This document shows positions 1 through 64,000 of a stretch of DNA of 64,000 nt, in pieces; the first letter of the stretch is position 1; the number at the start of each line of letters is the position of its first letter. The position numbers and the translations under genes were made by a program. Origin of the DNA: Streptomyces sparsogenes (GTDB lineage Bacteria > Actinomycetota > Actinomycetes > Streptomycetales > Streptomycetaceae); contig NZ_MAXF01000136.1 in NCBI RefSeq assembly GCF_001704635.1, positions 62,001-126,000 on the forward strand, in the 5' to 3' direction. Below the pieces are notes generated by a model. It ran no database searches. It was not told where the DNA came from and saw only the letters and a program-made list of their open reading frames with translations.

Positions 1-1
1 A

Positions 2-685
2 CTCAACCGGCACCTCGGCATCCCCAACAGGCTGGACCCCACCCTCGCCCGCCACCACCTCGCAAAGCTGCGCCAGACCATGAGCTGGGTCCACATCGCC
101 GAAGCCAGCGGATGCAGCGCCGCCCACCTCCGCAACATCGCCGCTGGCCGCATGTCGCAAATCAACCGCCAAACCCACGAAAAGATCATGGCGGTGCAGC
201 CTGCGGAGCGGCGAGACAGCGGCTTCTACATCGACGCCACGGGGTCCGTCCGCCGCGTCCGAGCGCTCATGGCCATCGGTCACAGCCAGTACGCCATCGC
301 CGAGGCAGCCAAAACAGCCACATGTCGCGTCTGGCGCCTCGCGCAAGGCCAGGCGACCATGCGCCAGAAACTCGCCGACAAGATCGAGCACGCGTACAAG
401 CAGCTCGCCCACACCCCAGGCACCTCCACCCGCGCACGATCAATAGCCGCGGCCGGCGACTGGCGCGACCCCCTTTGGTGGGAAGACATGGGCGGCATCG
501 ACGACCCCCAGGCGCCCGAACACGACATCCCCACGCCCCGCCACATCGTCATCGGCGAGAACGCCCTCGAACTGGAAGCGCAGGGCTACAGCCGCCAGCA
601 CGCGGCCCAGCGGCTCGGCGTCAGCCTCAGCACCCTCGAGACCAACATCCGCCGCTACCGGCAGTCACTCCAGCAAGCCGCCTAG
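2..685 (+). CDS. HTH-containing protein, 5' end outside window
   Basis: The reading frame is open from base 2, so the true start lies before the window; the first internal ATG is at 80. The visible part has three helix-turn-helix-like stretches: one just after that ATG (around SGCSAAHLRNIAAG), one in the middle (YAIAEAAKTATCRVWRLAQG), and a C-terminal sigma-70-region-4-like one (YSRQHAAQRLGVSLSTLET). This suggests a DNA-binding regulator, but no named family is recognised. It is followed by a GC hairpin and the antirepressor gene, so it belongs to the early region. Confidence 0.65.
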   Translation, partial: LNRHLGIPNRLDPTLARHHLAKLRQTMSWVHIAEASGCSAAHLRNIAAGRMSQINRQTHEKIMAVQPAERRDSGFYIDATGSVRRVRALMAIGHSQYAIAEAAKTATCRVWRLAQGQATMRQKLADKIEHAYKQLAHTPGTSTRARSIAAAGDWRDPLWWEDMGGIDDPQAPEHDIPTPRHIVIGENALELEAQGYSRQHAAQRLGVSLSTLETNIRRYRQSLQQAA

Positions 686-721
686 CCCGGCCGGCCCGCA
701 CGCCAGCCCCACACGACAAAC

Positions 722-743
722 GCCCCGCGGGACGCCACGGGGC
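722..743 (+). terminator. GC hairpin
   Basis: GCCCCG (722-727) pairs with CGGGGC (738-743). It lies between the HTH gene and the antirepressor, after an ACGACAAA lead-in that recurs before the hairpin at 1475. There is no T tract, so termination strength is uncertain. Confidence 0.4.
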
Positions 744-770
744 CCAGCCGACCGACCAGGAGATCAACCC

Positions 771-1460
771 GTGCATATCGAACGCTTCACCAACGCCGAG
801 TTCGACATCGAGGTCCTGCCTCGGGACACCTCGTTCATCGTCCTCGCATCAGGGCTGGCCAAGGGGCTCGGCTACCGCGACGCGCATCGGCTCGTCGAAT
901 CCCTCCCGCCCGCAGAGAAGGGGTACACGTTGGCGTGTACCCCTGGCGGTGACCAGCGGGTTTGGCACGTTACTGAGCCAGGCTTCTACCGCGTTATTGG
1001 CCAACGGCAGACGTCGAGGATCAAGGACGGCTTCGTCCGGGACCAGGTCGACCGGTTCCAACATTGGGTCTTCCACGACGTCCTCCCGTCGCTGCGCCAG
1101 CACGGCCACTACAGCCCGCCCGTGCCCGGCAACTTTCCCGAGCCCGATGTCCTCACCTGGGACACCGCCGCCGCACACCTGCGCCAGCGGTACGGAATGC
1201 CCATCGACGACGCCATCAAGCTCCGCGAGCGCCTCACCGACGCCGGAGTCCTCAGACTCACCGGAACGCCTCGCAAGGAGTACCGGGACCTGTTCTGGCC
1301 TGTCGGCCGACGCTTCGACATCCACGTGCACGCTCTGCCGATCCTCGCCGGCCGCGTCGCCCAAGAGCTCTACCGGCTCGCCGAGGCTCAATCCGGAGTG
1401 CAGACCGCACTCGAACTCGACGCCGTAGCCCGACGCGCGCTCGAAGACGGACGCCAGTAG
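771..1460 (+). CDS. BRO-N family phage antirepressor
   Basis: 229 aa from GTG, preceded by AGGAGA at good spacing. Residues 1-105 match the BRO/antirepressor N-terminal DNA-binding fold: an opening strand pair, a GLAKGLGYRDAHRLVESL helix, the FYRVIGQRQ segment, and W-V-F-x-x-V-L-P-S-L-R in the usual position. The C-terminal half (from about 130) is helical and unlike the KilA-C or ANT domains I know. BRO-type proteins antagonise or modulate phage repressors. A position next to the replication genes fits an early lysis/lysogeny role, which is inferred. Confidence 0.8.
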   Translation: MHIERFTNAEFDIEVLPRDTSFIVLASGLAKGLGYRDAHRLVESLPPAEKGYTLACTPGGDQRVWHVTEPGFYRVIGQRQTSRIKDGFVRDQVDRFQHWVFHDVLPSLRQHGHYSPPVPGNFPEPDVLTWDTAAAHLRQRYGMPIDDAIKLRERLTDAGVLRLTGTPRKEYRDLFWPVGRRFDIHVHALPILAGRVAQELYRLAEAQSGVQTALELDAVARRALEDGRQ

Positions 1461-1474
1461 CCGCACACGACAAA

Positions 1475-1494
1475 GCCCCGCCACACGGCGGGGC
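1475..1494. terminator. Bidirectional terminator between convergent genes
   Basis: GCCCCGCC and GGCGGGGC form an 8-bp stem with an ACAC loop. On the minus strand it is followed by TTTGT, so it best terminates the leftward antitoxin-like gene. Confidence 0.6.
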
Positions 1495-1517
1495 AAGGAG
1501 GGGAGGAAGCGATGACG

Positions 1518-1811
1518 TCAGGACGGGAACATCAGCCGGACCAGGTCCGTGCCGAGCGCCTCCTGCTGGGCGGGTGTGAGTTTTCGCGTGGCCGCCTCGA
1601 GCCGCTTCATGAACGCCCTGTCCTTCTCCGCCTGGTCGTAGAAGTCGGGCGTCACCAGGTAGGCGCGGCGTCGGCCGCGCACGGTGAGTGCGCTGACGAG
1701 GTCGTCTTCTCGTGCCTGCTCGATGAGCCGCGTGAGAAGCGGTCGCGCAATCGTCAGCGGCACCTCCTGCACGCCGTCCTCGGCGATCTCCGGTTCCTGG
1801 TCCGTGGCCAT
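1518..1811 (-). CDS. Phd/YefM-like orphan antitoxin or small repressor
   Basis: 97 aa from the ATG at 1811. A longer frame reaches 1955, but its N-terminus has no RBS and would cover the operator region. The order is a short N-terminal strand, an amphipathic helix (ARPLLTRLIEQAREDD), then VSALTVRGRRRAYLVTPDFYDQ. This matches the Phd/YefM layout, where a V-x-T-x-x-G-R-x-x-A-x-L-V-x-x-x-x-Y block follows the DNA-binding helix. No toxin gene is adjacent, so it may act as a stand-alone autorepressor or an anti-toxin defence function. Two inverted repeats lie just upstream. Confidence 0.55.
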   Translation of the reverse strand: MATDQEPEIAEDGVQEVPLTIARPLLTRLIEQAREDDLVSALTVRGRRRAYLVTPDFYDQAEKDRAFMKRLEAATRKLTPAQQEALGTDLVRLMFPS

Positions 1812-1815
1812 GGTG

Positions 1816-1868
1816 AGAGTGTAAGGCATTTTCACTCTGGCGCGAGTCACCAAAGTTGTAAGTTTGGT
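1816..1868. promoter_or_regulatory. Paired inverted repeats, likely operators
   Basis: AGAGTG (1816-1821) is repeated inverted as CACTCT (1833-1838). ACCAAA (1849-1854) is repeated inverted as TTTGGT (1863-1868). They sit in an unusually AT-rich stretch between the leftward Phd-like gene and the rightward replication genes, so they could control both directions. Confidence 0.55.
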
Positions 1869-1977
1869 AAGCTTGGAAACGTCAAGGGCAAGGACCGTGC
1901 CCTGCTGAAGCCCCCGTGAGGGCTGCCCAGAAACAGCCCCGACCAGCAGAGACATCCCTCCCCGAGAAGAGACTCAC

Positions 1978-2883
1978 GTGAGTAAAGAGGCCATGGACTG
2001 GGCTATGGAGTACGCCCCACCAATGCCGTCGCAGCTGGTCGCCACGCTGAGCGGACTCGCGCGGCACGCCGACAAGCACGGCCGCGGCGCCTTCCCGTCC
2101 GTGGCCCGACTCGCTGCCTACGCGTGCAAGGCGGAGCGCTCCGTTCAGCGCGACCTCAAGCAGCTTCGCGCCCTCGGATTCATCCGCCTCGGCGACCAAA
2201 GCAAGGCCGCCCACCTCCCCGAAGGCAAACGCCCCGACGTCTACGACCTGGCCATGGAACGCACTGTTCCAGGGGGCCGTGCCAGCGCAGATGAGGTGAC
2301 GCGGGCGTCACGGGTGACGCTGGCGTCATCCCGTCGCAGGGGCGGCAAAAAAAAGACCAGCTCAGGCGAGCCCTCGGAGCTAGGGACCGGTGACGTCCAC
2401 GTCACCCCTGACGCCCACGTCACCGGTGACGTCCACGTCGCGGATGGGGTGACGTCCACGTCACAGGAGGGGCGACGCCCACGTCACCCAAACCAAAAGA
2501 CTGAACCTAAAGCTGAACCAAAAGACTCTTATGGCGCGCGCGAGCCGCAAGCCGACGACGAACGTGACTACCGCTGGCCCGCCTTCGGCGAGTTCTGGGT
2601 TTGCTACCCGCGCAGCAAGCAGATCGAGAAAGCCAAGCGCGCCTGGTGCGACGCACTCGACCGCGGCGCTGACCCCGACCTGATCGTCAAGGCCGCCAAG
2701 GCATACGCCCACGAACGCCACGGCCAAGACCCTCGGTACACGCCGTACCCCGCCCGCTGGCTCGACGACGGCCGCTACGAAGACCAGCCCGACCCCGAGC
2801 CGCGATCCAACAGCGGCCCCGACGCCGAGACCGCACCCCGCTACATGACCGAAGAGGAGAAGCAGCGTGCACTCCAGTTCTGA
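1978..2883 (+). CDS. Replication initiator-like winged-helix protein
   Basis: 301 aa from GTG. Residues 10-80 form a winged-helix domain of the phage replisome-organiser type: LVATLSGLARHADKHGRGAFPSVARLAAYACKAERSVQRDLKQLRALGFIRL. The middle (about 95-185) is low complexity and encoded by iterons. The C-terminus (about 195-265) has F-W-x-x-Y-P-R and a W-L-D-D-G-R-Y motif, a DnaT/DnaD-like tail that in this family contacts the helicase loader. The loader gene follows with a 17-base overlap and the helicase after that. The order initiator-loader-helicase and the embedded iterons resemble lambda O-P. Confidence 0.75.
   Translation: MSKEAMDWAMEYAPPMPSQLVATLSGLARHADKHGRGAFPSVARLAAYACKAERSVQRDLKQLRALGFIRLGDQSKAAHLPEGKRPDVYDLAMERTVPGGRASADEVTRASRVTLASSRRRGGKKKTSSGEPSELGTGDVHVTPDAHVTGDVHVADGVTSTSQEGRRPRHPNQKTEPKAEPKDSYGAREPQADDERDYRWPAFGEFWVCYPRSKQIEKAKRAWCDALDRGADPDLIVKAAKAYAHERHGQDPRYTPYPARWLDDGRYEDQPDPEPRSNSGPDAETAPRYMTEEEKQRALQF
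2295..2530. repeat. Iteron array, candidate replication origin
   Basis: Seven copies of a 17-bp motif, consensus GGTGACGTCCACGTCAC, start at 2295, 2313, 2389, 2407, 2425, 2448 and 2471. The best copies are palindromic around a CC centre. Start-to-start spacing is 18, 76, 18, 18, 23 and 23 bases. The array is followed by an A-rich, GC-poor stretch (2488-2530) that stands out from its surroundings and could be the unwinding element. An A8 run lies at 2347-2354. Iterons inside the initiator gene are the known arrangement of lambdoid origins; origin function here is inferred. Confidence 0.65.
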
Positions 2884-3484
2884 CCTGCCCAGCCGCCGCG
2901 ATGGCGTGCTCATCGAGCGGCAGGTCATCGCGCTCAACCGCTTCGACGACCGCATCCCCGTCATCTACCGCCAGCCCATCAACCTGCCCGAAGACGTCGC
3001 CAAGTGGATCGCAGGCTGGGGCGGGTCGAGCCTGTTCCTCACAGGCGCGATCGGTGTCGGCAAGACCTGCACCGCGTGGCAGACGTGCCGCCGCTGGCTC
3101 CAGGCCCAGTACGCCCCGGGCGAGCCGTGGCAGGGAACCCCGACCATCCAGACGTGGCGGTCGACGGCCCTGTTCGACGCACTCCGCCCTGACGCAGGGG
3201 AGGGCGAGGGCCGAACCCTGCTGCGGCAACTGCAGCGGTGCGACCTGCTGTTCATCGACGACCTGGCCGCAGCGCGCGCCTCCTCGTGGACGCAGGAGCG
3301 ACTGTTCGAGCTGTTCGACGAGCGGTACATCAACCGACGCCCCGTGATCATCACCAGCGATGTGGTCCCCGCGAAACTCACGGAGGTCACCGGGCCGCGC
3401 GTCGCCTCCCGGCTCGCCGAAATGTGCCGCGGCAGCGTCGTCCTCCTCGAGGGCTACGACCGCCGCAAGGGAGTCGCCGCGTGA
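2867..3484 (+). CDS. DnaC-like helicase loader (AAA+ ATPase)
   Basis: 205 aa from a GTG that overlaps the end of the initiator gene; GAAGAGGAGAAG upstream serves as RBS. Walker A is GAIGVGKT (residues 60-67), Walker B is LLFIDDL (127-133), and a sensor-1-like IITSD and an arginine-rich SRLAEMCRG follow. The length fits phage DnaC/IstB-type loaders. Expected role: loading the downstream DnaB-type helicase onto the origin melted by the initiator. Confidence 0.88.
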   Translation: MHSSSDLPSRRDGVLIERQVIALNRFDDRIPVIYRQPINLPEDVAKWIAGWGGSSLFLTGAIGVGKTCTAWQTCRRWLQAQYAPGEPWQGTPTIQTWRSTALFDALRPDAGEGEGRTLLRQLQRCDLLFIDDLAAARASSWTQERLFELFDERYINRRPVIITSDVVPAKLTEVTGPRVASRLAEMCRGSVVLLEGYDRRKGVAA

Positions 3485-4851
3485 CCACCGAAATCGACAT
3501 GTGGGGCCCCGACCAGCCCTCCCCGACGCAGTCCATGCCCGCCGACCGCGAAGCCGAGCAGATCCTCGCAGCGTCGGTAATGGCCCGCACCCAACTCATC
3601 GACGACCTCGCCGCCAACGGCTTCGACCCCGCAGACATCAGCGACGAGCGCTACCGGTGGGTCTGGTACGCCGTCGAAGACCTCTCCAGCAACCTGGCCG
3701 CCGGAGAGATCCGCTGGGAAGCCGTCGCCCGCAAGCTCGCAGCCTGGCACGCCGAAGGCCGCATGGTCACCATGCCGCTCGACAGCGACCAACTCGCCGA
3801 GCTGTACAACCATGCGATGCCCGGCTCCGCCGACTACTGGGCCGAACGCGTCACCCGCGTCGCCATCGCGGCCCGCACCGCATCCCTCGGCGTCACTATG
3901 CGAGTCAAAGCCACCTCGCCGGCGTTCGACCCGGACTCGGATATTGCCGAGATGCAGGCCGAGATCGACAACCTGGTCCGGCCGACCGCCATCTCGCAGG
4001 CGTCCACGCTCGGCGAGCTACTTCCCGACGTGCTGAAGCGGGCCACCACCCCGCCCAGCAACGAGGATCGCATCCCCACCGGGTTCATCGATCTCGACCA
4101 TCTGCTGTGCGGTGGCTTCGCACCCGGGCAGCTCGTGGTTGTCGCGGCACGTCCGGCAATCGGGAAGTCGACACTCGCCCACAACTTCGCCTATGCCGCG
4201 GCAGTCAAGAACAAGATCCCCACGTATTTTGCGTCGCTCGAGATGGGCAAGGAGGAACTCGCCGCGAGCATCATGTGCGCGGCCGTCACCATCCCGCTGC
4301 ACCACTTGAAGCAGGGCATCGTCGATGACACCGTCATGGCCCGCGCCGCGTCCATGGCCCCCGAGTTGGCCCAGGCTCCACTGCAGCTCGACGACAACCC
4401 GCTCGTCACCCTGCCCGGTCTGCGCGCCGTCGTCCGCACCCTGGTCCGCGTGTTCGGCCTGCGCTACCTGATCGTCGACTACCTGCAGCTGATGCAAGCG
4501 CCGCGCGCTGAATCCCGCCAGGTCGCGGTGTCGCTGCTCTCCCGCGGGCTGAAGCTCCTCGCGAAGGAGTTCGGCATCACCGTCGTCATGCTCGCCCAGC
4601 TCAACCGCGGGCCCGAGCAGCGCACCGACAAGAAGCCGATGGTGTCCGACCTGCGGGAGTCCGGGTCGATCGAGCAGGACGCCGACATCGTGATCCTTCT
4701 GCACCGCGAGGACGCATACGACAAGGAATCCCCACGGGCAGGCGAGGCCGACCTGATCGTCGGCAAGCATCGGGGCGGGCCCACCGCGACGATCACCTGC
4801 GCCTTCCAAGGCCACTATGCACGTTTCGTAGACATGGCCGCCGACCTGTGA
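3481..4851 (+). CDS. DnaB-type replicative DNA helicase
   Basis: 456 aa. The start is the GTG in the GTGA overlap with the loader stop; an upstream in-frame ATG at 3238 would lie inside the loader gene. The N-terminal DnaB domain spans about residues 20-125, with a linker near 155-185 and a RecA-like domain after that. Walker A ARPAIGKST is at 223-231. Then come FASLEMGKEE, the Walker B strand YLIVDYLQLM, AQLNRG and SGSIEQDADIVILLHR (H4-like), all typical of DnaB. It is a hexameric 5'-3' helicase of the replication module. Confidence 0.93.
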   Translation: MTTEIDMWGPDQPSPTQSMPADREAEQILAASVMARTQLIDDLAANGFDPADISDERYRWVWYAVEDLSSNLAAGEIRWEAVARKLAAWHAEGRMVTMPLDSDQLAELYNHAMPGSADYWAERVTRVAIAARTASLGVTMRVKATSPAFDPDSDIAEMQAEIDNLVRPTAISQASTLGELLPDVLKRATTPPSNEDRIPTGFIDLDHLLCGGFAPGQLVVVAARPAIGKSTLAHNFAYAAAVKNKIPTYFASLEMGKEELAASIMCAAVTIPLHHLKQGIVDDTVMARAASMAPELAQAPLQLDDNPLVTLPGLRAVVRTLVRVFGLRYLIVDYLQLMQAPRAESRQVAVSLLSRGLKLLAKEFGITVVMLAQLNRGPEQRTDKKPMVSDLRESGSIEQDADIVILLHREDAYDKESPRAGEADLIVGKHRGGPTATITCAFQGHYARFVDMAADL

Positions 4852-5084
4852 CCGCCCAATTCGACGCCGCTGACATCGCGGCCATGCGTGCCGAGGGAAG
4901 TCTCGACGAATTCCTCCGCCTCCTCGTCGGCAAGACCGCGCCCCAGCCCAAACCGGCTGCCAAAGACGAGCCGCCCGCCTACCACATCGCCCGCCCCGGG
5001 GCCTGGCCCTGCGGCACCGCAGCAACCGGCCCCACACCCGGACCCTGCTGCCCCGACTGCCAGCAGAAGGGAGACCAGTCGTGA
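4848..5084 (+). CDS. Small protein with C-terminal CPDC motif
   Basis: 78 aa from GTG in a GTGA overlap with the helicase stop. The N-terminal 30 residues form an acidic amphipathic helix (FDAADIAAMRAEGSLDEFLRLL). The C-terminus has C-x(n)-CCPDC, a possible half zinc site. Translationally coupled to the helicase and to the next zinc-ribbon gene; function unknown. Confidence 0.6.
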   Translation: MTAQFDAADIAAMRAEGSLDEFLRLLVGKTAPQPKPAAKDEPPAYHIARPGAWPCGTAATGPTPGPCCPDCQQKGDQS

Positions 5085-5278
5085 CGCTCACCGACTCCTG
5101 CCCGTCGTGCCTCCGCCGCGGCATAGCCCCCGCCGCCACCCGCTGGCGCAGCAACCGCATCGTCCACGGCTACCGATGCCCCCGCTGCGGCGCTACCTGG
5201 ACCACCACCCGGGACCTGACCGCCTACTCCGACCTGCACACCCGCCGCACCCAGCAGCCCAACAGGAAGGCCGCCTGA
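5081..5278 (+). CDS. Zinc-ribbon protein
   Basis: 65 aa from GTG, overlapping the preceding stop. Two CxxC knuckles, CPSC near residue 7 and CPRC near residue 33, make a four-cysteine zinc ribbon. Its stop overlaps the methyltransferase start (TGATG). It could be a nucleic-acid-binding accessory factor of the replication operon; function not known. Confidence 0.65.
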   Translation: MTLTDSCPSCLRRGIAPAATRWRSNRIVHGYRCPRCGATWTTTRDLTAYSDLHTRRTQQPNRKAA

Positions 5279-7008
5279 TGTACCGACACGACAACGACGC
5301 GCTGACCGTCATGGACTGGTTCTGCGGAGCCGGCGGCAGCAGCCAGGGAGCCCACGCCGTCCCCGGACTCCGGGTAACCCGCGCCGCCAACCACTGGGAG
5401 CGGGCGATCGAATCCCACGCCGCGAACTTCCCGGAGACCGACCACTACCGCGGCGACATCCGCCAGGCCCCCGTGTGGGCGTGGCCCGTGACCGATCTCT
5501 TCTGGGCCTCCCCGGAGTGCACCAACTGGTCCGTGGCGAAGGGCAAGAAGCGGGACTTCATCAACGCCATGCAGGGCGACCTGCTGGACCTGTACGCGGA
5601 AATGGAACGCGAGAAGTTCGAGGCCGACGACGACGGCGGACCGTCCCTCGAGGAGGAGTCACGCGCCCTGATGGAGGAGGTGCCGCTGTACCTGCGCGGC
5701 GTCATAGAGCGCGGCGGCCTGGTCAAGGCCGGGGTGGTCGAGAATGTCGTCGACGTCCGCGCCTGGGACGAGTGGGACCGCTGGATCGGCGAGATCCACA
5801 AAATGGGCTACAAGACTCGGATCATCGCCCTCAACAGCATGCACGCCAACCCGCGCAGCGTGCACAAGGCGCCGCAGTCCCGCGACCGGCTGTACGTCGG
5901 GTACTGGCACGAGTCTCTGCGCCGCACGCCGGACTGGGACAAGTGGCTGCGGCCCCGCGCTTGGTGCGAGCCGTGCGGCGAGTGGGTGCAGGCCGTGCAG
6001 TCGTGGAAGCGTCCCGGTGTCGACATGGGCCGGTACCGCCAGCAGTACGTGTACCGGTGCCCTCGCACCGCGTGCCGGAACAGCGTGGTGGAGCCGGAGG
6101 CGCTGCCCGCGCTGGCGGCGATCGACTGGTCGATCCCGGGCCAGCGGATCGGTGACCGGGCCAAGCCGCTGGCGGCGAAGACCCTGGCTCGCATCCAGGC
6201 CGGGCTGGAGAAGTTCGCCCGCCCGGTGCCGATGATGGTCCCCGCTGGCGGCACCTGGCGGAACGAGGCGGCCAGCGTCCTCGACCCGATGCCGACCCGG
6301 ACCACGCGCGAGAACGACGGCCTGGCCGTGCCGCCGCTTCTCATCCCTGTCGAAGGACGGGACGGCAAGGAAGCGAACTCCGCGAATCTCCCGCTCCGCA
6401 CCCAGACCGCGCGTAACGAAACGGGCCTCGCGTGGCTGCCGTTCATTGCCGAGCTCCGCGGTGGCGGCAGCGTCGCCCGCTCGGTTTCGGAGGCTCTGGC
6501 CACCGTCACCGCTTCCGGCAACCACCACGGCCTCGTCACCCCGAACATCCCCGGGTTTGTTATGCGGAACAACGGCTCCAAGGGCGATGGCGGGGAGCAC
6601 TGCACGCCGGCTAGCGAGCCGTTCCGGACGATGACCACCACTGGGCACCAGTCCCTGATCACCTGGGAGCACCTGCTCGTCCCGTACTACGGCAATGGGA
6701 CTGCCCGCCCGGTGAGCGAGCCGATCGGTGCGCTGACGACCCGCGACCGGTACGCCCTGGTGCACGGCGAGCCAGCCATTGAGGACGTGCTGTTCCGCAT
6801 GCTGGAGCCGCACGAGATCGGCCGCGCGATGTCGTTCGCGGACGACTACGTCGTCCTCGGGTCGAAGCGGGAGCGGGTGCGCCAGTACGGCAACGCCGTG
6901 ACACCCAATGCCGCCGAGGTGCTGCTGTGTGCCCTCGTCGAGTGCATCACCGGCGAGGAGATCAGCCGGTACGCCGAGCCTGCCCCGGAACTGGGGGTGG
7001 CCGCGTGA
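5278..7008 (+). CDS. C5-cytosine DNA methyltransferase
   Basis: 576 aa from ATG at 5278 (TGATG overlap); a longer open frame upstream only covers the two previous genes. Motif I is DWFCGAGGSSQG (13-24). The catalytic cysteine is C81 in ASPECTNWS, a PEC instead of the usual PPC. ENV of motif VI is at 155-157, the motif VIII-like QSRDR at 200-204, and motif X YGNAVTPNAAE near the end. A four-cysteine insert (C230, C233, C261, C266) precedes the target-recognition region. It probably methylates element DNA against host restriction or for regulation. Confidence 0.9.
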   Translation: MYRHDNDALTVMDWFCGAGGSSQGAHAVPGLRVTRAANHWERAIESHAANFPETDHYRGDIRQAPVWAWPVTDLFWASPECTNWSVAKGKKRDFINAMQGDLLDLYAEMEREKFEADDDGGPSLEEESRALMEEVPLYLRGVIERGGLVKAGVVENVVDVRAWDEWDRWIGEIHKMGYKTRIIALNSMHANPRSVHKAPQSRDRLYVGYWHESLRRTPDWDKWLRPRAWCEPCGEWVQAVQSWKRPGVDMGRYRQQYVYRCPRTACRNSVVEPEALPALAAIDWSIPGQRIGDRAKPLAAKTLARIQAGLEKFARPVPMMVPAGGTWRNEAASVLDPMPTRTTRENDGLAVPPLLIPVEGRDGKEANSANLPLRTQTARNETGLAWLPFIAELRGGGSVARSVSEALATVTASGNHHGLVTPNIPGFVMRNNGSKGDGGEHCTPASEPFRTMTTTGHQSLITWEHLLVPYYGNGTARPVSEPIGALTTRDRYALVHGEPAIEDVLFRMLEPHEIGRAMSFADDYVVLGSKRERVRQYGNAVTPNAAEVLLCALVECITGEEISRYAEPAPELGVAA

Positions 7009-7184
7009 CTGCCGACGCCTACCTCGTCATCCTCTGCGACCGCGCTGGCTGCGACACCGAGGGGCACTGGCCTGTGCGCTTCGAGCCGCACACGCACCGC
7101 GAGCTCCGCCGGCTGCTGAAGAAGCACCGCGGCTGGCGCCGGACCCGTGACGGGCGCGACCTGTGCCCCGACCACGCCGCTTGA
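7005..7184 (+). CDS. Small CxxxxC...CxxH putative zinc protein
   Basis: 59 aa from the GTG of a GTGA overlap with the methyltransferase stop. Possible metal ligands are CDRAGC and the C-terminal CPDH. Similar short proteins are common in actinophage early operons. Function unknown. Confidence 0.55.
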   Translation: MTADAYLVILCDRAGCDTEGHWPVRFEPHTHRELRRLLKKHRGWRRTRDGRDLCPDHAA

Positions 7185-7193
7185 CGCACGACG

Positions 7194-7222
7194 GGCCGCC
7201 TCCGGGGCTATCGGAGGCGGCC
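7194..7222 (+). terminator. 10-bp GC hairpin
   Basis: GGCCGCCTCC (7194-7203) pairs with GGAGGCGGCC (7213-7222). It closes the replication/methyltransferase transcript and precedes the RBS of the next gene. No T tract. Confidence 0.5.
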
Positions 7223-7254
7223 ACCCACCAATCCCACCACATGAGGAGGCCACC

Positions 7255-7518
7255 GTGTTCGCCCTGTCGCACGACCCGCAGTACGTGACCTTGGCCCGCA
7301 GCGACTACGAATGGCTGCTCGCCTGCTACTGGTCGCCTCTGACCGGCATGCGGGACGTCGCCGCGAACCTGATCACCGAGTGGGGCCACGACCCGGCCGA
7401 CCACCCGGAGCTGCTCGACGACATGGAGATCGAGCTGTCCGGCGCCCTCATCGACACCGCGGCCGACCTGATGCGCGACCGCGGTCTGCCAGATCTCCGC
7501 GTCGCCCCCGCCGCCTGA
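7255..7518 (+). CDS. Conserved small acidic protein
   Basis: 87 aa. GTG at 7255 has AGGAGG at ideal spacing; an upstream in-frame ATG lies in the previous gene. The sequence is acidic and helical with no recognised domain. It is bracketed by two strong hairpins and so is probably its own transcript unit. Confidence 0.6.
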   Translation: MFALSHDPQYVTLARSDYEWLLACYWSPLTGMRDVAANLITEWGHDPADHPELLDDMEIELSGALIDTAADLMRDRGLPDLRVAPAA

Positions 7519-7525
7519 ACCCCCT

Positions 7526-7557
7526 GGTCACGGCGGCCAACACCGGCCGCCGTGACC
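7526..7557. terminator. 13-bp perfect hairpin terminator
   Basis: GGTCACGGCGGCC (7526-7538) is perfectly complementary to 7545-7557, with a 6-base loop. Confidence 0.6.
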
Positions 7558-7601
7558 GCCACCGATAAACAACGCACGCTGAATGACGGACGGAGAACCC
7601 G

Positions 7602-8075
7602 ATGACCATCTACGTGGACGAGATCCGCGACTACACCCTGATCGCGAAGGCCCGGCGTCTGCGGCACACGCATTGGTCCCACCTCACCGCCGACACCGAG
7701 GAGGAACTGCACGAGTTCGCCAAGCGCCTGGGGCTGCGCCGCTCCTGGTTCCAGAAGAAGTCCGACCGTGACTACCGCTGGCACTACGACATCGTCCCGT
7801 CGAAGCGGGCCGCCGCCGTGCGCATGGGTGCGGTGGAGATCGACCGGCACGGTGTGGTGGCCCTAATGGACGCCCGCCGCGCCGCCGCCGGACTGGAGTC
7901 GGGCGACGCCGTGTTCCAGCGGGTGCTCGACAAGGCCGCCGCTGCCGGTGAGGTCAGCGAGGTTGGCCCCCGCTGCGGCAACAACCCGAACGTGAAGCTC
8001 TCCGAGGGCGATCGGACGGCCGTGGACGAGTTCATGGCGTACCTGCGTGAGCGCCGGGCGGGTGAGGCGTCGTGA
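7602..8075 (+). CDS. DUF4031 family protein
   Basis: 157 aa. Residues 1-75 carry the DUF4031 hallmarks: an opening MTIYVDEIR, W-x-H-L-x-A-D-T-x-E-E-L-H-x-F-A-x-x-L-G, the WFQ pair and HYD-I-V-P-S-K-R-x-x-A-V. The C-terminal half is unrelated and helical. Members are widespread in actinobacteria and their phages; biochemical role unknown. First gene of an overlapping run to 9596. Confidence 0.75.
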   Translation: MTIYVDEIRDYTLIAKARRLRHTHWSHLTADTEEELHEFAKRLGLRRSWFQKKSDRDYRWHYDIVPSKRAAAVRMGAVEIDRHGVVALMDARRAAAGLESGDAVFQRVLDKAAAAGEVSEVGPRCGNNPNVKLSEGDRTAVDEFMAYLRERRAGEAS

Positions 8076-8293
8076 CCGACCAGTCTCCGGCTGCCCTGTT
8101 GCGGGCCGCCGCCGAGAAGGTACGCCAGTGGGCCACCGAGGCCACGTCTGACCCGTGGGCGCCAGGAGCAGCCACTACGTTCGGGCCCGAACTCGCCGCG
8201 TGGCTGGACAGTGCGGCCGTGGACGCCGAGCAGATCGGCGCGGACCCCCGGGCCATGGCTACGGCCCGCCGGATCCTCGGGGCCGAGTCGTGA
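8072..8293 (+). CDS. Small conserved Streptomyces protein
   Basis: 73 aa from GTG with a 4-base overlap. It has the pattern LLRAAAEKVR...ATSDPW...FGPELAAWLDSAA, seen in many Streptomyces small proteins with unknown role. Helical throughout. Confidence 0.6.
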   Translation: MTDQSPAALLRAAAEKVRQWATEATSDPWAPGAATTFGPELAAWLDSAAVDAEQIGADPRAMATARRILGAES

Positions 8294-8628
8294 CCGGGCC
8301 GCACCTCAGCCCGAGGGAACAAATCGTCCTCCGTCGCTTCTCTGAAGGTGCCACCTGCTCACGCATCGCCCACGAGCTTGGGATCTCCGAAGTGTCCCTG
8401 CGGGTGTACTCCCACCGCATGCGGAAGGCCCTTGGGGCTCGCAGCATCGCCCATGCGGTTCTTCTGGGTTGCCGGGCGGGCCTGTTGGACGGCCAGCCGC
8501 AGCGGCACGGGGACCACGCGGGCTACACGGCGCACCTCCGCCGCGGCGAGGAGCCGTGCGAGCCGTGCCGACTGGGGGAGCGGGCGTACCGCAGCACCCA
8601 GCGGGCCGGGAACCGGGAGGTGGCGTGA
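8290..8628 (+). CDS. LuxR/GerE-type HTH protein
   Basis: 112 aa from GTG overlapping the preceding stop. Residues 5-60 are a LuxR-type HTH: LSPREQIVLRRFSEGATCSRIAHELGISEVSLRVYSHRM, then LGARSIAHAVLLG. The C-terminal tail has an ExCxxC (EEPCEPC) knuckle followed by basic residues. There is no receiver or sensor domain, so it is a stand-alone DNA-binding regulator. Targets unknown. Confidence 0.75.
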   Translation: MTGPHLSPREQIVLRRFSEGATCSRIAHELGISEVSLRVYSHRMRKALGARSIAHAVLLGCRAGLLDGQPQRHGDHAGYTAHLRRGEEPCEPCRLGERAYRSTQRAGNREVA

Positions 8629-8867
8629 TGGCCACCTTCTCCAGCCGCACTGTTGTGAGCACTCGCCGCGAGTGGAGTGTTCCCGCCGCCGAGCCATGGG
8701 GTGCGTTCCTCGGCGACGTGCGTGCCGCCATCGCGGTGGCGAGCGTCGCGTACCGGGAGGTGCACCAGCTCCCCGAGGATGCGCCGCTGTTGGACGACGC
8801 GTTGCGCTTCAAGGTCGCCGACAACGAGATCGTCATCAGTTTCACCGTCGAGGAGGGGCAACAGTGA
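8628..8867 (+). CDS. Small hypothetical protein
   Basis: 79 aa from the ATG in a TGATG overlap, preceded by GGGAGG. Predicted mixed alpha/beta, with an alternating C-terminal strand (LRFKVADNEIVISFTVE). No known family. Confidence 0.55.
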   Translation: MATFSSRTVVSTRREWSVPAAEPWGAFLGDVRAAIAVASVAYREVHQLPEDAPLLDDALRFKVADNEIVISFTVEEGQQ

Positions 8868-9154
8868 TGGATGACCGCTACGTCCGCGCCCTGGATCGCG
8901 CGCACTCTCTGGCCGAGGAATGGTCCGGGGATCAGCGGCCGATTACCCGGGCTCAAGCCGCCGTGTTGCTGATGGAGGTGCTGCAACTCGACGGGTGGAC
9001 GGTTGACGAGCCGCCGGTGTTGCGGGCCGTGCCGGACCCCGAGCCGCCCAGTGGCCGTCTGCGGGGCGTTCCGGGTGTCGAAGCTCCCGAGCCCCGTTCT
9101 TCCGTTCACAGGCCGTCAGGCGCCCGCTCAGGGCCCGTGGAGGGCGAGTCATGA
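8867..9154 (+). CDS. Small hypothetical protein
   Basis: 95 aa from ATG at 8867; an in-frame GTG at 8864 is also possible with the same GAGGGG ribosome site. The N-terminal 45 residues are helical (LDRAHSLAEEWSG...AAVLLMEVLQLDGW); the rest is proline-rich. Coupled to both neighbours by overlap. Confidence 0.5.
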   Translation: MDDRYVRALDRAHSLAEEWSGDQRPITRAQAAVLLMEVLQLDGWTVDEPPVLRAVPDPEPPSGRLRGVPGVEAPEPRSSVHRPSGARSGPVEGES

Positions 9155-9417
9155 CGGCCCGGCTCGATACGGACACCCCGCCGCGCGGCTACAGCGGCCC
9201 CCAGGGCGCCCCGCAGCGCCCGGATGACGCCCAGGACCAGCCACCCGCCCAACGCGCCGCAGAGAGCCACGCAGGGCTTCCAGAGCAACTCACTCTGCCC
9301 GCCGAGCTCATCGCCGCCGTGCTCCTGCCCGTCCCAATCCCGTCCGCACGACGCCGCGGCCGGCGCGTCCACCACCTGCCCGACATCGCCAACTACCAGC
9401 CCGAGGAGACCCACTGA
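9151..9417 (+). CDS. Small Pro/Gln-rich hypothetical protein
   Basis: 88 aa from ATG overlapping the preceding stop. Low-complexity N-terminus, a short hydrophobic helix (LPAELIAAVLLPVPI) and a basic arginine cluster. No recognised domain. Confidence 0.45.
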   Translation: MTARLDTDTPPRGYSGPQGAPQRPDDAQDQPPAQRAAESHAGLPEQLTLPAELIAAVLLPVPIPSARRRGRRVHHLPDIANYQPEETH

Positions 9418-9596
9418 TGACCGACACCCAGCCGACCGAACCCGCGCTGACCGACCCCTACGCCGAATCGCCCGACGCCGGAGACACCAGCGCCTGCAAC
9501 TGCAACGGCGCGTGGCACGCCATGGAGCAGCACTGCGTCGACTGGCCGTGCCCCGGCTGTGCCCGCATCTGCCCGCCCGAGCCCGGCACCGCCTGA
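9417..9596 (+). CDS. Cys-rich small protein
   Basis: 59 aa from an ATG overlapping the preceding TGA. The C-terminal half has CNC, H, H, C and CPGC...C, enough ligands for one or two zinc ions. Last gene of the overlapping run. Function unknown. Confidence 0.5.
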   Translation: MTDTQPTEPALTDPYAESPDAGDTSACNCNGAWHAMEQHCVDWPCPGCARICPPEPGTA

Positions 9597-9656
9597 CCGC
9601 CCCGTGCCCGGCCGCCGTCCCCGCGGCCGGGCCCCGACCCGCCGGAGACCACACCC

Positions 9657-10220
9657 ATGACCGACCAGGCCGCCACTCACCGTTGCCGCAACTGCGATGG
9701 GGTCGACCCCGACAGCTGCCTCACCAACCCTGACCGACCGCCCATCACCCAGCCTCCGTACCGCGTCCTGCTGGCCTGCATCGAGGACGAGCGGACCAAG
9801 GCCGAACACAACGCCCCGCTGTGCCGGACCGAGGAGGCGCGGTGGGTCAACGAGGGCATGGCCGCCGCCCACTTGGTTGACATCGGGCACGTGCTCGCCG
9901 TGTTCGAGGGGCCCGAGGCGGCAGCCGTGTACATGCGGGGCGAGGCTGGCGCTCGTGACTCCAACCTCACACCCGGCTTCGTCAACCCGCCCGGCTCGAC
10001 GGCCGAGCAGCTGCCCGCCGACGTCCTGGCCCTGATCGACCCGCCGCCGTACCTGTCCACCGCATGTGAGACAGCGCAGCTCCTCGAGCAGGCCGTGGCC
10101 GAGCACCCCGACAGGCAGGCCGGGCTGCGGGAGTGGGCGCGGCGGATGCACGCCAGGTGCCGGAAGAACCAGAAGTTCACCGGGAAGCTCTGCACCTGCG
10201 GCCACCACCAGGCCGGCTGA
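9657..10220 (+). CDS. Hypothetical protein with N- and C-terminal Cys motifs
   Basis: 187 aa from ATG. N-terminal CRNC...C and C-terminal C-T-C-G-H-H look like metal sites at the two ends of a mostly helical protein. Ends against a strong terminator facing a leftward regulator. No known family. Confidence 0.6.
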   Translation: MTDQAATHRCRNCDGVDPDSCLTNPDRPPITQPPYRVLLACIEDERTKAEHNAPLCRTEEARWVNEGMAAAHLVDIGHVLAVFEGPEAAAVYMRGEAGARDSNLTPGFVNPPGSTAEQLPADVLALIDPPPYLSTACETAQLLEQAVAEHPDRQAGLREWARRMHARCRKNQKFTGKLCTCGHHQAG

Positions 10221-10234
10221 CCCCCGGACGTGCG

Positions 10235-10267
10235 TGTGCCGCACACCGGGGGAGGGTGTGCGGCACA
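10235..10267. terminator. 13-bp bidirectional terminator
   Basis: Positions 10235-10247 and 10255-10267 are perfectly complementary with a 7-base G-rich loop. It separates convergent genes. Confidence 0.7.
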
Positions 10268-10274
10268 GGGCAGG

Positions 10275-10562
10275 TCAAGCGTCCGGCTGGGCGGTGCGGC
10301 GGAGGCGTTCGGCCCGCTCCTTGTAGCGCTCGTCGGGTTCGATGCCCGCTTCCCGGGCCATCTTCCGCACGTGGGCGGGTGTCCAGCCGGACGCCTTGGC
10401 CACCTCGGTAGGGCGGTGCTCCCCATTGCGGAGGGCGGCGAGGACGACCTCTTTCAGGTGGGTGCTGGACTTCTTGAGGCGTTCCTCGTCGCGCTTTCGG
10501 CGCGTACCGGCTGCCTCGATCTCTTCGAGGGTCGGCTGCTCGGGGGTCTCGTCGACTGTCAT
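10275..10562 (-). CDS. Small HTH regulator
   Basis: 95 aa from the ATG at 10562; the open frame also offers an upstream start at 10580. An N-terminal charged coiled helix is followed by an HTH (HRPTEVAKASGWTPAHVRKMAREAGI) near residues 48-75. Divergent from the 10703 gene across a promoter with nested palindromes, so it is likely the autoregulated repressor that binds there (inferred). Confidence 0.65.
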   Translation of the reverse strand: MTVDETPEQPTLEEIEAAGTRRKRDEERLKKSSTHLKEVVLAALRNGEHRPTEVAKASGWTPAHVRKMAREAGIEPDERYKERAERLRRTAQPDA

Positions 10563-10585
10563 AGCAACAAGGTACCGCAACCGAC

Positions 10586-10645
10586 TTGCGCTGACAGCCC
10601 TTCAGGAGTAGCTTTGAGGTATCGACAGCGATACATAGTATCGCT
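10586..10645 (+). promoter_or_regulatory. Promoters with nested operator palindromes
   Basis: Candidate promoter 1 is TTGCGC (10586-10591), 17 bases, TAGCTT (10609-10614). Candidate promoter 2 is TTGAGG (10614-10619), 16 bases, TAGTAT (10636-10641). A perfect 19-bp palindrome, AGCGATAC-ATA-GTATCGCT, spans 10627-10645. An overlapping one, GTATCG-N4-CGATAC, spans 10619-10634. Both cover the second promoter, a layout typical of repressor control. Confidence 0.65.
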
Positions 10646-10702
10646 GATGAGGATCGATGAAGTGCCGCTAAGCCCCTGATGAGGCAGGCCGTAGGAGGAG
10701 AG

Positions 10703-10879
10703 ATGTACAAGACCATGGACCACCGAGAGGTCACCTCGCACTCCAACACGTTGGAGGAGGCCATCAGGGGTGCGCGTAACGCGTGGTGGAACGGCAGCGA
10801 TGACCGGTCGTTCTCGATCGTCAACGCGTCGGGCTCCACGGTGGCGTTCGTCCGCCGTGGACAGGTGACACGCGGCTGA
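10703..10879 (+). CDS. Small hypothetical protein
   Basis: 58 aa; ATG at 10703 follows AGGAGGAG at ideal distance (a start at 10679 lacks an RBS). The sequence has a DRSFSIVNASGSTVAFVRRG two-strand C-terminus. First rightward gene after the operator region, so likely the repressed product. Confidence 0.6.
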   Translation: MYKTMDHREVTSHSNTLEEAIRGARNAWWNGSDDRSFSIVNASGSTVAFVRRGQVTRG

Positions 10880-10943
10880 ACCACCAGCCCCCGGACGGTC
10901 AAACCGTGCGCGCGTCGTAGCGCACCGGGCGGCACCTCATCCC

Positions 10944-10963
10944 GCCCGGCCTTCGGGCCGGGC
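10944..10963 (+). terminator. UUCG-loop hairpin
   Basis: GCCCGGCC-TTCG-GGCCGGGC: an 8-bp stem with a stable UUCG tetraloop between two small genes. Confidence 0.5.
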
Positions 10964-11004
10964 CCTCACCCGCCACCACCAACCGCACCGCAGGGGAGAC
11001 CGCA

Positions 11005-11298
11005 ATGGACCGCATCGTCATCGACCAAGCCAAGATTCAGATCGACGACTCGCTCAAGGTCAAGCCGGGCTCGGAGTTCCCCCGGCCGCTCGACTGGTGG
11101 CAGCGGATCGTCCCCTGCTGGCTCGACGCGTCCGAAGACGAACACGGCCACATCGTGATCACCCCCAACGGTCACCGCGCCGACGGGCACGTGTACGAAC
11201 TGACCCCCGCCGTCATCCGTCGCGAGATGAAGGCCGCGATGCGGTTCCTCGGCGAGCGCCGGTTCCTCGACTTCACCGACGCCATCGTCACCGCCTGA
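11005..11298 (+). CDS. Hypothetical protein
   Basis: 97 aa from ATG preceded by AGGGGAGA. Mixed alpha/beta, with a central HIVITPNGHRADGHVYELTP strand pair. No family recognised. Confidence 0.6.
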   Translation: MDRIVIDQAKIQIDDSLKVKPGSEFPRPLDWWQRIVPCWLDASEDEHGHIVITPNGHRADGHVYELTPAVIRREMKAAMRFLGERRFLDFTDAIVTA

Positions 11299-11371
11299 CA
11301 TTCCTGCCCGGCCCCCGGTGGCCGGGCCCGCCCCCGAACCCGCCGCACCCCGATCCGCAGAGGAGACCGCA

Positions 11372-11707
11372 ATGTCCACGAACTACTTCGCGTTCGGTGA
11401 ATTCCCGGGCGGTGAGGCCGACGGTGAGGGACTGCACATCGGGCAGCACGCAGGGGGCTGGGAGTTCCTGTGGCGCGCCCACAACGACCACGGCCTGACC
11501 TGCACCGACACCTGGCTGAGGTTCCTGTCCCGTGAGGGCGTCACCATCGAGACCGAGTACGGGACCGTCGTGCCGCTGGCCGACTTCTGGAAGCAGGCCA
11601 TCCTCCGCCCCGCCGAGGCGACCCCGCACATGAGCAGCCGGGCTACCGCCGTCGTGGAATGGCGGGACCGGCGCGGCTGCCCCTTCTATGACGGCGACTT
11701 CTGCTGA
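11372..11707 (+). CDS. Hypothetical protein
   Basis: 111 aa from ATG with GAGGAGA upstream. The N-terminus is glycine-rich and acidic, the middle has aromatic residues typical of a compact beta domain, and the C-terminus ends in two cysteines. Its stop lies 9 bases before a tRNA-like remnant. Confidence 0.55.
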   Translation: MSTNYFAFGEFPGGEADGEGLHIGQHAGGWEFLWRAHNDHGLTCTDTWLRFLSREGVTIETEYGTVVPLADFWKQAILRPAEATPHMSSRATAVVEWRDRRGCPFYDGDFC

Positions 11708-11715
11708 CCCACCCA

Positions 11716-11764
11716 GCCCCGTCAGGCGGACGTAGCCGGTTCGAATCCGGCGCGGGGCACTCCA
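11716..11764 (+). other. tRNA top-half remnant or attachment-site core
   Basis: GCCCCGT (11716-11722) can pair with GCGGGGC (11752-11758) as a 7-bp acceptor stem. The T arm GCCGG-TTCGAAT-CCGGC (11735-11751) is canonical. An A discriminator and CTCCA follow. Only 12 bases stand where the D arm, anticodon arm and variable loop should be. It cannot be a decoding tRNA. It may be a deleted tRNA gene or a tRNA 3' end carried as an att core. Confidence 0.55.
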
Positions 11765-11793
11765 AACCACCAGCGACCTGCCGAGGAGTCGCC

Positions 11794-12006
11794 ATGCTCA
11801 ACCCGATGACCCGCTGGGAGCCCGGCACCAAAGTGCGCTACCACGGCTCTCTCGTCGAGCTGCACGGGGTGTACGCCGCGCACCCCTGCCGGTGCCTGCG
11901 GTGCACGGACACCCACAACCTGCCTGGCGTGCGCTTCGCCCTCCAGGACGCGGACGGCAACACCGCCGCCACCTGCGTCCGGCCCCGATCCATCACCGCC
12001 GTCTGA
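11794..12006 (+). CDS. Small SH3-like protein with CRCLRC motif
   Basis: 70 aa, ATG after GAGGAG. It starts with a G-T-K-V-R-Y strand followed by PCRCLRC, a possible zinc knuckle. The opening resembles that of the next gene (G-D-F-V-R-Y-D-G), suggesting both are small barrel proteins of one family (inferred). Confidence 0.5.
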   Translation: MLNPMTRWEPGTKVRYHGSLVELHGVYAAHPCRCLRCTDTHNLPGVRFALQDADGNTAATCVRPRSITAV

Positions 12007-12051
12007 CTGCTGCCGCTGACCGCCGCACCATCCCCCACCCGGGAGGCCCGT

Positions 12052-12246
12052 ATGCCTGCACGCCCCTTCAAGCGCGGTGATTTCGTCCGCTACGACGGCA
12101 GCCGCGAACGGTGGCGCGGCAAGTGGTGGACCGTCGAAGCAGTCCACAACAGTCGCGGCATCCGCACCTACACGCTGGCCGCCCGCGGCATCGGCCGCCT
12201 GCGGAACGTCAAAGCCCAGCACGTGTCCCAGCCGGCTGTCGACTGA
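12052..12246 (+). CDS. Small SH3/KOW-like protein
   Basis: 64 aa. The pattern F-x-x-G-D-F-V-R-Y-D-G...W-W-T-V-E-A-V, then YTLAARG, resembles a five-strand SH3-like barrel. No cysteines. RBS GGGAGG. Confidence 0.5.
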   Translation: MPARPFKRGDFVRYDGSRERWRGKWWTVEAVHNSRGIRTYTLAARGIGRLRNVKAQHVSQPAVD

Positions 12247-12285
12247 ACCTCAATCCACTCCACCCAATCCAGCAGAGGAGCACCC

Positions 12286-12483
12286 ATGAAGATCAACCGG
12301 TCATTGCTGCCGGAAGACCAGCCGATCACCGGAGACGAGTTCATCCGCATCCACAACATCGTCGACAACGCCACGCTGGCCCGCCTCGCCGCCGAGCACC
12401 ACGACGATGCCGACCACGACGACTGCTTCCAACCCCACCGCACCGCCGACGGCTACGTCGACTGCGACGGGCGGCCCCTGTGA
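12286..12483 (+). CDS. Small His/Asp-rich protein
   Basis: 65 aa from ATG after GAGGAG. It has an HHDDADHDD stretch that could bind metal. Overlaps the next gene by 4 bases. Function unknown. Confidence 0.5.
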   Translation: MKINRSLLPEDQPITGDEFIRIHNIVDNATLARLAAEHHDDADHDDCFQPHRTADGYVDCDGRPL

Positions 12484-12821
12484 CCACCCCACCAGAGCAC
12501 ACCGAGGTCGATCAAATGCATGCCGAGCTTGCTCGACTTCGGGGCCTGGAACACGGCCTGCGGGAAATCCTGCACCGGGTCGACGCCTCCCCGGTCGAGG
12601 CGACCCGTAGCGGGGGCGCGGTGTGGCGACTCACCGCCAACCTGGTCATGCTGCAGAAGGCCGGCCGCCCGCCTCTGTGGAACCGCTGGTCCGGCGACCC
12701 GCCCCCACCCATTGACAGCCTGCCGCCGCACCAGTGCCTAATCTCCGGCCTCGACGGGTGCAGCGACTGCGGACACCCCGAAGACGCCGTATGCCACGGG
12801 GGAGAGGCGACCGGCTGGTGA
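12480..12821 (+). CDS. Hypothetical protein with C-terminal Cys cluster
   Basis: 113 aa from GTG in a GTGA overlap. The N-terminal 40 residues form a coiled helix; the C-terminus has C-x(8)-C-x(2)-C-GH...C-H, possibly a zinc site. No known family. Confidence 0.5.
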   Translation: MTTPPEHTEVDQMHAELARLRGLEHGLREILHRVDASPVEATRSGGAVWRLTANLVMLQKAGRPPLWNRWSGDPPPPIDSLPPHQCLISGLDGCSDCGHPEDAVCHGGEATGW

Positions 12822-12834
12822 ACAGGAGCAGCCA

Positions 12835-13137
12835 GTGACCAGGCGCCCGATGTCCGCCCTCCGGGCCCGTGCCGTCATCGAATCCGCAGCCCTCGTCAAA
12901 GCCCCTACCTGGTCCGAGGACCGGCACTGGCACGTCGTCGACGGCGACGGCAAGGTGCTCGTCGTGGTCGCCCCCTCCTACGGCGGCGTGTCCCAGTCGG
13001 GGCGAAACGGCTGGCAGTGGTGGCTCGCCGGCTCCGGGCCCTCCTCGGCAACCCGACCCGAGAAGACCTGCGAGCAGGCCGCCGTCGCCGGACTCGATGC
13101 CTGGGAACGCTGGGCCACCACCCGACCCTCCCCATGA
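12835..13137 (+). CDS. Hypothetical protein
   Basis: 100 aa from GTG after AGGAG. A beta hairpin (HWHVVDGDGKVLVVVAP) is followed by a W-x-W-W-L segment and a helix. Not recognised. Confidence 0.5.
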   Translation: MTRRPMSALRARAVIESAALVKAPTWSEDRHWHVVDGDGKVLVVVAPSYGGVSQSGRNGWQWWLAGSGPSSATRPEKTCEQAAVAGLDAWERWATTRPSP

Positions 13138-13150
13138 GACTCTGAACCCC

Positions 13151-13363
13151 ATGACCCCAGACGATCCCGCCCCGCTGCCTGGCTTCGACGAGCCGGCCGC
13201 GGGGCGCAGTCGTATCACCTGCCGCATGTGCGGGCGGCCGTTGCGAGGCAGGCAGGCCCGACTGTGGGGGCTCGGGGAGGACTGCCGGGGCAAACTCGCC
13301 CTCCGCGCTGCACCGAAGCCGCCCGAGCACGACATCGAACAAGAGACGCTCCCCGGGACCTGA
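13151..13363 (+). CDS. DUF6011-like zinc protein
   Basis: 70 aa from ATG. C-R-M-C-G-R-P-L-R...G-L-G-E-D-C-R-G-K matches the short CxxCGRPL...GxGxxC module of DUF6011 proteins in actinobacteria and their phages. Role unknown. Confidence 0.6.
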   Translation: MTPDDPAPLPGFDEPAAGRSRITCRMCGRPLRGRQARLWGLGEDCRGKLALRAAPKPPEHDIEQETLPGT

Positions 13364-13619
13364 GGGCCGCTCGCAGCACACTGGCACGTGACGGTATGCC
13401 TGGCTGGTCAGCCTCGGTAGCCGGCCGCGCCGCAGACCTTTGGCCTATGCCACCGGCAAAAGCAAAGCTAGCAAGGCTCTCGAATCCAAGCCGAACAGGG
13501 ACCCCTACAGGCATTTTCGCGAGAGTTTCCCTACCTGGTTCCTGCAAGAAGGCGGTATCACTTCGCTACGGTGGTGGGCGTCACGACAGAAGCAAGCAGG
13601 CGGCAGTTAGGCGATCCAC

Positions 13620-13904
13620 ATGAGTGACGCGCCCTGGACCATCGAACGCATCAGCGCCGCACTGGGGGACCCCAACCTCGCGCAGCGGTTCCTCGGCGAG
13701 ATCAACCGGGCGCCGGCTCATGAGCTGCTGTCCGTGTTCGCAAAGTGGCGGCAGATCGCCGAGGACACGGATGCGGCCCTCGAACAAGCAGACGAGGTCA
13801 TCGCCTACGAAAGCCAAGGTGAAGAGCCTCCCGGCGAGTGGCTCGACGGAGATCAGCGGGTTCAGGAAGTAGCTGACCGAATCCGGGCACGCGGGGCCGC
13901 CTGA
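13620..13904 (+). CDS. Antitoxin-like protein, module 1
   Basis: 94 aa from ATG. It opens with W-T-I-E-R-I-S-A-A-L and continues as acidic helices with many D/E. It is paralogous to the 14463 protein, sharing W-T-I-[ED]-x-I-x-x-A-L, the F-x-x-W-x-Q-x-[IF]-E-D core and the same length. Each is followed directly by a ParE/RelE-like gene, so it is probably the antitoxin of a type II-like pair. The family is not one I recognise. Confidence 0.55.
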   Translation: MSDAPWTIERISAALGDPNLAQRFLGEINRAPAHELLSVFAKWRQIAEDTDAALEQADEVIAYESQGEEPPGEWLDGDQRVQEVADRIRARGAA

Positions 13905-13909
13905 CCTGG

Positions 13910-13925
13910 CACGCTGTACAGCGTG
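13910..13925. promoter_or_regulatory. 16-bp perfect palindrome over toxin start
   Basis: CACGCTGTACAGCGTG lies between the antitoxin stop and the toxin, and its last three bases are the toxin GTG start. It could be an operator or an RNA hairpin that limits toxin translation. No Shine-Dalgarno is visible in front of the GTG. Confidence 0.5.
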
Positions 13926-14168
13926 TATCTGCTTCGTTACCCGCCTCACGTAGAGGCCGTCTGGGACTCGCTTCCCGACGAGGCCAGGGTCGAATTCGAC
14001 CGCGCCATCCTCGCCGTCTGCGAGGACCCCTTCGCCGAGACCACACCCCACGGTGGCGACGGCGACATCAAGCGGCTCCTCATCCTCAACCACACCAGGG
14101 CCGTGCTGGTCGTCTTCAAGCACCCCCTGCAGCGGGTACGCATCCTCGACCTCAAGCACCTCGGGTAG
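13923..14168 (+). CDS. ParE/RelE-like toxin, module 1
   Basis: 81 aa from GTG. The fold pattern fits the RelE/ParE superfamily: an opening strand, helix (VEAVWDSLPDEARVEFDRAILAVCEDPF), then KRLLILNHTRAVLVVFKHPLQRVRILDLKHLG. The last strands have the alternating hydrophobics and the R-V-x-I-L-D motif common in the family. Target (ribosome or gyrase) cannot be told. It sits 18 bases after the antitoxin-like gene. Confidence 0.6.
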   Translation: MYLLRYPPHVEAVWDSLPDEARVEFDRAILAVCEDPFAETTPHGGDGDIKRLLILNHTRAVLVVFKHPLQRVRILDLKHLG

Positions 14169-14177
14169 GCGCGCGCT

Positions 14178-14216
14178 AAAGCCCCCGGCCGTGCATCCGC
14201 GCCAGCCGGGGGCTTT
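14178..14216 (+). terminator. Rho-independent terminator
   Basis: AAAGCCCCCGGC (14178-14189) and GCCGGGGGCTTT (14205-14216) form a 12-bp stem with TTT on the 3' side. It ends TA module 1. Confidence 0.75.
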
Positions 14217-14462
14217 CTGCTGCGCTCCGTCTCGCGTGTCCTGAGCCATCACCATCACATCAGCCAGGGTCTGCCCCACCACCGAGCACAGTTGCACGTG
14301 ACAGGTTGCTTCGCCCCGCCACCTGCGTCCCGAGCCGGCTGCCCGGCACATCGCGCCAGCCAGATCTGCCCGGGCGCCCGCCCGGCCGCCCGGCCGGGCG
14401 CTAGGCTCAGAGACACACTGTTTGGTTACGGGATTCATGAATTCAGGGTCGAGGTCGAGGCT

Positions 14463-14771
14463 ATGAGCAGCGAGAACTGGACGATCGACAGCATCGCCCA
14501 CGCACTCCCCCACCCCGAACTGCGAGCTACCTTCCAGCGTGAGGTCTCCTTCACGGATGTCGGCAAGCTGCCCGCGATCTTCCGGCGGTGGGTGCAGTTC
14601 ATCGAAGACTTCGAAGCCGACCGACCTCGTACCGAGGAACTGCTTTCCTACATTGAGCAGCACGGACGGCTACTGGACGACTACGATGAAGACACGCCCG
14701 AGAGCATCGCCGCGTTCGAGGACCTCAAAGCCCGTCTGAACGCCCACCGCGAAGGACATCACGCCGCGTGA
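14463..14771 (+). CDS. Antitoxin-like protein, module 2
   Basis: 102 aa from ATG. Paralogue of the 13620 product (W-T-I-D-S-I-A-H-A-L opening, acidic helices). It has its own upstream region after the module 1 terminator, including the palindrome ATTCATGAAT at 14433-14442. It overlaps its toxin partner by 4 bases, unlike module 1 where they are separated. Confidence 0.55.
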   Translation: MSSENWTIDSIAHALPHPELRATFQREVSFTDVGKLPAIFRRWVQFIEDFEADRPRTEELLSYIEQHGRLLDDYDEDTPESIAAFEDLKARLNAHREGHHAA

Positions 14772-15019
14772 CCTGGAACTTCAGCCGCAGCCCCCACACC
14801 CTCGACATGATCGGCGGGCTGCCGCTTGAAGGCCAGATGGCACTCTTCGACCTCATCGACCGGCTCGAAGCCGATCCACTCGCGGGCACCGAGCCCTACG
14901 GGGAAGACGACGGCATGACCCGCCAAGCCGTCTTCGGCGGCTTCGGAATCATCGTGTTCTGGGCTAGCCAGGCGACGAAGCGCATCACGCCGCTACAGAT
15001 CAACTGGGCGGCCCCGTAG
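14768..15019 (+). CDS. RelE-like toxin, module 2
   Basis: 83 aa from GTG in a GTGA overlap. An opening W-N-F-S-R strand, a helix with LFDLIDRLEADPL, a loop TEPYGEDDGMTRQAVFGGFGIIVFWASQATKRITPLQI. The order of elements and the D-P-x-x-x-T-E-P-x-G stretch match module 1 (D-P-F-A-E-T-T-P-H-G). RelE-like fold is likely; target unknown. Confidence 0.55.
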   Translation: MTWNFSRSPHTLDMIGGLPLEGQMALFDLIDRLEADPLAGTEPYGEDDGMTRQAVFGGFGIIVFWASQATKRITPLQINWAAP

Positions 15020-15172
15020 GGCTGCTGCGGCCTCCCCATACGCGGAGGCACGCTGGGGCGCCGCCTGAGTCTCAGTCGCACTCACCACATCGGCCAGAAC
15101 CTGGCGCGTCGCGCCGGCCCTGTGGGGGAGCCTTCTTTCCGGTGAATACCGCAACCGGCAAGGGGGGAATGC

Positions 15173-16003
15173 GTGTTCGGAACCAAAGCCGTGCACAAGG
15201 CCATCGACGAACTGAAGACCAGTGTCGGCGGCTTACGAGAAGCCCTCACCAACGCGATCAAGCAAGGGCTCGACGGCATCAAGGCCAGCATCGACGAGAT
15301 CCGCAACGACACCCAGCGCACCAGCAACGCCGCCGAGACCCTCAGCGGCAGAATCGACAACCTTCACAGCGAGATCCAAGGACTCCGCGGCGACATCGAG
15401 CGGCTCCGCACCAGCGTCGAAGCCACCACACGGGCAGTCGCGGACGGCCGCAGCGACGAGCGCATCCTCGGGGAGATCGCCGACCTGCGCGCCGCCGTCG
15501 AAGGCTGCCGAGCAGACGCAGCGGAAGCCCGCCAGGCGGCGACCGAAGTCCCCCAAGCCGAGCAGCAGCAGGCACAGGCCGCCACCGGCGAGGCCGACAC
15601 CGGCGACTTCGACAAGCTCCTTGACCTCGCTGCCGGCGTCGCCTACGCCGAAATCTCCTGCCACCGCGACACCTGGGACTTCCTCGTCGCCCAATCCAGC
15701 CGCGGCCAGCACTTCCGACTCCCCGGCATGGTCGAAGAGAAAGACTGCCTCATCGACGCCGACCTGTCCGGCCGAACCCTCATCGCCGTCCTCGATGCCC
15801 TCTGGCACACCCAGCGCAACCCCGATGTCGAACCGGGCACGCGGCGCCTCGCAGCCAAGGTGTACGGGCGCATCGGCGACGCCCTCGGCAAAGTAGAAGC
15901 CGACGGCAGCCCCGAACAGCACCGGGCCGGCGCCGAACAGCGCCAGCCCGACGTGACGCGCATCGTCATCGATGATCGACCCCCGGCCGAGGCCAGCAAC
16001 TGA
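15173..16003 (+). CDS. Coiled-coil protein
   Basis: 276 aa from GTG with AGGGGGGA upstream. Residues 5-110 are heptad-rich coiled coil (IDELKTSVGGLREAL..., IDNLHSEIQGLRGDIERL). After a Gln/Ala linker, residues 145-235 form a globular helical domain (AAGVAYAEISCHRDTWDFLVAQ...). No enzyme motif. Probably oligomeric; function unknown. Ends at a strong terminator. Confidence 0.65.
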   Translation: MFGTKAVHKAIDELKTSVGGLREALTNAIKQGLDGIKASIDEIRNDTQRTSNAAETLSGRIDNLHSEIQGLRGDIERLRTSVEATTRAVADGRSDERILGEIADLRAAVEGCRADAAEARQAATEVPQAEQQQAQAATGEADTGDFDKLLDLAAGVAYAEISCHRDTWDFLVAQSSRGQHFRLPGMVEEKDCLIDADLSGRTLIAVLDALWHTQRNPDVEPGTRRLAAKVYGRIGDALGKVEADGSPEQHRAGAEQRQPDVTRIVIDDRPPAEASN

Positions 16004-16016
16004 CCCAGCCGAACGC

Positions 16017-16047
16017 GAACGCCCCCACCAATCTGCTGGGGGCGTTC
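16017..16047. terminator. 11-bp terminator
   Basis: GAACGCCCCCA (16017-16027) pairs with TGGGGGCGTTC (16037-16047). It separates convergent genes. Confidence 0.7.
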
Positions 16048-16071
16048 CGCCGGGCTGAAGGGGGCTCTGGC

Positions 16072-16395
16072 CTACACATGCGCCAGGCTTGCTTGATAGA
16101 GCCGCTTGAGCGCCTGTACCTCCCCCTCGTCAGCGAACACCGCCTCCGGCGGAACCCACATGCGAACAGTCTCAGGTCCGATGCCCTCGCTTGAAGGCTC
16201 GCCGACAGCAAGCTGAGTCGACCAGCGGACCCAACTCGAGACCAACACCTCGATCCACACGGCGCCGTCTGGGCTCTCCTCCACCGTGGCGACCTTGCCG
16301 CGTAGTCTGCCGCCCTTGTCCGGCAGCAGCACATCGACACTGGGCAGGGGGTCTGGAACGGAGAAGAGATGTACCGCAGGCATGTCGTGGATCAT
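16072..16395 (-). CDS. Hypothetical protein
   Basis: 107 aa; ATG at 16395 or the internal ATG at 16383. The beta-rich middle (GGRLRGKVATVEESPDGAVWIEVLV) and V-P-P-E-A-V-F tail suggest a small barrel. First gene of the leftward block. No family recognised. Confidence 0.5.
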   Translation of the reverse strand: MIHDMPAVHLFSVPDPLPSVDVLLPDKGGRLRGKVATVEESPDGAVWIEVLVSSWVRWSTQLAVGEPSSEGIGPETVRMWVPPEAVFADEGEVQALKRLYQASLAHV

Positions 16396-16514
16396 CCAGG
16401 CGGCGAAGCGCAGTCGGCGGTAGGCAAGCCGAGTGACTCACCAGGTCGGCGTAACCTCCGCTGCGCAGCGGCGCGCCTCCCCGCGGCCACTCCCAGGCGC
16501 GCTACCTATCCCAC

Positions 16515-16910
16515 ATGAGCCGAGACTTCGACCTCAAATTCGAACTCTACGTCGCACTGAGAGAACAGTGCGGCTCGAGGAACGACTGGCCTGTCGGCTT
16601 CAACACAGCTCGACATCTTCTCTGCACCATCCCTCTCCACGATCGAGAGCTGTACCGCTTCCTGCGGTGTGCGCGTCAAGCGAGCACTCACCTCCATGAA
16701 CGGGCCCGGCTCACATCGCGCCTCTATCAGTACTCCTTGGTGCTTGCCCTTGACAGCGAGCACGGGTTCGACGATCAGGATGAAGGTCACGTGGCGGCGT
16801 GGCACATCCTCTTGGCCATCCACGGCATGCTGGACCAGGAAACATTCGACAAGTTCGTTGACTGCGCGATCTCGGTGCTGGAGCCAGAGCGGGAAGCGGT
16901 CGGAGCATGA
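16515..16910 (+). CDS. Hypothetical helical protein
   Basis: 131 aa from ATG. Helical and mixed-charge with several Leu/Tyr repeats (RLYQYSLVLALDSEHGFDDQDEGHVAAWHILLAIHGML). No signal or membrane segment. A lone rightward gene ending in a 17-bp terminator. Confidence 0.5.
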   Translation: MSRDFDLKFELYVALREQCGSRNDWPVGFNTARHLLCTIPLHDRELYRFLRCARQASTHLHERARLTSRLYQYSLVLALDSEHGFDDQDEGHVAAWHILLAIHGMLDQETFDKFVDCAISVLEPEREAVGA

Positions 16911-16920
16911 ACCACCGAAC

Positions 16921-16959
16921 AGCAGGAAGTCCCGGCCGATCTGGCCGGGACTTCCTGCT
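16921..16959. terminator. 17-bp perfect terminator stem
   Basis: 16921-16937 and 16943-16959 are fully complementary with a GATCT loop. Strong transcription boundary. Confidence 0.75.
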
Positions 16960-17167
16960 TTCACTGCGCTGGCTGGCCGGCGCCGGAGCACATCTCCCGA
17001 CTGCCCTCCGGCTGATGCTGCGGAGTCGGCTCACCTGCGCCAGCCGAGGTGCTGGCACCACACACGGGACATGAGGCTGAGCATTGAACGGGATCGCGGC
17101 GCATCGGGCCTCCCCAGGATTGGTTACCCGCAGGATGCACCCGAACACGGGGCGCACAGGAGGCGCG

Positions 17168-17569
17168 TCAAAGGATGCGCGAGTAAATCTTCGCGCCACT
17201 GTGAAACTCCACCGTCAGCCCGTTACGCCGATCCGCCGGGTCCTCCCTCAGCGACCACTGCTCAATACTCGCGATCTCCCGCGACCCCGAACCAGCCAGC
17301 AGACCGGCCAGCCAACCCTCCGCCCCATCCGCCCGTCGCTCGAGAGAGACCGGGTCGCCTTCCACCGGCGCGCCCTCCGGCTCGTCATACTTGTCACCCG
17401 GCGCCGACTGTGCGACGAAATGGAAGCGGGCCTCACGCCCCTCCAGCTTTACCGCCATGCCGCCCGGATGCTTCGTATCACCCGCCTCCGCCAACGTCAT
17501 CGGTGAACCAGCCGACGGATCTTTGGACGCGAGCTCCAGAACGAACGACTGAAAGCGCCTAGGACGCAT
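17168..17569 (-). CDS. Hypothetical protein
   Basis: 133 aa from ATG at 17569, preceded by GAGAGGAAG on the minus strand; the longer open frame to 17686 lacks support. Beta-rich and acidic (VKLEGREARFHFVAQSAPGDKY, then SREIASIEQWSLREDPADRRNGLTVEF). No domain recognised. Confidence 0.55.
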   Translation of the reverse strand: MRPRRFQSFVLELASKDPSAGSPMTLAEAGDTKHPGGMAVKLEGREARFHFVAQSAPGDKYDEPEGAPVEGDPVSLERRADGAEGWLAGLLAGSGSREIASIEQWSLREDPADRRNGLTVEFHSGAKIYSRIL

Positions 17570-17702
17570 GAATCTTCCTCTCGGTGACGGCCCGCCCATC
17601 CTAGGAGGGGCCAGACGGGGATCATGACGAGATCCGGGACGTGTCACACGACAGCCGGACGGTGGATCGAACCGTCCGGCCGTCAACGCACTTCAGAAAG
17701 CG

Positions 17703-18089
17703 TCAGGCAGCCCGCTCAAGCACCGGACGTGCCAAATCCCGGTGCCACAGCTCGACCTCGAGGCCGCGGCGACGCAGCCGGCGGGCAAGGCAATGCGCCA
17801 CTGTGGCGCTGCGGTGACGTCCCCCGACACAGCCCACCGCGACCGCGATCCGGTCACCAGACGGGCCCGCGGCGAACGCCTGAACCTGCCGGACAGTTGC
17901 CCGCAGCAGCGGACGGATCCCAGCCGTGCCCAGCACCGACCGCCGCACCGCACCATCCTCAGCAGTCATGTACCGCAGCGCCGGATTCACGTGCGGATCC
18001 CGAAAATGCTGCCGCAGGTCGAGAATCACGTGCGCCTCCGGAGGCGCAGCATGACCGTAGTCGAATGAGACGATCTCGACCGTCGTCAT
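17703..18089 (-). CDS. RapZ C-terminal domain-like protein
   Basis: 128 aa from ATG at 18089 in an ATGA overlap with the upstream gene. It matches the C-terminal half of RapZ: ILDLRQHFRDPHVNPALR, then a G-x-D-x-x-V-like stretch, then the signature VAVGCVGGRHRSATVA (83-98, with G86-C87-x-G-G-R-H-R-S). RapZ uses this domain for RNA binding and metabolite sensing in GlmZ/GlmY control. The N-terminal kinase-like domain is absent. A stand-alone version suggests a small RNA- or ligand-binding protein (inferred). Confidence 0.7.
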   Translation of the reverse strand: MTTVEIVSFDYGHAAPPEAHVILDLRQHFRDPHVNPALRYMTAEDGAVRRSVLGTAGIRPLLRATVRQVQAFAAGPSGDRIAVAVGCVGGRHRSATVAHCLARRLRRRGLEVELWHRDLARPVLERAA

Positions 18090-18505
18090 GCCCGCGCACC
18101 GCCCAGCTTGCCGACCTCGCACCGGATCCGCTCCGCATGCGCCACCAACTGATCCGCGAACGCCAGAGCAGCCGGCTCGGCGTACTGGTTGCACTCACCC
18201 GAGCCGTCCGCGTCCACCGACAGGTACGGCTCACTCTCCCGGGCGAACGGCCACTGCACCACCTGCGCCGCCAGCACCTTCTCCACGCTGCCGTCGAACT
18301 GGCGCACCGGAAGCGTCACCGCCTCTCCGGCATGCGACAGGTCCTCCAGGAACGCCAGATCCTGCGCCGAGTGGTCCACCACACACCACGACGGGCACGG
18401 AACGGCGATCCGCTGACCACGCACCACCGCCGCGACCAGACGCGGGGACGCGGGGGGAGTGGGCGCCGAGGTCTGCTGGGGGGTGGCAGGGGTTGATACG
18501 CTCAC
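18086..18505 (-). CDS. DUF6907-like protein
   Basis: 139 aa. GTG at 18505 follows GAGAAGG on the minus strand; the open frame continues upstream without a better start. V-P-C-P-S-W-C-V-V-D-H near residue 44 is the CPSWC...H motif of DUF6907-type Streptomyces proteins. The middle is a beta region that could bind ligand. It is translationally coupled to the RapZ-C-like gene, so the two probably act together; role unknown. Confidence 0.6.
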   Translation of the reverse strand: MSVSTPATPQQTSAPTPPASPRLVAAVVRGQRIAVPCPSWCVVDHSAQDLAFLEDLSHAGEAVTLPVRQFDGSVEKVLAAQVVQWPFARESEPYLSVDADGSGECNQYAEPAALAFADQLVAHAERIRCEVGKLGGARA

Positions 18506-19246
18506 GTTGAGCCTTCTCTCTGCTAGGAGCGGGTTTCTTGACCAGCGGGCTCCACCCCGCTGGTCCACTTCGACGGCCGGGGCCTCCACGCCCCGGCCGT
18601 TGTGCTGACAGCCACGCCACCAGGGACTCCACTCCCCGGGCGGCGGACTTGTGCGCCGAACTCGGCGACGATCAGGACGCTAGCCGAAGTGCGACGAGCG
18701 TCAACGTCTTGTCGCACGCATCCGGCTGACCTGCAGTCAATTGACCAACCAGTACAGTTCTGGCTCTAGGGTTTGGGGAGTACCCGTGGCTCTGCTGAAC
18801 CACCCGACTGGTGGGCGAGCTGCTCACGTGGAATGCCCCCTGCAATTAATTGGTCAATCGACAGACACGACGCGAACCACCGACATAATGTCGCAATCCA
18901 CTCACATGCCCTCCCTTGGTGCGCGATCCGAGTTTGGCGAGATCTGAACGGTGATGCAGTTGCGCGGCTCGGACCGCCGACCGGATGTCGGCGACAGCCG
19001 GCCGTTGTGCTACTGGACGCAGCCCGGTTGACGCTAGGCGATGTTCCGGCCAAGGACTTCCAGCCCAGTGCAGATCCGGAAGCTGATTGATCACCCGCTG
19101 ACCTGTGCAGAGTCCGAGTTGCCTGACTCGGTAGGATCTGGCGCGCTCCCTTCGCACGCGCGGCAGTCGCGACCGCGGGTGCGAATCGGCTGGAATTCGG
19201 CAGCCGAGTGGCCGCCACTGCCAAGCCGAGGAAGACGCGGTGGAGG
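18506..19246. other. 741-bp gene-poor regulatory region
   Basis: Open frames here overlap in several frames and none has a convincing RBS or protein-like composition. It holds the leader hairpins, an inverted repeat GTGCGAC/GTCGCAC (18689-18695, 18711-18717), and two inverted copies of ATTGACCAA (18740-18748 and 18850-18858, the latter as TTGGTCAAT). These could be GntR-type operators. It separates the RapZ-C-like operon from the GIY-YIG fusion gene. Confidence 0.45.
18541..18600 (-). promoter_or_regulatory. Two consecutive hairpins in the leftward leader
   Basis: 18541-18549 pairs with 18556-18564 (9 bp), and 18573-18583 pairs with 18590-18600 (11 bp). Both have CTCCAC loops on the plus strand. 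They lie between the putative promoter region and the start of the DUF6907-like gene, so they may attenuate the leftward transcript or terminate incoming transcription. Confidence 0.4.
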
Positions 19247-19888
19247 TCAGCAGACTGACATGAGCGGGTCGTGGAGCCACATGGTGCGGACAGCTGGACG
19301 CGGCGTGCGAGGCCGAACCGTGCTCCCCTCCTGTGGTGGGGGAACAATGAGCGAATTCCTGCGGGAGTGGGGATGGGCCACGAAAAGCCCGTGCCCGGCC
19401 CGGAAGGTCAGCAGCCCCTCGTGCCGGAGCTGACCTACCGCCTTGGCGGCGATCGACTTGCTGGTTCCGGACGCCTTGGCGAGCGTGTTGAGGAACGGGA
19501 TGAGCTGGCCAGGCAGCCACCGCTTGGTCTCGATCTCGTCGCGTATGAGGGCGGCTAGGCGGTTGCTCTTGTTGTCCTGCTCGGCCAGTGATGGCCAGCG
19601 GGAGGGGGCGAAGGCAACCCGGTCCTGGTTGTGTGCCTTGTTGAACCTGGGTCTCTCGACCTGGATGGCCTGCTTCTCCGCCTCTGCCGCCTCGGGCCGG
19701 CTGTCGAACCACTCCAGGGTGCGACTTTTGACCATCGGAACCCACTTCTGGTGGGTGTCGCGGTGGGCCTTCAAGCGCCCGTCGGGGTCTCGGCTGATGC
19801 CGATGTACAGCAGGCCGCCGTCGGTGTCGAAGTAACGGTAGAGCGCGGTGCGCTCGGGGGGCGATGTCGAACTTTGGGCAGGGCTCAT
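19247..19888 (-). CDS. GIY-YIG nuclease fused to GntR-type winged helix
   Basis: 213 aa from ATG. Residues 14-90 are a GIY-YIG nuclease domain: ALYRYF and LLYIGIS (Y28-I-G30), R38, H42, W49, E71 and the P-R-F-N motif (N83). Residues 107-170 are a GntR-like winged helix: LAALIRDEIETKRWLPGQLIPFLNTLAKASGTSKSIAAKAVGQLRHEGLLTFRAGHGLFVA. Regulator winged helices fused to a GIY-YIG domain suggest a site-targeted nuclease or a regulator that has absorbed the fold. Next to the GntR regulators of the transfer module. Confidence 0.75.
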   Translation of the reverse strand: MSPAQSSTSPPERTALYRYFDTDGGLLYIGISRDPDGRLKAHRDTHQKWVPMVKSRTLEWFDSRPEAAEAEKQAIQVERPRFNKAHNQDRVAFAPSRWPSLAEQDNKSNRLAALIRDEIETKRWLPGQLIPFLNTLAKASGTSKSIAAKAVGQLRHEGLLTFRAGHGLFVAHPHSRRNSLIVPPPQEGSTVRPRTPRPAVRTMWLHDPLMSVC

Positions 19889-19987
19889 GGCGTCCCTTCG
19901 CTGTACCAGGTGGCCTGCGCCACGGTCACGAGACGACCGTAAGGCGTAATCGCATTTGTAGCAAGGCTTCGCTGCCGGTACAACAAA

Positions 19988-20011
19988 GCCCCCGCCAACT
20001 ATGGCGGGGGC
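19988..20011 (-). terminator. Terminator of the leftward GntR operon
   Basis: GCCCCCGCC (19988-19996) and GGCGGGGGC (20003-20011) form a 9-bp stem. On the minus strand it is followed by TTTGTTG. It lies 15 bases past the GntR stop. Confidence 0.75.
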
Positions 20012-20025
20012 GCTGGGGAGTTAGG

Positions 20026-20787
20026 TCAGGAAACCGGCAGGTGGTAGCCCATCTTATACAGGTGGCCCGGCTTCACCATGACGGTTACCTCGATCGGGCG
20101 TTCGTCGTCGCTGTAGACGATGCGGAACACCTCGATCACGGGAACATCGCCCGGGATCTCCAGGAGCTCGTATTCCTCCGTCGTCGCGACGCGGGCCGCT
20201 ACCTCCTCGATCTGGCCGCGCGTTGGGTACCCCATGCTGGCAAGCAAGGTCGGAGACCCACCAGGAATCTTCCTCCGGTCGGCAAGCCGCGTGCCGAGTG
20301 CTAGGTCGGCTGGATAGTACGAGTAGGTCAGTTCGGCCGGCTCATCGTCCAGGAGGCCGAGACGCACCCGCAGCACAGCCGTTCCGCCTTCCTCGATACC
20401 CAAGGCCTTCGCGACCCGCTTCGGTGTCCTTATTTCGGCGACTTGCAGGATCTTGTTGCTGCCGCGCTGGTTCCTTCGGTTGGCCTCCGTCACCCACCGG
20501 TACGGCTGCCCGTCCTCCGAAGGGGCCATGTAGGCGGCCGGGGTGATGGTCTGAGGTGCACGGTCGCGAACGTAGACGCCCTTCCCTGATCGGCCTTCCA
20601 GGAGCTTCTCGTTCTTGAGGATGGTCAGGGCGCGCTGCACGGTCACGTTCGACGTGTCGTGCTCCTCCATTAGCTCCGAGGTGGTGGGGAGCTTCTTGCC
20701 GGGCTCCCACTCGCCGGACATGATCAGGTACCTGATGTTGGCGGCGATTCTCTCGGCCACTGGCCGCTTGTCCTCGTGCTTGGCCAT
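20026..20787 (-). CDS. GntR family regulator, HutC/UTRA type
   Basis: 253 aa. N-terminal winged helix (residues 10-75: VAERIAANIRYLIMSGEWEPGKKLPTTSELMEEHDTSNVTVQRALTILKNEKLLEGRSGKGVYV), then a UTRA effector domain (about 100-245) with the usual D-E-P-A-E-L-T-Y-S-Y-Y-P and E-V-T-V-M-V strands. In pSAM2-like conjugative elements a GntR repressor (KorSA) of this class shuts off transfer and replication. The same role toward the 21.4-28.5 kb transfer genes is likely. Starts one base after the UTRA-only gene. Confidence 0.85.
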   Translation of the reverse strand: MAKHEDKRPVAERIAANIRYLIMSGEWEPGKKLPTTSELMEEHDTSNVTVQRALTILKNEKLLEGRSGKGVYVRDRAPQTITPAAYMAPSEDGQPYRWVTEANRRNQRGSNKILQVAEIRTPKRVAKALGIEEGGTAVLRVRLGLLDDEPAELTYSYYPADLALGTRLADRRKIPGGSPTLLASMGYPTRGQIEEVAARVATTEEYELLEIPGDVPVIEVFRIVYSDDERPIEVTVMVKPGHLYKMGYHLPVS

Positions 20788-20788
20788 G

Positions 20789-21316
20789 TCAGTCGATCTC
20801 CATTTCGTATCGGAGGCGACGAGGGCCCTTCATGACCATCAGTGAAGCCTCAATGGGTTCGTTTTTGTGAGACAGGCTCACTCGCAGAAGGGTGAGTACC
20901 GGGGCCCCGTCTGCGAGGGCGAGAGCCTCGGACTCCTCCGCGGTGGCAGTGCGCGCTTCGACGTCCTCGATCACCCGGTGTGTGTGGTGCCCGAGGTTGG
21001 CGAGCAAGGTAGGTGCGCCTCCTCGGATCTTGCCGGGTCTCGCTAGAGCTGTTCCAAGCGCTATGCGCTGTGGGTAGTACGAGTCCGTCAACTCGACCGG
21101 TTGGTCGTCTACGAGCATGACTCGGCGACGAACAACAGCCTGCTCGTCGGGGGGCAGCCCGAGAGCTGCGGCGACTTCCGGTGGCGGTTTCCTCGTAGCT
21201 ACCTCCATCAGGTGCTGGCTTCCCCTGCTGCCTGCCTCTTGCGTCCATGCGTCGGTGTCGCCGGGGGCACGTGGCGACACGTATGGCGCTGAGGTGCTCG
21301 TCCACTTCTCACTCAT
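20789..21316 (-). CDS. UTRA-domain protein without DNA-binding domain
   Basis: 175 aa from ATG after CAGGAG. From about residue 30 it is a UTRA effector domain paralogous to that of the next gene: VELTDSYYPQRIALGTALARPGKIRGGAPTLLANLGHHTHRVIEDVEARTATAEE aligns with AELTYSYYPADLALGTRLADRRKIPGGSPTLLASMGYPTRGQIEEVAARVATTEE. There is no winged helix. It may heterodimerise with the full GntR regulator and tune it, like an effector-sensing subunit (inferred). Confidence 0.75.
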   Translation of the reverse strand: MSEKWTSTSAPYVSPRAPGDTDAWTQEAGSRGSQHLMEVATRKPPPEVAAALGLPPDEQAVVRRRVMLVDDQPVELTDSYYPQRIALGTALARPGKIRGGAPTLLANLGHHTHRVIEDVEARTATAEESEALALADGAPVLTLLRVSLSHKNEPIEASLMVMKGPRRLRYEMEID

Positions 21317-21424
21317 CCGGCATCTCCTGGTCGCTGTAACGCTCTGACCTCCACCTTAAGTGCTTGATGCATATGCGTCGGCTCTCGGCAGTGGACTCAG
21401 GTGGACTTGCATGCCTCGTAGTGC

Positions 21425-21454
21425 TTGCCAGCTTGCCGAATAACCTTTTATGGT
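21425..21454 (+). promoter_or_regulatory. Candidate promoter of the transfer module
   Basis: TTGCCA (21425-21430), 18 bases, TATGGT (21449-21454), inside an AT-rich island 37 bases before the Xis-like ATG. Divergent from the UTRA/GntR operon. GCATATGC palindrome at 21369-21376 lies between the two directions and could be an operator. Confidence 0.5.
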
Positions 21455-21490
21455 TGTGCACAGACGCGAAGCCTGCGATTGGAGCCGTTC

Positions 21491-21727
21491 ATGCTGCGTG
21501 TAAAGGAGGTCGCTGCCCGCCTGCGAGTCCACCCCGCGACCGTGTACCGCTGGATCAACGAGGGCCGCATCCCGGCCACCCGCTACGGGCAGCCGGTCGT
21601 ACCCGGGGCCGCCAAGCGGGGCGGTGGTGCGATCCGAGTCCCTGAGGCCGCCCTCGTGGGCTTCTCCTCATCCTCTTCTGGTACGGCGGCCTTCACCGCC
21701 GTGCCCCCCGCCGCAGAGGCGGCCTGA
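21491..21727 (+). CDS. xis: Excisionase-like MerR-type HTH protein
   Basis: 78 aa from ATG. Residues 1-55 are a MerR/HTH_17 domain: LRVKEVAARLRVHPATVYRWINEGRIPATRYGQPVV...GGGAIRVPEAAL. The tail is Ser/Ala-rich. Such proteins are excisionases or small activators at the head of transfer operons in actinomycete elements. No integrase is in the window, so the xis assignment rests on family and context only. Confidence 0.6.
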   Translation: MLRVKEVAARLRVHPATVYRWINEGRIPATRYGQPVVPGAAKRGGGAIRVPEAALVGFSSSSSGTAAFTAVPPAAEAA

Positions 21728-21810
21728 CGCACAAAACCCCGGCCCGGCGCGCCAACGCCGTGTGGACCGGGGCTGACCACCCGAAGCCTGCTGAGCAACT
21801 GGAGATCACC

Positions 21811-22119
21811 GTGAATCGTAGTACGACTCTCGCCCCGCTCCCTACCGCGACCGTTCTCTTCGACGGCGACGCGGCGTCCGATTCGCCGAGGGTCGCCCGG
21901 CTGCGTGCCCTGACCCTCGTCCCCGATCTGGACGCGGAGGACCGGGCCCGTGCCGACATCGTCACCACCTACGTGACGGCCCGTGCCCGGGGTGACGTCG
22001 ACGCGATGGCGACCGCCTACCTGGAGGCGGCGGCGATGGACGAGGCCCGCCCGGGTGAGCCGTCGCTGATCGCCGAGCTGGACGCGGCCGGCGTCGGTGA
22101 CCTGGCGGAGGTGGCGTGA
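21811..22119 (+). CDS. Hypothetical protein of the transfer operon
   Basis: 102 aa from GTG after GGAGATC. Helical and acidic (DLDAEDRARADIVTTYVTARARGDVDAMATAYLEAAAMDEA). Small proteins of this kind are typical between xis and tra in Streptomyces integrative elements. Function unknown. Confidence 0.55.
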   Translation: MNRSTTLAPLPTATVLFDGDAASDSPRVARLRALTLVPDLDAEDRARADIVTTYVTARARGDVDAMATAYLEAAAMDEARPGEPSLIAELDAAGVGDLAEVA

Positions 22120-22286
22120 TGACCGTCGCCGAAATGGTGCGTGAGCTGCCCGCCGGGGACTCCCGGTCGCTGCCGACGCTGGACGGGATCGCCGAGAGCC
22201 TGCGCCGTCAGGGCGAGGATGTCGAGGTCGTGTACTCCCCGCGCGGCGACGTGTTCCGCATCGTGCCCCGAGAGCGGGTGGCGTGA
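22119..22286 (+). CDS. Small hypothetical protein
   Basis: 55 aa from ATG in a TGATG overlap. MTVAEMVREL helix, then VEVVYSPRGDVFRIV beta hairpin. Overlaps both neighbours, so translationally coupled. Confidence 0.5.
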   Translation: MTVAEMVRELPAGDSRSLPTLDGIAESLRRQGEDVEVVYSPRGDVFRIVPRERVA

Positions 22287-22591
22287 TGGCTGCCGGGACG
22301 CTTGCCGATCAGCGGAAGGCGACCGAGGCGGCTGCGACGATCGCCCGCGTGTTCGGCCACCTGCCGCCCGCCACGTTCCAGGTGTCGAGCATCACGCCGG
22401 GCCAGCTCGACATCAGCCTCCACGACAGCCTCGCCGACTTCGAGGCCTGGCGTGTGGCGCTCGGGATGCTCCCCGAGTGGGTCGACAAGCGAACCCAGCC
22501 CAGTGCCATGAGCCTGACCGCGAGGGGCCGGTTTGCCGGTGTCGAGGTGGCGCTGATCGGCTACGCGCCGCTGTTGAAGGCGGTGGCGTGA
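22286..22591 (+). CDS. Small hypothetical protein
   Basis: 101 aa from ATG (a GTG at 22283 is also in frame). Alternating strand (FQVSSITPGQLDISLH) and helix. Coupled to both neighbours. Frequent in Streptomyces; role unknown. Confidence 0.55.
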   Translation: MAAGTLADQRKATEAAATIARVFGHLPPATFQVSSITPGQLDISLHDSLADFEAWRVALGMLPEWVDKRTQPSAMSLTARGRFAGVEVALIGYAPLLKAVA

Positions 22592-23052
22592 TGGCTGGCG
22601 GGCTGGCCTGGCGCCACGCCGGAACCGTTGCGACCAGTGACCCGCGGTTTGCCCGCGTTCTGGAGCTGGCCACGAAGCAGCCTCACCTGTGGGTCGGTCC
22701 GTCCGGTGAGCGGGTGACCGGGGCCGAGGTCGGCAGCCATCTGGGTGCGGCGTTCATGCTGATGGAGCGCGACGGTTGGATCTCCGTCCGCCGGTCGAGT
22801 GGGCCTGTCGAGTTGGGGCACACCCTCTCCGGGGCTCTGTGGCTGGTGCGCACCGATGGGCCGGGGGATGCGGATTCGTGGGCGGTGTCCCGTCGCTGCC
22901 TGAATCTGATTCTGGAGGCTCGTTCGGAGTCGGGGAGCGCGGATTTCGAGGCGTGGTCGGAGAAGCGGGGTCGCCGGTTCGGCGAGGTGCGGGACCTGCT
23001 GCTGATCACGGGGGAGTTTGCTCGCCTGTACGGGCCGGAGGCTGTCCGGTGA
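22591..23052 (+). CDS. Hypothetical protein
   Basis: 153 aa from ATG in a TGATG overlap. The C-terminal half is helical with FEAWSEKRGRRFGEVRDLLLITGEFARLYGPE. No recognised domain. Part of the coupled run 21811-23204. Confidence 0.55.
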   Translation: MAGGLAWRHAGTVATSDPRFARVLELATKQPHLWVGPSGERVTGAEVGSHLGAAFMLMERDGWISVRRSSGPVELGHTLSGALWLVRTDGPGDADSWAVSRRCLNLILEARSESGSADFEAWSEKRGRRFGEVRDLLLITGEFARLYGPEAVR

Positions 23053-23204
23053 CCGCTGTGGGCCGTGATCCGGAGCCGCGCACGCCGGAGGAGGCGGAGG
23101 CCCGGAGGAAGCGGGTCGCGAAGCTCCACCAGCAGGCTGCCGCCGACTACCGGACCGGGTTCGGCCGGCCGAAGCCCGCGTCGAAGAAGGCGCTCGCCGC
23201 CTGA
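23049..23204 (+). CDS. Small basic protein
   Basis: 51 aa from GTG in a GTGA overlap. A charged helix (TPEEAEARRKRVAKLHQQAAADYRTGFGRPKPASKK), possibly nucleic-acid binding. Confidence 0.45.
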   Translation: MTAVGRDPEPRTPEEAEARRKRVAKLHQQAAADYRTGFGRPKPASKKALAA

Positions 23205-23217
23205 CCCCCTGATCGTC

Positions 23218-23257
23218 GTGCCCGCGGGATTCCGACCCCCCGCGGCCCCGCGGGCAC
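23218..23257 (+). terminator. 10-bp hairpin
   Basis: GTGCCCGCGG (23218-23227) pairs with CCGCGGGCAC (23248-23257), 20-base loop, just after the coupled gene run. Confidence 0.5.
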
Positions 23258-23369
23258 GGCTCCCCACCGACTGGCCCGGTTGTTCCCGGGACTCTCCAGC
23301 TTCGGCTGGCGGGTGCCGAGCACGACCAGACCGCCCAGAGCCCACTCGAACTACTGGAAGGACATCGGC

Positions 23370-23552
23370 ATGGAGCCCACTGACTGGACCATCGACCTCG
23401 TCAACGGTGAAGCCGTCAAGCGCAGCGACTTCGTCGGCGCTGATGTTCAGCTTCACGTCCTCGACTACGGCGTGATGGTGCGGACCCTCTACCCGACCCG
23501 CGAGACCACGTACCCCTGGCACACGATCGTCAAGCTCAGCACCAAGGGCTGA
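23370..23552 (+). CDS. Small hypothetical protein
   Basis: 60 aa from ATG with GGAAGGA; an upstream in-frame ATG has no RBS. Beta-rich (VQLHVLDYGVMVRTLYPTRETTYPWHTIVKL). Confidence 0.5.
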   Translation: MEPTDWTIDLVNGEAVKRSDFVGADVQLHVLDYGVMVRTLYPTRETTYPWHTIVKLSTKG

Positions 23553-23554
23553 CC

Positions 23555-23767
23555 GTGCTCCTCGTCTTCTGCTCCGTCGGCATCGTCGCCTGCCTCGCCT
23601 GCATGTACCTCATCCAGCGGCTCCACCTGGCCCACCGCACGACCGTTTTCACCTGCCCGGTCAAGGACTGCGGCGTCTCGATCGTGGCTCGCGGCAGCAG
23701 CGAGGCGGAGCTGGGCCGGCTCCGCGATCTGGCCGGCGACCACAGCAAGCACGGGCCTCGCGCCTGA
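23555..23767 (+). CDS. Small membrane protein, Spd-like
   Basis: 70 aa from GTG 2 bases after the previous stop. One N-terminal membrane helix (VFCSVGIVACLACMYLIQ), then TCPVKDCGV and a C-terminal H...H, a possible zinc site on the inside. Placement among tra genes suggests a spread or transfer-membrane role (inferred). Confidence 0.5.
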   Translation: MLLVFCSVGIVACLACMYLIQRLHLAHRTTVFTCPVKDCGVSIVARGSSEAELGRLRDLAGDHSKHGPRA

Positions 23768-23798
23768 CCGCCCTTACTCAATCGACGAAAGGACTGAC

Positions 23799-24023
23799 AT
23801 GTCTCTCTGTTCCGCGGCAGCCGCCGACGATACCGCCCCGTGCAAGGGCTCCCGGACTGCCGTGATCGTGGGCCTGGCCGACGACCCGGGGTCGCAGGTG
23901 ACCGGCTGCGAGTTCCATGCGGCTCGCCGGCTGGCGTTCTGGCGGGACGGCTACGTGATGTCCCGCGACGCTGCGGTCCGGCGCCGGGTGCTGGACGCCG
24001 CCGAGCGGCTCCGCGCCGCCTGA
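23799..24023 (+). CDS. Small hypothetical protein
   Basis: 74 aa from ATG after GAAAGGA. Three cysteines and a C-terminal basic helix. Common in Streptomyces transfer clusters; no function known. Confidence 0.5.
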   Translation: MSLCSAAAADDTAPCKGSRTAVIVGLADDPGSQVTGCEFHAARRLAFWRDGYVMSRDAAVRRRVLDAAERLRAA

Positions 24024-24096
24024 CGGCTGCCCGATCCGCCCGTCTCGCACGGGTGGTGAGGGGAGCCGGGACAGGCCCGGACAGGAAGGAGCACCA

Positions 24097-24309
24097 GTGT
24101 TCGGCAAGCGGAGAGCGGAGAGCGACCCCGAGAACAGCCTCGACAAGGCTCTGCGGACCCACAGCCAGGCGACCCGGGAGCAGAGGACCGCAGAGGTCAA
24201 CGATCGGCGCCGGCGGCAGGGCCTCACACCAATGCACTGCGGGGCCGAGGCGTCCTTGAACAAGTACGGCGACTGGGAGTGCACCCGCTGCGGGGACGTC
24301 TTCGCCTGA
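24097..24309 (+). CDS. Small zinc-ribbon-like protein
   Basis: 70 aa from GTG after GGAAGGAG. Basic N-terminal half; C-terminal HCGAEASLNKYGDWECTRCG has cysteines at the right spacing for a zinc site. Often annotated mobile-element transfer protein in similar clusters; no direct evidence here. Confidence 0.55.
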   Translation: MFGKRRAESDPENSLDKALRTHSQATREQRTAEVNDRRRRQGLTPMHCGAEASLNKYGDWECTRCGDVFA

Positions 24310-24402
24310 CCGCCTGACCGCTGCCCGATCCGCCGGTCTCGTACCGGCGGTGAGGGGAGCCCGTCAGACAGACAGGCCGACTCGAATCGAAAGGGAACCT
24401 AC

Positions 24403-24678
24403 ATGGACGTACTGTACAAGCACCTCATGCGCAGCCAGGTCGTCTTCAATGGGCAGGACATCCTGCGCTGCCCCAACTGCCGCCGAGACAAGGGCCTGAC
24501 CATCTATGGCTACCTCGGCAAGAAGCCGCGTGTGACGTGCCCGTGTGGCCACGACTTCAAGGCGCCGGCACCGTTCGACCAGCCGTGGCTGCTGGAGCAG
24601 CTCAACAGCGCCGCTGCCCCCCGGCGCGAGACCCAGTGGTCTGTCGGGCCGTCCCCCCGCCCGAGTCAGTTCGACTGA
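24403..24678 (+). CDS. Small zinc-ribbon protein
   Basis: 91 aa from ATG. CPNC (near 22) and CPCG (near 46) make a four-cysteine ribbon. Proline-rich tail. Nucleic-acid binding is plausible. Confidence 0.55.
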   Translation: MDVLYKHLMRSQVVFNGQDILRCPNCRRDKGLTIYGYLGKKPRVTCPCGHDFKAPAPFDQPWLLEQLNSAAAPRRETQWSVGPSPRPSQFD

Positions 24679-24776
24679 CCTGCGCCTGACGGCAGCCCAT
24701 CCCGCCCGACCTTGCACTCCGGGCGGTGGTGGAGAGCCCGTCAGACACCCCACCACCCATCGACCTGGAGTACCTC

Positions 24777-24971
24777 ATGCCCCGGTTCAGTCCCAAGGCC
24801 CGGCATCATGCCGACCAGGCCGTGGCCGCGATCGACGCTGGCGACCACGACGGCGCCATCGCCCACATGCGGGAGATCGTCGAGAACGGCACCCACGACG
24901 ACCGGCGAGCCTTTACCGACGTTGTGTTCGACGCCGCCCGCCTGCTGAAGAACGCGGACGGTGCGCCGTGA
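24777..24971 (+). CDS. Small hypothetical protein
   Basis: 64 aa from ATG after CTGGAG. Helical (KARHHADQAVAAIDAGDHDGAIAHMREIV), TPR-like in character. Overlaps the next gene by 4 bases. Confidence 0.5.
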   Translation: MPRFSPKARHHADQAVAAIDAGDHDGAIAHMREIVENGTHDDRRAFTDVVFDAARLLKNADGAP

Positions 24972-25186
24972 TCGTGTTCCTCGCGGGGCTCGCCCGTCTC
25001 CGGATCGCCCTGATGATCGCCGGACTGAGCTGGCTGTTCGGCATCGTCCCGCCCGTGGGGATGCGGATCCTGCTCGGCGTCCTCGTGCTCGCCGCTCTCG
25101 TCCTCGACGGGCTGATCGACGAGGACAAGATCAGCCGCCACTACGTGCGCACCAAGACCCCCGACGAGTACAAGACCACCGCCTAA
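24968..25186 (+). CDS. Small membrane protein, SpdB-like
   Basis: 72 aa from GTG in a GTGA overlap. Two hydrophobic segments (IVFLAGLARLRIALMIAGLSWLFGIV and MRILLGVLVLAALVL), then a charged cytosolic tail. It immediately precedes the SpdA-like and TraB-like genes; a spread function in mycelial transfer is likely from context. Confidence 0.6.
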   Translation: MIVFLAGLARLRIALMIAGLSWLFGIVPPVGMRILLGVLVLAALVLDGLIDEDKISRHYVRTKTPDEYKTTA

Positions 25187-25224
25187 CCACCCCCCCCGAC
25201 ACCCCCACAGAAAGGACCAGCCCG

Positions 25225-26397
25225 ATGAGCAGCTGGAGCGAGGAGCGCAGGCGCAATCTGGCTGCCGAAGCCGAGCAGCGCCGGAAGAACGAGGACGCCG
25301 CCGCCGAACGCCGCCGCAAGGACAAGGCGGCCGAGGACAAGCGCCGCCGCGAAGAGCGCCGGGCCAACCGCGAAGAGCAGCGCGCCGAGAAGGCGCAGCA
25401 GCGGCGCGACCGTGCCGCCCGACGACAAGCCCGCGCCGCCCGCCGGGAGAAGACCCTCACCCCCGGCAACGTGTACCGCAAGGGCACCCTCGCCCTCGTG
25501 CTCGCCTCCGCCGCGGCATCACTGCCCGCGCAGGTCATGCACTTCGTCGGGATCAGCATCATGCTGCTGCCGATCCCCTTCGCCCTCGAAGGCGCCGCCT
25601 GGGTGATGAACGCCGGTGTCGCCTACGCCGACGACCGGAAGCTGCCCGGCTGGGTGCGGTGGCTGATGCGCGGTCTTGCGATGTCCGCCGCCGGATACGC
25701 CGCCAACATCAACCTGAAGTACGGTCTCAGTCTCGAAGGCCACGGACTCGACCCAGCGGACGCCGCCGCCGTCGGCTGGGGCCTCGCCGCGGTCACGATG
25801 CTTGGCCCACTGTTCTTCGAAGTCCGCCAGTGGGTCCTCACTCTCACCGCCGCCGTCACCGATCCGAAGAAGCGGGCCGAGGAGAAGGCGCGCGCCAAGC
25901 ATGAGCGGCAGCGGTACAGCGACCACAAGGACGTCGTGAAGCTGGCCCGGAAGCTGGTGTCCGCCGCACCCTACGGCGCGCTCGCGTTCGAGGACGCGTT
26001 CGCCTCCGCCTGGGAGATCAAGTACGGCACGAAGACGCCCGGCATGACCCCGGCCCTGCACGGAGAGAAGCTCGCCTCCAGCAAGGCCCTCGTCGACGCC
26101 ATGGATGCCGCGAACGGCTCCCCGGTGAGCACGCGAGGCAGGCTCCTGGAACTGCTCCACCCGGCCCCTGTGAGCCGCTTCCTGAAGCCTGGATCTTCGC
26201 AGGTGGCGTCCCAAATCCCCCCGGGTTCTGAGCGGCCCTCTGGCGGGCCGCAGAAGGCGCCGAAGAAGCGGTCTGGCCAGAAGCCTGTTCCCCCGGTTCG
26301 CCGCAAGGGTGACACCGCTCCTTACCACCCGGCCGCACGGGTTGCCGCGGCCGACACCGCCCGCAAGCACCTTGTCGTCAACGGCTACCACCACTGA
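25225..26397 (+). CDS. DUF2637-like SpdA membrane protein
   Basis: 390 aa from ATG after AAAGGA. Residues 1-80 are a very charged Arg/Glu/Lys coiled helix. Residues 85-230 contain four hydrophobic segments (LALVLASAAASLPAQVMHFVGISIMLLPIPF, ALEGAAWVM, LAMSAAGYAANINL, GWGLAAVTMLGPLFFEV), the DUF2637 pattern. The cytosolic C-terminus is Pro/Lys-rich. In Streptomyces elements such genes sit beside traB/traSA and act in plasmid spread. Ends 15 bases before the translocase. Confidence 0.7.
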   Translation: MSSWSEERRRNLAAEAEQRRKNEDAAAERRRKDKAAEDKRRREERRANREEQRAEKAQQRRDRAARRQARAARREKTLTPGNVYRKGTLALVLASAAASLPAQVMHFVGISIMLLPIPFALEGAAWVMNAGVAYADDRKLPGWVRWLMRGLAMSAAGYAANINLKYGLSLEGHGLDPADAAAVGWGLAAVTMLGPLFFEVRQWVLTLTAAVTDPKKRAEEKARAKHERQRYSDHKDVVKLARKLVSAAPYGALAFEDAFASAWEIKYGTKTPGMTPALHGEKLASSKALVDAMDAANGSPVSTRGRLLELLHPAPVSRFLKPGSSQVASQIPPGSERPSGGPQKAPKKRSGQKPVPPVRRKGDTAPYHPAARVAAADTARKHLVVNGYHH

Positions 26398-26412
26398 TCG
26401 GGAGACGCCGCC

Positions 26413-28455
26413 ATGACTACCGCACCGCACCCCATCCGCCAGCCCAACCTGAGCCTCGTCAAGGAGCCGGCCGAGGCTTCCCCGGCCGTCGAGGGGACCG
26501 TCGTCAAGCACCAGGGCGAGATCGTCCGGCCCGCGTGGATCGAGTCCGCGGCAGCCCGCATCGAGCGCGCCAAGGATCACGCGATCGACAACAAGCTGTA
26601 CGTCGGCTGGTCCGTGCGCGGCTACAAGAACCTCGCCTCCCGGTGGCTCGACGTGTGGCGCGACGACTACCCGCAGATGATCGCCACCGCCAAGGCCGAG
26701 CGGAAGGACGCCAAGGGCGACAGCGGCGCCGAGAAGGCCGCACACAAGGCAGTCAAGAACCTGCGTGCCGAGTCCCGCGAGCACAAGCTGTGGCACGCCG
26801 CCAAAACCGGCGGATGGACCGTCGCAGCCGCGGCCGGTACCGCCGCAGGCGTGATGGTCGGCGGCACCCTGGTCGAGGCATGCATGGCGGTCGGCGCCTA
26901 CGCCGTCGGCGTCTGGCACGGACGGCCCAGCCCCGGCGAGGCTCCGCTGCAGCTGACAGCAGTCGAGGGCCAGCCGGCCCTCACCGAGGAGCGGCTGGCC
27001 GAGGCCATCAACAGCATCGGCTTCCGCGGCGCCATTCGGGTCCTGTCCGCATCGCCGTGGGGCGCGGATCGCACCGCCACCGTCGTGTTCGACCTGCCGC
27101 CCGCTGTGACCGTGACCGCGCTGAAGAAGCGGGAGGAGGCGCTGGCCGCGTTCCTTGGCCTCGACTCGTCGATGATCGACATCACGAAGGCGGGCGCCGC
27201 CGGGCGGGCATCGCTGTGGATGACCGACCGGGACCCGTTCGAGGCGCCGCGTCCGTCACCCCTGATGGACATGCGCGGGGGGCTCGATGCCTTCAAGGTC
27301 GGGGTGCCAGTCGCGTTCAACAAGCGCGGCATCACGATCAACTTGGCCATCAACAACTGCTCGTTCGTCATCGCAGGCATGACCCGCTCCGGTAAGGGCG
27401 TCGGCGCCGCCAACCTCGTCGCTGGGGCCGCGATGGACGTGCGGATCAACCTGCGGATCGTGGCCGGGAAGACCAACGGTGAGTGGGACGCCGGTGCGAA
27501 GGCCGGGGTCGTCGCAACATACTTCAAGCCCAACCCGCAGCGGCTCCTGAACCTCCTTGAGGCCCTGATCGCCGACATGAACCGCCGCAACAAGATCCTC
27601 GGCGAGATCGGCAAGTCGAAGCTGACAGTGGAGACCATCAACCGTCTCGGCGGCATCGAAGTGCTGGTCATTGACGAGCTGGCCACATTCACCCGCCCCG
27701 GTCTGCCGCTGCGGGACGAGATTCTCGAAGCCCTGATCAAACTGTCCGCTGTAGCGGCCGGCGCCGGGATCCTGATGGTGCTGATCACCCAGTACCCGGA
27801 GGTCGACGTCATTCCCCAGGGCCTGGCGATGAACTGCGGTGCCAGGTGGGCCATGCGCGTCGACAACGCGACCCAGTCCAACGCCATTCTCGGCGGCAGC
27901 GCCAGCGGCAGCGGCAGGGACGCGTCCAAGTTCGACCCGCCGATGCCGGGCCTGGGCTGGCTGGTCAATCCGTTCGCGGGGGTCACCGACAAGGCGCGCA
28001 GCTTCGACCTTGACGAGGACGAGCGGGGCGAGGTCACCGAGCTGATGCAGCGCGCGGCCCAGCTCCGCGAGGCCGCCGGCCGTCTGGTGGGTCAGTGGGA
28101 GGACCCGATCGAGCGGGCCCTGATCAACGCCACCGGCCTGTCCTCCGCGGCTGGCGGGCCGAAGCGTAACGGCGAGCCGGGCCTGGAGGTGCTGCACATG
28201 ACCCCGGAGCAGAAGCTCCAGCTCGATGCGGCACTCGGCGCGCTGGAGGCCATGGACCGGCTGGGTCGGGACGCGGCTCAGTTGGATGAGATGGCTGAGC
28301 TGATCGGCGACATGACGGGGGAGCGGCTCGGCGAGCTGCTTCGGGCGGCCGGGGCGGGCGGCACGATCAAGGTCACGATCCCGGGTCGGGGCCGTGTCAA
28401 CGGCTACCGGCGGGAGGACATCGCCGGCGCCGTGAGGTACCTCCAGGGCGACTGA
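26413..28455 (+). CDS. TraB/FtsK-SpoIIIE-type DNA translocase
   Basis: 680 aa from ATG. The N-terminus is charged with a short hydrophobic pair near 135-170. The motor domain has Walker A GMTRSGKG (322-329), KTNGEWD, Walker B IEVLVIDEL, and ITQYPEVDVIP. The C-terminal 60 residues form a winged helix like FtsK-gamma (MAELIGDMTGERLGELLRAAGAGG...VNGYRREDIAGAVRYL). Streptomyces TraB/TraSA proteins of this type move double-stranded DNA between hyphae on their own. Length and neighbours (Spd-like genes, GntR regulator, repeat cluster) fit a conjugation motor better than a chromosome-segregation FtsK. Confidence 0.85.
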   Translation: MTTAPHPIRQPNLSLVKEPAEASPAVEGTVVKHQGEIVRPAWIESAAARIERAKDHAIDNKLYVGWSVRGYKNLASRWLDVWRDDYPQMIATAKAERKDAKGDSGAEKAAHKAVKNLRAESREHKLWHAAKTGGWTVAAAAGTAAGVMVGGTLVEACMAVGAYAVGVWHGRPSPGEAPLQLTAVEGQPALTEERLAEAINSIGFRGAIRVLSASPWGADRTATVVFDLPPAVTVTALKKREEALAAFLGLDSSMIDITKAGAAGRASLWMTDRDPFEAPRPSPLMDMRGGLDAFKVGVPVAFNKRGITINLAINNCSFVIAGMTRSGKGVGAANLVAGAAMDVRINLRIVAGKTNGEWDAGAKAGVVATYFKPNPQRLLNLLEALIADMNRRNKILGEIGKSKLTVETINRLGGIEVLVIDELATFTRPGLPLRDEILEALIKLSAVAAGAGILMVLITQYPEVDVIPQGLAMNCGARWAMRVDNATQSNAILGGSASGSGRDASKFDPPMPGLGWLVNPFAGVTDKARSFDLDEDERGEVTELMQRAAQLREAAGRLVGQWEDPIERALINATGLSSAAGGPKRNGEPGLEVLHMTPEQKLQLDAALGALEAMDRLGRDAAQLDEMAELIGDMTGERLGELLRAAGAGGTIKVTIPGRGRVNGYRREDIAGAVRYLQGD

Positions 28456-28460
28456 TAGTG

Positions 28461-28601
28461 CCCGGACACCCCCGGACACTGCCCTAGTTCATCCCGATAT
28501 ATCCCCCGGTCAGAGGCCGGACACGGGGCGGACAGCACCCGGACGCGACCCGGGTCACGTCCACCCCCTGTCCGGGGGCTGTCCACGCTCCCGACCGGGG
28601 G
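28461..28601. repeat. CCCGGACA repeat cluster, candidate clt transfer site
   Basis: CCCGGACA occurs at 28461-28468 and 28471-28478, and inverted at 28569-28576. One- or two-base variants are at 28516-28523 (GCCGGACA), 28527-28534 (GGCGGACA), 28538-28545 (CCCGGACG) and about 28595-28603. A GATATAT stretch sits between copies at about 28496-28502. It lies just after the translocase gene. TraB proteins of Streptomyces plasmids bind short direct repeats (TRS) in the clt locus near traB through their winged helix; function here is inferred. Confidence 0.55.
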
Positions 28602-28639
28602 ACAAACTACCGCAAACGGCTCACTTGAAGGAGATCAAC

Positions 28640-29044
28640 ATGCCCACCGTCTACCGCAACAACCGCCGCGACATGAAAGCAATCCAGCGTGTCCCCACGG
28701 GCACCACCCTGTACGTGATCGAGGAAGTGTCCCGACGCGTCGCCCCCTACGAGGACCCCCGGCTCTGCGCCCGCTACGAGGTCACCCACACGCACCCGCT
28801 CCTGGGCGGGGCCATGGTCGGCTCCAAGAGCGTGGAACAGCTGCTGGCCGAGCACGGCACCGTCTACACCTCCCAGCCCAAGGGGGTTCGCGGCATGTGG
28901 GAGCCCAGCCCGCAGGTCGCCGGGCCGCTCGGGAACGACACCGAGCGGTACTTGGACGAGACCGAGATCCGCGGGCTGGCGAAGCAGGTCCGAGACGCCA
29001 ACGACGACCGCCGCAAGGCCAAGCGGCGCGGCCGGTGGATCTGA
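28640..29044 (+). CDS. Hypothetical protein
   Basis: 134 aa from ATG with AAGGAG (a TTG at 28625 is also in frame). N-terminal beta region, then helices with a basic C-terminal tail (DDRRKAKRRGRW). No family recognised. Confidence 0.55.
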   Translation: MPTVYRNNRRDMKAIQRVPTGTTLYVIEEVSRRVAPYEDPRLCARYEVTHTHPLLGGAMVGSKSVEQLLAEHGTVYTSQPKGVRGMWEPSPQVAGPLGNDTERYLDETEIRGLAKQVRDANDDRRKAKRRGRWI

Positions 29045-29205
29045 TGGCCGCGACCACCGGCCGGGAGCAGCTGCTCGCCGAGGCGCGCCGCACCTGGGCG
29101 GCATACGAGGCCAGCGGCACCGACGAGGACTACGTCGCCGCCCGCGCCGCCACAACAGACGCCCGCAAGGCCGGGATCACCCTTGAGGAGATCCGCGATC
29201 AATAG
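29044..29205 (+). CDS. Small helical protein
   Basis: 53 aa from ATG in a TGATG overlap. One helical hairpin (LLAEARRTWAAYEASGTDEDYVAARAATTDARKAG). Translationally coupled. Confidence 0.5.
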   Translation: MAATTGREQLLAEARRTWAAYEASGTDEDYVAARAATTDARKAGITLEEIRDQ

Positions 29206-29304
29206 CGGACCGGGCACCACCGAGCATCCCCGACGCGGGCCGCCCACTCTTCGCCCCGCCCAATCCCCGTCGTCATCACCGATCAATCCCAAAGGAGCAC
29301 AGCC

Positions 29305-29499
29305 GTGAAGAAAAAGATCACCGCCACGACCGAGAACCGGGTCGGAGTAGCTGTCCGCGTCTTCGAGCGGAGGGATAGCAATGGCTACCTCCTCAGCGAC
29401 GGGTGGGAATGCGGCGGATGCGACGAGGGTGGCAGCAGCTACAGGGCGCGCGAAGAGGCCCAGAAGCACGCGAAGACCTGCTCGTTCAGTAAGCCGTAG
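29305..29499 (+). CDS. Small putative zinc-binding protein
   Basis: 64 aa from GTG after AAAGGAG. CGGCD and a later H-A-K-T-C form a C-C-H-C set like a C2H2-style finger. Lysine-rich N-terminus. Confidence 0.5.
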   Translation: MKKKITATTENRVGVAVRVFERRDSNGYLLSDGWECGGCDEGGSSYRAREEAQKHAKTCSFSKP

Positions 29500-29535
29500 C
29501 CCCCTGACGCAGCCGGCATCGACGAAGGAGACCCA

Positions 29536-29727
29536 ATGCCCGATCTAGAGATCACGCACCAGTCCGTGCGCGACTACATCGCCGCGAAGAAGCGCGGCGA
29601 CGAGAAGACCAGCGGTCGCATCAAGGACGAGGTCATTGCCCGCTTCGAGACCCGCATCACCGACGGCACCGAGCTCGTGGAGCTGGGGCGAGCCATCGAA
29701 CGCTTCCACCTCGGCGAAGACCTGTAG
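29536..29727 (+). CDS. Small helical protein
   Basis: 63 aa from ATG after GAAGGAG. Highly charged helices. No domain recognised. Confidence 0.5.
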   Translation: MPDLEITHQSVRDYIAAKKRGDEKTSGRIKDEVIARFETRITDGTELVELGRAIERFHLGEDL

Positions 29728-29732
29728 CTCAG

Positions 29733-29773
29733 CCGGGGCGCCCCGCATCGCCTGGACAGCACCGGGGCGCCCC
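29733..29773. repeat. Short direct repeat
   Basis: CCGGGGCGCCCC at 29733-29744 and again at 29762-29773. Each unit contains the palindrome GGGGCGCCCC, so the two copies could also pair as one hairpin. Confidence 0.45.
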
Positions 29774-29813
29774 ACCCCTCCCCGTCACCACGAAGGCCGT
29801 AGGAGGCCACTAG

Positions 29814-30428
29814 ATGACCACAGCCATGCCCGATGCGGCAAGCCTGGATCAGGCCGCCGCCCGCATGTACAAAACCCGGCCCCTCACTCCCGCCGACCGC
29901 CGGGCATTCGACGCCATCGCCGCCGACTACCAGCGCACCGCCCCCGCCGCGCCGGCCTCGCGGAAACTGCTGACGAAGACGGTGGACGAGCTCGTCGAGG
30001 AGGCCCTCGGCGGCATCAACCCGCACGGAACCCGGCCCCCGATCGATGTCCGTCTCCCCGGCCGGCTCGCCGCGGTCCTGCCGGACTGGGCGCACCGTGG
30101 GCGGCGCCGGGACTGCACCCACCCGCCGTCCACCCAGCTGTACGTGGCCGCGGCGATCCTGCGCGAGTGGGGCTGGCAGGCGAAGCCGCACAAGCTACGG
30201 AACAAGCGCGGGCAGCGCTGCATCTGCGGGGCGCTCGTCACCACCGTCGCCCTGGGCGTCGGCACCATGTCCGGCGCCGAAACCGCCGCCTGGCACGTCC
30301 TCGGCGTGCTGCGCGACCAGGGATGGACCCGGCTGATCGGGGACTGGAACAGGCAGTGCGGCAGCCCCGAGAAGGCCATCGACGTCACCCTCACCGCCTA
30401 CCACCGCGCCGTCAGCGCAGGCCAGTAA
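29814..30428 (+). CDS. Hypothetical protein, DUF6197-like
   Basis: 204 aa from ATG. The C-terminal half (LYVAAAILREWGWQAK...RCICGALVTTVAL...AAWHVLGVLRDQGW...EKAIDVTLTAYHRA) has the order of the DUF6197 pattern (helix, C-x-x-G-A-L, helix, helix). N-terminus disordered. Role unknown. Confidence 0.5.
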   Translation: MTTAMPDAASLDQAAARMYKTRPLTPADRRAFDAIAADYQRTAPAAPASRKLLTKTVDELVEEALGGINPHGTRPPIDVRLPGRLAAVLPDWAHRGRRRDCTHPPSTQLYVAAAILREWGWQAKPHKLRNKRGQRCICGALVTTVALGVGTMSGAETAAWHVLGVLRDQGWTRLIGDWNRQCGSPEKAIDVTLTAYHRAVSAGQ

Positions 30429-30444
30429 ACCGAAGGGAACCCCC

Positions 30445-30750
30445 ATGGGTTGGAGTACCAGTCACGACACCGCCTACCGGTCCGCCGACTCTGTCTCGGA
30501 GGTAGGCAGGCACGTTGCGAACGTGCTCTCCGCCAGGGACTGGCGGGCCGTACACAAGCTGTTCAAACTCGCCAACCGTGCTGACGGGCCGTTCACGATC
30601 TCCTCCCGCGACGCTGGGCGAATGGCGGCAGCCCTCGGCAAGGCGGCCGGTCACTCGCTGATGCCGGTTGCCTGGCGTGGTGAGGTTTCGGCGCTGGCCG
30701 ACGCCGCGCAGTGTGCGGCTACCGCCCGCCAGCCGTGGGAGTGGAGCTGA
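30445..30750 (+). CDS. Hypothetical protein
   Basis: 101 aa from ATG. Helical with DAGRMAAALGKAAGHSLMP...EVSALADAAQCAATARQPWEW; resembles other small Streptomyces element proteins. Overlaps the next start by one base. Confidence 0.5.
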   Translation: MGWSTSHDTAYRSADSVSEVGRHVANVLSARDWRAVHKLFKLANRADGPFTISSRDAGRMAAALGKAAGHSLMPVAWRGEVSALADAAQCAATARQPWEWS

Positions 30751-31307
30751 TGAGCAACCCGTGGAAAAGCGCCCGCTCGGTGGCCGACCTGGGCAACCTG
30801 ATGGCCGACTGGCTGGAGGGCCGGATCCCGACACGGCCGGGGTACTGCGACACACAGCCGGACGAGGAGACCAACCATCTCATCCCCGTGCTCGCACCCG
30901 CATGCCGGGCCGGGCTCGTCACCACGAACTCACAGCCCGGCCACCCGCCGGTGCGTGGCTACGACGGGCGCACGTGGCGGCAGCGGGCATTCGTCGAGGG
31001 CTGGATCGCCGACGGCGCACTCCTCGCCCGGATCCGTGCCGCAGCGAAGCGCGCTGGGATGACCGTGGTAGCGCACGGCCCCAGCAGCCGTGGCGGCGAC
31101 TGGATCCCTCTCACCGACGCCGACGACGAGATTCAGATGGCGGCGGGCGACTACCCCGGCCACCGCCGAATGATCAACACCGAGTGGCGTGGCATCGGAC
31201 GCCATGCCACCAACGAACTCTGCCACGCCACCCATATCGATCTCATCGATCCGGTGTGGGGCCGTGACGACCGGCTGTGGCCCGCACTCGCCAACGTCAT
31301 CCGCTGA
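30750..31307 (+). CDS. DUF6919 domain protein
   Basis: 185 aa from ATG (TGATG overlap). W-K-S-A-R-S-V-A-D-L-G-N-L-M-A-D-W-L-E-G...P-G-Y at the start, then AGLVTTNSQPGH and YDGRTWRQRAFVEG, match the DUF6919 pattern. Common in Streptomyces genomes and their elements. Biochemical role unknown. Confidence 0.7.
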   Translation: MSNPWKSARSVADLGNLMADWLEGRIPTRPGYCDTQPDEETNHLIPVLAPACRAGLVTTNSQPGHPPVRGYDGRTWRQRAFVEGWIADGALLARIRAAAKRAGMTVVAHGPSSRGGDWIPLTDADDEIQMAAGDYPGHRRMINTEWRGIGRHATNELCHATHIDLIDPVWGRDDRLWPALANVIR

Positions 31308-31324
31308 CATCTCCAAGGAGAGCT

Positions 31325-31519
31325 ATGCCCCGCTACACCGTGAAAGCGGAAATCACCCGCCCCCTGGGGCTACCGAACAAGACGGTCGCCATCCAGGTCG
31401 ACGTGGACACCACCGACCCCCTCGACGACCGGATCATGCAGGCGGCCTCAAAGAAGGCCACCGCCAAGTACGGCTGCGCCCGGCTCGTGTCGATGACCGG
31501 ACCCAGCGTCAGGTGCTGA
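31325..31519 (+). CDS. Small hypothetical protein
   Basis: 64 aa from ATG after AAGGAGAG. Beta strand (RYTVKAEITRPL), a V-A-I-Q-V-D-V strand, then a helix. No family recognised. Confidence 0.5.
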   Translation: MPRYTVKAEITRPLGLPNKTVAIQVDVDTTDPLDDRIMQAASKKATAKYGCARLVSMTGPSVRC

Positions 31520-31554
31520 CAGCACACCGCCACCTATCCCGGAAGGACACGCCC

Positions 31555-31755
31555 GTGAACAAGCGACTTGCCGCCGCTCTCCGCCGTGACGACGCCCGCG
31601 AGGCCGCCGGGATGCACGCGGACGAGCGGGAGACCTGCCACACCCACCAGTGCTGGGCCACCGAATGCGAAGACCGGCACCAGCGCCCGACCGCCGGACG
31701 GCTGCTCGCCGAAGCCCGCGAACTTGACCGCATCCGTTACAACGCCCGCAAGTAG
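31555..31755 (+). CDS. Small His/Cys protein
   Basis: 66 aa from GTG after GGAAGGA. C-H-T-H-Q-C-W...C-E-D-R-H could chelate zinc. Basic helices at both ends. Confidence 0.5.
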   Translation: MNKRLAAALRRDDAREAAGMHADERETCHTHQCWATECEDRHQRPTAGRLLAEARELDRIRYNARK

Positions 31756-31770
31756 TAGAGGAGAACCCCG

Positions 31771-31986
31771 ATGCCAGACATGTGGAAAGGCAAGCTACTG
31801 CCCGAGCGGCGCCCCGTCCACGAAGAGATCCACTACCGGCTGTACGACGGCCGCACCGGTCAGCTGCTCAGCTTCAGCTCCACGAACAGCTTCAACGCCA
31901 TCGTCGCCGACATCCTCGCAACCCAGCGCGAACACCCCAACGCCCGGATCGTCGGTGCCCAAGTCAACGGCCCCGCCTACACCTGA
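31771..31986 (+). CDS. Small hypothetical protein
   Basis: 71 aa from ATG. A strand pair (EEIHYRLYDGRTGQLLSF), helix and a final strand (ARIVGAQV) suggest a compact alpha/beta fold. Unknown role. Confidence 0.5.
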   Translation: MPDMWKGKLLPERRPVHEEIHYRLYDGRTGQLLSFSSTNSFNAIVADILATQREHPNARIVGAQVNGPAYT

Positions 31987-32004
31987 CCAGGAAGGAAACA
32001 ACCC

Positions 32005-32298
32005 ATGACCGTCACCATAGAGCAGATCATCGACCGCTACGCCAAGCCCCTCGCCGTCGTCGCCGACAAGGACGAGGCGCCCGCCACCGACGTAGACGAG
32101 CTCATCGACCAGCTCCAGGACGCCAGCCGGAACTTGGGCCTCGCCCACTTCGACACCGACGACGTGGACGCCGCCGCCACCTACCTCACCGACGCCCGCA
32201 CCAGCAGCGGACGCGAGCAGCAGGTGCTTCTGAATAAGGCCGACCAGCGGCTGCGGAACGCCTGGGATCTGTTCGACGAGTACGCGCTGATGGTCTGA
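32005..32298 (+). CDS. Small helical protein
   Basis: 97 aa from ATG after GGAAGGAA. Acidic helices; no recognised domain. Last gene before a terminator. Confidence 0.5.
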   Translation: MTVTIEQIIDRYAKPLAVVADKDEAPATDVDELIDQLQDASRNLGLAHFDTDDVDAAATYLTDARTSSGREQQVLLNKADQRLRNAWDLFDEYALMV

Positions 32299-32313
32299 CC
32301 TGCCGCATGCCAC

Positions 32314-32336
32314 GGCCCCGCCCAACGGGCGGGGCC
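32314..32336. terminator. 10-bp hairpin between convergent genes
   Basis: GGCCCCGCCC-AAC-GGGCGGGGCC. It overlaps the stop end of the leftward 61-aa gene. Confidence 0.6.
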
Positions 32337-32521
32337 TACTCGTGCCCGGCGCCAGCAGGCTGCGGGGCCGGTGCTGGCCGAGCCCGCGCCATCCACCGGT
32401 CCCGGCCCACCACCCGCGACGGGCGACCCAACGGCACCAGACCCAGCGCAGTACACGCCCGCTCCAGCTCGGCCCGAGCCTCATCCTCCGACTCCGCCAG
32501 CACCGTCCACGTCACGCCCAT
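32336..32521 (-). CDS. Small hypothetical protein
   Basis: 61 aa from ATG at 32521. MGVTWTVLAESEDEARAELERACTALGL gives a strand then a helix; the C-terminus is Pro/Ala-rich. A lone leftward gene. The start has little leader, so it may be leaderless. Confidence 0.45.
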   Translation of the reverse strand: MGVTWTVLAESEDEARAELERACTALGLVPLGRPSRVVGRDRWMARARPAPAPQPAGAGHE

Positions 32522-32696
32522 ACAAGACAGTGTGGCCGCGCGAGCCAGGTGATGCGGGGCGAAACACTCAAACGAGGGGCGGCACCTGTGCGGAGGTGCC
32601 GCCCGAGTGCAGCGCCCCGGGGCTGTCGGGACACGCATGCACAATTGGGGCAGCGCCACCAGCACCTCGAACCACCCGTGCCACCGAGGAGCCACC

Positions 32697-33386
32697 GTGA
32701 ACCACGCCGCCGAGGAATACGCCTGGCCCACCTGCACCGCATGCGGACGAGACCTGTGGGAGAGCGAAGCCGGACGCCTCGCCTGCCGCCCCTGCGAAAC
32801 CCGCACAGGCGAACGGCTCGGCGAACTCGCCACCATCTTCCAGCAGATCAACAGCAGTGCGGCCCTGATGCGCGGCGCCCGCCGCGGCGGCGCACCCACC
32901 TCCGGCAGCAGAACACCGCCGATCCCGCCACGCCTTGAAGTTCTCTCCCTCGCGGCCACCGGGGGAGTAGCCACTCGACTCCGCGACATTGAAGATGCGT
33001 GGCGGGCCGCCCTCGCCTGGACCATCGCACCCTGGCGCGGCAGCCCCGCCCAGGCGGTGCCCGAGCACCTGCGGTTCCTCATCAACAACCTGCCCTGGGC
33101 CTGCGACGCCTACGAATCCGTCGGCCAGGACGTGGAAGAGATCCGCCAACTCCACGCCGAGTGCAAGCAAGCACTGACGCACGACCGGAAACCCGGCCGC
33201 GTCAGTGTCGGCGTCTGCCCCGTCGTCGTGGACGGTGAACTGTGCGGGGCACAGCTCACCGCATCCGCCGCGAACAGCCGCATACGGTGTGGCACCTGCG
33301 GCGCCCAGTGGGACGACATGTGGGGCTGGCGAGAACTCCGGCAGGCACAGGAAGCCGTCGCCTCGGCAGGGAAGAGGGCGGCATGA
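32697..33386 (+). CDS. Protein with two zinc ribbons
   Basis: 229 aa from GTG after GAGGAGCC. N-terminal CTACG...CRPC and C-terminal C-P-V-V-V-x(4)-LCG...CGTCG each provide four cysteines. The middle is helical. Actinobacterial proteins with this zinc-helix-zinc layout are common in mobile DNA; role unknown. Confidence 0.6.
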   Translation: MNHAAEEYAWPTCTACGRDLWESEAGRLACRPCETRTGERLGELATIFQQINSSAALMRGARRGGAPTSGSRTPPIPPRLEVLSLAATGGVATRLRDIEDAWRAALAWTIAPWRGSPAQAVPEHLRFLINNLPWACDAYESVGQDVEEIRQLHAECKQALTHDRKPGRVSVGVCPVVVDGELCGAQLTASAANSRIRCGTCGAQWDDMWGWRELRQAQEAVASAGKRAA

Positions 33387-33532
33387 ACCACCAGCAGGTC
33401 ATCCAATCCGCCATCATTTGGCTCGCCGCCATCTCGTCCGTAGCGTGCGCCATCAGCGCCCGGCGACACGCCGCTCGAGCACGCGCTGCCCTCGACAGGA
33501 CGCGGGCTCTATACGACAGGCGGCGGCCGTGA
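33383..33532 (+). CDS. Small membrane protein
   Basis: 49 aa from ATG in an ATGA overlap. One membrane segment (IIWLAAISSVACAI) followed by an arginine-rich helix. Overlaps the next gene by 4 bases. Confidence 0.5.
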   Translation: MNHQQVIQSAIIWLAAISSVACAISARRHAARARAALDRTRALYDRRRP

Positions 33533-33822
33533 CCGAGGACGACGACGCCCCAGTGCAGCCCGCCTCCACCAGTTTGCCCATCGTCACCGCCACCGACGGG
33601 CAGCCCTACCTCGGCTGCGATGCCGTGCTCGCCCTGCTACGGGCCATCGCCGAGTCCTGCCGCAACCTCGCCAGCGAACCCGACTGCGGCCTCGAATCAG
33701 CAGCTGCTGCCATCGACTACGAGGCCGATGCGCTGGAATGCCACTGGAGCCGCAACGTGAGCGAAATCGACGCTTGGTTGACAATCGCACGAACCGAAGT
33801 CATGATCTGCTCAGATAGCTGA
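33529..33822 (+). CDS. Small hypothetical protein
   Basis: 97 aa from GTG in a GTGA overlap. Helical after residue 25, with scattered cysteines. No known family. Confidence 0.5.
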   Translation: MTEDDDAPVQPASTSLPIVTATDGQPYLGCDAVLALLRAIAESCRNLASEPDCGLESAAAAIDYEADALECHWSRNVSEIDAWLTIARTEVMICSDS

Positions 33823-33834
33823 ACTTCGCGCTGA

Positions 33835-33872
33835 GGCCACCCCACACCGGGTGGCCTTCGTCATTCCTGGAG
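33835..33872 (+). promoter_or_regulatory. Stem-loop leader, copy A
   Basis: GGCCACCC (33835-33842) pairs with GGGTGGCC (33849-33856), followed by TTCGTCATTCCTGGAG (33857-33872) whose last bases are the RBS of the 33879 gene. Same module at 50173 and 60800. Confidence 0.5.
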
Positions 33873-33878
33873 GTGGCC

Positions 33879-34118
33879 ATGGCCTCCACGATCGCGCTCG
33901 CCACCGCCGCAGACGTCGCCTACTGGACCGGCCGCCCCGTCGGCACCATCTGGCGATGGGCATCCGAAGGCCGCATCACCGTGCACGGCCACGGCAAGGC
34001 GGCCCGCTACAACCTCATGGAGATCGACCCCGCCAAGAGGGACGAGGACGGCAACGTCACCGAACCCACCCCCGCACCACCCATCACCGGCTGTGTCCGC
34101 ATCGACAACGCCACCTAA
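33879..34118 (+). CDS. MerR-type HTH protein
   Basis: 79 aa from ATG (a GTG at 33873 is also in frame). ATAADVAYWTGRPVGTIWRWASEGRITVHGHGKAARYNLMEID is a MerR/HTH_17-like domain. It lies at the head of the late region and may regulate it. Confidence 0.6.
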   Translation: MASTIALATAADVAYWTGRPVGTIWRWASEGRITVHGHGKAARYNLMEIDPAKRDEDGNVTEPTPAPPITGCVRIDNAT

Positions 34119-34331
34119 CGACTCCTCGCGGGCTGGTCGAGCAGTACCGGGGTGGTGGCCGCTCTCGCCCGCGAGGAACAGCGCCTGCTCTGCGGGGGCA
34201 GGCCGGACGCCATCCCCCCAGTACGGCGTCCCGTCCGCCCGGTCGACTCGTCACGGCCGGGCGGACCCCAACACCCGTCGCCCGAAGGACCGCGGCCGGG
34301 CGGCGGGCCAGACCACAGAAGGGTAGGAACT

Positions 34332-34418
34332 GTGCAAGAGCCGTGGCGCTCAGCGCTCGCCTTCATCCTCGTCATCGCCGCACTGCTACTCCTCCTGCGG
34401 CTCTTCCACGCCATCTGA
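34332..34418 (+). CDS. 28-aa membrane peptide
   Basis: GTG at 34332, stop at 34418. A single helix, SALAFILVIAALLLLLRLFHAI. A longer frame starts at 34152 but is low complexity. Could be a small membrane modulator; weakly supported. The 34124-34133/34167-34176 inverted repeat lies upstream. Confidence 0.35.
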   Translation: MQEPWRSALAFILVIAALLLLLRLFHAI

Positions 34419-34435
34419 GAAGGGCGGCCCGCGCC

Positions 34436-35221
34436 ATGGCAGACGACCTGCTCGTCATCATCCCCACCCGCGGCCGACCCCAGGCCGTGCCCGAGATCGT
34501 GCAGGCGTGGGACGACACTGGGGCCACCGCGGACGTGCTGTTCGCTGTTGACACCGACGACCCGGAGCTGGCCGCGTACAAGAAGCACGCCGCTGCCCTC
34601 AAGAGCGATGGGCGGGTCCGTTTCACGTTCGGCAAGCGGCGCCGGCTGTGCGGCACCCTCAACCAGCAGGCCCTGAAGGCGGCCAACCAGTACCGGTTCC
34701 TCGGCTTCATGGGTGACGACCACCGGCCGCGCCCGGCCGACCGGCCGTGGGATGCACGCATCCGGGAGTGCCTCTCCGGCGGCCCCGGCATCGTGTACGG
34801 CAACGACCTGCTCATGGGGGAGCGGATGCCGACAGCGGTGGCGATGACATCGGACATCGTCAGCACGCTGGGCTACTTCGCGCCGCCCGTGCTCACCCAT
34901 CTTTGCCTGGATCTCTGCTGGCTGGACTGGGGTCGCGGCATGGGCCGCATCACCTACCTCGACGACATGGTGATAGAGCACCTCCACCCCGCAGCAGGCA
35001 AGGCCGAGCTCGACCAGGGTTACGAGGAGGCCAACAGCAGCGAGCAGGTGTCTGCCGACTCGGCCGCCTACTACGAGTACCGGGACGGCGGCGGGCTCGA
35101 AGCCGACCTGGACAAGCTGCGGAAGCTCGTCGCCTACAGCCACGGCGGGACTCTCATCCCCGGCCAATCAGTGGCGGTCAACACCAGCGGAGAACCTGAG
35201 ACTGTCGTGAAGGGGACCTGA
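34436..35221 (+). CDS. GT2-like glycosyltransferase
   Basis: 261 aa from ATG. N-terminal LLVIIPTRGRP and a nucleotide-sugar-like region (DVLFAVDTDDPELAAYKKH, then GFMGDDHRPRP with a DDH) match the GT-A fold of family 2-like enzymes; the DD of GFMGDD is the likely metal site. A downstream H-L-H-P is also typical. It overlaps the sugar epimerase by one base, so the pair probably makes and transfers a sugar, perhaps to virion protein (inferred). Confidence 0.7.
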   Translation: MADDLLVIIPTRGRPQAVPEIVQAWDDTGATADVLFAVDTDDPELAAYKKHAAALKSDGRVRFTFGKRRRLCGTLNQQALKAANQYRFLGFMGDDHRPRPADRPWDARIRECLSGGPGIVYGNDLLMGERMPTAVAMTSDIVSTLGYFAPPVLTHLCLDLCWLDWGRGMGRITYLDDMVIEHLHPAAGKAELDQGYEEANSSEQVSADSAAYYEYRDGGGLEADLDKLRKLVAYSHGGTLIPGQSVAVNTSGEPETVVKGT

Positions 35222-36087
35222 TGCGTGTCCTCCTCACCGGTCACCGAGGCTTCATAGGCAGGCACCTGCACGCCGCCCTCCAGGACCGCGGCGACTACGT
35301 CGTGACCGTCGACCTCAAGAATGGGCACGACGCCCTCGACTACTTCCGCACGGCAGACGTCAGGTACGACCTCGCGATCCACTGTGCAGCGGTCGTCGGC
35401 GGCCGGGCCAGCATCGACGGCAGCCCGCTCGGCGTCGCCACCAACCTCGCGTTGGACTCCTGGTACATGCGGTGGCTCGCCCGCACCCGCACCCCGAGGG
35501 CGGTGTACTTCAGCAGCAGCGCGGCGTACCCGGTGGCGCTTCAGCAGCCCGGCGAGGTGCGGCGGCTACGCGAGGACGACATCGACTACGAGCAGCCAGG
35601 GCGCCCCGACGCAACCTACGGGCTGACCAAGCTGGCGGGGGAACAGCTCCGCCAGTACGCGGCGGCCGAGGGCACCCGCATGACCGTGCTGCGGCCCTTC
35701 TCGGGCTACGGCGAGGACCAGGCCAACTGCTACCCGTTCCCGGCGTTCATCCGGCGGGCACGCGAGCGGCAGGACCCGTTCGAGATCTGGGGCGCGGGTG
35801 ACTCGACGCGCGACTGGATCCACGTCTCGGATCTCGTCGGGGCCACACTGGCAGCCGTCGACCAGGACGTCACCGGGCCGGTCAACCTCGGCACCGGGCG
35901 GGCAACCAGCTTCGACCAACTCGCCCAGATGGTGACCGAAGCGGCGGGCTATCGGCCCGAGCTCAAGCACCTCGCCACGGCGCCGCAAGGCGTCCACCAC
36001 CGCGTGGCCGACCCGAGCCGCATGCTCGACTTCTACCAGCCGAAGGTGACGCTCGAAGAGGGAATCGCCCGGGCCTTGGCCGCCTGA
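35221..36087 (+). CDS. NAD-dependent nucleotide-sugar epimerase/dehydratase
   Basis: 288 aa. Extended SDR: GHRGFIG near the start (G-x-x-G-F-I-G), S-S-S-A-A-Y-P, catalytic Y-x-x-x-K (YGLTKLAGE), R-P-F-S-G-Y-G, and D-W-I-H-V-S-D. Closest in shape to GDP-fucose synthase and UDP-sugar epimerases. It may supply the sugar donor for the adjacent glycosyltransferases. Starts on the stop of the GT2 gene. Confidence 0.85.
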   Translation: MRVLLTGHRGFIGRHLHAALQDRGDYVVTVDLKNGHDALDYFRTADVRYDLAIHCAAVVGGRASIDGSPLGVATNLALDSWYMRWLARTRTPRAVYFSSSAAYPVALQQPGEVRRLREDDIDYEQPGRPDATYGLTKLAGEQLRQYAAAEGTRMTVLRPFSGYGEDQANCYPFPAFIRRARERQDPFEIWGAGDSTRDWIHVSDLVGATLAAVDQDVTGPVNLGTGRATSFDQLAQMVTEAAGYRPELKHLATAPQGVHHRVADPSRMLDFYQPKVTLEEGIARALAA

Positions 36088-36099
36088 CGGAAGGGGGGC

Positions 36100-36435
36100 G
36101 TGGTGACCGCTGGCGCGTGGGACCTCCAGATCGAGCAGGGCAGCACGTTCGCTGAGACCTACACGTGCACCAACGATGACGGGTCGCCGATCGACTGGGC
36201 CAGGTGGACAGCCCGCGCACAGATTCGAGTCCTCGCCGCCCCTGACGCCGAGCTGCTGCTCGACCTCACCCCGTACCTCACCATCACCGGCGCCGCGATC
36301 ACCGTCCTGATTCCGGCCACCATCACCGCCACCCTCACCCGCTCCGGACGCTGGGACCTCGAGGTCACCGACGGAACCACCGTGATGCGGCTCCTCGAAG
36401 GCCGCGCGCTCCTGGCGCCGGAGGTGACCCAGTGA
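36100..36435 (+). CDS. BppU-like baseplate/tail appendage protein
   Basis: 111 aa. GTG at 36100; GTG at 36103 has better RBS spacing. W-D-L-Q-I-E-Q-G-S-T-F-x-x-T-Y-T at the start and the repeating immunoglobulin-like strands (I-T-V-L-I-P-A-T...W-D-L-E-V-T-D-G) are typical of the small Ig-like domain before phage fibres. Overlaps the fibre gene by 4 bases. Confidence 0.6.
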   Translation: MVTAGAWDLQIEQGSTFAETYTCTNDDGSPIDWARWTARAQIRVLAAPDAELLLDLTPYLTITGAAITVLIPATITATLTRSGRWDLEVTDGTTVMRLLEGRALLAPEVTQ

Positions 36436-37451
36436 ACATCACGGTTACCCCCAACGGCACCCAACCCCCGCGCGTCATCCAGGTCACCGAAGGAGCCGTC
36501 ACCTCCGTCAACGGTGACCGTGGCGACGTCACCATCACCGCAGCCGACCTCGGCGCCATCAGTGCCGGAGACGCAGCCGGGGGAGACCTCACCGGCACCT
36601 ACCCCAACCCGACCGTTGCCAAGGTCAGCGGCGTCGCGGTCACCGGAACCCCCACCGCCGGCCAAGTGCCCACCGCGACCTCCGGAACCGCTGCAACCTG
36701 GCAGACCCCAGCAGCGGGACCCAGTGCCGCCGGTACGGTCGCCGCGCAGACTTCGTTCGGCGCCCCCTCCAGCGCAGGCTCTGCCACCACCTACTCGCGC
36801 GGCGACCACACGCACGGAACCCCCACCCTCCCCGCCGCGAGCACCTCCACAGCCGGCGTGGTGCAGCTCGACGGGACAGCCGCCGACATCGCGGCCCTCG
36901 GCACACAGGCAGCCGGCTCGACCGGCAAAGCAGCAGATGCCGGACACGTCCACCCCACCACCGGCGTCCTGTCAACAGCAGGCGGCAACCTCACCGGCGC
37001 CGTCACCTCAAACCGCACCGCCACCAGCGACGTCGCCTACGCAGTCATCCTCGGCGGCGACACATTCGACCGATATCGCGTCCTCGGATCAGGGAACATC
37101 GAGCAGGGCTCCGGGGCAGCGGCCCGCGAAGTCACCTACGGGCGCACAGCAGCCAACCAGTGGTCGGTCACTGGTGCCGATCTCCGCGTCGCTACAGCCG
37201 GCCGAGGCCTCATGGTCGCCGAAGGATCGAACGCCAAGATGGGCACAGTGGCGCTCGCTGCGGGGGCAGCGACCGTCTCGACCACGGCGGTCACCGCCAA
37301 CAGCAGGATCTTCCTCACCAACCAGGCACTCGGCGGCACCGCGGGGTTCCTGCGGGTGTCCGCCCGCACCGCCGGAACCTCGTTCACGATCACCAGCTCC
37401 AGCGGCACCGACACCTCCACCGTCGCCTGGATGATCGTCGAACCCGCATGA
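36432..37451 (+). CDS. Tail fibre protein
   Basis: 339 aa from GTG in a GTGA overlap. G-G-D-L-T-G-T-Y-P-N-P-T-V is a well-known phage fibre motif. H-T-H-G and H-V-H-P are HxH repeats that bind metal in trimeric fibres. Ala/Thr/Gly-rich shaft with a C-terminal beta domain. A receptor-binding role is likely. Unusually it lies upstream of the terminase, away from the other tail genes. Confidence 0.75.
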   Translation: MNITVTPNGTQPPRVIQVTEGAVTSVNGDRGDVTITAADLGAISAGDAAGGDLTGTYPNPTVAKVSGVAVTGTPTAGQVPTATSGTAATWQTPAAGPSAAGTVAAQTSFGAPSSAGSATTYSRGDHTHGTPTLPAASTSTAGVVQLDGTAADIAALGTQAAGSTGKAADAGHVHPTTGVLSTAGGNLTGAVTSNRTATSDVAYAVILGGDTFDRYRVLGSGNIEQGSGAAAREVTYGRTAANQWSVTGADLRVATAGRGLMVAEGSNAKMGTVALAAGAATVSTTAVTANSRIFLTNQALGGTAGFLRVSARTAGTSFTITSSSGTDTSTVAWMIVEPA

Positions 37452-37467
37452 CAGGAGGCCGGCGCCC

Positions 37468-37698
37468 ATGACATCCACCCCTCCCGCCGGGGCCGACATC
37501 GAGATCATCGACCGCAACCCTTCCGGCACACGCGACGTGCTCGTGCCCAGCGCAGTACGCATCAACGGGATCGAGGTCCCGATCCCTCAAGATGCGAAGA
37601 TTCGCATCAATGACCTGAGCGCCGACGAGTTCGTCACCGTCACCCTCACCCTCTTCGCCCGACGCATCACCATCGCCGCCGAGGGGGACCTGACGTGA
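37468..37698 (+). CDS. Small hypothetical protein
   Basis: 76 aa from ATG after AGGAGG. Beta-rich (IEVPIPQDAKIRINDLSADEFVTVTLTLFARRITIA). Follows the fibre gene and may be a structural accessory; no family recognised. Confidence 0.55.
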   Translation: MTSTPPAGADIEIIDRNPSGTRDVLVPSAVRINGIEVPIPQDAKIRINDLSADEFVTVTLTLFARRITIAAEGDLT

Positions 37699-37964
37699 CC
37701 CGCGCGATCCACCGCTACGAGGTCCCCGTCGATGATTGCTGGCATGCAGTCGACCTGACGGGGGAGATCGTGCATGTGGACAGCCGTAGCATGCACACCG
37801 TCGAAATCTGGGCCATCCACGGGCCCGGCGAGCCGACCCGGCGCGGCTTCCGCGTGTACGGCACCGGCCACCCCATCCCCGACGACGCCATCCACGTCGG
37901 CACGGCCATCCCGCCCGGCGGACAACTTGTCTGGCACCTCCTCGAACTCCCCGAGACCACCTGA
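37695..37964 (+). CDS. DUF7352-like protein
   Basis: 89 aa from GTG in a GTGA overlap. R-Y-E-V-P-V-D-D-x-W-H at the start, then H-V-D-S-R, VEIWAIH, FRVYGTGHPIP and L-V-W-H-L-L-E-L match the DUF7352 pattern of Streptomyces phages. Function unknown. Confidence 0.65.
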   Translation: MTRAIHRYEVPVDDCWHAVDLTGEIVHVDSRSMHTVEIWAIHGPGEPTRRGFRVYGTGHPIPDDAIHVGTAIPPGGQLVWHLLELPETT

Positions 37965-37987
37965 CCACCAGAGGAGCCCGACGCGCC

Positions 37988-38308
37988 ATGGCCCGCTACC
38001 GCAAGAAGCCCGTCGAGATCGAAGCCATGCTCTTTGATGGATCAACCGCCGAGACGCACGCCGTCTACCAGTGGATAGAGCTCAACACGCTCGGCTCCTT
38101 CGAGCCCCTGGACGTCATCGAGGGGCGCAAGCCCTACCCGGAGAGCGGTGTCACCATTGACCCGCGCGACGGCCGAATGATCATTTCCACCCTGGAGGGC
38201 CTTCACTGGGTCGATCGCGGCGACTACGTCGTCCAAGGCGTGGCGGGCGAGTTCTACCCCGTCAAGCCCGACATCTTCGCTGCCACCTACGAGGCGGTGA
38301 CCGACTGA
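37988..38308 (+). CDS. Conserved actinophage protein
   Basis: 106 aa from ATG. M-A-R-Y-R-K-K-P-V-E-I-E-A and the C-terminal G-D-Y-V-V-Q-G-V-A-G-E-F-Y-P-V-K-P-D-I-F-A-A-T-Y-E are a widespread phage small-protein signature. Function not established. Confidence 0.65.
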   Translation: MARYRKKPVEIEAMLFDGSTAETHAVYQWIELNTLGSFEPLDVIEGRKPYPESGVTIDPRDGRMIISTLEGLHWVDRGDYVVQGVAGEFYPVKPDIFAATYEAVTD

Positions 38309-38661
38309 TGGCCCGCCTGCAAATCCTTGAACTCCCCGAAGGCGCCGGAGACGACCAGCCGCCCTTCGTGCTCGTCATCGACCAGTACGAGCCGCCGCCC
38401 TACCCGGACGAGCCCGGTGACACTTCGCCCTTCGACGGGGTCGCCGAGAAGATCGGCGCCCGCGGTGTTCTCGTCTTCGAAGAGACCATCGACATCCCCG
38501 CCAACCAGGTCACCGTCGACGACGGACAGGCCATCCGGCTCAAGGTAGACCCCGACCTGGGAGACTGTAGCGAGAAGATCGAGACCGCAATCGCCGACGC
38601 CAACAAGCGGCTTGTAGAGCAACTGCGAGCCGTCAGTAGGCAAGAGGCCGTCGATGGCTGA
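38308..38661 (+). CDS. Hypothetical protein
   Basis: 117 aa from ATG overlapping the previous stop. The middle (VLVFEETIDIPANQVTVDDGQAIRLKVDP) looks beta-rich; C-terminal helix. No family. Confidence 0.55.
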   Translation: MARLQILELPEGAGDDQPPFVLVIDQYEPPPYPDEPGDTSPFDGVAEKIGARGVLVFEETIDIPANQVTVDDGQAIRLKVDPDLGDCSEKIETAIADANKRLVEQLRAVSRQEAVDG

Positions 38662-38884
38662 GCAGCGGATCGGGTAGATCCTCGGCACCGATGTAATCCG
38701 CTACGTCGTCACCTTCGATAACACCAACGGCCTCATCGTCGAAGACCCCGCACTCGAACTCGACCTCCGAGCCGAATGGGCCGTCTTCAACGACAGTGCC
38801 GGCCTCGCACTCGCCATCCCCATCGACCGCATCCGCAGCATCCAACGCCTCGACCAGGCGCCGACAGAGGATGGAGGTGGTTGA
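38654..38884 (+). pseudogene. 76-codon ORF with in-frame amber codon
   Basis: ATG at 38654 overlaps the preceding gene end; codon 8 is TAG (38675-38677). After it the frame stays open to the TGA at 38882-38884 with protein-like sequence (IRYVVTFDNTNGLIVEDPALELDLRAEWAVFNDSAGLALAIPIDRI). There is no usable start codon after the TAG. Likely a nonsense mutation (CAG to TAG would do it), a sequencing error, or a suppressed codon. Confidence 0.5.
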
Positions 38885-38885
38885 C

Positions 38886-39146
38886 ATGGTGGACACCGGA
38901 GGAGCACAGCGACACCCCGCAGCAACCGAACGCCTGATGGAGTACTGGGCGCACGGTGAAGGCGCAGCAAAGATCCAATGGGGCGTCCCCGGAGACTTCG
39001 ACCGCTGCGTCGTCGAACTTGGCAAGTATGTCAGCCCGGGCGTAGTGAAGGGCCTGTGCTCGAACCTGCACCAGCGAGCCACCGGAGCCCGACCAGGCCA
39101 CGCCCCGGGCGAAGAGGCTTCACGCAAGGCCAAGGGCGGGGACTGA
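38886..39146 (+). CDS. Conserved actinophage protein beside HNH gene
   Basis: 86 aa from ATG after GGAGGTGG. P-G-D-F-D-R-C-V-x-x-L-G-K-Y and N-L-H-Q-R-A-T-G-A-R-P-G-x-A-P-G-E are motifs of a small protein that often precedes HNH endonucleases in actinophages. Function unknown. An upstream ATG at 38871 is also in frame. Confidence 0.6.
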   Translation: MVDTGGAQRHPAATERLMEYWAHGEGAAKIQWGVPGDFDRCVVELGKYVSPGVVKGLCSNLHQRATGARPGHAPGEEASRKAKGGD

Positions 39147-39457
39147 TGTCCAGCCAAGGCCGGCGCTCAGCACCCCTTCCCAAGGGGTGGCATCGCATCC
39201 GCGGGCGCATCCTCAAGCGCGATAGGCGAGTCTGCCAGTGGCCGCTCGGAACCGGCGGCATTTGCGGCGAGCCGGCCAACCAGGTGGATCACAAGATCGG
39301 CGCAGCCCAGGGCGTAGACGACCACAGCGACTCGAACCTGTGGTCGCTGTGCGAGTGGCACCACAACCGCAAGACCGGAGGCGAAGCGTCCGCCGTGGCC
39401 CACGCCAAGCCGCCCAGGCGCCGGCCACCCGAGGAGCACCCAGGGATGATCCACTGA
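39146..39457 (+). CDS. HNH endonuclease
   Basis: 103 aa from ATG (TGATG overlap). C-Q-W...C-G-x-P-A-N-Q-V-D-H then N-L-W-S-L-C-x-W-H-H-N-R-K is the HNH core with its zinc cysteines. Genes of this type next to the terminase are needed for DNA packaging in some siphophages. Confidence 0.85.
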   Translation: MSSQGRRSAPLPKGWHRIRGRILKRDRRVCQWPLGTGGICGEPANQVDHKIGAAQGVDDHSDSNLWSLCEWHHNRKTGGEASAVAHAKPPRRRPPEEHPGMIH

Positions 39458-39693
39458 GGTGTCATGAGGGGTGGGAGGGGACTCCGATCTTGAAAAATCC
39501 CGAGGATCGGGCACGTTAGCTTGGCGCGGTGCGCGCGACACTGGGGAAGTTGTGATCATGGCCTCACCTGCGGAGATGTTGCGTGACCTTGCCCGGTTTT
39601 CGCGGCTGGCGAGCCACTCCTGGAACGTCACGACCCCGTATCAATGCAGGTCAGAGTGCCTATTGCCGTTACACGTCGGCGTATCCTTGTGGC

Positions 39694-40296
39694 ATGACGA
39701 TGAAGCGCTGCGAGCACTGCCGGGGACCGCTCGGTGCACGGCATGCCCACAACGCGCGCTTCTGTTCTGGCCGTTGCCGGACCGCGGCCTGTCGGAAGCG
39801 GCAGCGGAGCGCTGACCCGACGCCGGCCGCGCTGCGGCGTCGTCGGCAGTGGGTGCGCCACACGGATCGCAAGGTGCCGTTGTCGGTCGCGGCTGGGAAG
39901 GCGACGGTGGCCTCGTCGACGGCGCCTGATACCTGGACGACGTACCGTACCGCCACGCGGTCCACGGCTGGCGCCGGGCTGGGCTTCGTGCTCAGCGCGG
40001 AAGACCGCCTCGCGTGCATCGACCTCGACCACGCCCTGGCCGACGGTGAGTTGCTTCCGTGGGCTCGAGAGATCGTGGATCGCCTGCCGCGGACGTACAT
40101 TGAGGTCTCTCCGTCGGGGCAGGGCTTGCATGTCTGGGGCTATGGAGAGGTCGGTCGGGGCCGGCGAATTCGCCGCGGCGAGGTGGCCGTCGAGGTGTAC
40201 GACCGCGAGCGGTACATCTGCATGACCCGCAGGCCGTTCGAGAACGCGCCATCAAAGCTGGCGGACCTGTCGAAGGTGATCGCCGATTTGCTGTGA
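39694..40296 (+). CDS. PrimPol-like primase/polymerase
   Basis: 200 aa from ATG. An N-terminal CEHC...C-S-x-R-C zinc knuckle, then a PrimPol (AEP) core: G-L-G-F-V-L-S, then C-I-D-L-D-H (the D-x-D), T-Y-I-E-V-S-P-S-G-Q-G-L-H-V (the S-G-x-G-x-H), and R-Y-I-C-M-T-R-R-P. Similar bifunctional primase/polymerase domains occur in actinophages. It lies next to the terminase, not in the replication module. Confidence 0.75.
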   Translation: MTMKRCEHCRGPLGARHAHNARFCSGRCRTAACRKRQRSADPTPAALRRRRQWVRHTDRKVPLSVAAGKATVASSTAPDTWTTYRTATRSTAGAGLGFVLSAEDRLACIDLDHALADGELLPWAREIVDRLPRTYIEVSPSGQGLHVWGYGEVGRGRRIRRGEVAVEVYDRERYICMTRRPFENAPSKLADLSKVIADLL

Positions 40297-40309
40297 GGGG
40301 GCGCCCCTG

Positions 40310-40768
40310 ATGGCTGGTCGTGGTTTCGCGCCGAAGCAGACGCGCTCCCGGGCTCGGGACACGAAGCGTCGCGATGCCGAGATGCAGCGGGTTGAGGACG
40401 ATGACGAGCTGCGAGGGCCGCTGCTCCCCGAGGGGGTACTGCCGGACGACGAGGACTGGCATCCACGCACGCGGCAGTGGTGGGACACGTGGCGGGCCTC
40501 GGCGCAGGCTCAGGTGTTCATCGACACCGACTGGGACTTCCTACTGGATACGGCGCTGCTGCATCACGTCATGTGGACCAAGGGACGCTGGGAATTCGCA
40601 TCCGAAGTCCGGCTGCGGGCCGCCAAATACGGGGCGACGCCAGAGGACCGGATGCGGCTGAAACTTCAGATCGAAACGCCTACGGACAAGCCGGCCCCGG
40701 CCGAGACGCCGCGGTCGACGTCGGACCGGCGGAAGAACCTGCGGATCGTCAGTGAGGATGCCGTATAG
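40310..40768 (+). CDS. Terminase small subunit
   Basis: 152 aa from ATG. W-H-P-R-T-R-Q-W-W-D-T-W-R-A-S-A-Q-A-Q-V-F-I-D-T-D-W-D-F-L-L-D-T-A-L-L-H-H is the conserved core of actinophage small terminase subunits. Basic ends. Adjacent to the large subunit, 8 bases apart. Confidence 0.8.
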   Translation: MAGRGFAPKQTRSRARDTKRRDAEMQRVEDDDELRGPLLPEGVLPDDEDWHPRTRQWWDTWRASAQAQVFIDTDWDFLLDTALLHHVMWTKGRWEFASEVRLRAAKYGATPEDRMRLKLQIETPTDKPAPAETPRSTSDRRKNLRIVSEDAV

Positions 40769-40776
40769 GGGGTGCC

Positions 40777-42426
40777 ATGCCGTGGCGCGGACCCCGATAC
40801 GACGGCGAGTTCCCTTCACTCGGGCATCAGCTCGTCGAGCACGTCGAGCAGTACCTCTGCCATGGGCCTGGCGACGTGGTGGGCGAGCCGATCGATCTGG
40901 ACGACGAGTTCTACGCGTTCATCGTCAAGGCCTACCGTCTCGATCCTGAGACCGGGCGGCGCGTCTACCGCAGGGCGTTCCTGTCACGGGCGAAGGGCCG
41001 CGCCAAGTCTGAGATCGCGGGAATGCTCGTCTGCGCCGAGGCGCTGTTCCCGGTGCGCTTCGACGGCTGGGACGCGGACGGTGAGCCGGTCGGTCGGCCG
41101 GTGAAGTCGCCGTTCATCCGCTGCCTGGCAACGGAGGAAGGCCAGTCCGGCAACACCTACGACAACGTCTCCACGATGCTCGAGTACCTGGTTGAGCATC
41201 ACGGAGATGAGTTCCCGGGCATCGACATCGGCAAGTCGGCGCAGTCGTCGAGCCGGATCATCCTGCACCATCAGCGCGGGGAGATCACGCCGTCGACGGC
41301 TTCCTCGGCGGCGAAGGACGGCGGTAAGGAGACCTTCGCGGTTTTCGACGAGACGCACCTGTACGTGCTGCCCGAGTTGCGGCGCATGCACGGCACGGTC
41401 CGCCGGAACTTGCGTAAGCGCAAGGAAGCCGAGCCGTGGTGCCTTGAGACGTCGACGATGTACGAGCCGGGCCAGGACTCGGTGGCCGAGGCGACGCACA
41501 CCTACTACAAGGCCATCCGGGAGGGCCGGATCCGTGACGCTGATGCGGCGGGCCTGCTTTTCGACCATCGGCAGGCGAAGGACGGCACGGACCTCGCGGA
41601 TCGGGACGCGCTGCTCGTCGGGTTGAAGGAGGCCTACGGGCCGGCCGCGTCCTGGATGGACCTGGACGGCATCATCGCTGAGATCTGGGATCCGCAGTCG
41701 GCCCCGTCGGATTCGCGCCGCTACTGGCTGAACCAACCTGTGGCGGCGGAGGATGCGCTGCTGGACCCGGGTAAGTGGGCTCGGTGCGCCTCGGAGTTGC
41801 GGCTGCAGGACGGCGACGAAATCGCCCTCGGTTTCGACGGCGGTAAGACCGACGACGCGACGGCGCTGATCGCCATGCGGATCGCGGACCGGCTGGTGCA
41901 GCCGCTGGGGATCTGGGAGCGCCCGGAAGGCCCGTTGGGCAAGGGCTGGGAAGTCGACCGCAAGCAGGTATCCGACCTTGTGGCACACGCCTTCGGCCTG
42001 TATCAGGTGCGGGCGTTCTTCGCCGACGTGAAGTTGTGGGAGTCGTACATCGACGAGTGGGGCGAGACCTACCGGGACGAACTGGTGGCGAAGGCCTCAC
42101 CGAAGTCGGTGATCGGCTACGACATGCGCGGCCACCAGCAGGAGCTGACGAAGGCCACCGAGGCGCTGGTGCAGGCGATCGAGGACGTCAAGATCCTCCA
42201 CACGGATCACAAGGTGCTGAACCGGCATGTCGGGAACGCCCGGCGGCGCCCGAACCGGTGGGGCGTCTCCTTCGGTAAGGAGTCGCGGGAGTCGCCGAAG
42301 AAGGTGGACGGTTTTGCGGCGATGCAGCTGGCGGACATGGCGCGGCGGGCGCTGTTGGCGTCGCCGGATTGGGCAAAGCGGCAGAAGAAGCGCCGGCGGA
42401 CGGGCCGCGTGCATGGGTTCGCGTAG
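40777..42426 (+). CDS. Terminase large subunit
   Basis: 549 aa from ATG. Walker A-like SRAKGRAKSE near 68-77, VFDETH as Walker B, and nuclease-site acidic residues around LGFDGGKTDDATALIA and FFADVKLW. The overall length is usual for the family. It packages DNA through the portal. The Walker A is degenerate compared with the classical GxxxxGKS. Confidence 0.9.
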   Translation: MPWRGPRYDGEFPSLGHQLVEHVEQYLCHGPGDVVGEPIDLDDEFYAFIVKAYRLDPETGRRVYRRAFLSRAKGRAKSEIAGMLVCAEALFPVRFDGWDADGEPVGRPVKSPFIRCLATEEGQSGNTYDNVSTMLEYLVEHHGDEFPGIDIGKSAQSSSRIILHHQRGEITPSTASSAAKDGGKETFAVFDETHLYVLPELRRMHGTVRRNLRKRKEAEPWCLETSTMYEPGQDSVAEATHTYYKAIREGRIRDADAAGLLFDHRQAKDGTDLADRDALLVGLKEAYGPAASWMDLDGIIAEIWDPQSAPSDSRRYWLNQPVAAEDALLDPGKWARCASELRLQDGDEIALGFDGGKTDDATALIAMRIADRLVQPLGIWERPEGPLGKGWEVDRKQVSDLVAHAFGLYQVRAFFADVKLWESYIDEWGETYRDELVAKASPKSVIGYDMRGHQQELTKATEALVQAIEDVKILHTDHKVLNRHVGNARRRPNRWGVSFGKESRESPKKVDGFAAMQLADMARRALLASPDWAKRQKKRRRTGRVHGFA

Positions 42427-42444
42427 CGAGGGGGTGGGCGCGTC

Positions 42445-43839
42445 GTGGTGATGTCGGAGCCGGAGGCGGTGTCGACGGCGCGTCATCTGCTGGAGATGCG
42501 CGAGGGGGAGCAGACGCGCCTACAGAAGATCGCCGACTACATGTGCGGCAAGCACTCGAGCGTGTACGTGCCGCGGGGAGCCCGCGCGGAGTACCGGTGG
42601 CTGATCGAGCGGGCCCGGGTGAACATCCTGCCGCTGGTCGTAACGGTGGTCGCGCAGAACATGTACGTGGACGGGTACCGGCCAGCAGGCTCGGACGAGA
42701 ACGCGGCGCCGTGGCGGGTGTGGCAGGCGAACCGGATGGACGCCCGCCAGCACGGGATCCACCGGTCTGTCCTCACGTATGGAGCCGCGTATGCGGTGGT
42801 GATGCCGGGCAAGCCGGTACCGGTGATCACGCCGTTCTCGCCGCGGCGGATGACGGCCGTGTACGCGGACTCGGTGAACGACGAGTGGCCGATCTACGGG
42901 GTCGAGGAGCGTCTGGAGAACACGAAGGACGGCAAACGGCGCATCGTGCGGCTCTACGACGACCGGGCTCGCTACACCCTGGTGGGGAAGCCGGATGGGT
43001 CGCAGTTGAAGCCGGACGGCGCCGACTGGGGCATGGAGCACCGTCTCGGAGTCTGCCCGATCGTGCGGTACGTGAACACGCAGGATCTTGATGGTGACGG
43101 CGTGATTGGCGAGGTCGAGCCGCTGTTCGATGTGCAGGACCAGTTGAACATGACCACGTTCAATCTGCTGATGGCGCAGCAGTATGCGGCGTTCCGTCAG
43201 CGCTGGGTTACGGGAATGGCGCCCCCGGTGGACGAGAGCGGCAATCCGATGGAGCCGTTCAAGTCCCGCGTGGACGGCCTGTTTGTCGCCGAGGACGCGG
43301 ACACCAAGTTCGGCGAGTTCGACGCCACTGACCTGACCGGCTACCTGAAGTCGCGTGAGGCATCGATCCGGCACGCAGCCACGATTTCGCAGGTGCCGCC
43401 GTACCACCTGCTCGGAGAGATGGTGAACCTGTCCGCGGAGGCTCTTGCCGCGGCCCGGGACGGCTTGGACGGCAAGACAGACGAGCGAGAAAGCCTGTGC
43501 GGCGAGTCGCACGAGCAGCTTCTCAGGCTGGTCGGCTTGGCCTCCAACGACTTGGGCGCCTGGGAGGATACGGCGGCTCAGGTGGTGTGGCGGGACACGT
43601 CGGCCCGCTCGCTGGCCCAGACGGTGGACGCGCTCGGAAAGCTCGTCACGATGCTTGGCGTGCCTCCGCAGGAGTTGTGGGAGCGGGTCCCGGGCGTGAC
43701 TCAGACCGATGTGGAGCGCTGGAAGACGGCCGCGTCCGAGGGCGACGCGATGAACCGCCTGAACGGGATCATCGAGAAGCAGATGCAGCCTCCGGCCGGC
43801 TCCACGACGCCATCCGAGACGCCTGCCGCGGCGGCCTGA
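42445..43839 (+). CDS. Portal protein
   Basis: 464 aa from GTG. SPP1 gp6/HK97-type portal: an N-terminal helix region, N-I-L-P-L-V-V, GAAYAVVMPG, and a stem with VQDQLNMTTFNLLMAQQYAAFRQRWVTG. It forms the connector at the capsid vertex. Followed 1 base later by the MuF-like gene. Confidence 0.85.
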   Translation: MVMSEPEAVSTARHLLEMREGEQTRLQKIADYMCGKHSSVYVPRGARAEYRWLIERARVNILPLVVTVVAQNMYVDGYRPAGSDENAAPWRVWQANRMDARQHGIHRSVLTYGAAYAVVMPGKPVPVITPFSPRRMTAVYADSVNDEWPIYGVEERLENTKDGKRRIVRLYDDRARYTLVGKPDGSQLKPDGADWGMEHRLGVCPIVRYVNTQDLDGDGVIGEVEPLFDVQDQLNMTTFNLLMAQQYAAFRQRWVTGMAPPVDESGNPMEPFKSRVDGLFVAEDADTKFGEFDATDLTGYLKSREASIRHAATISQVPPYHLLGEMVNLSAEALAAARDGLDGKTDERESLCGESHEQLLRLVGLASNDLGAWEDTAAQVVWRDTSARSLAQTVDALGKLVTMLGVPPQELWERVPGVTQTDVERWKTAASEGDAMNRLNGIIEKQMQPPAGSTTPSETPAAAA

Positions 43840-43840
43840 G

Positions 43841-44611
43841 GTGGCCGGGGAGGCGCAGCGTTTCCGGCGCACGCAAGCACTGCTGGCAGCGCAGATGGCG
43901 CGACAGGTCTTGCGGGTGTGGCGTGACCTGATGAACCCGGCGAAGGTGGATGGCTCATGGCCGGCGGTGCGCGCGGTACTGATGCCGATCGTGCAGCAGG
44001 CGCGGGAGCAGTCCGCTGCGCTGGCCCGGGCGGCATACATGGATGCGCGTCGGGCTGCTGGTGTACCGGATGGCGGGTTCGACCCTGAGAGCCCACTACA
44101 ACTGGCCATCGACCGCCTTGAGGCGTCGCTGGATGTGACAGGCCCGGTGGAGTTTAAGAAGGCCATCGCCGCCGGAAAGAACCCCCAGCAGGCCATGGAC
44201 GCGGCGGCGGTCCGCATGGTCGGGTCGACACAGTTCCTGGCACTCGAGGGCGGCCGGTCGGTGATGAACCAGTCCGTCGCCGCCGACGAGAAGGCCACCG
44301 GATGGTCCCGGGTCACCGACAGCGATCCGTGCGCCTGGTGCGCAATGCTCGCGTCGCGCGGGCCGGTCTACAAATCGGCGCAGACTGCCGGAGACCCGCG
44401 GCAGGGCGGCGACCGCTACCACGACCACTGCGCGTGCCAGGCCTGGCCCGCTTTCACCCTCAACGAGCCTTTCATCGGCATCGCCGAGAAGCTCTACGAC
44501 GACTGGCTGCGGGAAACGCGAGGTCGCGGCGGCAAGCACGCCGTGAACGCGTTCCGCCGCTGGTGGGAGTCCGAAGGCCGGGCCGCCTACCAGGCACCCG
44601 ACCGAGCCTGA
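43841..44611 (+). CDS. MuF-like minor capsid protein
   Basis: 256 aa from GTG. Helical N-terminal half; the C-terminal half has the MuF cysteine/histidine core D-S-D-P-C-A-W-C-A-M-L-A-S-R-G-P-V-Y...Y-H-D-H-C-A-C. Such proteins assemble with the portal and sometimes carry ejected toxins; no toxin domain is visible here. Confidence 0.8.
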   Translation: MAGEAQRFRRTQALLAAQMARQVLRVWRDLMNPAKVDGSWPAVRAVLMPIVQQAREQSAALARAAYMDARRAAGVPDGGFDPESPLQLAIDRLEASLDVTGPVEFKKAIAAGKNPQQAMDAAAVRMVGSTQFLALEGGRSVMNQSVAADEKATGWSRVTDSDPCAWCAMLASRGPVYKSAQTAGDPRQGGDRYHDHCACQAWPAFTLNEPFIGIAEKLYDDWLRETRGRGGKHAVNAFRRWWESEGRAAYQAPDRA

Positions 44612-44733
44612 CCCCAATCTGCAGCGCTTGCGCGCTGTCTCCACGCGAGGCGTCCGCCGACATGGCAGGCGCCTCTTCGCATTCCCCCACTCGCGCGCGC
44701 CGACATGGCCGCACACCCGACACGGGAGCACAA

Positions 44734-45366
44734 ATGGCCGAGAACACCACGGAGACCGCCAGCGGCACGCCGGCCGTCCCCACCCCCGCCGAAGCGGTAG
44801 CCGCAGGGCAGATCCCCCAGCAGGTGCAGACTCCGCCCGCCCAGCAGCAGGAGGGAGCAGCCCAGCAGAACGCCGGAGAGCCGAAGCAGGAGGTCACGGA
44901 CTGGGAGTCCGAGGCGATCAAGTGGAAGGCGCTGTCCCGGCAGCACGAGAACAAGCATCTGGCCGCACTCGGCTTCAAGTCGAAGGACGAGATCGACCAA
45001 CTGCGTGCAGCCGCACAGAAGTACCAGGAGTTCGAGGACACGCAGAAGTCCGAACTGCAGCGGGCCAACGAGCGCGCCCAGAGCGTCGAGCAGCAGCTCA
45101 GCGACCTCCGCGCGACAAACGCCCGCCTGATGGCGGCGGCCACGCACAACATCCCCCCGGACCTGATCGACCTGCTCGGAGCCGGTAGCGACGAGGAGAT
45201 CAACTCCCGGGCAGAGGTGCTCGCTGAGCGCCTCAAGGCTGCCGCACCGACCGCCGCGCCCACCTCTCCGAGGCCCGTCGAAGCCCTCACACCCGGCGCC
45301 GCGACGGCGTCCGGAACAGCCGCGACCAGCCCGGACGACTGGATCCGGCGCATGGCCGGTCGTTAA
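44734..45366 (+). CDS. Scaffolding protein
   Basis: 210 aa from ATG. Pro/Gln-rich N-terminus, coiled coil at about 60-130 (FEDTQKSELQRANERAQSVEQQLSDLRATNARL), then Ala/Pro-rich C-terminus. Placement directly before the major capsid gene is typical. Confidence 0.8.
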   Translation: MAENTTETASGTPAVPTPAEAVAAGQIPQQVQTPPAQQQEGAAQQNAGEPKQEVTDWESEAIKWKALSRQHENKHLAALGFKSKDEIDQLRAAAQKYQEFEDTQKSELQRANERAQSVEQQLSDLRATNARLMAAATHNIPPDLIDLLGAGSDEEINSRAEVLAERLKAAAPTAAPTSPRPVEALTPGAATASGTAATSPDDWIRRMAGR

Positions 45367-45377
45367 CCACTTTCACC

Positions 45378-45420
45378 GCAGCGCCGGAATCACCCGCACG
45401 GGGCCGGGGTCGCTGCTTTT
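45378..45420 (+). terminator. Hairpin and T tract before the capsid gene
   Basis: GCAGCG (45378-45383) pairs with CGCTGC (45411-45416), followed by TTTT. It could reduce or tune transcription between scaffold and capsid. Confidence 0.45.
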
Positions 45421-45435
45421 CCGGAAGGAGACCCC

Positions 45436-46386
45436 GTGCCTACGTACAACTCGCTCATCAGCCGGGACGCCAGCAACGATCCGCTCGTCCCGACTCCCGT
45501 CTCGGCGGACATCATCGAGGAGCTCCCGGCAGCATCGGCGCTTCTGCAGCGAGCCCGGCGAGTTCCGATGTCGAGCAAGACGCAGCGCCAGCCGGTTCTC
45601 GACGTCCTGCCGCTCGCCTACTTCGTCGGCGGTGACACCGGTCTGAAGCAGACCTCAGCTCAGGACTGGAAGAACGTCGACCTGGTCGCCGAGGAGATCG
45701 CGGCGATCGTCCCGATCCCCGAGGCGTACCTCGACGACGCCCAGATGCCGATCTGGAACGAGGTCCGGCCTCGGCTCGTCGAAGCAATCGGCGCCAAGCT
45801 GGACGCGGCGGGTCTCTTCGGGCTCGACAAGCCGTCCACCTGGCCCACGGCTGTCTACCAGTCCGCTGTGGCCGCAGGCAACGCGGTCATCTCCGGCACC
45901 GGCACCGACTTCGCTGTCGATGTTGCGACGGCAGCCGGGAAGGTGTCGGAGGACGGCTTCGCGGTCAACGGGTTCATCAGCCGGCCCGGCCTGACGTGGA
46001 AGCTCAACACGATGCGCTCCGAGCAAGGCGTGCCGATCTACCAGCCCAACCTGCAGGGCGGGCTCGGCGGAACGCTGTACGGCTACCCGATGTCCGAGCT
46101 CACCAACGGCGCCTGGGACCTGTCCGAGGCCGAGCTGCTGATGGGCGACTGGACGAAGGCGATCGTGGGCGTCCGCCAGGACATCAGCTTCAAGCTGTTC
46201 ACCGAGGGCGTCATCTCCGACGACGACGGCAAGGTCATCCTGAACCTGATGCAGCAGGACTCGGTCGCCATGCGGGTCGTCATGCGCGTCGCGTTCGCAA
46301 CGGCCAACCCGGCGACTCGCCTGAACACCAACTCGGCCACCCGGTCCCCGTTCGCCGTCGTGCAGGCGACGACCGCAGCGTCCTGA
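45436..46386 (+). CDS. Major capsid protein
   Basis: 316 aa from GTG after GGAAGGAG. HK97-fold features: N-terminal arm, V-P-M-S-S...F-V-G-G-D-T-G-L-K-Q-T-S region, I-P-E-A-Y-L-D-D, A-I-G-A-K-L-D-A-A-G-L-F-G, and a final A-F-A-T-A-N-P-A-T-R-L. Between scaffold and connector genes. Confidence 0.88.
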   Translation: MPTYNSLISRDASNDPLVPTPVSADIIEELPAASALLQRARRVPMSSKTQRQPVLDVLPLAYFVGGDTGLKQTSAQDWKNVDLVAEEIAAIVPIPEAYLDDAQMPIWNEVRPRLVEAIGAKLDAAGLFGLDKPSTWPTAVYQSAVAAGNAVISGTGTDFAVDVATAAGKVSEDGFAVNGFISRPGLTWKLNTMRSEQGVPIYQPNLQGGLGGTLYGYPMSELTNGAWDLSEAELLMGDWTKAIVGVRQDISFKLFTEGVISDDDGKVILNLMQQDSVAMRVVMRVAFATANPATRLNTNSATRSPFAVVQATTAAS

Positions 46387-46443
46387 CCGAACGCGGCCGG
46401 CAGCCCTGTGTGGGTTGTCGGCCGCTGGCAGATCGGAGTTCTG

Positions 46444-47457
46444 GTGCGAGTTCTGGCGATGCTGCACGCTTACCCTCCGGGCCACAACGCGGGCGCCGAG
46501 TGGGCCGCTCACAGCCTTCTACGTGAACTGGCAGGCTGCGGGCACGAGGTGGATGTTCTGCTGTCGGATCCGCGTTCTGCGGACTCCGCCTACGAGATCG
46601 ACGGCGTGTCCGTATACCCGTACCGGGGCAAGGCGGATCCCTCTCGCTGGATGCGTGGCGAGGGTCGAGCCCATGTGATCGTGACGCACCTTGAGAACAC
46701 CGCCAGGGCGTCGGTGCTGGGCGAACTCAACCGGATCCCCGTCGTGCATCTGCTGCACAACACCTACGAGAAGTCCAAGTCGTGGCTGGTGAAGGGATTG
46801 CCGTCGCTGGCCGTCTACAACACGGACTGGATGCGTCGCGACGTTGAGGCGTGGTGGCGCATCCACCGCGGCGACCGTCCGATGCCGTGGGGCATCACCG
46901 TGCACCCGCCCGTGGCCGTGGAGGACTATCACGCTTCGCCGGGCGACCGGATTACCCTGGTCAACCTGACGGAGGAAAAGGGCGCCAAGGTCTTCTACGC
47001 CCTCGCCGAACGCATGCCGAAGCGCAAGTTCCTCGGCGTCATCGGCGGCTACGGGGCACAGATCGTGCGCGAGGACCTGCCGAACGTGGAGATCTTGCCG
47101 CACACGCCTGGTGACCGTATGGCCAAGGAGGTGTACGCGCGCACGCGGGTGCTACTGGCACCCTCCTCCTACGAGTCCTACGGCCGCGTGGCCGTGGAGG
47201 CAATGTGCTCGGGCATTCCAGTCGTCGCCCACCCCACTCCGGGACTCAGAGAATCCCTCGGCGAAGCCGGTGTCTTCGCCGACCGGGACGACCTGGATGC
47301 GTGGGAGGCGGCAGTGAAGCGACTGTTCTCCCCGAAGGTATACCCGCAGGCATCCAAGGCCGCGGCGGCCCACGCCGCAGAGCAGGATCCAAAGCCGGAG
47401 CTCGACTTGTGGTGTCAGGCTATGGAGGGGGTGGCTCGCCGTGGATCCCCTCGCTAG
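46444..47457 (+). CDS. GT4-like glycosyltransferase 1
   Basis: 337 aa; GTG at 46444 with GGAG upstream. GT-B family 4 hallmarks: H-A-Y-P-P-G-H-N-A-G-A-E-W, V-V-H-L-L-H-N-T-Y, V-Y-N-T-D-W-M, then VNLTEEKGAKVFYALAERMPKRKFLGVIGG and LLAPSSYESYGRVAVEAMCSGIPVVAHPTPGLRESLGEAG (donor-binding E-x-x-G-R-V-A-V-E-A). Embedded between capsid and connector genes, so it likely glycosylates a virion protein. Confidence 0.85.
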   Translation: MRVLAMLHAYPPGHNAGAEWAAHSLLRELAGCGHEVDVLLSDPRSADSAYEIDGVSVYPYRGKADPSRWMRGEGRAHVIVTHLENTARASVLGELNRIPVVHLLHNTYEKSKSWLVKGLPSLAVYNTDWMRRDVEAWWRIHRGDRPMPWGITVHPPVAVEDYHASPGDRITLVNLTEEKGAKVFYALAERMPKRKFLGVIGGYGAQIVREDLPNVEILPHTPGDRMAKEVYARTRVLLAPSSYESYGRVAVEAMCSGIPVVAHPTPGLRESLGEAGVFADRDDLDAWEAAVKRLFSPKVYPQASKAAAAHAAEQDPKPELDLWCQAMEGVARRGSPR

Positions 47458-48073
47458 CGCGACCGACCTCTCTGACCGACTCGGAAGGCCGCTCACCTCT
47501 GCCGAAGCGGCCCGAGCCCAGGCCCTGCTCGTGGACGCGTCAGCGAAGGTGCGGGCTTATACGAAGCAGAACTTCACCCGCACCGACAACGAGATCGTCG
47601 TGGTGCGCGCCCAGCAGGGCGAGATCCGGCTGCCGCAACGGCCAGTCCTCGACGTGACCTCTGTAGTGGCCATCGGCACCGGCGGAGCCCCCGACCTACC
47701 TGTGGTGGGCTGGGAGTGGGACGGCCTCGACATTGTCCGCACCTGCACTGACAGCCCTGTCATCAACCTGCCGGAACTCTGGTACGAGGACGATGCCGAG
47801 GCCTACCCAGGCACCTATCGGGTCACCTACAGCCACGGCGACGCGCGGATCCCCGACGTCGTGGTCGCGGTGGTGGCACGCATGGCGCTTCGAACCCTGA
47901 CCGCGCCAACGCTGGCTGGCGGGGTGACGGGGGAGACGATCGGCCCCTACAGCTACCGCACCGACGGCTCCGGGGTCGGCACTGCGGTGCTGATGACGGA
48001 CGAGGACCGCCGTGAGCTCGCCGACGCCGGGTATCGACCGAAGGCTGGCATGTCGATGGTGAGGTTCCGGTGA
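47441..48073 (+). CDS. Head-to-tail adaptor
   Basis: 210 aa from GTG overlapping the GT4 gene by 17 bases. LSDRLGRPLTSAEAARAQALLVDASAKVRAYTKQNF and the basic C-terminal region match gp6-like head-tail connectors. It overlaps the next GT4 start by 4 bases. Confidence 0.75.
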   Translation: MDPLASATDLSDRLGRPLTSAEAARAQALLVDASAKVRAYTKQNFTRTDNEIVVVRAQQGEIRLPQRPVLDVTSVVAIGTGGAPDLPVVGWEWDGLDIVRTCTDSPVINLPELWYEDDAEAYPGTYRVTYSHGDARIPDVVVAVVARMALRTLTAPTLAGGVTGETIGPYSYRTDGSGVGTAVLMTDEDRRELADAGYRPKAGMSMVRFR

Positions 48074-49080
48074 CGCGCCCGGTGCGGGTAGTCGCACGCG
48101 TCCACGCATACCCACCTGATCACAATGCGGGGGCGGAATGGGCGCTGCACGAGATGCTGCGCGCCCTGGTCAGCCGTGGTCACGCCGCTGAGGTGTGGCT
48201 GTCGCAGTGGGCCGCCAGCCGAGATCCCTATGAGGTGGACGGCGTCCGTGTCGTCCCGCACAGTCCCGGCGGCAGCTTCGCTTCAGCGGCAGCCCGAGCC
48301 GATGCGCTGGTCAGCCACCTGGAGAACGTGCCCCTCACCGCGTGCGTGGCCCGCGGCCACGGCGTGCCTATGGTCGTCGTGTGCCACAACACCTTCGACC
48401 TGACCTGGCAGCCGATAGCCGCCGGCTCGACAGCCCTGGTCGTCGTGAACTCCGAATGGATGCTGGCCGAGGCCCAGCAGCACTTCGATGGTCAGATGCG
48501 GCGTCCAGACAGGATGCTGGTGGTGCGGCCCCCGGTGCACGCGAACGAGTATCGGACGCGGCCGGGCGACTGCATCACGCTGATCAACTGCACCGCCACC
48601 AAGGGGATCGGCGTTCTGGCTGAGCTCGCCGAGCGCCTGTCGGATCGCAAGTTCCTTGCGGTCCGTGGAGGCTATGGCGAACAGCAGCCGCCCGATCTGC
48701 TGAACGTACTCGTGCTCGACCACATGGACGGACGCAGGATGCGCGACGAGGTATACGCCCGCACCAGACTCCTGCTCATGCCCTCCGACTACGAGTCCTG
48801 GGGGCGTGTCGGCGTCGAGGCCATGGCCAGCGGAATACCCGTGCTCGCCCACCCCACCGAGGGTCTCACCGAATCCCTCGGGGCAGCGGGCCTCTTCCAG
48901 GACCGGAACGACATCGATGCCTGGCAGAAGGCAATCGAGGCACTCGACGATCCCACCGTGTACCGGGCGGCATCACGCCGTGCCAAGGCCCGCTCGAAAG
49001 CCCTCGACCCCACGGCAGACCTGAGCACCTGGTGTGACGCGGTGGAGGAGGTGTGCGATGCGCGCACTGCCCCAAGGTGA
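48070..49080 (+). CDS. GT4-like glycosyltransferase 2
   Basis: 336 aa from GTG in a GTGA overlap. Close paralogue of the 46444 enzyme (H-A-Y-P-P-D-H-N-A-G-A-E-W, V-V-C-H-N-T-F, MPSDYESWGRVGVEAMASGIPVLAHPTEGLTESLG). The two flank the head-tail adaptor gene. Two similar enzymes could add successive sugars or act on two proteins. Confidence 0.85.
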   Translation: MTRPVRVVARVHAYPPDHNAGAEWALHEMLRALVSRGHAAEVWLSQWAASRDPYEVDGVRVVPHSPGGSFASAAARADALVSHLENVPLTACVARGHGVPMVVVCHNTFDLTWQPIAAGSTALVVVNSEWMLAEAQQHFDGQMRRPDRMLVVRPPVHANEYRTRPGDCITLINCTATKGIGVLAELAERLSDRKFLAVRGGYGEQQPPDLLNVLVLDHMDGRRMRDEVYARTRLLLMPSDYESWGRVGVEAMASGIPVLAHPTEGLTESLGAAGLFQDRNDIDAWQKAIEALDDPTVYRAASRRAKARSKALDPTADLSTWCDAVEEVCDARTAPR

Positions 49081-49414
49081 AACCGTCACCATCGTCCGCC
49101 CCGGAGCGCCAACCGGGTACAACGAATACGGCGTGGAAACCCCCGGCCCTCCCGAGGAGATCCCGGTGCCCGGCTGCGGCATCGCCCCCAGGGACGGCAA
49201 CGCGGCAGGAGGGAACGAACAGACCCAGGCCAGAGACACGGTCATCATTGGGCTCACGTTGTACGCGCCCGCCGGCACCGATCTGAGGCCAACGGATCAG
49301 GTGAGGGTCGCGGGCGTGCTCTACGAGGTCGATGGCCAAGCCGGGGTCTTCCGGTCACCTTTCACAGGATCCAATGGCCCGGTGGTTGCCGCGCTTGAGC
49401 GCGTCACCGGATGA
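49058..49414 (+). CDS. Head-tail stopper/connector
   Basis: 118 aa from ATG overlapping the GT4 gene by 23 bases. G-E-T-V-T-I-V-R-P...P-G-C-G-I-A-P-R and L-T-L-Y-A-P-A-G-T-D-L-R-P-T-D-Q-V-R-V-A-G-x-x-Y-E-V-D are the usual stopper pattern. Confidence 0.7.
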   Translation: MRALPQGETVTIVRPGAPTGYNEYGVETPGPPEEIPVPGCGIAPRDGNAAGGNEQTQARDTVIIGLTLYAPAGTDLRPTDQVRVAGVLYEVDGQAGVFRSPFTGSNGPVVAALERVTG

Positions 49415-49430
49415 CGGCTGGAGGTGGCCC

Positions 49431-49760
49431 ATGGCGGCACGGTTCCGAGGCTCCCGCAGCGGGATCGGGGAACTCCTCCGTTCCGAAGTGATCGAGTCGG
49501 AGATGGTGCGCCGAGGCGAGCTCATCAAGGCGGCGGCCGAGGCCACGGCCCCGGTCGGCCTAACCCCCGGAGACCCGCATCCGGGCCTGTATAAGGCATC
49601 GGTGGTGGTGACGTCTACGAGGCGCGGCGGTCGTCGCCGTGACCGCGCGGTGGCGTATGTGACGAACACGGCCTACTACGCCCGCTGGGTGGAGTACGGC
49701 ACCGAACGCGTCCCTGCCCACCACGTGATGCTGCGCGCCGCTCGGGCCGGGGGTGGTTGA
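49431..49760 (+). CDS. HK97 gp10-like tail completion protein
   Basis: 109 aa from ATG. AEATAPVGLTPGDPHPGLYKASVVVTSTRRGGRR, Y-V-T-N-T-A-Y-Y-A-R-W-V-E-Y-G-T-E and a final H-V-M-L-R-A-A match gp10-like proteins. Confidence 0.75.
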   Translation: MAARFRGSRSGIGELLRSEVIESEMVRRGELIKAAAEATAPVGLTPGDPHPGLYKASVVVTSTRRGGRRRDRAVAYVTNTAYYARWVEYGTERVPAHHVMLRAARAGGG

Positions 49761-50143
49761 TGATCTGGCCCGATGTGGAGGTCGAGCTCATAGCGTGGCT
49801 CGACAGCCAAGTTGATGCGCACTTCACGGCAGAGCTTCCGGCCAACCTGCTTGACGTTCTGCCTGTGGGGCAGGTGCAGCGGGTTGGTGGCTCGGATGAC
49901 AGCTTCCGGCTCGACCGGGCGCTCGTGGACGTGGACGCCTATGCGGCGACACGCGGCGGCGCTTCCCTACTCGCCCGCGAGACCCGTGACGCATTGGTGA
50001 TGAGGCTGCCAGGGACGAAGACGCCGGCTGCGGTCTTCGGTCGAGTGTCGACAGTGTCGGCGCCTTCGTGGCGCCCCTACGAGAACACGGGGCTCCGCCG
50101 ATGCGGGGCCACATACGAGATCTTCTTTCACCCGGTCTCCTGA
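49760..50143 (+). CDS. Tail terminator
   Basis: 127 aa from ATG (a TTG at 49757 is also in frame), overlapping the previous stop. The pattern D-V-E-V-E-L-I-A-W-L...V-Q-R-V-G-G...D-R-A-L-V-D-V-D-A-Y-A fits tail terminators, and the position before the major tail gene agrees. Confidence 0.7.
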   Translation: MIWPDVEVELIAWLDSQVDAHFTAELPANLLDVLPVGQVQRVGGSDDSFRLDRALVDVDAYAATRGGASLLARETRDALVMRLPGTKTPAAVFGRVSTVSAPSWRPYENTGLRRCGATYEIFFHPVS

Positions 50144-50172
50144 CCGGTTGGGCCCGCGCCGGACCCTTTCCC

Positions 50173-50212
50173 GACCCCGTCCGTTGTTGGCGGGGTCTTC
50201 GCATATCTGGAG
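50173..50212 (+). promoter_or_regulatory. Stem-loop leader, copy B
   Basis: GACCCCG (50173-50179) pairs with CGGGGTC (50191-50197), followed by TTCGCATATCTGGAG (50198-50212), which includes the RBS of the major tail gene. Confidence 0.5.
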
Positions 50213-50218
50213 ACCCAC

Positions 50219-50803
50219 ATGGTCAACATCACGAGGGCCGCGGACCTCACCGTCATCGGCTCGAACGGCGGGGGCTGGGTATCGGACGTCGGTACGACGG
50301 CCCCGTCCTCGCCGCTGGTGCAGCCCGTCAGCCCGTGGGAGCCGCTCGGAGCCATCTCGGACGATGGCCTTGTGTTCGGTTTCGATGAGGACAGCCAGGA
50401 GTTCACCCCCTGGGGCCTGACGTCGCCACTGCGCACGACGATCACCAAGTCGATCCGCACATTCAAGGTGACACTGTGGGAGACCGCTCGGGTGGCGGTC
50501 CAGTCGGTGATGTTCCGCATCCCGGCCGCCGACCTCACTCCGTCGTCCGGCCTGACCTCGTTCGCGGAGACCGCGTCGCCGTCGGTGGACCGTCGTGCGT
50601 GGTGGTTCGCCGTGTTCGATGGCGACTCGGCCCGCGGCTTCTACGTCCCCGCCGGCGAGATCTCCGACCGCAGCGACGTCACGTTCAAGCAGGACGAAAT
50701 GAGCGGCTACGAGATCACTATCACCGCGTATCCGGACGCCGCGGGCAACACCGTCTATCACACGGACAGCGTCCCGGCGACGCCTGCGTACACGGGCTCG
50801 TGA
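50219..50803 (+). CDS. Major tail protein
   Basis: 194 aa from ATG. Beta-rich tube-subunit pattern (GAISDDGLVFGFDEDSQEFTPWG, ITKSIRTFKVTLWE, W-W-F-A-V-F-D-G). It lies between the tail terminator and chaperones, the normal place for this gene. Confidence 0.8.
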   Translation: MVNITRAADLTVIGSNGGGWVSDVGTTAPSSPLVQPVSPWEPLGAISDDGLVFGFDEDSQEFTPWGLTSPLRTTITKSIRTFKVTLWETARVAVQSVMFRIPAADLTPSSGLTSFAETASPSVDRRAWWFAVFDGDSARGFYVPAGEISDRSDVTFKQDEMSGYEITITAYPDAAGNTVYHTDSVPATPAYTGS

Positions 50804-50900
50804 GCCCTCAATGACTGGTGGGTGGGTCGCCCTGGCGCGGGCCCGACCCACCCACCACTTCCCCTGCCCGCCCGCGCCGTGAGATAGAGAGGCCCGTGCC

Positions 50901-51263
50901 ATGCCCACAACCAAAGCCGCCCTCGACGCTGCGAAGGAGGAGGCCGCCGCGCAGGAACTGGAGGCGGACGGCGGCGAGTACGTCACCGTGGCGCTCGCTG
51001 GCTACGACGGCGTCACCAAGGACGTGCGTGCCCTCCCGAACACGCGCTGGCGGTCGAGCGCGCTGCGTGCCCTCAACCAGGGCGACTTCGACGGCTTCTT
51101 CGCGCTCGTCCTCCACCAGGACGACTACGAGCTGTACGAAGAGCTCGACCCGACTGCGGAGGGCATCGGCAATTTCGCCGAGGCGGTTGTGCGAGCCTCC
51201 GGGGAGTCCCTGGGAAAGTCCAGTGGACCGTCTCGGTCCTCGAGGCCCACGCGGAGGCGGTAG
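50901..51263 (+). CDS. Tail assembly chaperone, short form
   Basis: 120 aa from ATG. Zero-frame product of the frameshift pair. TRWRSSALRALNQGDFDGFFALVLHQDDYELYEELDP resembles other actinophage chaperones. It ends soon after the slippery site, as expected for the gpG-like form. Confidence 0.85.
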   Translation: MPTTKAALDAAKEEAAAQELEADGGEYVTVALAGYDGVTKDVRALPNTRWRSSALRALNQGDFDGFFALVLHQDDYELYEELDPTAEGIGNFAEAVVRASGESLGKSSGPSRSSRPTRRR

Positions 51264-51673
51264 AGGGAGACTTCGCCCGCTACTACCCGGGCGTTGACCT
51301 GTTGGACGTGTACCGGGGCCGTCTGTCGTGGCGCCGACTGCGGGTGCTGATCCAGCATCTGCCACCCGAGTCGGCCACGATGACCGAGCTCCGCAACAGT
51401 CTGAGCGATGAGGAGATGGCCGAGCAGGCCGAGGCGGGCGAGCCGGAGAAGGGCCGCTGGTCGCAGGTCGAGCAGCTGCTTGCGCTGATCGCGGACCGGG
51501 TGGCGCGCCTGGAGTACGTGACGATCCTCGCCAACTCGGGCAGCAAGGGAAAGAAGCCGACCCCGCCGGAGCCGATCGCCCGGCCGGGCGCGAAGGCAAA
51601 GAGGCCGAAGTCGAAACTCAGCGAGTCGAGCGCCGAGACGCTGTTCCAGCTCATCAATGGGGGCGCGGCCTGA
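50901..51673 (+). CDS. Tail assembly chaperone, frameshifted long form
   Basis: Residues 1-106 come from the zero frame, then the frame continues at 51218 (VQWTVSVLEAHAEAVEGDFARYYPG...) to the stop at 51673, giving about 257 aa. The -1 part is acidic and helical with a basic Lys-rich tail (GSKGKKPTPPEPIARPGAKAKRPKSK). The long (gpGT-like) form recruits the tape measure to the tail tube. Confidence 0.8.
51212..51218 (+). promoter_or_regulatory. -1 frameshift slippery site GGGAAAG
   Basis: Read as ..G GGA AAG in the zero frame, it allows a -1 slip to GGG AAA. The -1 frame then runs openly to 51673. Standard tail-chaperone arrangement. Confidence 0.85.
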
Positions 51674-51692
51674 CGCGCGGGAGGAGGCTCCC

Positions 51693-54600
51693 GTGGCCAT
51701 CAGCGTCGGTTCGGTCGAGGTCGACGTCATCCCCAACACACAGGGGATCTATGGCCGGCTCCGTGCGGGGCTCGTGCCTGCCGCAACCCGGGCCGGCGAG
51801 GACGCTGGCTCGGCGGCGGGGCGCTCGTTCGGTGCGGCGATGCAACGCCAGGTTGCTGACATCGGCCTGCGAATCGGCGAGGAGATCGGGCAGCAGATCG
51901 CCAACCGGATCACCGCGTCGCTGCGGGATGCGATCCGGGATGGTGTGACGCGCGGCGGCCAGACGGCTCGCCCAGCGGCGGTGCGGCAGGGTGACCAGAC
52001 TGCTGGTGCGTTTTCCCGGGCGCTCAGGGCTCATCTGCAGGCGGCGTTCCGGTCGCTGCCGCAGTTGCAGATCGGCGCGGACACCTCTGAGGTGGACGCG
52101 GATCTGCAGGCTGTGCGCGTCCGTATGGAGACCTTGGCGGACAAGCGGATCGGCATCGACATCTCTGCTGCGGACGCCAAAGCTGAGATCGCGCTGATCG
52201 AGGCGGAGCTGACGCGGCTCGGCGCCCGGCATCCGAACGTGCAGGTGAGGGCCGACACCGCGAGGGCGATCGCAGAGCTGCGCTTGGTGCGGGCCGAGAT
52301 CGATGCAGTGGACGGCAAACGGGCAAAGATCGACATCGACACCAGCGGAGCGACCGCATCGATCTTCCAGTTGATGGTGGCACTCGGCGGCGTCGCCGTG
52401 CTCCCCGCGATCCCGGCTCTGGCTGCCGCCCTCGGGGCGGTGGCCTCGGCGGGTGTCGCGGCGGCGGTCGGCGTGGGTGCACTGGCTGCGGTGGCGATCC
52501 CTGGATTCGTTGCTATTGGGGGGGCTCTGCAGGCCCAGAAGCAGGCCCAGGACGCGGCGACCAATGCCACCTTGCGGGGCGGCCAGGCCGCTAACCAAGG
52601 GGCGTCACGGGCTCTTCAGATGGCCGGCGCTCAGCAGGCCCTGGCGACGGCGGAACGCACCGGTGCTCGGCAGATCGCGCAGGCCCAGCAGCAAGTGCGG
52701 CAGGCGAAGCAGGCGGCGGCCGATGCGGTCGCACAGGCGGCACAACGGAACGCCCAAGCCGCGCGGCAGGTGCAGGACGCAGAGCGGCAGCTCGCTCAGG
52801 CACAGAAGGACTCCAAGCAAGCCCAGCTCGACTTGACGGCAGCGCGGAAGCAGGCAGGGCAGGAGCTTGAGGATCTCGCGAACCGGTACGCGGACGCGCA
52901 GCTGTCCCAGCGGGACGCGGCGCTGTCGGTGCAGGAAGCTCAGCTTGAACTGAACAGAGTTCTGGCGGATCCGAAGGCCACGAAGCTGCAGAGAGACCAG
53001 GCGCAGCTCGCCTACGACCAGGCAGTGCAGCGGCTGAAGGAGCAGACGACCGAGACGAAGCGGCTGAAGGCCGAGCAGGCCGACGCGGCGAAGAAGGGCG
53101 TTGAGGGTTCGGACACGGTCCGGCAGGCGCAGGATCGACTGGCTCAAGCACAGCAGCAGGTGGAGGACCGGGCTCAGGCAGTGCGGGACGCTCAGGGTGA
53201 GGCCGCAAGGGTTCAGGTGGAGACCGCCCGGCAGGTGGCCGAAGCACAGCAGCGTGTGGGTGAGGCGACCGCGAACGTGGCCGTGGCCCAGCAGAACGCA
53301 GCGGACGCGGTGGCTAGTGCCCAGCAGCAGATCGAGTCGGCGTCCATCTCGGCCGCCGGTGGTGTGGATCAGGCTGCCCTGGCACAGGAGAAGTACCAGG
53401 AGAAGTTGGCGAAGCTGACGCCTGCGGCCCGGGACACCTTCGACGCGTTCGTGGATCTGAGGTCGGCGTTCTCGGCGTGGTCGAAGAGTCTTCAGCCTGC
53501 GGTGATGCCGATCTTTACGCGGGCACTGGAGGGCATCAAGAACTCGCTTCCAGGGCTCACGCCGCTGGTGCTTGCTGCAGCCGACGGCATCAAGGAGTTG
53601 CAGGACCGGGCCTCGGCCGGGTTCAAGAAGCCCTGGTGGAAAGAGTTCAAGGCCGACCTGGCGACCTCAATCAAACCCGCGATCGTCGGCCTGGGTGTCG
53701 CGTTCGGCAACATCTTCAAAGGCATGGTCGGCATCATCGACGCCTTCCTGCCACACATGGACTCGATCTCGGGCCGCATGCAGCGGATCACGAGCCGGTT
53801 CGCCGACTGGGGCACGTCACTCAAGGGCTCCCCGTCGTTTGAACGGTTCCTCGCCTACTCGTCCGACCAGGGGCCGAAGGTCGCCGAAGCGCTGGGGAAG
53901 ATTGCGGGGGCGTTCCTGGCGGTCGGGCAGGCGCTCTCGCCGCTGTCGGGGCCGATCCTCACAGTGATCGGCACGCTCGCCGATGGCGTGGTGTACATCG
54001 CAGAGAACCTGCCGTGGCTGGTCCAGGGCCTGTACGGCGCGTACATCGCTTTCAAGCTGCTGAGCTTGGCGATGTCCATCACACCGCTGGGCTGGCTGAT
54101 CCTTGGCCTGATCGGCCTAGTGGTGGCCATCAAGTATGCATGGGACCATTTCAAGTGGTTCCGCGACATCGTCACGGGCGTCTGGTCTGGGATCTCAACC
54201 GCCTTCACCACCGCTTGGACAGTTGTGTTGCTGCCCACGTTCACGGCGATCTGGGGCGCGATCCAGTGGGTTGGAGACAAGGCCACCTGGCTGTGGCAGA
54301 ACATCATCGGCCCAGCGTTCAAGGGCATCGCGCTCGCTGCCGGGATCCTCATCACGGCCATCCTCACGGTTCTGATCACCCCCCTGTACCTGGCATTCCA
54401 GCTCATAGCCACGGTTGTCACCTGGCTGTGGCAGGAAGCGATCAGTCCGGCGTTCGATGGCATCGCCACAGTGGCCAGCTGGCTGTACACCAACGCCATC
54501 AAAACCGCCTTCGACCTGATCAGCAGCTCATTCCACACCGTAGGTGACACAGGAAAATGGCTGTGGCAGAAGGCCCTGTCGCCTGCGTTCCACGGAATAG

Positions 54601-55919
54601 CTGATGTGGCCCACTGGCTGCACGACAGCGTAATCAAACCCGTCTTCGACGGAATCTCCACGACGATCGGCATTGTTTGGCGGACGGGGATCCGGCCGGT
54701 GTTCAACGCGATCAAGTCTGCTATCGGCAAGGTCGCTGATGCTTTTGACGATGCTCGCAAGGCGATCAAGACAGCGTGGGATAAGGTCAAGGAGGCGACG
54801 AAAACCCCTATCAACTGGGTGCTGGACCACGTCTGGAACAAGGGTATCGTCAAAGTCTGGGAGAAGGTCACGGGCTGGATTCCGGGCGTGCCGAAGCTGG
54901 GCAAAGTCGATCTCCTGGCCCAAGGTGGCACCCTTCGAGGCCCGCAGCCCGGCATCTACAACCAGCCGACCGCGATCGTAGGCGAGGGAAACCCGCGGTA
55001 TCCGGAATTCGTAATCCCCACAGATCCGAAGTACCGGTCCCGGGCCCTCGCCCTGCACCAGGCCGCAGGGACGCAGATGCTCGCCAAGGGCGGCATCATC
55101 GGCTCGGCCACGTCGTTCCTCAAGAATCCGGTGAAGACCTTCGGGAACATGCTGAAGCCGTTCCTCGACGGGGCCAGATGGCTCAGCAAGACAAGCTGGG
55201 GAAAGGCGGCAATCGGTCTGCCCAAGATGGCCATCAGTAGTCTGAAGAAGCTCATCAAAGACAAGGTTTCCGGCTGGTTCACCCGGGATGCCAATGGGTT
55301 GCTGAAGTTCATCGGTAAGGCCGGTAAAGGGGTCTCGCGCTGGACTCCCGAGGTGCTGGACGCACTCAAGCAATTGCATCAGCCCGCGTCCTACCTGGGC
55401 ATCACCCTTCGGCGAATGAACCAGGAATCCGGGGGCAACCCGACGGCAGTCAACCTTTGGGACAGCAATGCCAAGGCCGGATACCCGTCGACCGGGTTGA
55501 TGCAGGTAATCCGGCCGACGTTCCAGCACTATGCGGGCAAGTACCGGAAGAAGGGCCCGTTCATGTACGGGGTGAGCGTTGACCCGCTCGCCAACATCTA
55601 CTCATCGATGCGGTATGCGTTGGCGGCCTACGGCAGCCTGCCGCGGGCGTACAACCGGGCGGGCGGCTACGACTCCGGCGGCTACCTCCAGCCGGGCTTG
55701 AACCTCGCCTACAACGGCACCGGCAGGCCGGAGCCCGTATTCACCACAGCGCAGGCCAACGCCCTCGTGCGGCGCGCTGCCGCGCCATCGGGGGGTGGCG
55801 GCGAGTTCACCGGAGATCTCTACCTCGACTCTGGTGAGTTCCTCGGGAAGGTGCGCGGCGAAGTGCGTCAAGAGATGGGCGCAGTAGCGACTGCATTGCG
55901 CGCGAACAGGCGGGGGTGA
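51693..55919 (+). CDS. Tape measure protein with C-terminal transglycosylase domain
   Basis: 1408 aa. GTG at 51693 has GGGAGGAGG; the longer ATG at 51657 overlaps the chaperone end. Long coiled coil (about 290-560) with Gln/Ala repeats. Hydrophobic central part (about 770-960) with repeated W-L-W-Q. The C-terminal 150 residues are a soluble lytic transglycosylase-like domain: LGITLRRMNQESGGNPTAVNLWDSNA...PSTGLMQVIRPTF, with E1245 as the likely catalytic residue. It sets tail length and may open the cell wall during DNA entry. Confidence 0.92.
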   Translation: MAISVGSVEVDVIPNTQGIYGRLRAGLVPAATRAGEDAGSAAGRSFGAAMQRQVADIGLRIGEEIGQQIANRITASLRDAIRDGVTRGGQTARPAAVRQGDQTAGAFSRALRAHLQAAFRSLPQLQIGADTSEVDADLQAVRVRMETLADKRIGIDISAADAKAEIALIEAELTRLGARHPNVQVRADTARAIAELRLVRAEIDAVDGKRAKIDIDTSGATASIFQLMVALGGVAVLPAIPALAAALGAVASAGVAAAVGVGALAAVAIPGFVAIGGALQAQKQAQDAATNATLRGGQAANQGASRALQMAGAQQALATAERTGARQIAQAQQQVRQAKQAAADAVAQAAQRNAQAARQVQDAERQLAQAQKDSKQAQLDLTAARKQAGQELEDLANRYADAQLSQRDAALSVQEAQLELNRVLADPKATKLQRDQAQLAYDQAVQRLKEQTTETKRLKAEQADAAKKGVEGSDTVRQAQDRLAQAQQQVEDRAQAVRDAQGEAARVQVETARQVAEAQQRVGEATANVAVAQQNAADAVASAQQQIESASISAAGGVDQAALAQEKYQEKLAKLTPAARDTFDAFVDLRSAFSAWSKSLQPAVMPIFTRALEGIKNSLPGLTPLVLAAADGIKELQDRASAGFKKPWWKEFKADLATSIKPAIVGLGVAFGNIFKGMVGIIDAFLPHMDSISGRMQRITSRFADWGTSLKGSPSFERFLAYSSDQGPKVAEALGKIAGAFLAVGQALSPLSGPILTVIGTLADGVVYIAENLPWLVQGLYGAYIAFKLLSLAMSITPLGWLILGLIGLVVAIKYAWDHFKWFRDIVTGVWSGISTAFTTAWTVVLLPTFTAIWGAIQWVGDKATWLWQNIIGPAFKGIALAAGILITAILTVLITPLYLAFQLIATVVTWLWQEAISPAFDGIATVASWLYTNAIKTAFDLISSSFHTVGDTGKWLWQKALSPAFHGIADVAHWLHDSVIKPVFDGISTTIGIVWRTGIRPVFNAIKSAIGKVADAFDDARKAIKTAWDKVKEATKTPINWVLDHVWNKGIVKVWEKVTGWIPGVPKLGKVDLLAQGGTLRGPQPGIYNQPTAIVGEGNPRYPEFVIPTDPKYRSRALALHQAAGTQMLAKGGIIGSATSFLKNPVKTFGNMLKPFLDGARWLSKTSWGKAAIGLPKMAISSLKKLIKDKVSGWFTRDANGLLKFIGKAGKGVSRWTPEVLDALKQLHQPASYLGITLRRMNQESGGNPTAVNLWDSNAKAGYPSTGLMQVIRPTFQHYAGKYRKKGPFMYGVSVDPLANIYSSMRYALAAYGSLPRAYNRAGGYDSGGYLQPGLNLAYNGTGRPEPVFTTAQANALVRRAAAPSGGGGEFTGDLYLDSGEFLGKVRGEVRQEMGAVATALRANRRG

Positions 55920-58165
55920 GCGGCTTGCCGATCCCCGGCAACTTCATGAGCCCGACTACCGAGCAGGTTGACCCGAACACCTCCGGGTGGGCGGCCAAAC
56001 TGAACTGCACCATCTCCCTCGGTAGCGGCGGCAGGAATGGCGACGGCTGCCTCGCTGTGAAATCCTCCGCTGCCGGGGAGATGCAGGTCCGATCATTCTC
56101 CTCGTTCTTCGCGACGCCGTGGGTCGAATACGAGGCGTTCTGCGATGCGGCCGGCGGCACGGTGCCGGAGCGAATCGGCATCCGCTGGATGGACTCCAGC
56201 AACACCGAGATCGGTATCACCTGGTCGCTAACCACGGCTTCCGCATCGTCAAGTTGGCACCGCATTGCCGTGGGCGGTGTGGCCCCGGCGAATACGCATC
56301 ACGCATATGTGCTGGTGTCTGCGACGCCAGCCGCAGCCAACGTCACGAACTTTTTCGAGAACTTCTACTTCGGCTATCCGAAGACCACGACCGGCAACCT
56401 TGTGGGGTTCAACACCGAGTCCGGCGAGATCGACGTCAGCGGCTGGCTGGCCGAGGCGAACTGCACCATCGCACGCCAGGCCCCGCCCGTACAGTGGGCC
56501 GTCACCAACTACTGGGCAGGCGGCCACGCCATCGCCATGACGGTCACTGCCAACGGCAATGCCAGCATGTGCAGCACCGACCGGCCTGACGCCACACCAG
56601 GCGTGGAATACATCGCCCACGCCTACCTCAATCCGCCCACAAGCGCGGCAACAACCTGGGTTGAGCTGCGGTTCTACGACGGGATGGGAACGCAGATCCA
56701 GGCGACGCGCGGGGTGCTCGCGGCCCCAGGCACCGCTTGGTACCGGCAGCGCGCCTCTGCCGTCGCCCCGGCAGGCACCGCCTCCTGCTCCATCGCCGCC
56801 GGTATTGACAGCGCGACGGCTGGTCAGGTGCTGAGGCTCGACTGGGTGGTCGTCAGCACAGCGCCCGTGCTGTACGCGGGCAGCGCTGTGCCCTACGCGG
56901 ACGCGTCCTTCGAGCAGGGCGTCGCCGGATGGGCCGTGGCCTCCGGCGCGGCGACCATCGCACGATCGAGCCCCTGGGGCGCATCCTTTTTCGAGGGCGG
57001 CTACTCGGGCACCATCACCTCTGCCACCGCCACCACCAGCGTGGTCAGGTCCGGCCGTTTCCCTCTGCCTGCCGGGGCAGTGGCAGGCCAGAACCTGCGC
57101 ACGAAGGTGCTCACTCAGGTGACGGCTGGAGGCTGGACGGTCAGCCGCGGGATCAGGTGGTCCGACGCGTCCAATACAGACCTCGGGGCCACAACCAGCA
57201 CACCGATCACCGCTCCCTCGCCGGGCTGGTGGTCACTCAGCAACGACTTCACCATCCCAACAAACGCGACTCAGGCCGCGCTCGAGTACACACTCACCGC
57301 TACGGCCGCCAGCAGCGTGTGGCGCATCGACCAGGTGGGCGCGTGGCTGGCCCTCCCGTACACGTCGGTGGGCGCCGACGATAGCACCGCCTCTATTACG
57401 GTGACGCTGCGCGAGCTCACGATAGGGGACCTCCTCACCGTGTACCGGGTCCTCCCGGACGGATCCAGGACGCTGGCGCGCGGCCCCTCCGGGCTGTACA
57501 GCCAGACACCGATCACAGCCGGCGAGGTTGTCATCGAGGATTACGAGGCACCCCTCGGCGTCCCTATCTCCTACTATGTCGAGATCCTCACCCCCGGCAC
57601 GTCCGCACCCAGCACCCGCACTTCAGACACGGTGACTCTCACTCCGGGCGACATTAACGAGTGCTGGCTGAAGGACCCGGGCCAGCCCCAGCGGAACCTC
57701 AAGGTGCTGGTGGCGCGGGCCCCGGACTGGCAGCGGAGTATCGAGCAGGCCGAGATGAGGGTCCGCGGTCGGCGCAACAGCGTGATCCTCTCGGACGTGC
57801 GCGGGGGCCTAGAGGGCGATCTGCAGATCTGGACCCGCAGCGACGACGAACGCGATGGGCTGCACTGGCTCCTCGACTCCGGCAACGTCCTGCTGTGGCA
57901 GGCCGTGGCCGGCATGGGCGTCAGCGACATGTACGTGGTGGTCGGCCAGGTCACCGAAGCGCGGGTCACCGGATACGCACCGGAGCCGTGGCGAGCCTGG
58001 ACACTGGCTCTCCGCCAGGTCGACATGCCAACGACGACTGGCGTCGCCGGCTCGGCGGGCCGCACCTGGCAGGACATCCTCACTCAGTTCGCCACATGGC
58101 AGGACGTACTCAACTCCTATGCCACCTGGGAGGACGTCCTCTTCGACCGCAGGATCGGGGGCTGA
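55916..58165 (+). CDS. Minor tail protein with repeated carbohydrate-binding-like modules
   Basis: 749 aa from GTG in a GTGA overlap. Three jelly-roll-like modules begin with F-x-x-x-x-x-x-x-V-x-x-x-x-S-G-W (near 10, 165 and 320), each about 150 residues. The C-terminus is fibronectin-like followed by a distal domain with W-Q-D-I-L repeats (TWQDILTQFATWQDVLNSYATWEDVL). A tail-tip role in binding wall sugars is likely. Confidence 0.75.
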   Translation: MSGLPIPGNFMSPTTEQVDPNTSGWAAKLNCTISLGSGGRNGDGCLAVKSSAAGEMQVRSFSSFFATPWVEYEAFCDAAGGTVPERIGIRWMDSSNTEIGITWSLTTASASSSWHRIAVGGVAPANTHHAYVLVSATPAAANVTNFFENFYFGYPKTTTGNLVGFNTESGEIDVSGWLAEANCTIARQAPPVQWAVTNYWAGGHAIAMTVTANGNASMCSTDRPDATPGVEYIAHAYLNPPTSAATTWVELRFYDGMGTQIQATRGVLAAPGTAWYRQRASAVAPAGTASCSIAAGIDSATAGQVLRLDWVVVSTAPVLYAGSAVPYADASFEQGVAGWAVASGAATIARSSPWGASFFEGGYSGTITSATATTSVVRSGRFPLPAGAVAGQNLRTKVLTQVTAGGWTVSRGIRWSDASNTDLGATTSTPITAPSPGWWSLSNDFTIPTNATQAALEYTLTATAASSVWRIDQVGAWLALPYTSVGADDSTASITVTLRELTIGDLLTVYRVLPDGSRTLARGPSGLYSQTPITAGEVVIEDYEAPLGVPISYYVEILTPGTSAPSTRTSDTVTLTPGDINECWLKDPGQPQRNLKVLVARAPDWQRSIEQAEMRVRGRRNSVILSDVRGGLEGDLQIWTRSDDERDGLHWLLDSGNVLLWQAVAGMGVSDMYVVVGQVTEARVTGYAPEPWRAWTLALRQVDMPTTTGVAGSAGRTWQDILTQFATWQDVLNSYATWEDVLFDRRIGG

Positions 58166-58166
58166 G

Positions 58167-59258
58167 GTGTACCCCGTCTCTGACCGCTTCCTGGCTCGGC
58201 TGGTCGAGTCCCACAACATCGCGACCGAGGTGGTCCTGTTCCTGGCCAACGGCCAGGTGGAGACACTGCCTCACATCGGGGGCAGCGTCACAGTGGACCG
58301 AGGGCAGGCCACCCGCCGCACCTGCTCCGTGACCGTCGCCGACACCAGCCTCATTCCGTGCACGGCCACCGACAAGCTCTCCGTCTACGGCGCACAGCTG
58401 CGGATCAGCTGCGGTGTCGAGCACGCGGACGGTTCGCGGGAGCTTGTGCCGGTCGGCCTGTTCCGCGTCGATAGCGTCAGCGGCGATGTTGACGAAGGCC
58501 CCGTCACCATTAGCGGCAAGAGTCTTGAGGCCATGGTCGCCGACGACAAGTTCACCACCCCGGTCAAGGTCAGCGGTACAGCGGTCGGCGCGGTGACCAG
58601 CCTCATCCAGGCCTCGCTCCCCAGCGCCACGGTCATCAACCGGGCCGTGGACGCCACGATCGGACCCCGCACCTATGACACCGAAGGTGACCGGTGGGCG
58701 GCTGTCGCCGAGTGTGCCGCGGCGATCGGCGCCGAGGTGTATACGGACACGGACGGGGTCTTCATCATCTCCGAGCTGCCCGATCTGCTCGCCGTGCCCC
58801 CGGTGTGGACGCTGGCGGCGGGGGAGGGCGGCGCCTATGTCTCCGCCAACCGTGGCATGTCGCTCGACGGCGTCTACAACGGGGTGTTGGCCAAGGGAGA
58901 GAACACCGAGGCGGACATCCCGGCTGTCTCGGCGCTGGTGGTGGACGACGACCCGACATCGCCCACGTACTGGTCGGGGCCGTTCGGACACCGGCCGACT
59001 TTCTACAGTTCGGCCACCCTGACCAGCGTCAACGCCTGCACCTCGGCCGCCACGCTCAAGCTGCGCGCCGCCAAAGCTCCCAACGCAAGCGCCGACATCA
59101 CCAGCCTGCCGAACCCTGCCCTGGAGCCCGGCGACGTAATCCGCGTCCTCTACCCGGACGGCAGCAAGGAGCTCCACCAGATCCAGTCGTTCACAGTGCC
59201 GCTCGACACCAGTGGATCATTCACGCTCGACACGATCGCCGCGAAGGAGGACGCGTGA
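58167..59258 (+). CDS. DUF5047 minor tail protein
   Basis: 363 aa from GTG. MYPVSDRFLARLVESHNIATEVVLFLANG...LPHIGGSVTVDRGQATRRTCSVTVAD is the N-terminal DUF5047 pattern. A baseplate-hub-like protein by position. Overlaps the next gene by 4 bases. Confidence 0.75.
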   Translation: MYPVSDRFLARLVESHNIATEVVLFLANGQVETLPHIGGSVTVDRGQATRRTCSVTVADTSLIPCTATDKLSVYGAQLRISCGVEHADGSRELVPVGLFRVDSVSGDVDEGPVTISGKSLEAMVADDKFTTPVKVSGTAVGAVTSLIQASLPSATVINRAVDATIGPRTYDTEGDRWAAVAECAAAIGAEVYTDTDGVFIISELPDLLAVPPVWTLAAGEGGAYVSANRGMSLDGVYNGVLAKGENTEADIPAVSALVVDDDPTSPTYWSGPFGHRPTFYSSATLTSVNACTSAATLKLRAAKAPNASADITSLPNPALEPGDVIRVLYPDGSKELHQIQSFTVPLDTSGSFTLDTIAAKEDA

Positions 59259-59917
59259 CCTCCATAGCCGATCTCGCAGACGCCATCCGCCTCCAAGCCG
59301 TCACCGCCGGCGCCACCGAGCCGACGGTTCGGGGCGCCGACTGGCAGACCGCCACCGTCACAGCGGTCGGCGCCGGCACCGTGGACTGCGGCACGATCAC
59401 TGCCCGCCGCTTGGAGTCCTACCAGAACCCGGCGGTCGGCGACCACATCGTCATCACCCAGTCCGGCAACGGCAACTGGCTGGCCTGCGGACGAACCTCC
59501 AGCACCACCGACACAGAATGGGACGACTACAACCCCATCTGGACCACCGACGCCAACCCGCAACCCAGCGTCGGCAACGGCACGCTGACCGGCCGATGGA
59601 AACGAGACGGCCGCACCATCGTCGGCTGGATCAACCTCGTCGCAGGATCCACCACCACGTTCGGCAGCAGCAGCGACTGGAATTTCTCCCTGCCGGTGCA
59701 GGCCGCGAGCGTAGGGACGCGTCTTTGCCACGCCGAGGCCCTGGCCGGTAGCCGCCTCGCAGGCCAGTTCGTGATCTCCCCGTCGCAGACCGCCAGCAAG
59801 TGCTACTTCCCCAGTACGACTACTCCGCCGTTGGTCTCGTGCCGCTCCGACAGGCCCTTCGCCTGGGCCAGTGGCAACCAACTGCGGATCGACTTCCTGT
59901 ACGAAGCCGCCTCCTAG
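59255..59917 (+). CDS. Minor tail protein
   Basis: 220 aa from GTG. N-terminal OB-like part (VTAVGAGTVDCGTITARRLESYQNPAVGDHIVITQSGNGNWLACGR) as in tail spike-base proteins, then a beta domain with aromatic residues. Part of the tail tip. Confidence 0.65.
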   Translation: MTSIADLADAIRLQAVTAGATEPTVRGADWQTATVTAVGAGTVDCGTITARRLESYQNPAVGDHIVITQSGNGNWLACGRTSSTTDTEWDDYNPIWTTDANPQPSVGNGTLTGRWKRDGRTIVGWINLVAGSTTTFGSSSDWNFSLPVQAASVGTRLCHAEALAGSRLAGQFVISPSQTASKCYFPSTTTPPLVSCRSDRPFAWASGNQLRIDFLYEAAS

Positions 59918-59926
59918 GAGACCCTC

Positions 59927-60154
59927 ATGGCGATGAACCCCACGAACCTGCCCTACATCACCGTCTTCGGGCAGGGCACCAACCCCGAGGAGTCGGTGAG
60001 CGTCGACCTCGTCGCAACCACCAACGGCATCCAGTTCTCGGAAGATGAGCTGATCGCGCTGGTGCGGCAACACCTCGATAGCCTTCCCGGTGTCGGATCG
60101 ACGTCCGCCACTCGCTACAGCGTGGCCGTGGAGCAGGTCGGCGAGGGAGCCTGA
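59927..60154 (+). CDS. Small tail-region protein
   Basis: 75 aa from ATG after AGGAG. V-D-L-V-A-T-T-N-G-I-Q-F-S-E-D-E-L-I-A-L-V-R-Q-H-L. Between tail genes; role unknown. Confidence 0.55.
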   Translation: MAMNPTNLPYITVFGQGTNPEESVSVDLVATTNGIQFSEDELIALVRQHLDSLPGVGSTSATRYSVAVEQVGEGA

Positions 60155-60777
60155 TGGCCACAACGGACGCCTACGGGCAAGGCATTCCGATCACTGCGCT
60201 GACGGATCAGCCGAACGCCAACTCACTCATCTTCGGGCCCGTCGATGAGCTCACCGAACGGTCCGTGATGCGATTCTCCTCGGCCTCGGCGCGCAACGCG
60301 ACCCTCAGCAGCCCGGTAGCTGGCATGGTCGCCTACCTCACTACGGAGAAGCTGTTTACTGGCTACGACGGTACCGCCTGGGTGGTGCTCGCTGCGGGCA
60401 CCTCCGCCTGGACGAACGTACCGCTGGCCAGCGGCTTCACCCACAATGGCAACAGCAACGGGAACTTCCAATACAGGGTGGTCAATCTCTTCGGCGAGCC
60501 CACTGTCATGCTCCAGGGCGCCGTCAACGCGACTTACAGCGGTAGCAACATCGCCAACGGGGGCATCGTCACCTCTTCCCCACTCCCGTCTTCCGCCCGG
60601 CCAGGGAGCCTCCGCACCGTCGTCATCCCCTGCTCAGACGTGTCCAGCGTCCGCATCACTCTCAAGCTGGACGCCCAGCCTGACGGCCACCTGAAGATTT
60701 ACGGCACAGGCACCGGCGCCGACGGCACCAGCAAACCTCCGTGGATCGGATTCAACGGCGTCTTCTACAGCCTCTGA
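60154..60777 (+). CDS. Minor tail protein
   Basis: 207 aa from ATG overlapping the previous stop. PITALTDQPNANSLIFGPVDELTERSVMRFSSASARNATLSSPVAGMVAYLTTEKLFTGYDGTAWVVL is a common actinophage tail-tip opening; the C-terminus is a beta domain like a receptor-binding tip. Confidence 0.7.
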   Translation: MATTDAYGQGIPITALTDQPNANSLIFGPVDELTERSVMRFSSASARNATLSSPVAGMVAYLTTEKLFTGYDGTAWVVLAAGTSAWTNVPLASGFTHNGNSNGNFQYRVVNLFGEPTVMLQGAVNATYSGSNIANGGIVTSSPLPSSARPGSLRTVVIPCSDVSSVRITLKLDAQPDGHLKIYGTGTGADGTSKPPWIGFNGVFYSL

Positions 60778-60799
60778 CCACGAACATCCCTCACCGCAC

Positions 60800-60834
60800 G
60801 CCCCGCAGAGTCGGGGCCTTCTTCATGTCTGGAG
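60800..60834 (+). promoter_or_regulatory. Stem-loop leader, copy C
   Basis: GCCCCG (60800-60805) pairs with CGGGGC (60812-60817), then C and TTCTTCATGTCTGGAG (60819-60834), which includes the RBS of the endolysin gene. Confidence 0.5.
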
Positions 60835-60840
60835 GCCTCC

Positions 60841-61884
60841 GTGGCCAAGACGGGACCACAGCGCTACCCCGGCGCATCCACCACCTACTGGTACCAGTCC
60901 GCGTGGGGTGGCGACTCGATGGAGTCGAACGTCATCGTCTGGCACACCACCGAAGGCACCAGCCTCCCCTCCTACAGCGGGGGAGCGCAGGCCCCCAACT
61001 TCACCGCCGTGCCCGACTTCAAGAACAAGCGGCTGCTCTGGTACCAGCACTTCGACTTCGACACCTCCGCCCGTGCCCTCGTCAACCGGCCTGGCGGGGT
61101 CGAGACCAACACGCTCAATGTGTGCCAGGTTGAACTCGTCGGCACCTGCGACCCGTCCACGCACAAGAAGTGGGGCAGCACCCCGCACCTGTACACCTCG
61201 GAGCTGCCCGACTGGGTGATCCGTGACCTGGCCGCCTTCGTTAAGTGGGCCCACGACCAGCACGGCGTGCCGCTCACCAGCGCGGTGACGTTCAAGGCAT
61301 ACCCGGGCAGCTACGGCTCCAACGGGGTGCGCATGACCGCCGCCAAATGGAACAGCTTCACCGGCCACTGCGGGCACCAGCACGTCCCCGAGAACGACCA
61401 CGGCGACCCCGGCCTATTTCCTATGGGCGCCATCCTCGACCACGCCAAGGGCGCCAGCACCCCCACCACCCCGCACCAGCAGGGAGAAGACAGCGACATG
61501 CCCACCACGCTCGGTCTGTACAGCACCACCGACCGGCCCCTCGTCCCGGGGAAATGGACCACGCTCACGGTCGAAAAGACCGATATCGTCACCGGCGCCA
61601 ATGCCTACACCGCGAGCGTCATGCTTACCGTCGACGGTGCACCCGCCGGCGGCACCCTCCAGGGCCGCTTCTACCACCAGCGCACAGACGGATCCCGCTG
61701 GGACTCAGGCATCGTCGAACGCCCCACCACAGCAGGCAGCAGCTTCGTCGACTTCCCCCACGCCGGATCCATCGCCGCCACCGAGAAGCTCCGCTTCGAA
61801 GTCGCCTACTTCCCCGCCACCTCAGGCGACGAAAAGTCGGTCACCATCACCACGTCGCGCGTGCGCGGCCTCTACTGGAAGTGA
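60841..61884 (+). CDS. N-acetylmuramoyl-L-alanine amidase endolysin
   Basis: 347 aa from GTG. Amidase_2 domain in residues 1-205: W-H-T-T-E-G with H35, and G-H-C-G-H-Q-H-V-P-E-N-D-H-G-D-P-G (176-191) as the metal/catalytic end. The C-terminal 125 residues form a beta domain, probably wall binding. It cuts the host peptidoglycan at lysis. Confidence 0.88.
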   Translation: MAKTGPQRYPGASTTYWYQSAWGGDSMESNVIVWHTTEGTSLPSYSGGAQAPNFTAVPDFKNKRLLWYQHFDFDTSARALVNRPGGVETNTLNVCQVELVGTCDPSTHKKWGSTPHLYTSELPDWVIRDLAAFVKWAHDQHGVPLTSAVTFKAYPGSYGSNGVRMTAAKWNSFTGHCGHQHVPENDHGDPGLFPMGAILDHAKGASTPTTPHQQGEDSDMPTTLGLYSTTDRPLVPGKWTTLTVEKTDIVTGANAYTASVMLTVDGAPAGGTLQGRFYHQRTDGSRWDSGIVERPTTAGSSFVDFPHAGSIAATEKLRFEVAYFPATSGDEKSVTITTSRVRGLYWK

Positions 61885-61892
61885 GCTCGACC

Positions 61893-62249
61893 ATGAAGAT
61901 CTTCGGCAGAGAACCGGTCGTGGTTCTGAACAGCCTCTCGGCGATCCTCGGCCTGATCGTCACCCTCGGTATCACCAGCCTGACCGCCGAACAGTCCGGC
62001 GCGATCGTCGCCGTGGTCTCCGCAATCCTCGGCGGCATCGCCGCCGCCATGACCCGACCCGTCGCTCCGCAGGCGTTCACCGCCATCGTCGCAGCCGGCG
62101 CCACCGCCGTCGCCGCATTCGGCTACGAGGTCAGCCAGGAAACCGTCGGCGCCATCAACACGCTCGTCCTCGCCGCACTCACCCTGCTGACCCGCGTCCA
62201 GGTCACACCCTCCAGTCCGGCCGCCCCCGCGGGCCCGACGGGCGTCTGA
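61893..62249 (+). CDS. Holin
   Basis: 118 aa from ATG. Three hydrophobic segments: VVVLNSLSAILGLIVTLGI, IVAVVSAILGGIAAAM and FTAIVAAGATAVAAFGY, with a short Pro-rich tail. Directly after the endolysin gene. Class I-like topology. Confidence 0.75.
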   Translation: MKIFGREPVVVLNSLSAILGLIVTLGITSLTAEQSGAIVAVVSAILGGIAAAMTRPVAPQAFTAIVAAGATAVAAFGYEVSQETVGAINTLVLAALTLLTRVQVTPSSPAAPAGPTGV

Positions 62250-62695
62250 TGCCGTGCCGGGTGGCCCGACGGCTACAGAAACACCTGGGCCGCCGCGGCA
62301 CGTTCCTTTTGATCCTCGGCACGGGCAAGACCTGCTGGGGCATCGGCCTCATCGCCACACCCCAAGGAAGCACACAGGGCCTCGAACTCCTCACCCACGC
62401 CATGCCCCTGCACTACTGGGCCTGGCTATGGATCACGGCCGGCCTGGTCACCGCGGGCAGCGCCTTCGTCCGTGTAGGCCGCGACAGCATCGGGTTCTTC
62501 GCCGCCCTGATACCCCCCACTGTGTGGGCCACGGCCTACACATCTGCCGTCGTCAACGGCACCTTTCCCCGCGGCGGGTTCGTCGCAATCTGGTACCTCA
62601 CCTCCCATGTGGGGGTCATCCTGTGGGCCGCAACGGTGCCCGAACATTCGGTCCCCCCAGCGCCGAGACGCCCCCGGAGAGGCAAGGGCGCATGA
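62249..62695 (+). CDS. Membrane protein of the lysis cassette
   Basis: 148 aa from ATG (TGATG overlap). About four membrane segments (GTFLLILGTGKTCWGIGLIA, YWAWLWITAGLVTAGSAFV, FFAALIPPTVWATAYTSAVV, GGFVAIWYLTSHVGVILWAAT) and basic ends. A second holin or accessory is possible. Confidence 0.65.
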   Translation: MPCRVARRLQKHLGRRGTFLLILGTGKTCWGIGLIATPQGSTQGLELLTHAMPLHYWAWLWITAGLVTAGSAFVRVGRDSIGFFAALIPPTVWATAYTSAVVNGTFPRGGFVAIWYLTSHVGVILWAATVPEHSVPPAPRRPRRGKGA

Positions 62696-63051
62696 CCATC
62701 TGGGCGGGCCTCGTCACCGCGTTCGGCACCGTCGGCGTGATCGCGTGCGGGATCTTCACCGCGCGAGCAACCACGCGGGCAGCCGCCGCCACGGCACGGG
62801 CGAACGAGGCCGCAGCGCGGGCAGCCGCCGAGCCAGCCAACCAGCAGGCAAGTCTGTCGGTTCTGCAGGCCACGGTGGAACGGGTGGACATGGAAAACGG
62901 GCAGCTACGGCAGAGGCAGAGCAGGCTGGAGTCGCTACTGCGGGCGTTCTCGTGGACGGTGGACGAGCTGTATCGGTGGGCTCGGAACCCTGTCGGCCAG
63001 CCTCCGGAGCCGCACTCGCTGGTGGATGAGTACAACCGAACTGGAGTATGA
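62692..63051 (+). CDS. Membrane-anchored coiled-coil protein
   Basis: 119 aa from ATG overlapping the previous stop. One N-terminal membrane helix (WAGLVTAFGTVGVIACGIF), then an Ala-rich coiled coil. Possibly an antiholin-like or spanin-like lysis factor. Confidence 0.6.
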   Translation: MTIWAGLVTAFGTVGVIACGIFTARATTRAAAATARANEAAARAAAEPANQQASLSVLQATVERVDMENGQLRQRQSRLESLLRAFSWTVDELYRWARNPVGQPPEPHSLVDEYNRTGV

Positions 63052-63053
63052 CC

Positions 63054-63227
63054 ATGCCGACCCCTGAGGAGCAGCCCGCCCCGCAGCCGGCCGTGCCGAT
63101 CCCGGACACGTCCGCGGCGGACATGGGCACCCTGGTGGACATGGGGGTGGTGGAGCCGCAGCCCGAGCCCTCCCCGGAGCCGCCACCGCCGCCCAACTAC
63201 GACGGGGCGGCGCCCGAGAATCCATGA
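63054..63227 (+). CDS. Small proline-rich protein
   Basis: 57 aa from ATG 2 bases after the previous stop. Acidic and Pro-rich (E-P-S-P-E-P-P-P-P-P). Last gene of the lysis transcript. Function unknown. Confidence 0.5.
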   Translation: MPTPEEQPAPQPAVPIPDTSAADMGTLVDMGVVEPQPEPSPEPPPPPNYDGAAPENP

Positions 63228-63275
63228 AGGAACGCCTCGCCCCTGCCAAGTGCAGGCGGCGGGGCTTCTATTCGT

Positions 63276-63303
63276 TTGCCGTGTCGGCACCCCCATGTAC
63301 TCT
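63276..63303 (+). promoter_or_regulatory. Candidate Y RNA promoter
   Basis: TTGCCG (63276-63281), 16 bases, TACTCT (63298-63303). It would start transcription near 63310, just before the first structured RNA. A GC-rich hairpin-like stretch followed by TTCT (about 63239-63269) lies upstream and may end the lysis transcript. Confidence 0.45.
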
Positions 63304-63318
63304 TGAGCCACAACTTCA

Positions 63319-63395
63319 TGCACCTCCCGGTGCGCAGGCCGCGGCTACTTCTTTGGGTGAATCACGCCGCACGCCGACTTTGATCTCGGGAGGCA
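63319..63395 (+). ncRNA. Y RNA-like RNA 1, no tRNA module
   Basis: A lower stem CCTCCCG/CGGGAGG (63323-63329, 63387-63393) encloses an internal loop: GTGCGCA on the 5' side (63330-63336) and GACTTTGATCT on the 3' side (63376-63386). Above it GGC/GCC (63337-63339, 63373-63375), a C mismatch, and GCGGC/GCCGC (63341-63345, 63366-63370). Apical loop 63346-63365 begins TACTTCT. The same order, with the same 5' internal-loop bases, occurs in the second RNA. Known Y RNAs have this kind of bulged helix as the Ro60-binding site. Confidence 0.75.
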
Positions 63396-63403
63396 CAGCA
63401 TCG

Positions 63404-63549
63404 GGGGTGCCCGGTGCGCAGGCCGGGGATACTTCTCCTGCCAAGAGAGAGACGCGGGTTCGAATCCCGCCCTCCGGTCCAGGGGACCGGAGGTAGCTCA
63501 GCGGCCTAGAGCGCTACGTTTCCCCAGCCGATTTGATCTCGGGCACCCT
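63404..63549 (+). ncRNA. Y RNA-like RNA 2 (YrlA-type) with permuted tRNA module
   Basis: Lower stem GGGTGCCCG/CGGGCACCC (63405-63413, 63540-63548); internal loop GTGCGCA (63414-63420) and GATTTGATCT (63530-63539); upper helix GGC-C-GGGGA/TCCCC-A-GCC (63421-63429, 63521-63529). Inside is a circularly permuted tRNA: T arm GCGGG-TTCGAAT-CCCGC (63454-63470), acceptor 3' strand 63471-63480, AGG loop, acceptor 5' strand 63484-63493 (10 bp), TA, then D arm GCTC/GAGC (63496-63512) with a GG in its loop. There is no anticodon arm. This matches the tRNA-mimic design described for YrlA RNAs. Confidence 0.88.
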
Positions 63550-63561
63550 ACTGCTGGTCCT

Positions 63562-63584
63562 TCCCTCTACGTGAGGGGCTTTTT
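63562..63584 (+). terminator. Terminator overlapping the TROVE gene RBS
   Basis: CCCTC (63563-63567), TACGT loop, GAGGG (63573-63577), then GCTTTTT. It can end the Y RNA transcript. GAGGGG in its 3' arm is also the RBS of the ATG at 63586. Confidence 0.7.
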
Positions 63585-63585
63585 C

Positions 63586-64000
63586 ATGGCCAGGTTCAAC
63601 CAGCGCGGCAGCCGTCCCGCCGTCCACTCGCCCGTGACCACCACCGGGGAACGGACCATCACACACGAAGGCGCCACCGGACACCTCCGGGACGCGAAGA
63701 GCGAACTCTTCCTGCTCGCGGTCAGCAACTTCGTGGGTGTCGACACCTTCTACGAGAAGGGCGGCCAGCGCGACGACCGGTACACTCAGCTCGTCCGCAA
63801 GCTCGCCATCGAAGACCCCGAGTGGACAGCCGGACTCCTCGGCTGGTTGCGCGGCGAGGGCAACATGCGCACCGCCGCCCTCGTCGGCGCCGCCGAGTTC
63901 ACCGCCGAACGCCTGCTGCACGAGGTGCCCGGCTACTCCCGGCAGGTCATCGCCTCCGTCCTCCAGCGCGCCGACGAGCCGGGGGAGATGCTCGGCTACT
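63586..64000 (+). CDS. rsr: Ro60/TROVE-domain protein, 3' end outside window
   Basis: 138 residues are visible from ATG. The N-terminal TROVE pattern is clear: an opening basic region, then T-H-E-G-A-T-G-H-L-R-D-A-K-S-E-L-F-L-L-A-V-S-N-F-V-G-V-D-T-F-Y-E, L-V-R-K-L-A-I-E-D-P-E-W-T-A-G-L-L-G-W-L-R-G-E-G-N-M-R-T-A-A-L-V-G-A, which are HEAT-like repeats of the Ro ring. Ro60 binds Y RNAs on the outside of the ring and misfolded RNAs in its hole. In bacteria it tethers RNA nucleases through Y RNA. Directly after two Y RNA-like genes. Confidence 0.92.
   Translation, partial: MARFNQRGSRPAVHSPVTTTGERTITHEGATGHLRDAKSELFLLAVSNFVGVDTFYEKGGQRDDRYTQLVRKLAIEDPEWTAGLLGWLRGEGNMRTAALVGAAEFTAERLLHEVPGYSRQVIASVLQRADEPGEMLGY

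Follow-up and report, generated by a model that had tools for sequence, protein, structure and literature searches.

Y RNA genes reportedly lie near the Ro60 gene in more than 250 bacterial and phage species, with at least one Y RNA per species carrying a tRNA-like domain, as Chen is said to have described in 2014. According to a review, YrlA mimics the D, T and acceptor arms of tRNA only (PMC8394870), and the structure of Salmonella YrlA (6CU1) is circularly permuted with respect to tRNA (PMC11472068). In Salmonella the rsr-yrlBA operon, a Ro gene accompanied by two Y RNAs, is induced by tRNA fragments; the accessible part of that report suggests that YrlA could competitively inhibit a nuclease, and states that YrlA is not cut by the Salmonella nuclease (PMC7790460). 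A role of Ro-Y RNA-PNPase is known in D. radiodurans (PMC8394870, PMC7790460). Among phages, Y RNAs beside Ro have been proposed for Listeria phage CKA15, in an article that cites Y RNAs in mycobacteriophages (PMC12282133), and TROVE proteins have been noted in jumbo phages (PMC7824862). In the available portions of the limited set of literature searched, bacterial Y RNAs are nowhere described as having an anticodon arm. The RNA described here bears on the function of the tRNA-like domain of bacterial Y RNAs and on the purpose of Ro in phages.

The locus analysed here comes from the 8.9-Mb genome of Streptomyces sparsogenes and lies in a stretch of 64,000 nucleotides (G000:C42:62001-126000, hereafter the window; positions are those of the window unless a locus is named). 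It consists, on the plus strand, of a compact RNA (RNA1, 63323-63393), a longer RNA (RNA2, 63405-63548) and a Ro60/TROVE gene starting at 63586, the only Ro match that a homology search found in the whole genome. The same Ro protein is encoded, with 100% identity, on an IMG/VR viral contig of 83,742 bp. Upstream of Ro, genes for a tail tape measure protein (51657-55916) and an endolysin (60841-61881) matched PHROGs families, and downstream an integrase gene (L002:9805-10824) matched both PHROGs and Pfam Phage_integrase. Because Ro is found on a viral contig and these three genes match phage families, the locus is, as judged from sequence, part of a Streptomyces prophage. An earlier note, made from the letters alone, had proposed a mobile-element Ro60-Y RNA locus with one compact and one tRNA-mimic RNA, and these findings bear it out. 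As in the Salmonella rsr-yrlBA-rtcBA operon, a Ro gene is combined with two Y RNAs, one of them tRNA-like; unlike in that operon, the RNAs precede Ro and lie in a prophage, and no counterpart of rtcBA was recognised here on unsystematic inspection. Two neighbouring genes are recorded as side observations. Downstream of Ro in the same prophage, L002:6089-6751 gives a GmrSD_C match (E 1.2e-10) and has a signal-peptide-like start, and in Streptomyces phage Kela an RNA ligase gene (L104:729-1481; Pfam RNA_ligase, E 2.5e-17) stands immediately 5' of Ro.

A possible promoter was noted by eye on the plus strand at 63276-63303, namely TTGCCG (63276-63281), a 16-nt spacer and TACTCT (63298-63303). A TAnnnT-like box occupies the promoter place in many of 23 aligned relatives; a pattern scan for promoters found no promoter-like site at the locus. 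Transcription would begin upstream of 63315. Just before the Ro start, a terminator-like hairpin with a T run was found on the same strand (63562-63584; one found versus a shuffle mean of 0.4), and similar hairpins occur at 34/88 viral and 7/80 genome loci. Its 3' arm, GAGGGG, is probably the ribosome-binding site of Ro. Attenuation of Ro by this hairpin is possible: partial termination at 63562-63584 would cause the RNA to be made in excess over the Ro protein.

The Ro60/TROVE gene begins with an ATG at 63586 on the plus strand, runs to the window end (63586-64000) and continues to L002:5199, encoding 537 residues in total. Pfam TROVE (PF05731) was matched with E 1.1e-13 and 51.6 bits, against a cut-off of 23, over a middle stretch of the protein only, while residues 22-534 matched a PHROG RNA-binding family (E 1.3e-48). 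An AlphaFold model based on 26 sequences (mean pLDDT 85.8, pTM 0.84) aligns along its length with the solved Ro60 proteins of phage phiLo (9l5y) and D. radiodurans (Rsr, 2nvo), and also with the animal Ro60 structures 1yvp and 9nep. The prophage protein shares the full ring and the von Willebrand fold with Rsr and phiLo Ro60, at only 16-26% sequence identity. The residues of the von Willebrand metal site (D362, S364, S366, T434 and D455) are invariant in 26/26 aligned Ro proteins. The earlier note had predicted a TROVE protein gene after the RNAs and had staked its reading on a von Willebrand-like domain and a complete ring; the gene was confirmed by the Pfam, PHROG and model evidence, and both parts of the protein are present in the model and the metal-site residues, so that the sequence and the model are those expected of a full Ro60 ring protein with a von Willebrand domain. 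Binding of Y RNA by this Ro is putative, by analogy with known Y RNAs. Ro homologues at E <= 1e-20 were found in 199/392 genomes of the genus Streptomyces, and 67 GenBank phage records contain one.

Both RNAs have the features of bacterial Y RNAs, that is, a place beside Ro and a conserved stem; Ro binding itself is putative. RNA1 was delimited by sequence reading, folding, alignment and covariation in 71 relatives. Its lower stem of 7 bp, CCTCCCG/CGGGAGG (63323-63329/63387-63393), leads to an internal loop whose 5' strand GUGCGCA (63330-63336) lies opposite UUUGAUCU; above the loop come upper helices of 3 bp and 5 bp, then UACUUC, and a small hairpin UUC-UUUGGGU-GAA at 63349-63361. In RNA2 the lower stem is GGGTGCCCG/CGGGCACCC (63405-63413/63540-63548), followed by an internal loop, the putative Ro-binding site, made of the 5' strand GUGCGCA (63414-63420), which is conserved among the 23 aligned loci, and the 3' strand GAUUUGAUCU (63530-63539). 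Thus the RNAs have in common the 5' loop strand GTGCGCA and a 3' strand ending TTTGATCT, and both carry GGC/GCC, one mismatch, a 5-bp helix and TACTTCT. The resemblance between the two neighbours that the earlier note had described was confirmed by reading and folding. Its count of at least five stem pairs changed on both sides also stands, exactly five being found, three at the outer end of the 7-bp lower stem and two in the upper helix.

Folding alone does not single out RNA1 (z -0.59; 49/200 shuffles are as stable), so the case for it is a comparative one. In the 71 relatives its structure gives a covariation score of 0.309, against 0.031-0.084 when the structure is slid by 1-3 columns. These rows were chosen by the lower stem, and the upper helices played no part in the selection; in helices 2-4, outside the selection, 7/8 pairs change on both sides. 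The set (A4) holds 71 of 96 non-redundant compact candidates, 25 having been left out by hand, namely 8 false stems, 2 long ones (L127, L173) and 15 merely to shorten the list. No covariation was found among the 71 in the UUC/GAA hairpin. An anticodon-like hairpin in the compact RNA is no more than hinted at: a stem of 3-5 bp with a 7-nt loop occurs in 69/115 distinct regions, with U33 in 65/69, and one phage subgroup has a 4-nt loop. As a minor point, 63321-63327 of the RNA1 region reads CACCUCC, which we take to be the anti-Shine-Dalgarno sequence of 16S rRNA; it is stem-paired with GGGAGG, and the likeness is perhaps due to chance.

RNA2, delimited by reading, folding, alignment and the covariance model R1 described below, folds better than 200/200 shuffles (z -3.83). 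After UACUUC, its modules follow in the order anticodon hairpin, T arm, loop-joined acceptor and D arm. The anticodon hairpin (63435-63449) comprises nt 29-31 CUC (63435-63437), the loop 32-38 CUGCCAA (63438-63444) and nt 39-43 GAGAG (63445-63449), and is identified by permutation, covariation and loop counts. The T arm GCGGG-UUCGAAU-CCCGC (63454-63470) and the D arm GCUC-AGCGGCCUA-GAGC (63496-63512) were recognised by sequence reading and alignment to RF02553. Between them, reading and folding place an acceptor stem closed by a loop (63471-63493), with the 3' strand CCUCCGG (63471-63477), UCCA, and then the 5' strand CCGGAGG (63487-63493). Nt 27-28 (CU, 63514-63515) pair with 43 and 42 (63449 and 63448) as the outer part of a composite anticodon stem. 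It is well supported by the sequence that RNA2 carries a tRNA domain that is complete (D, anticodon and T arms plus a capped acceptor) but circularly permuted.

ARAGORN calls a tRNA-Gly(gcc) on RNA2, a call that we rejected as a linear misreading. The RNA is permuted with a loop-closed acceptor and does not have the linear order acceptor-D-anticodon-T-acceptor with a free 3' end. The ARAGORN call, together with the UCCA after the acceptor 3' strand, is what could be said for a genuine permuted tRNA gene, from which processing of the transcript would yield a functional tRNA; with a long Y stem interrupting the anticodon stem, the acceptor ends joined, and GGUCCA at this place in only 5/23 aligned relatives, we regard such processing as extremely improbable.

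The comparison with YrlA (RF02553, 6CU1) gave a divided outcome. RNA2 shares with it the Y stem and the permuted arrangement of T arm, capped acceptor and D arm, and in the YrlA covariance-model comparison that the earlier note had called for the modules indeed align in order (27.9 bits, positions 28-81); the score lies below the gathering threshold of 69, and at gathering thresholds Rfam gave no match in the window. In RF02553 two flanking segments, one preceding the T arm and one following the D arm, pair as a single stem running into the Y stem. RNA2 does not have this single stem; it has a closed anticodon arm instead, and the Y stem enters at 28/29. This anticodon arm, beyond the D, T and acceptor mimicry of the described YrlA, appears from sequence to be the unusual feature of the locus, and the earlier note had overlooked it.

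Several lines of evidence support the anticodon arm. First, modules were picked by the CTTC-to-T-stem spacing (22 or 23 nt), not by anticodon pairing, which gave 96 distinct sequences. Among their 42 distinct stem combinations, 16 pair in 5/5 positions, compared with a mean of 2.9 and a maximum of 10 in 20,000 permutations. Secondly, an alignment (A2) was made of 101 rows from 112 non-redundant modules, 11 being left out by hand (ten far from or beyond the Ro start and one beside a Ro fragment). Selection for A2 required CTTC, T arm, acceptor and D arm, and these parts are therefore conserved in it partly by construction. The anticodon helix is 89.7% paired over the 101 modules. Pair 30-40 is CG in 36 rows, GC in 30, UA in 15, AU in 3 and UG in 1, with 5 unpaired and 11 gaps; pair 31-39 is AU in 45, CG in 35, UA in 13 and GC in 3, with 5 unpaired. 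Both sides change in 48/101 rows at the former and in 51/101 at the latter, and pair 29-41, unpaired in 19/101 rows as aligned, was counted against the helix.

The composite nature of the stem was tested in 74/101 rows, the sole condition being the three inner hairpin pairs. In these 74 rows, D-side pair 27-43 is CG 65 times, GC 3 times and UA once, and 28-42 is CG 36, UA 30, GC 3 and AU 1. Both are Watson-Crick pairs in 67/74 rows, versus a mean of 26.7 and a maximum of 40 in 5,000 permutations. D-side nt 30 and 31 do not match 40 and 39 in this A2-based test. The D side thus contributes two pairs of the stem and the hairpin three, and the Y stem enters between nt 28 and 29. As read from these alignments, the anticodon stem is composite, with 27-43 and 28-42 made by the strand after the D arm and 29-41 to 31-39 by the hairpin. 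RNAalifold, run unaided on A2, did not call the anticodon helix, and the minimum-energy fold of RNA2 (-77.8 kcal/mol) puts the hairpin one register off, the hand-drawn structure having -62.4; the helix is retained despite RNAalifold on the strength of the named-structure count and the permutation tests. Viral loci akin to a Xanthomonas phage Ro keep these arms with different stem sequences (UUCGC/GCGGG, UUCGA/UCGAG), and 20/21 of this subset retain the composite pairs. We refer to modules with a composite anticodon arm, such as RNA2, as class II, and to those with a CTTC-T-stem spacing of 19-21 as class I. In class I, as in RF02553, the D-side and T-side strands form one stem, a full 5-bp stem being found in 52/60 modules in the best of nine registers.

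Loop counts come from the 81 modules whose hairpin has 4 or more pairs. U33 occurs in 75/81 and A38 in 78/81; G36 is followed by G37 in 13/13, U36 by A37 in 50/53 and C36 by A37 in 10/12. The 75 modules with U33 show 18 different triplets, the commonest being GUU (15), GCU (10), UGU (10) and CUU (6). GCC, the triplet at the anticodon position of RNA2, occurs once among the 75, namely in RNA2 itself, which with its CU-GCC-AA loop has the 5-bp stem, 7-nt loop, U33 and purine 37 of an anticodon arm. As far as these sequences tell, the class II loop keeps tRNA grammar while the triplet varies. The function of the domain can be tested directly, given that its anticodon arm follows tRNA grammar, has an exchangeable triplet and is entered by the Y stem at a defined point (28/29).

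G36-G37 and U36-A37 are the contexts of the m1G37 and t6A37 enzymes. A role as a hub, in which host tRNA-modifying enzymes or synthetases would be drawn to the ring or titrated by the complete tRNA shape, would be consistent with these contexts and with the action of DusA and TruB on YrlA as a substrate (PMC8394870); this reading seems to us improbable. The more serious competitor is an ordinary YrlA-type RNP, in which a 3'-5' exonuclease such as host PNPase would be tethered or gated by the tRNA-like domain to degrade structured RNA, the anticodon arm doing no more than completing or stabilising the fold. The Ro-Y RNA-PNPase precedent in D. radiodurans (PMC8394870, PMC7790460) and the alignment of the T, acceptor and D modules of RNA2 with RF02553 in the same order speak for it. 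It leaves unexplained the U33 and the coupling of 36 with 37 around a varying triplet, and we consider it possible though doubtful.

We tentatively favour, at somewhat less than an even chance, a phage Ro RNP with a Ro-tethered complete tRNA mimic that would serve as bait or decoy for anticodon-loop nucleases; this decoy reading is ranked first as the most likely, and the classical PNPase tether next. The Y stem (GUGCGCA/UUUGAUCU) would dock RNA2 on the outside of the Ro ring, where it would display an intact-looking tRNA with a real anticodon loop, neither chargeable nor usable in translation. Displayed in this way, RNA2 would occupy or capture proteins that recognise anticodon loops, above all host anticodon nucleases used against phages; the nuclease or the cut tRNA might then pass to the ring and a partner exonuclease, and the compact RNA1 might be a simpler version, or a gate, on further Ro rings. 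The decoy reading is preferred on two grounds: what RNA2 has over and above YrlA is the element read by anticodon nucleases, and phages use tRNAs to counter such nucleases, according to the available parts of two reports (PMC11555353, PMC10264068). RNA2 is like these counter-defence tRNAs in being a phage-made tRNA shape with an anticodon loop; they, as described there, are working tRNAs, whereas RNA2 has a permuted order, a capped acceptor and an attached Y stem. The response of the Salmonella operon to tRNA fragments and the suggested nuclease inhibition by YrlA also count in its favour, and the uncut state of YrlA in Salmonella counts against it (PMC7790460, as far as its accessible text goes), as do the chromosomal class II copies, the 142/294 loci at which the module finder returned no class II RNA, and the low share of named-phage loci that have one (3/20). 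Also counted against it, a link to RNA-repair genes was not shown by rough clustering of neighbouring frames, many of which are not genes. The sequences suggest that phages may display fake tRNAs on a protein ring, perhaps protecting the real ones. It is possible that the RNP uses its two RNAs for two kinds of client or nuclease. A wider version, in which phages and many Streptomyces would run Ro-tethered tRNA-mimic arrays as an exchangeable decoy system, with loops set by the nucleases faced and the compact RNA a Y stem with a minimal anticodon stem-loop, is rather unlikely in this full form.

The earlier note had regarded the paired compact/tRNA-mimic arrangement as the unusual part, and this could not be upheld. 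At 113/170 related Ro loci (55/80 genome and 58/90 viral), the majority, a compact RNA is accompanied by one or more T-arm-bearing RNAs, so that the pair is ordinary for the family; the published Salmonella operon likewise has two Y RNAs. Several chromosomal Streptomyces loci have, by reading, three RNAs in the order class II, compact, class I. A class II RNA was found at 152/294 loci (by source 21/29, 22/33, 2/14, 51/80, 30/57, 25/75 and 1/6), and at 142/294 the finder returned none, a figure that probably includes missed class II RNAs, since only modules with well-formed T, acceptor and D arms are picked up. At 67/294 loci the spacing rule identifies a class I RNA. The 170 and the 294 are not independent loci because the sources overlap (e.g. 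L011/L123, L010/L120, L047/L126, L170/L207 and L266/L331). Among named phages, 3/20 loci have a class II RNA (Gordonia phage VanLee, Xanthomonas phage Olaya and Caulobacter phage CcrPW); class II is not phage-specific, since Streptomyces chromosomes carry it too.

A covariance model of the RNA2-type module (R1) scores RNA2 at 76.9 bits over 63430-63512, a twin of RNA2 (L033) being included in the model. R1 matches at E <= 0.001 occur in 121/121 genomes of the genus, because other things, e.g. tandem tRNAs, match too. At 70.5 bits or more there are 49 matches in the 121 genomes, which were paired by hand with the Ro places from the genus-wide Ro search: 40 lie directly upstream of Ro, 3 are not beside Ro, and for 6 the Ro place was unlisted (G064, G074, G087, G010, G109 and G016:C3). 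The three away from Ro (G065:C1:8071455, G103:C1:7001851 and G062:C11:67747) are possible stand-alone Y RNAs or tRNA junctions. An RF02553 match at G000:C157 was rejected as a Y RNA because it falls on an ordinary tRNA-Asn and on another copy located where the contig ends. Real tandem tRNA junctions do match RF02553 and R1, as at L079, where two tRNAs lie under one YrlA match, and at G000:C157 (68.0 bits with R1); this likeness suggests a possible origin of the permuted domain. It could also mean that RNA2 is a mere relic, a tandem tRNA gene junction captured beside Ro with the anticodon arm left over. Compensatory changes tying the tRNA-derived strand 39-43 to the Y-side CNN and to D-side 27-28, together with the conserved place before Ro, go against a relic, and we disfavour it as very unlikely.

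Some further matches are recorded. R1 also matches 11710-11792 of the window weakly (17.6 bits, E 0.026), at a T-arm-like hairpin, probably by chance. In Caulobacter phage CcrPW (L331 470-1390), L330 and L333, several differing permuted modules precede one Ro, four of them in CcrPW; some of the modules in these three contain what reads like the long variable arm of Leu/Ser tRNAs, as though the arrays mimicked different tRNAs. The GenBank tRNAs before Ro in VanLee, Alone3, GiJojo and Frankenweenie (tRNA-Arg, -Ser, -Arg and -Pro, respectively) coincide with Y RNA modules. ARAGORN repeats these calls and gives in addition a tRNA-Asn(gtt) on the Olaya class II RNA; the tRNA-like calls that coincide with Y RNA modules are at L110:1204-1275, L107:1274-1347, L108:1269-1343, L106:1245-1335 and L117:1321-1391. 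Such Y RNAs are thus listed as tRNAs by tRNA finders and in some GenBank phage records, and the phage tRNAs annotated just before Ro look, from their sequences, like misannotated Y RNAs.
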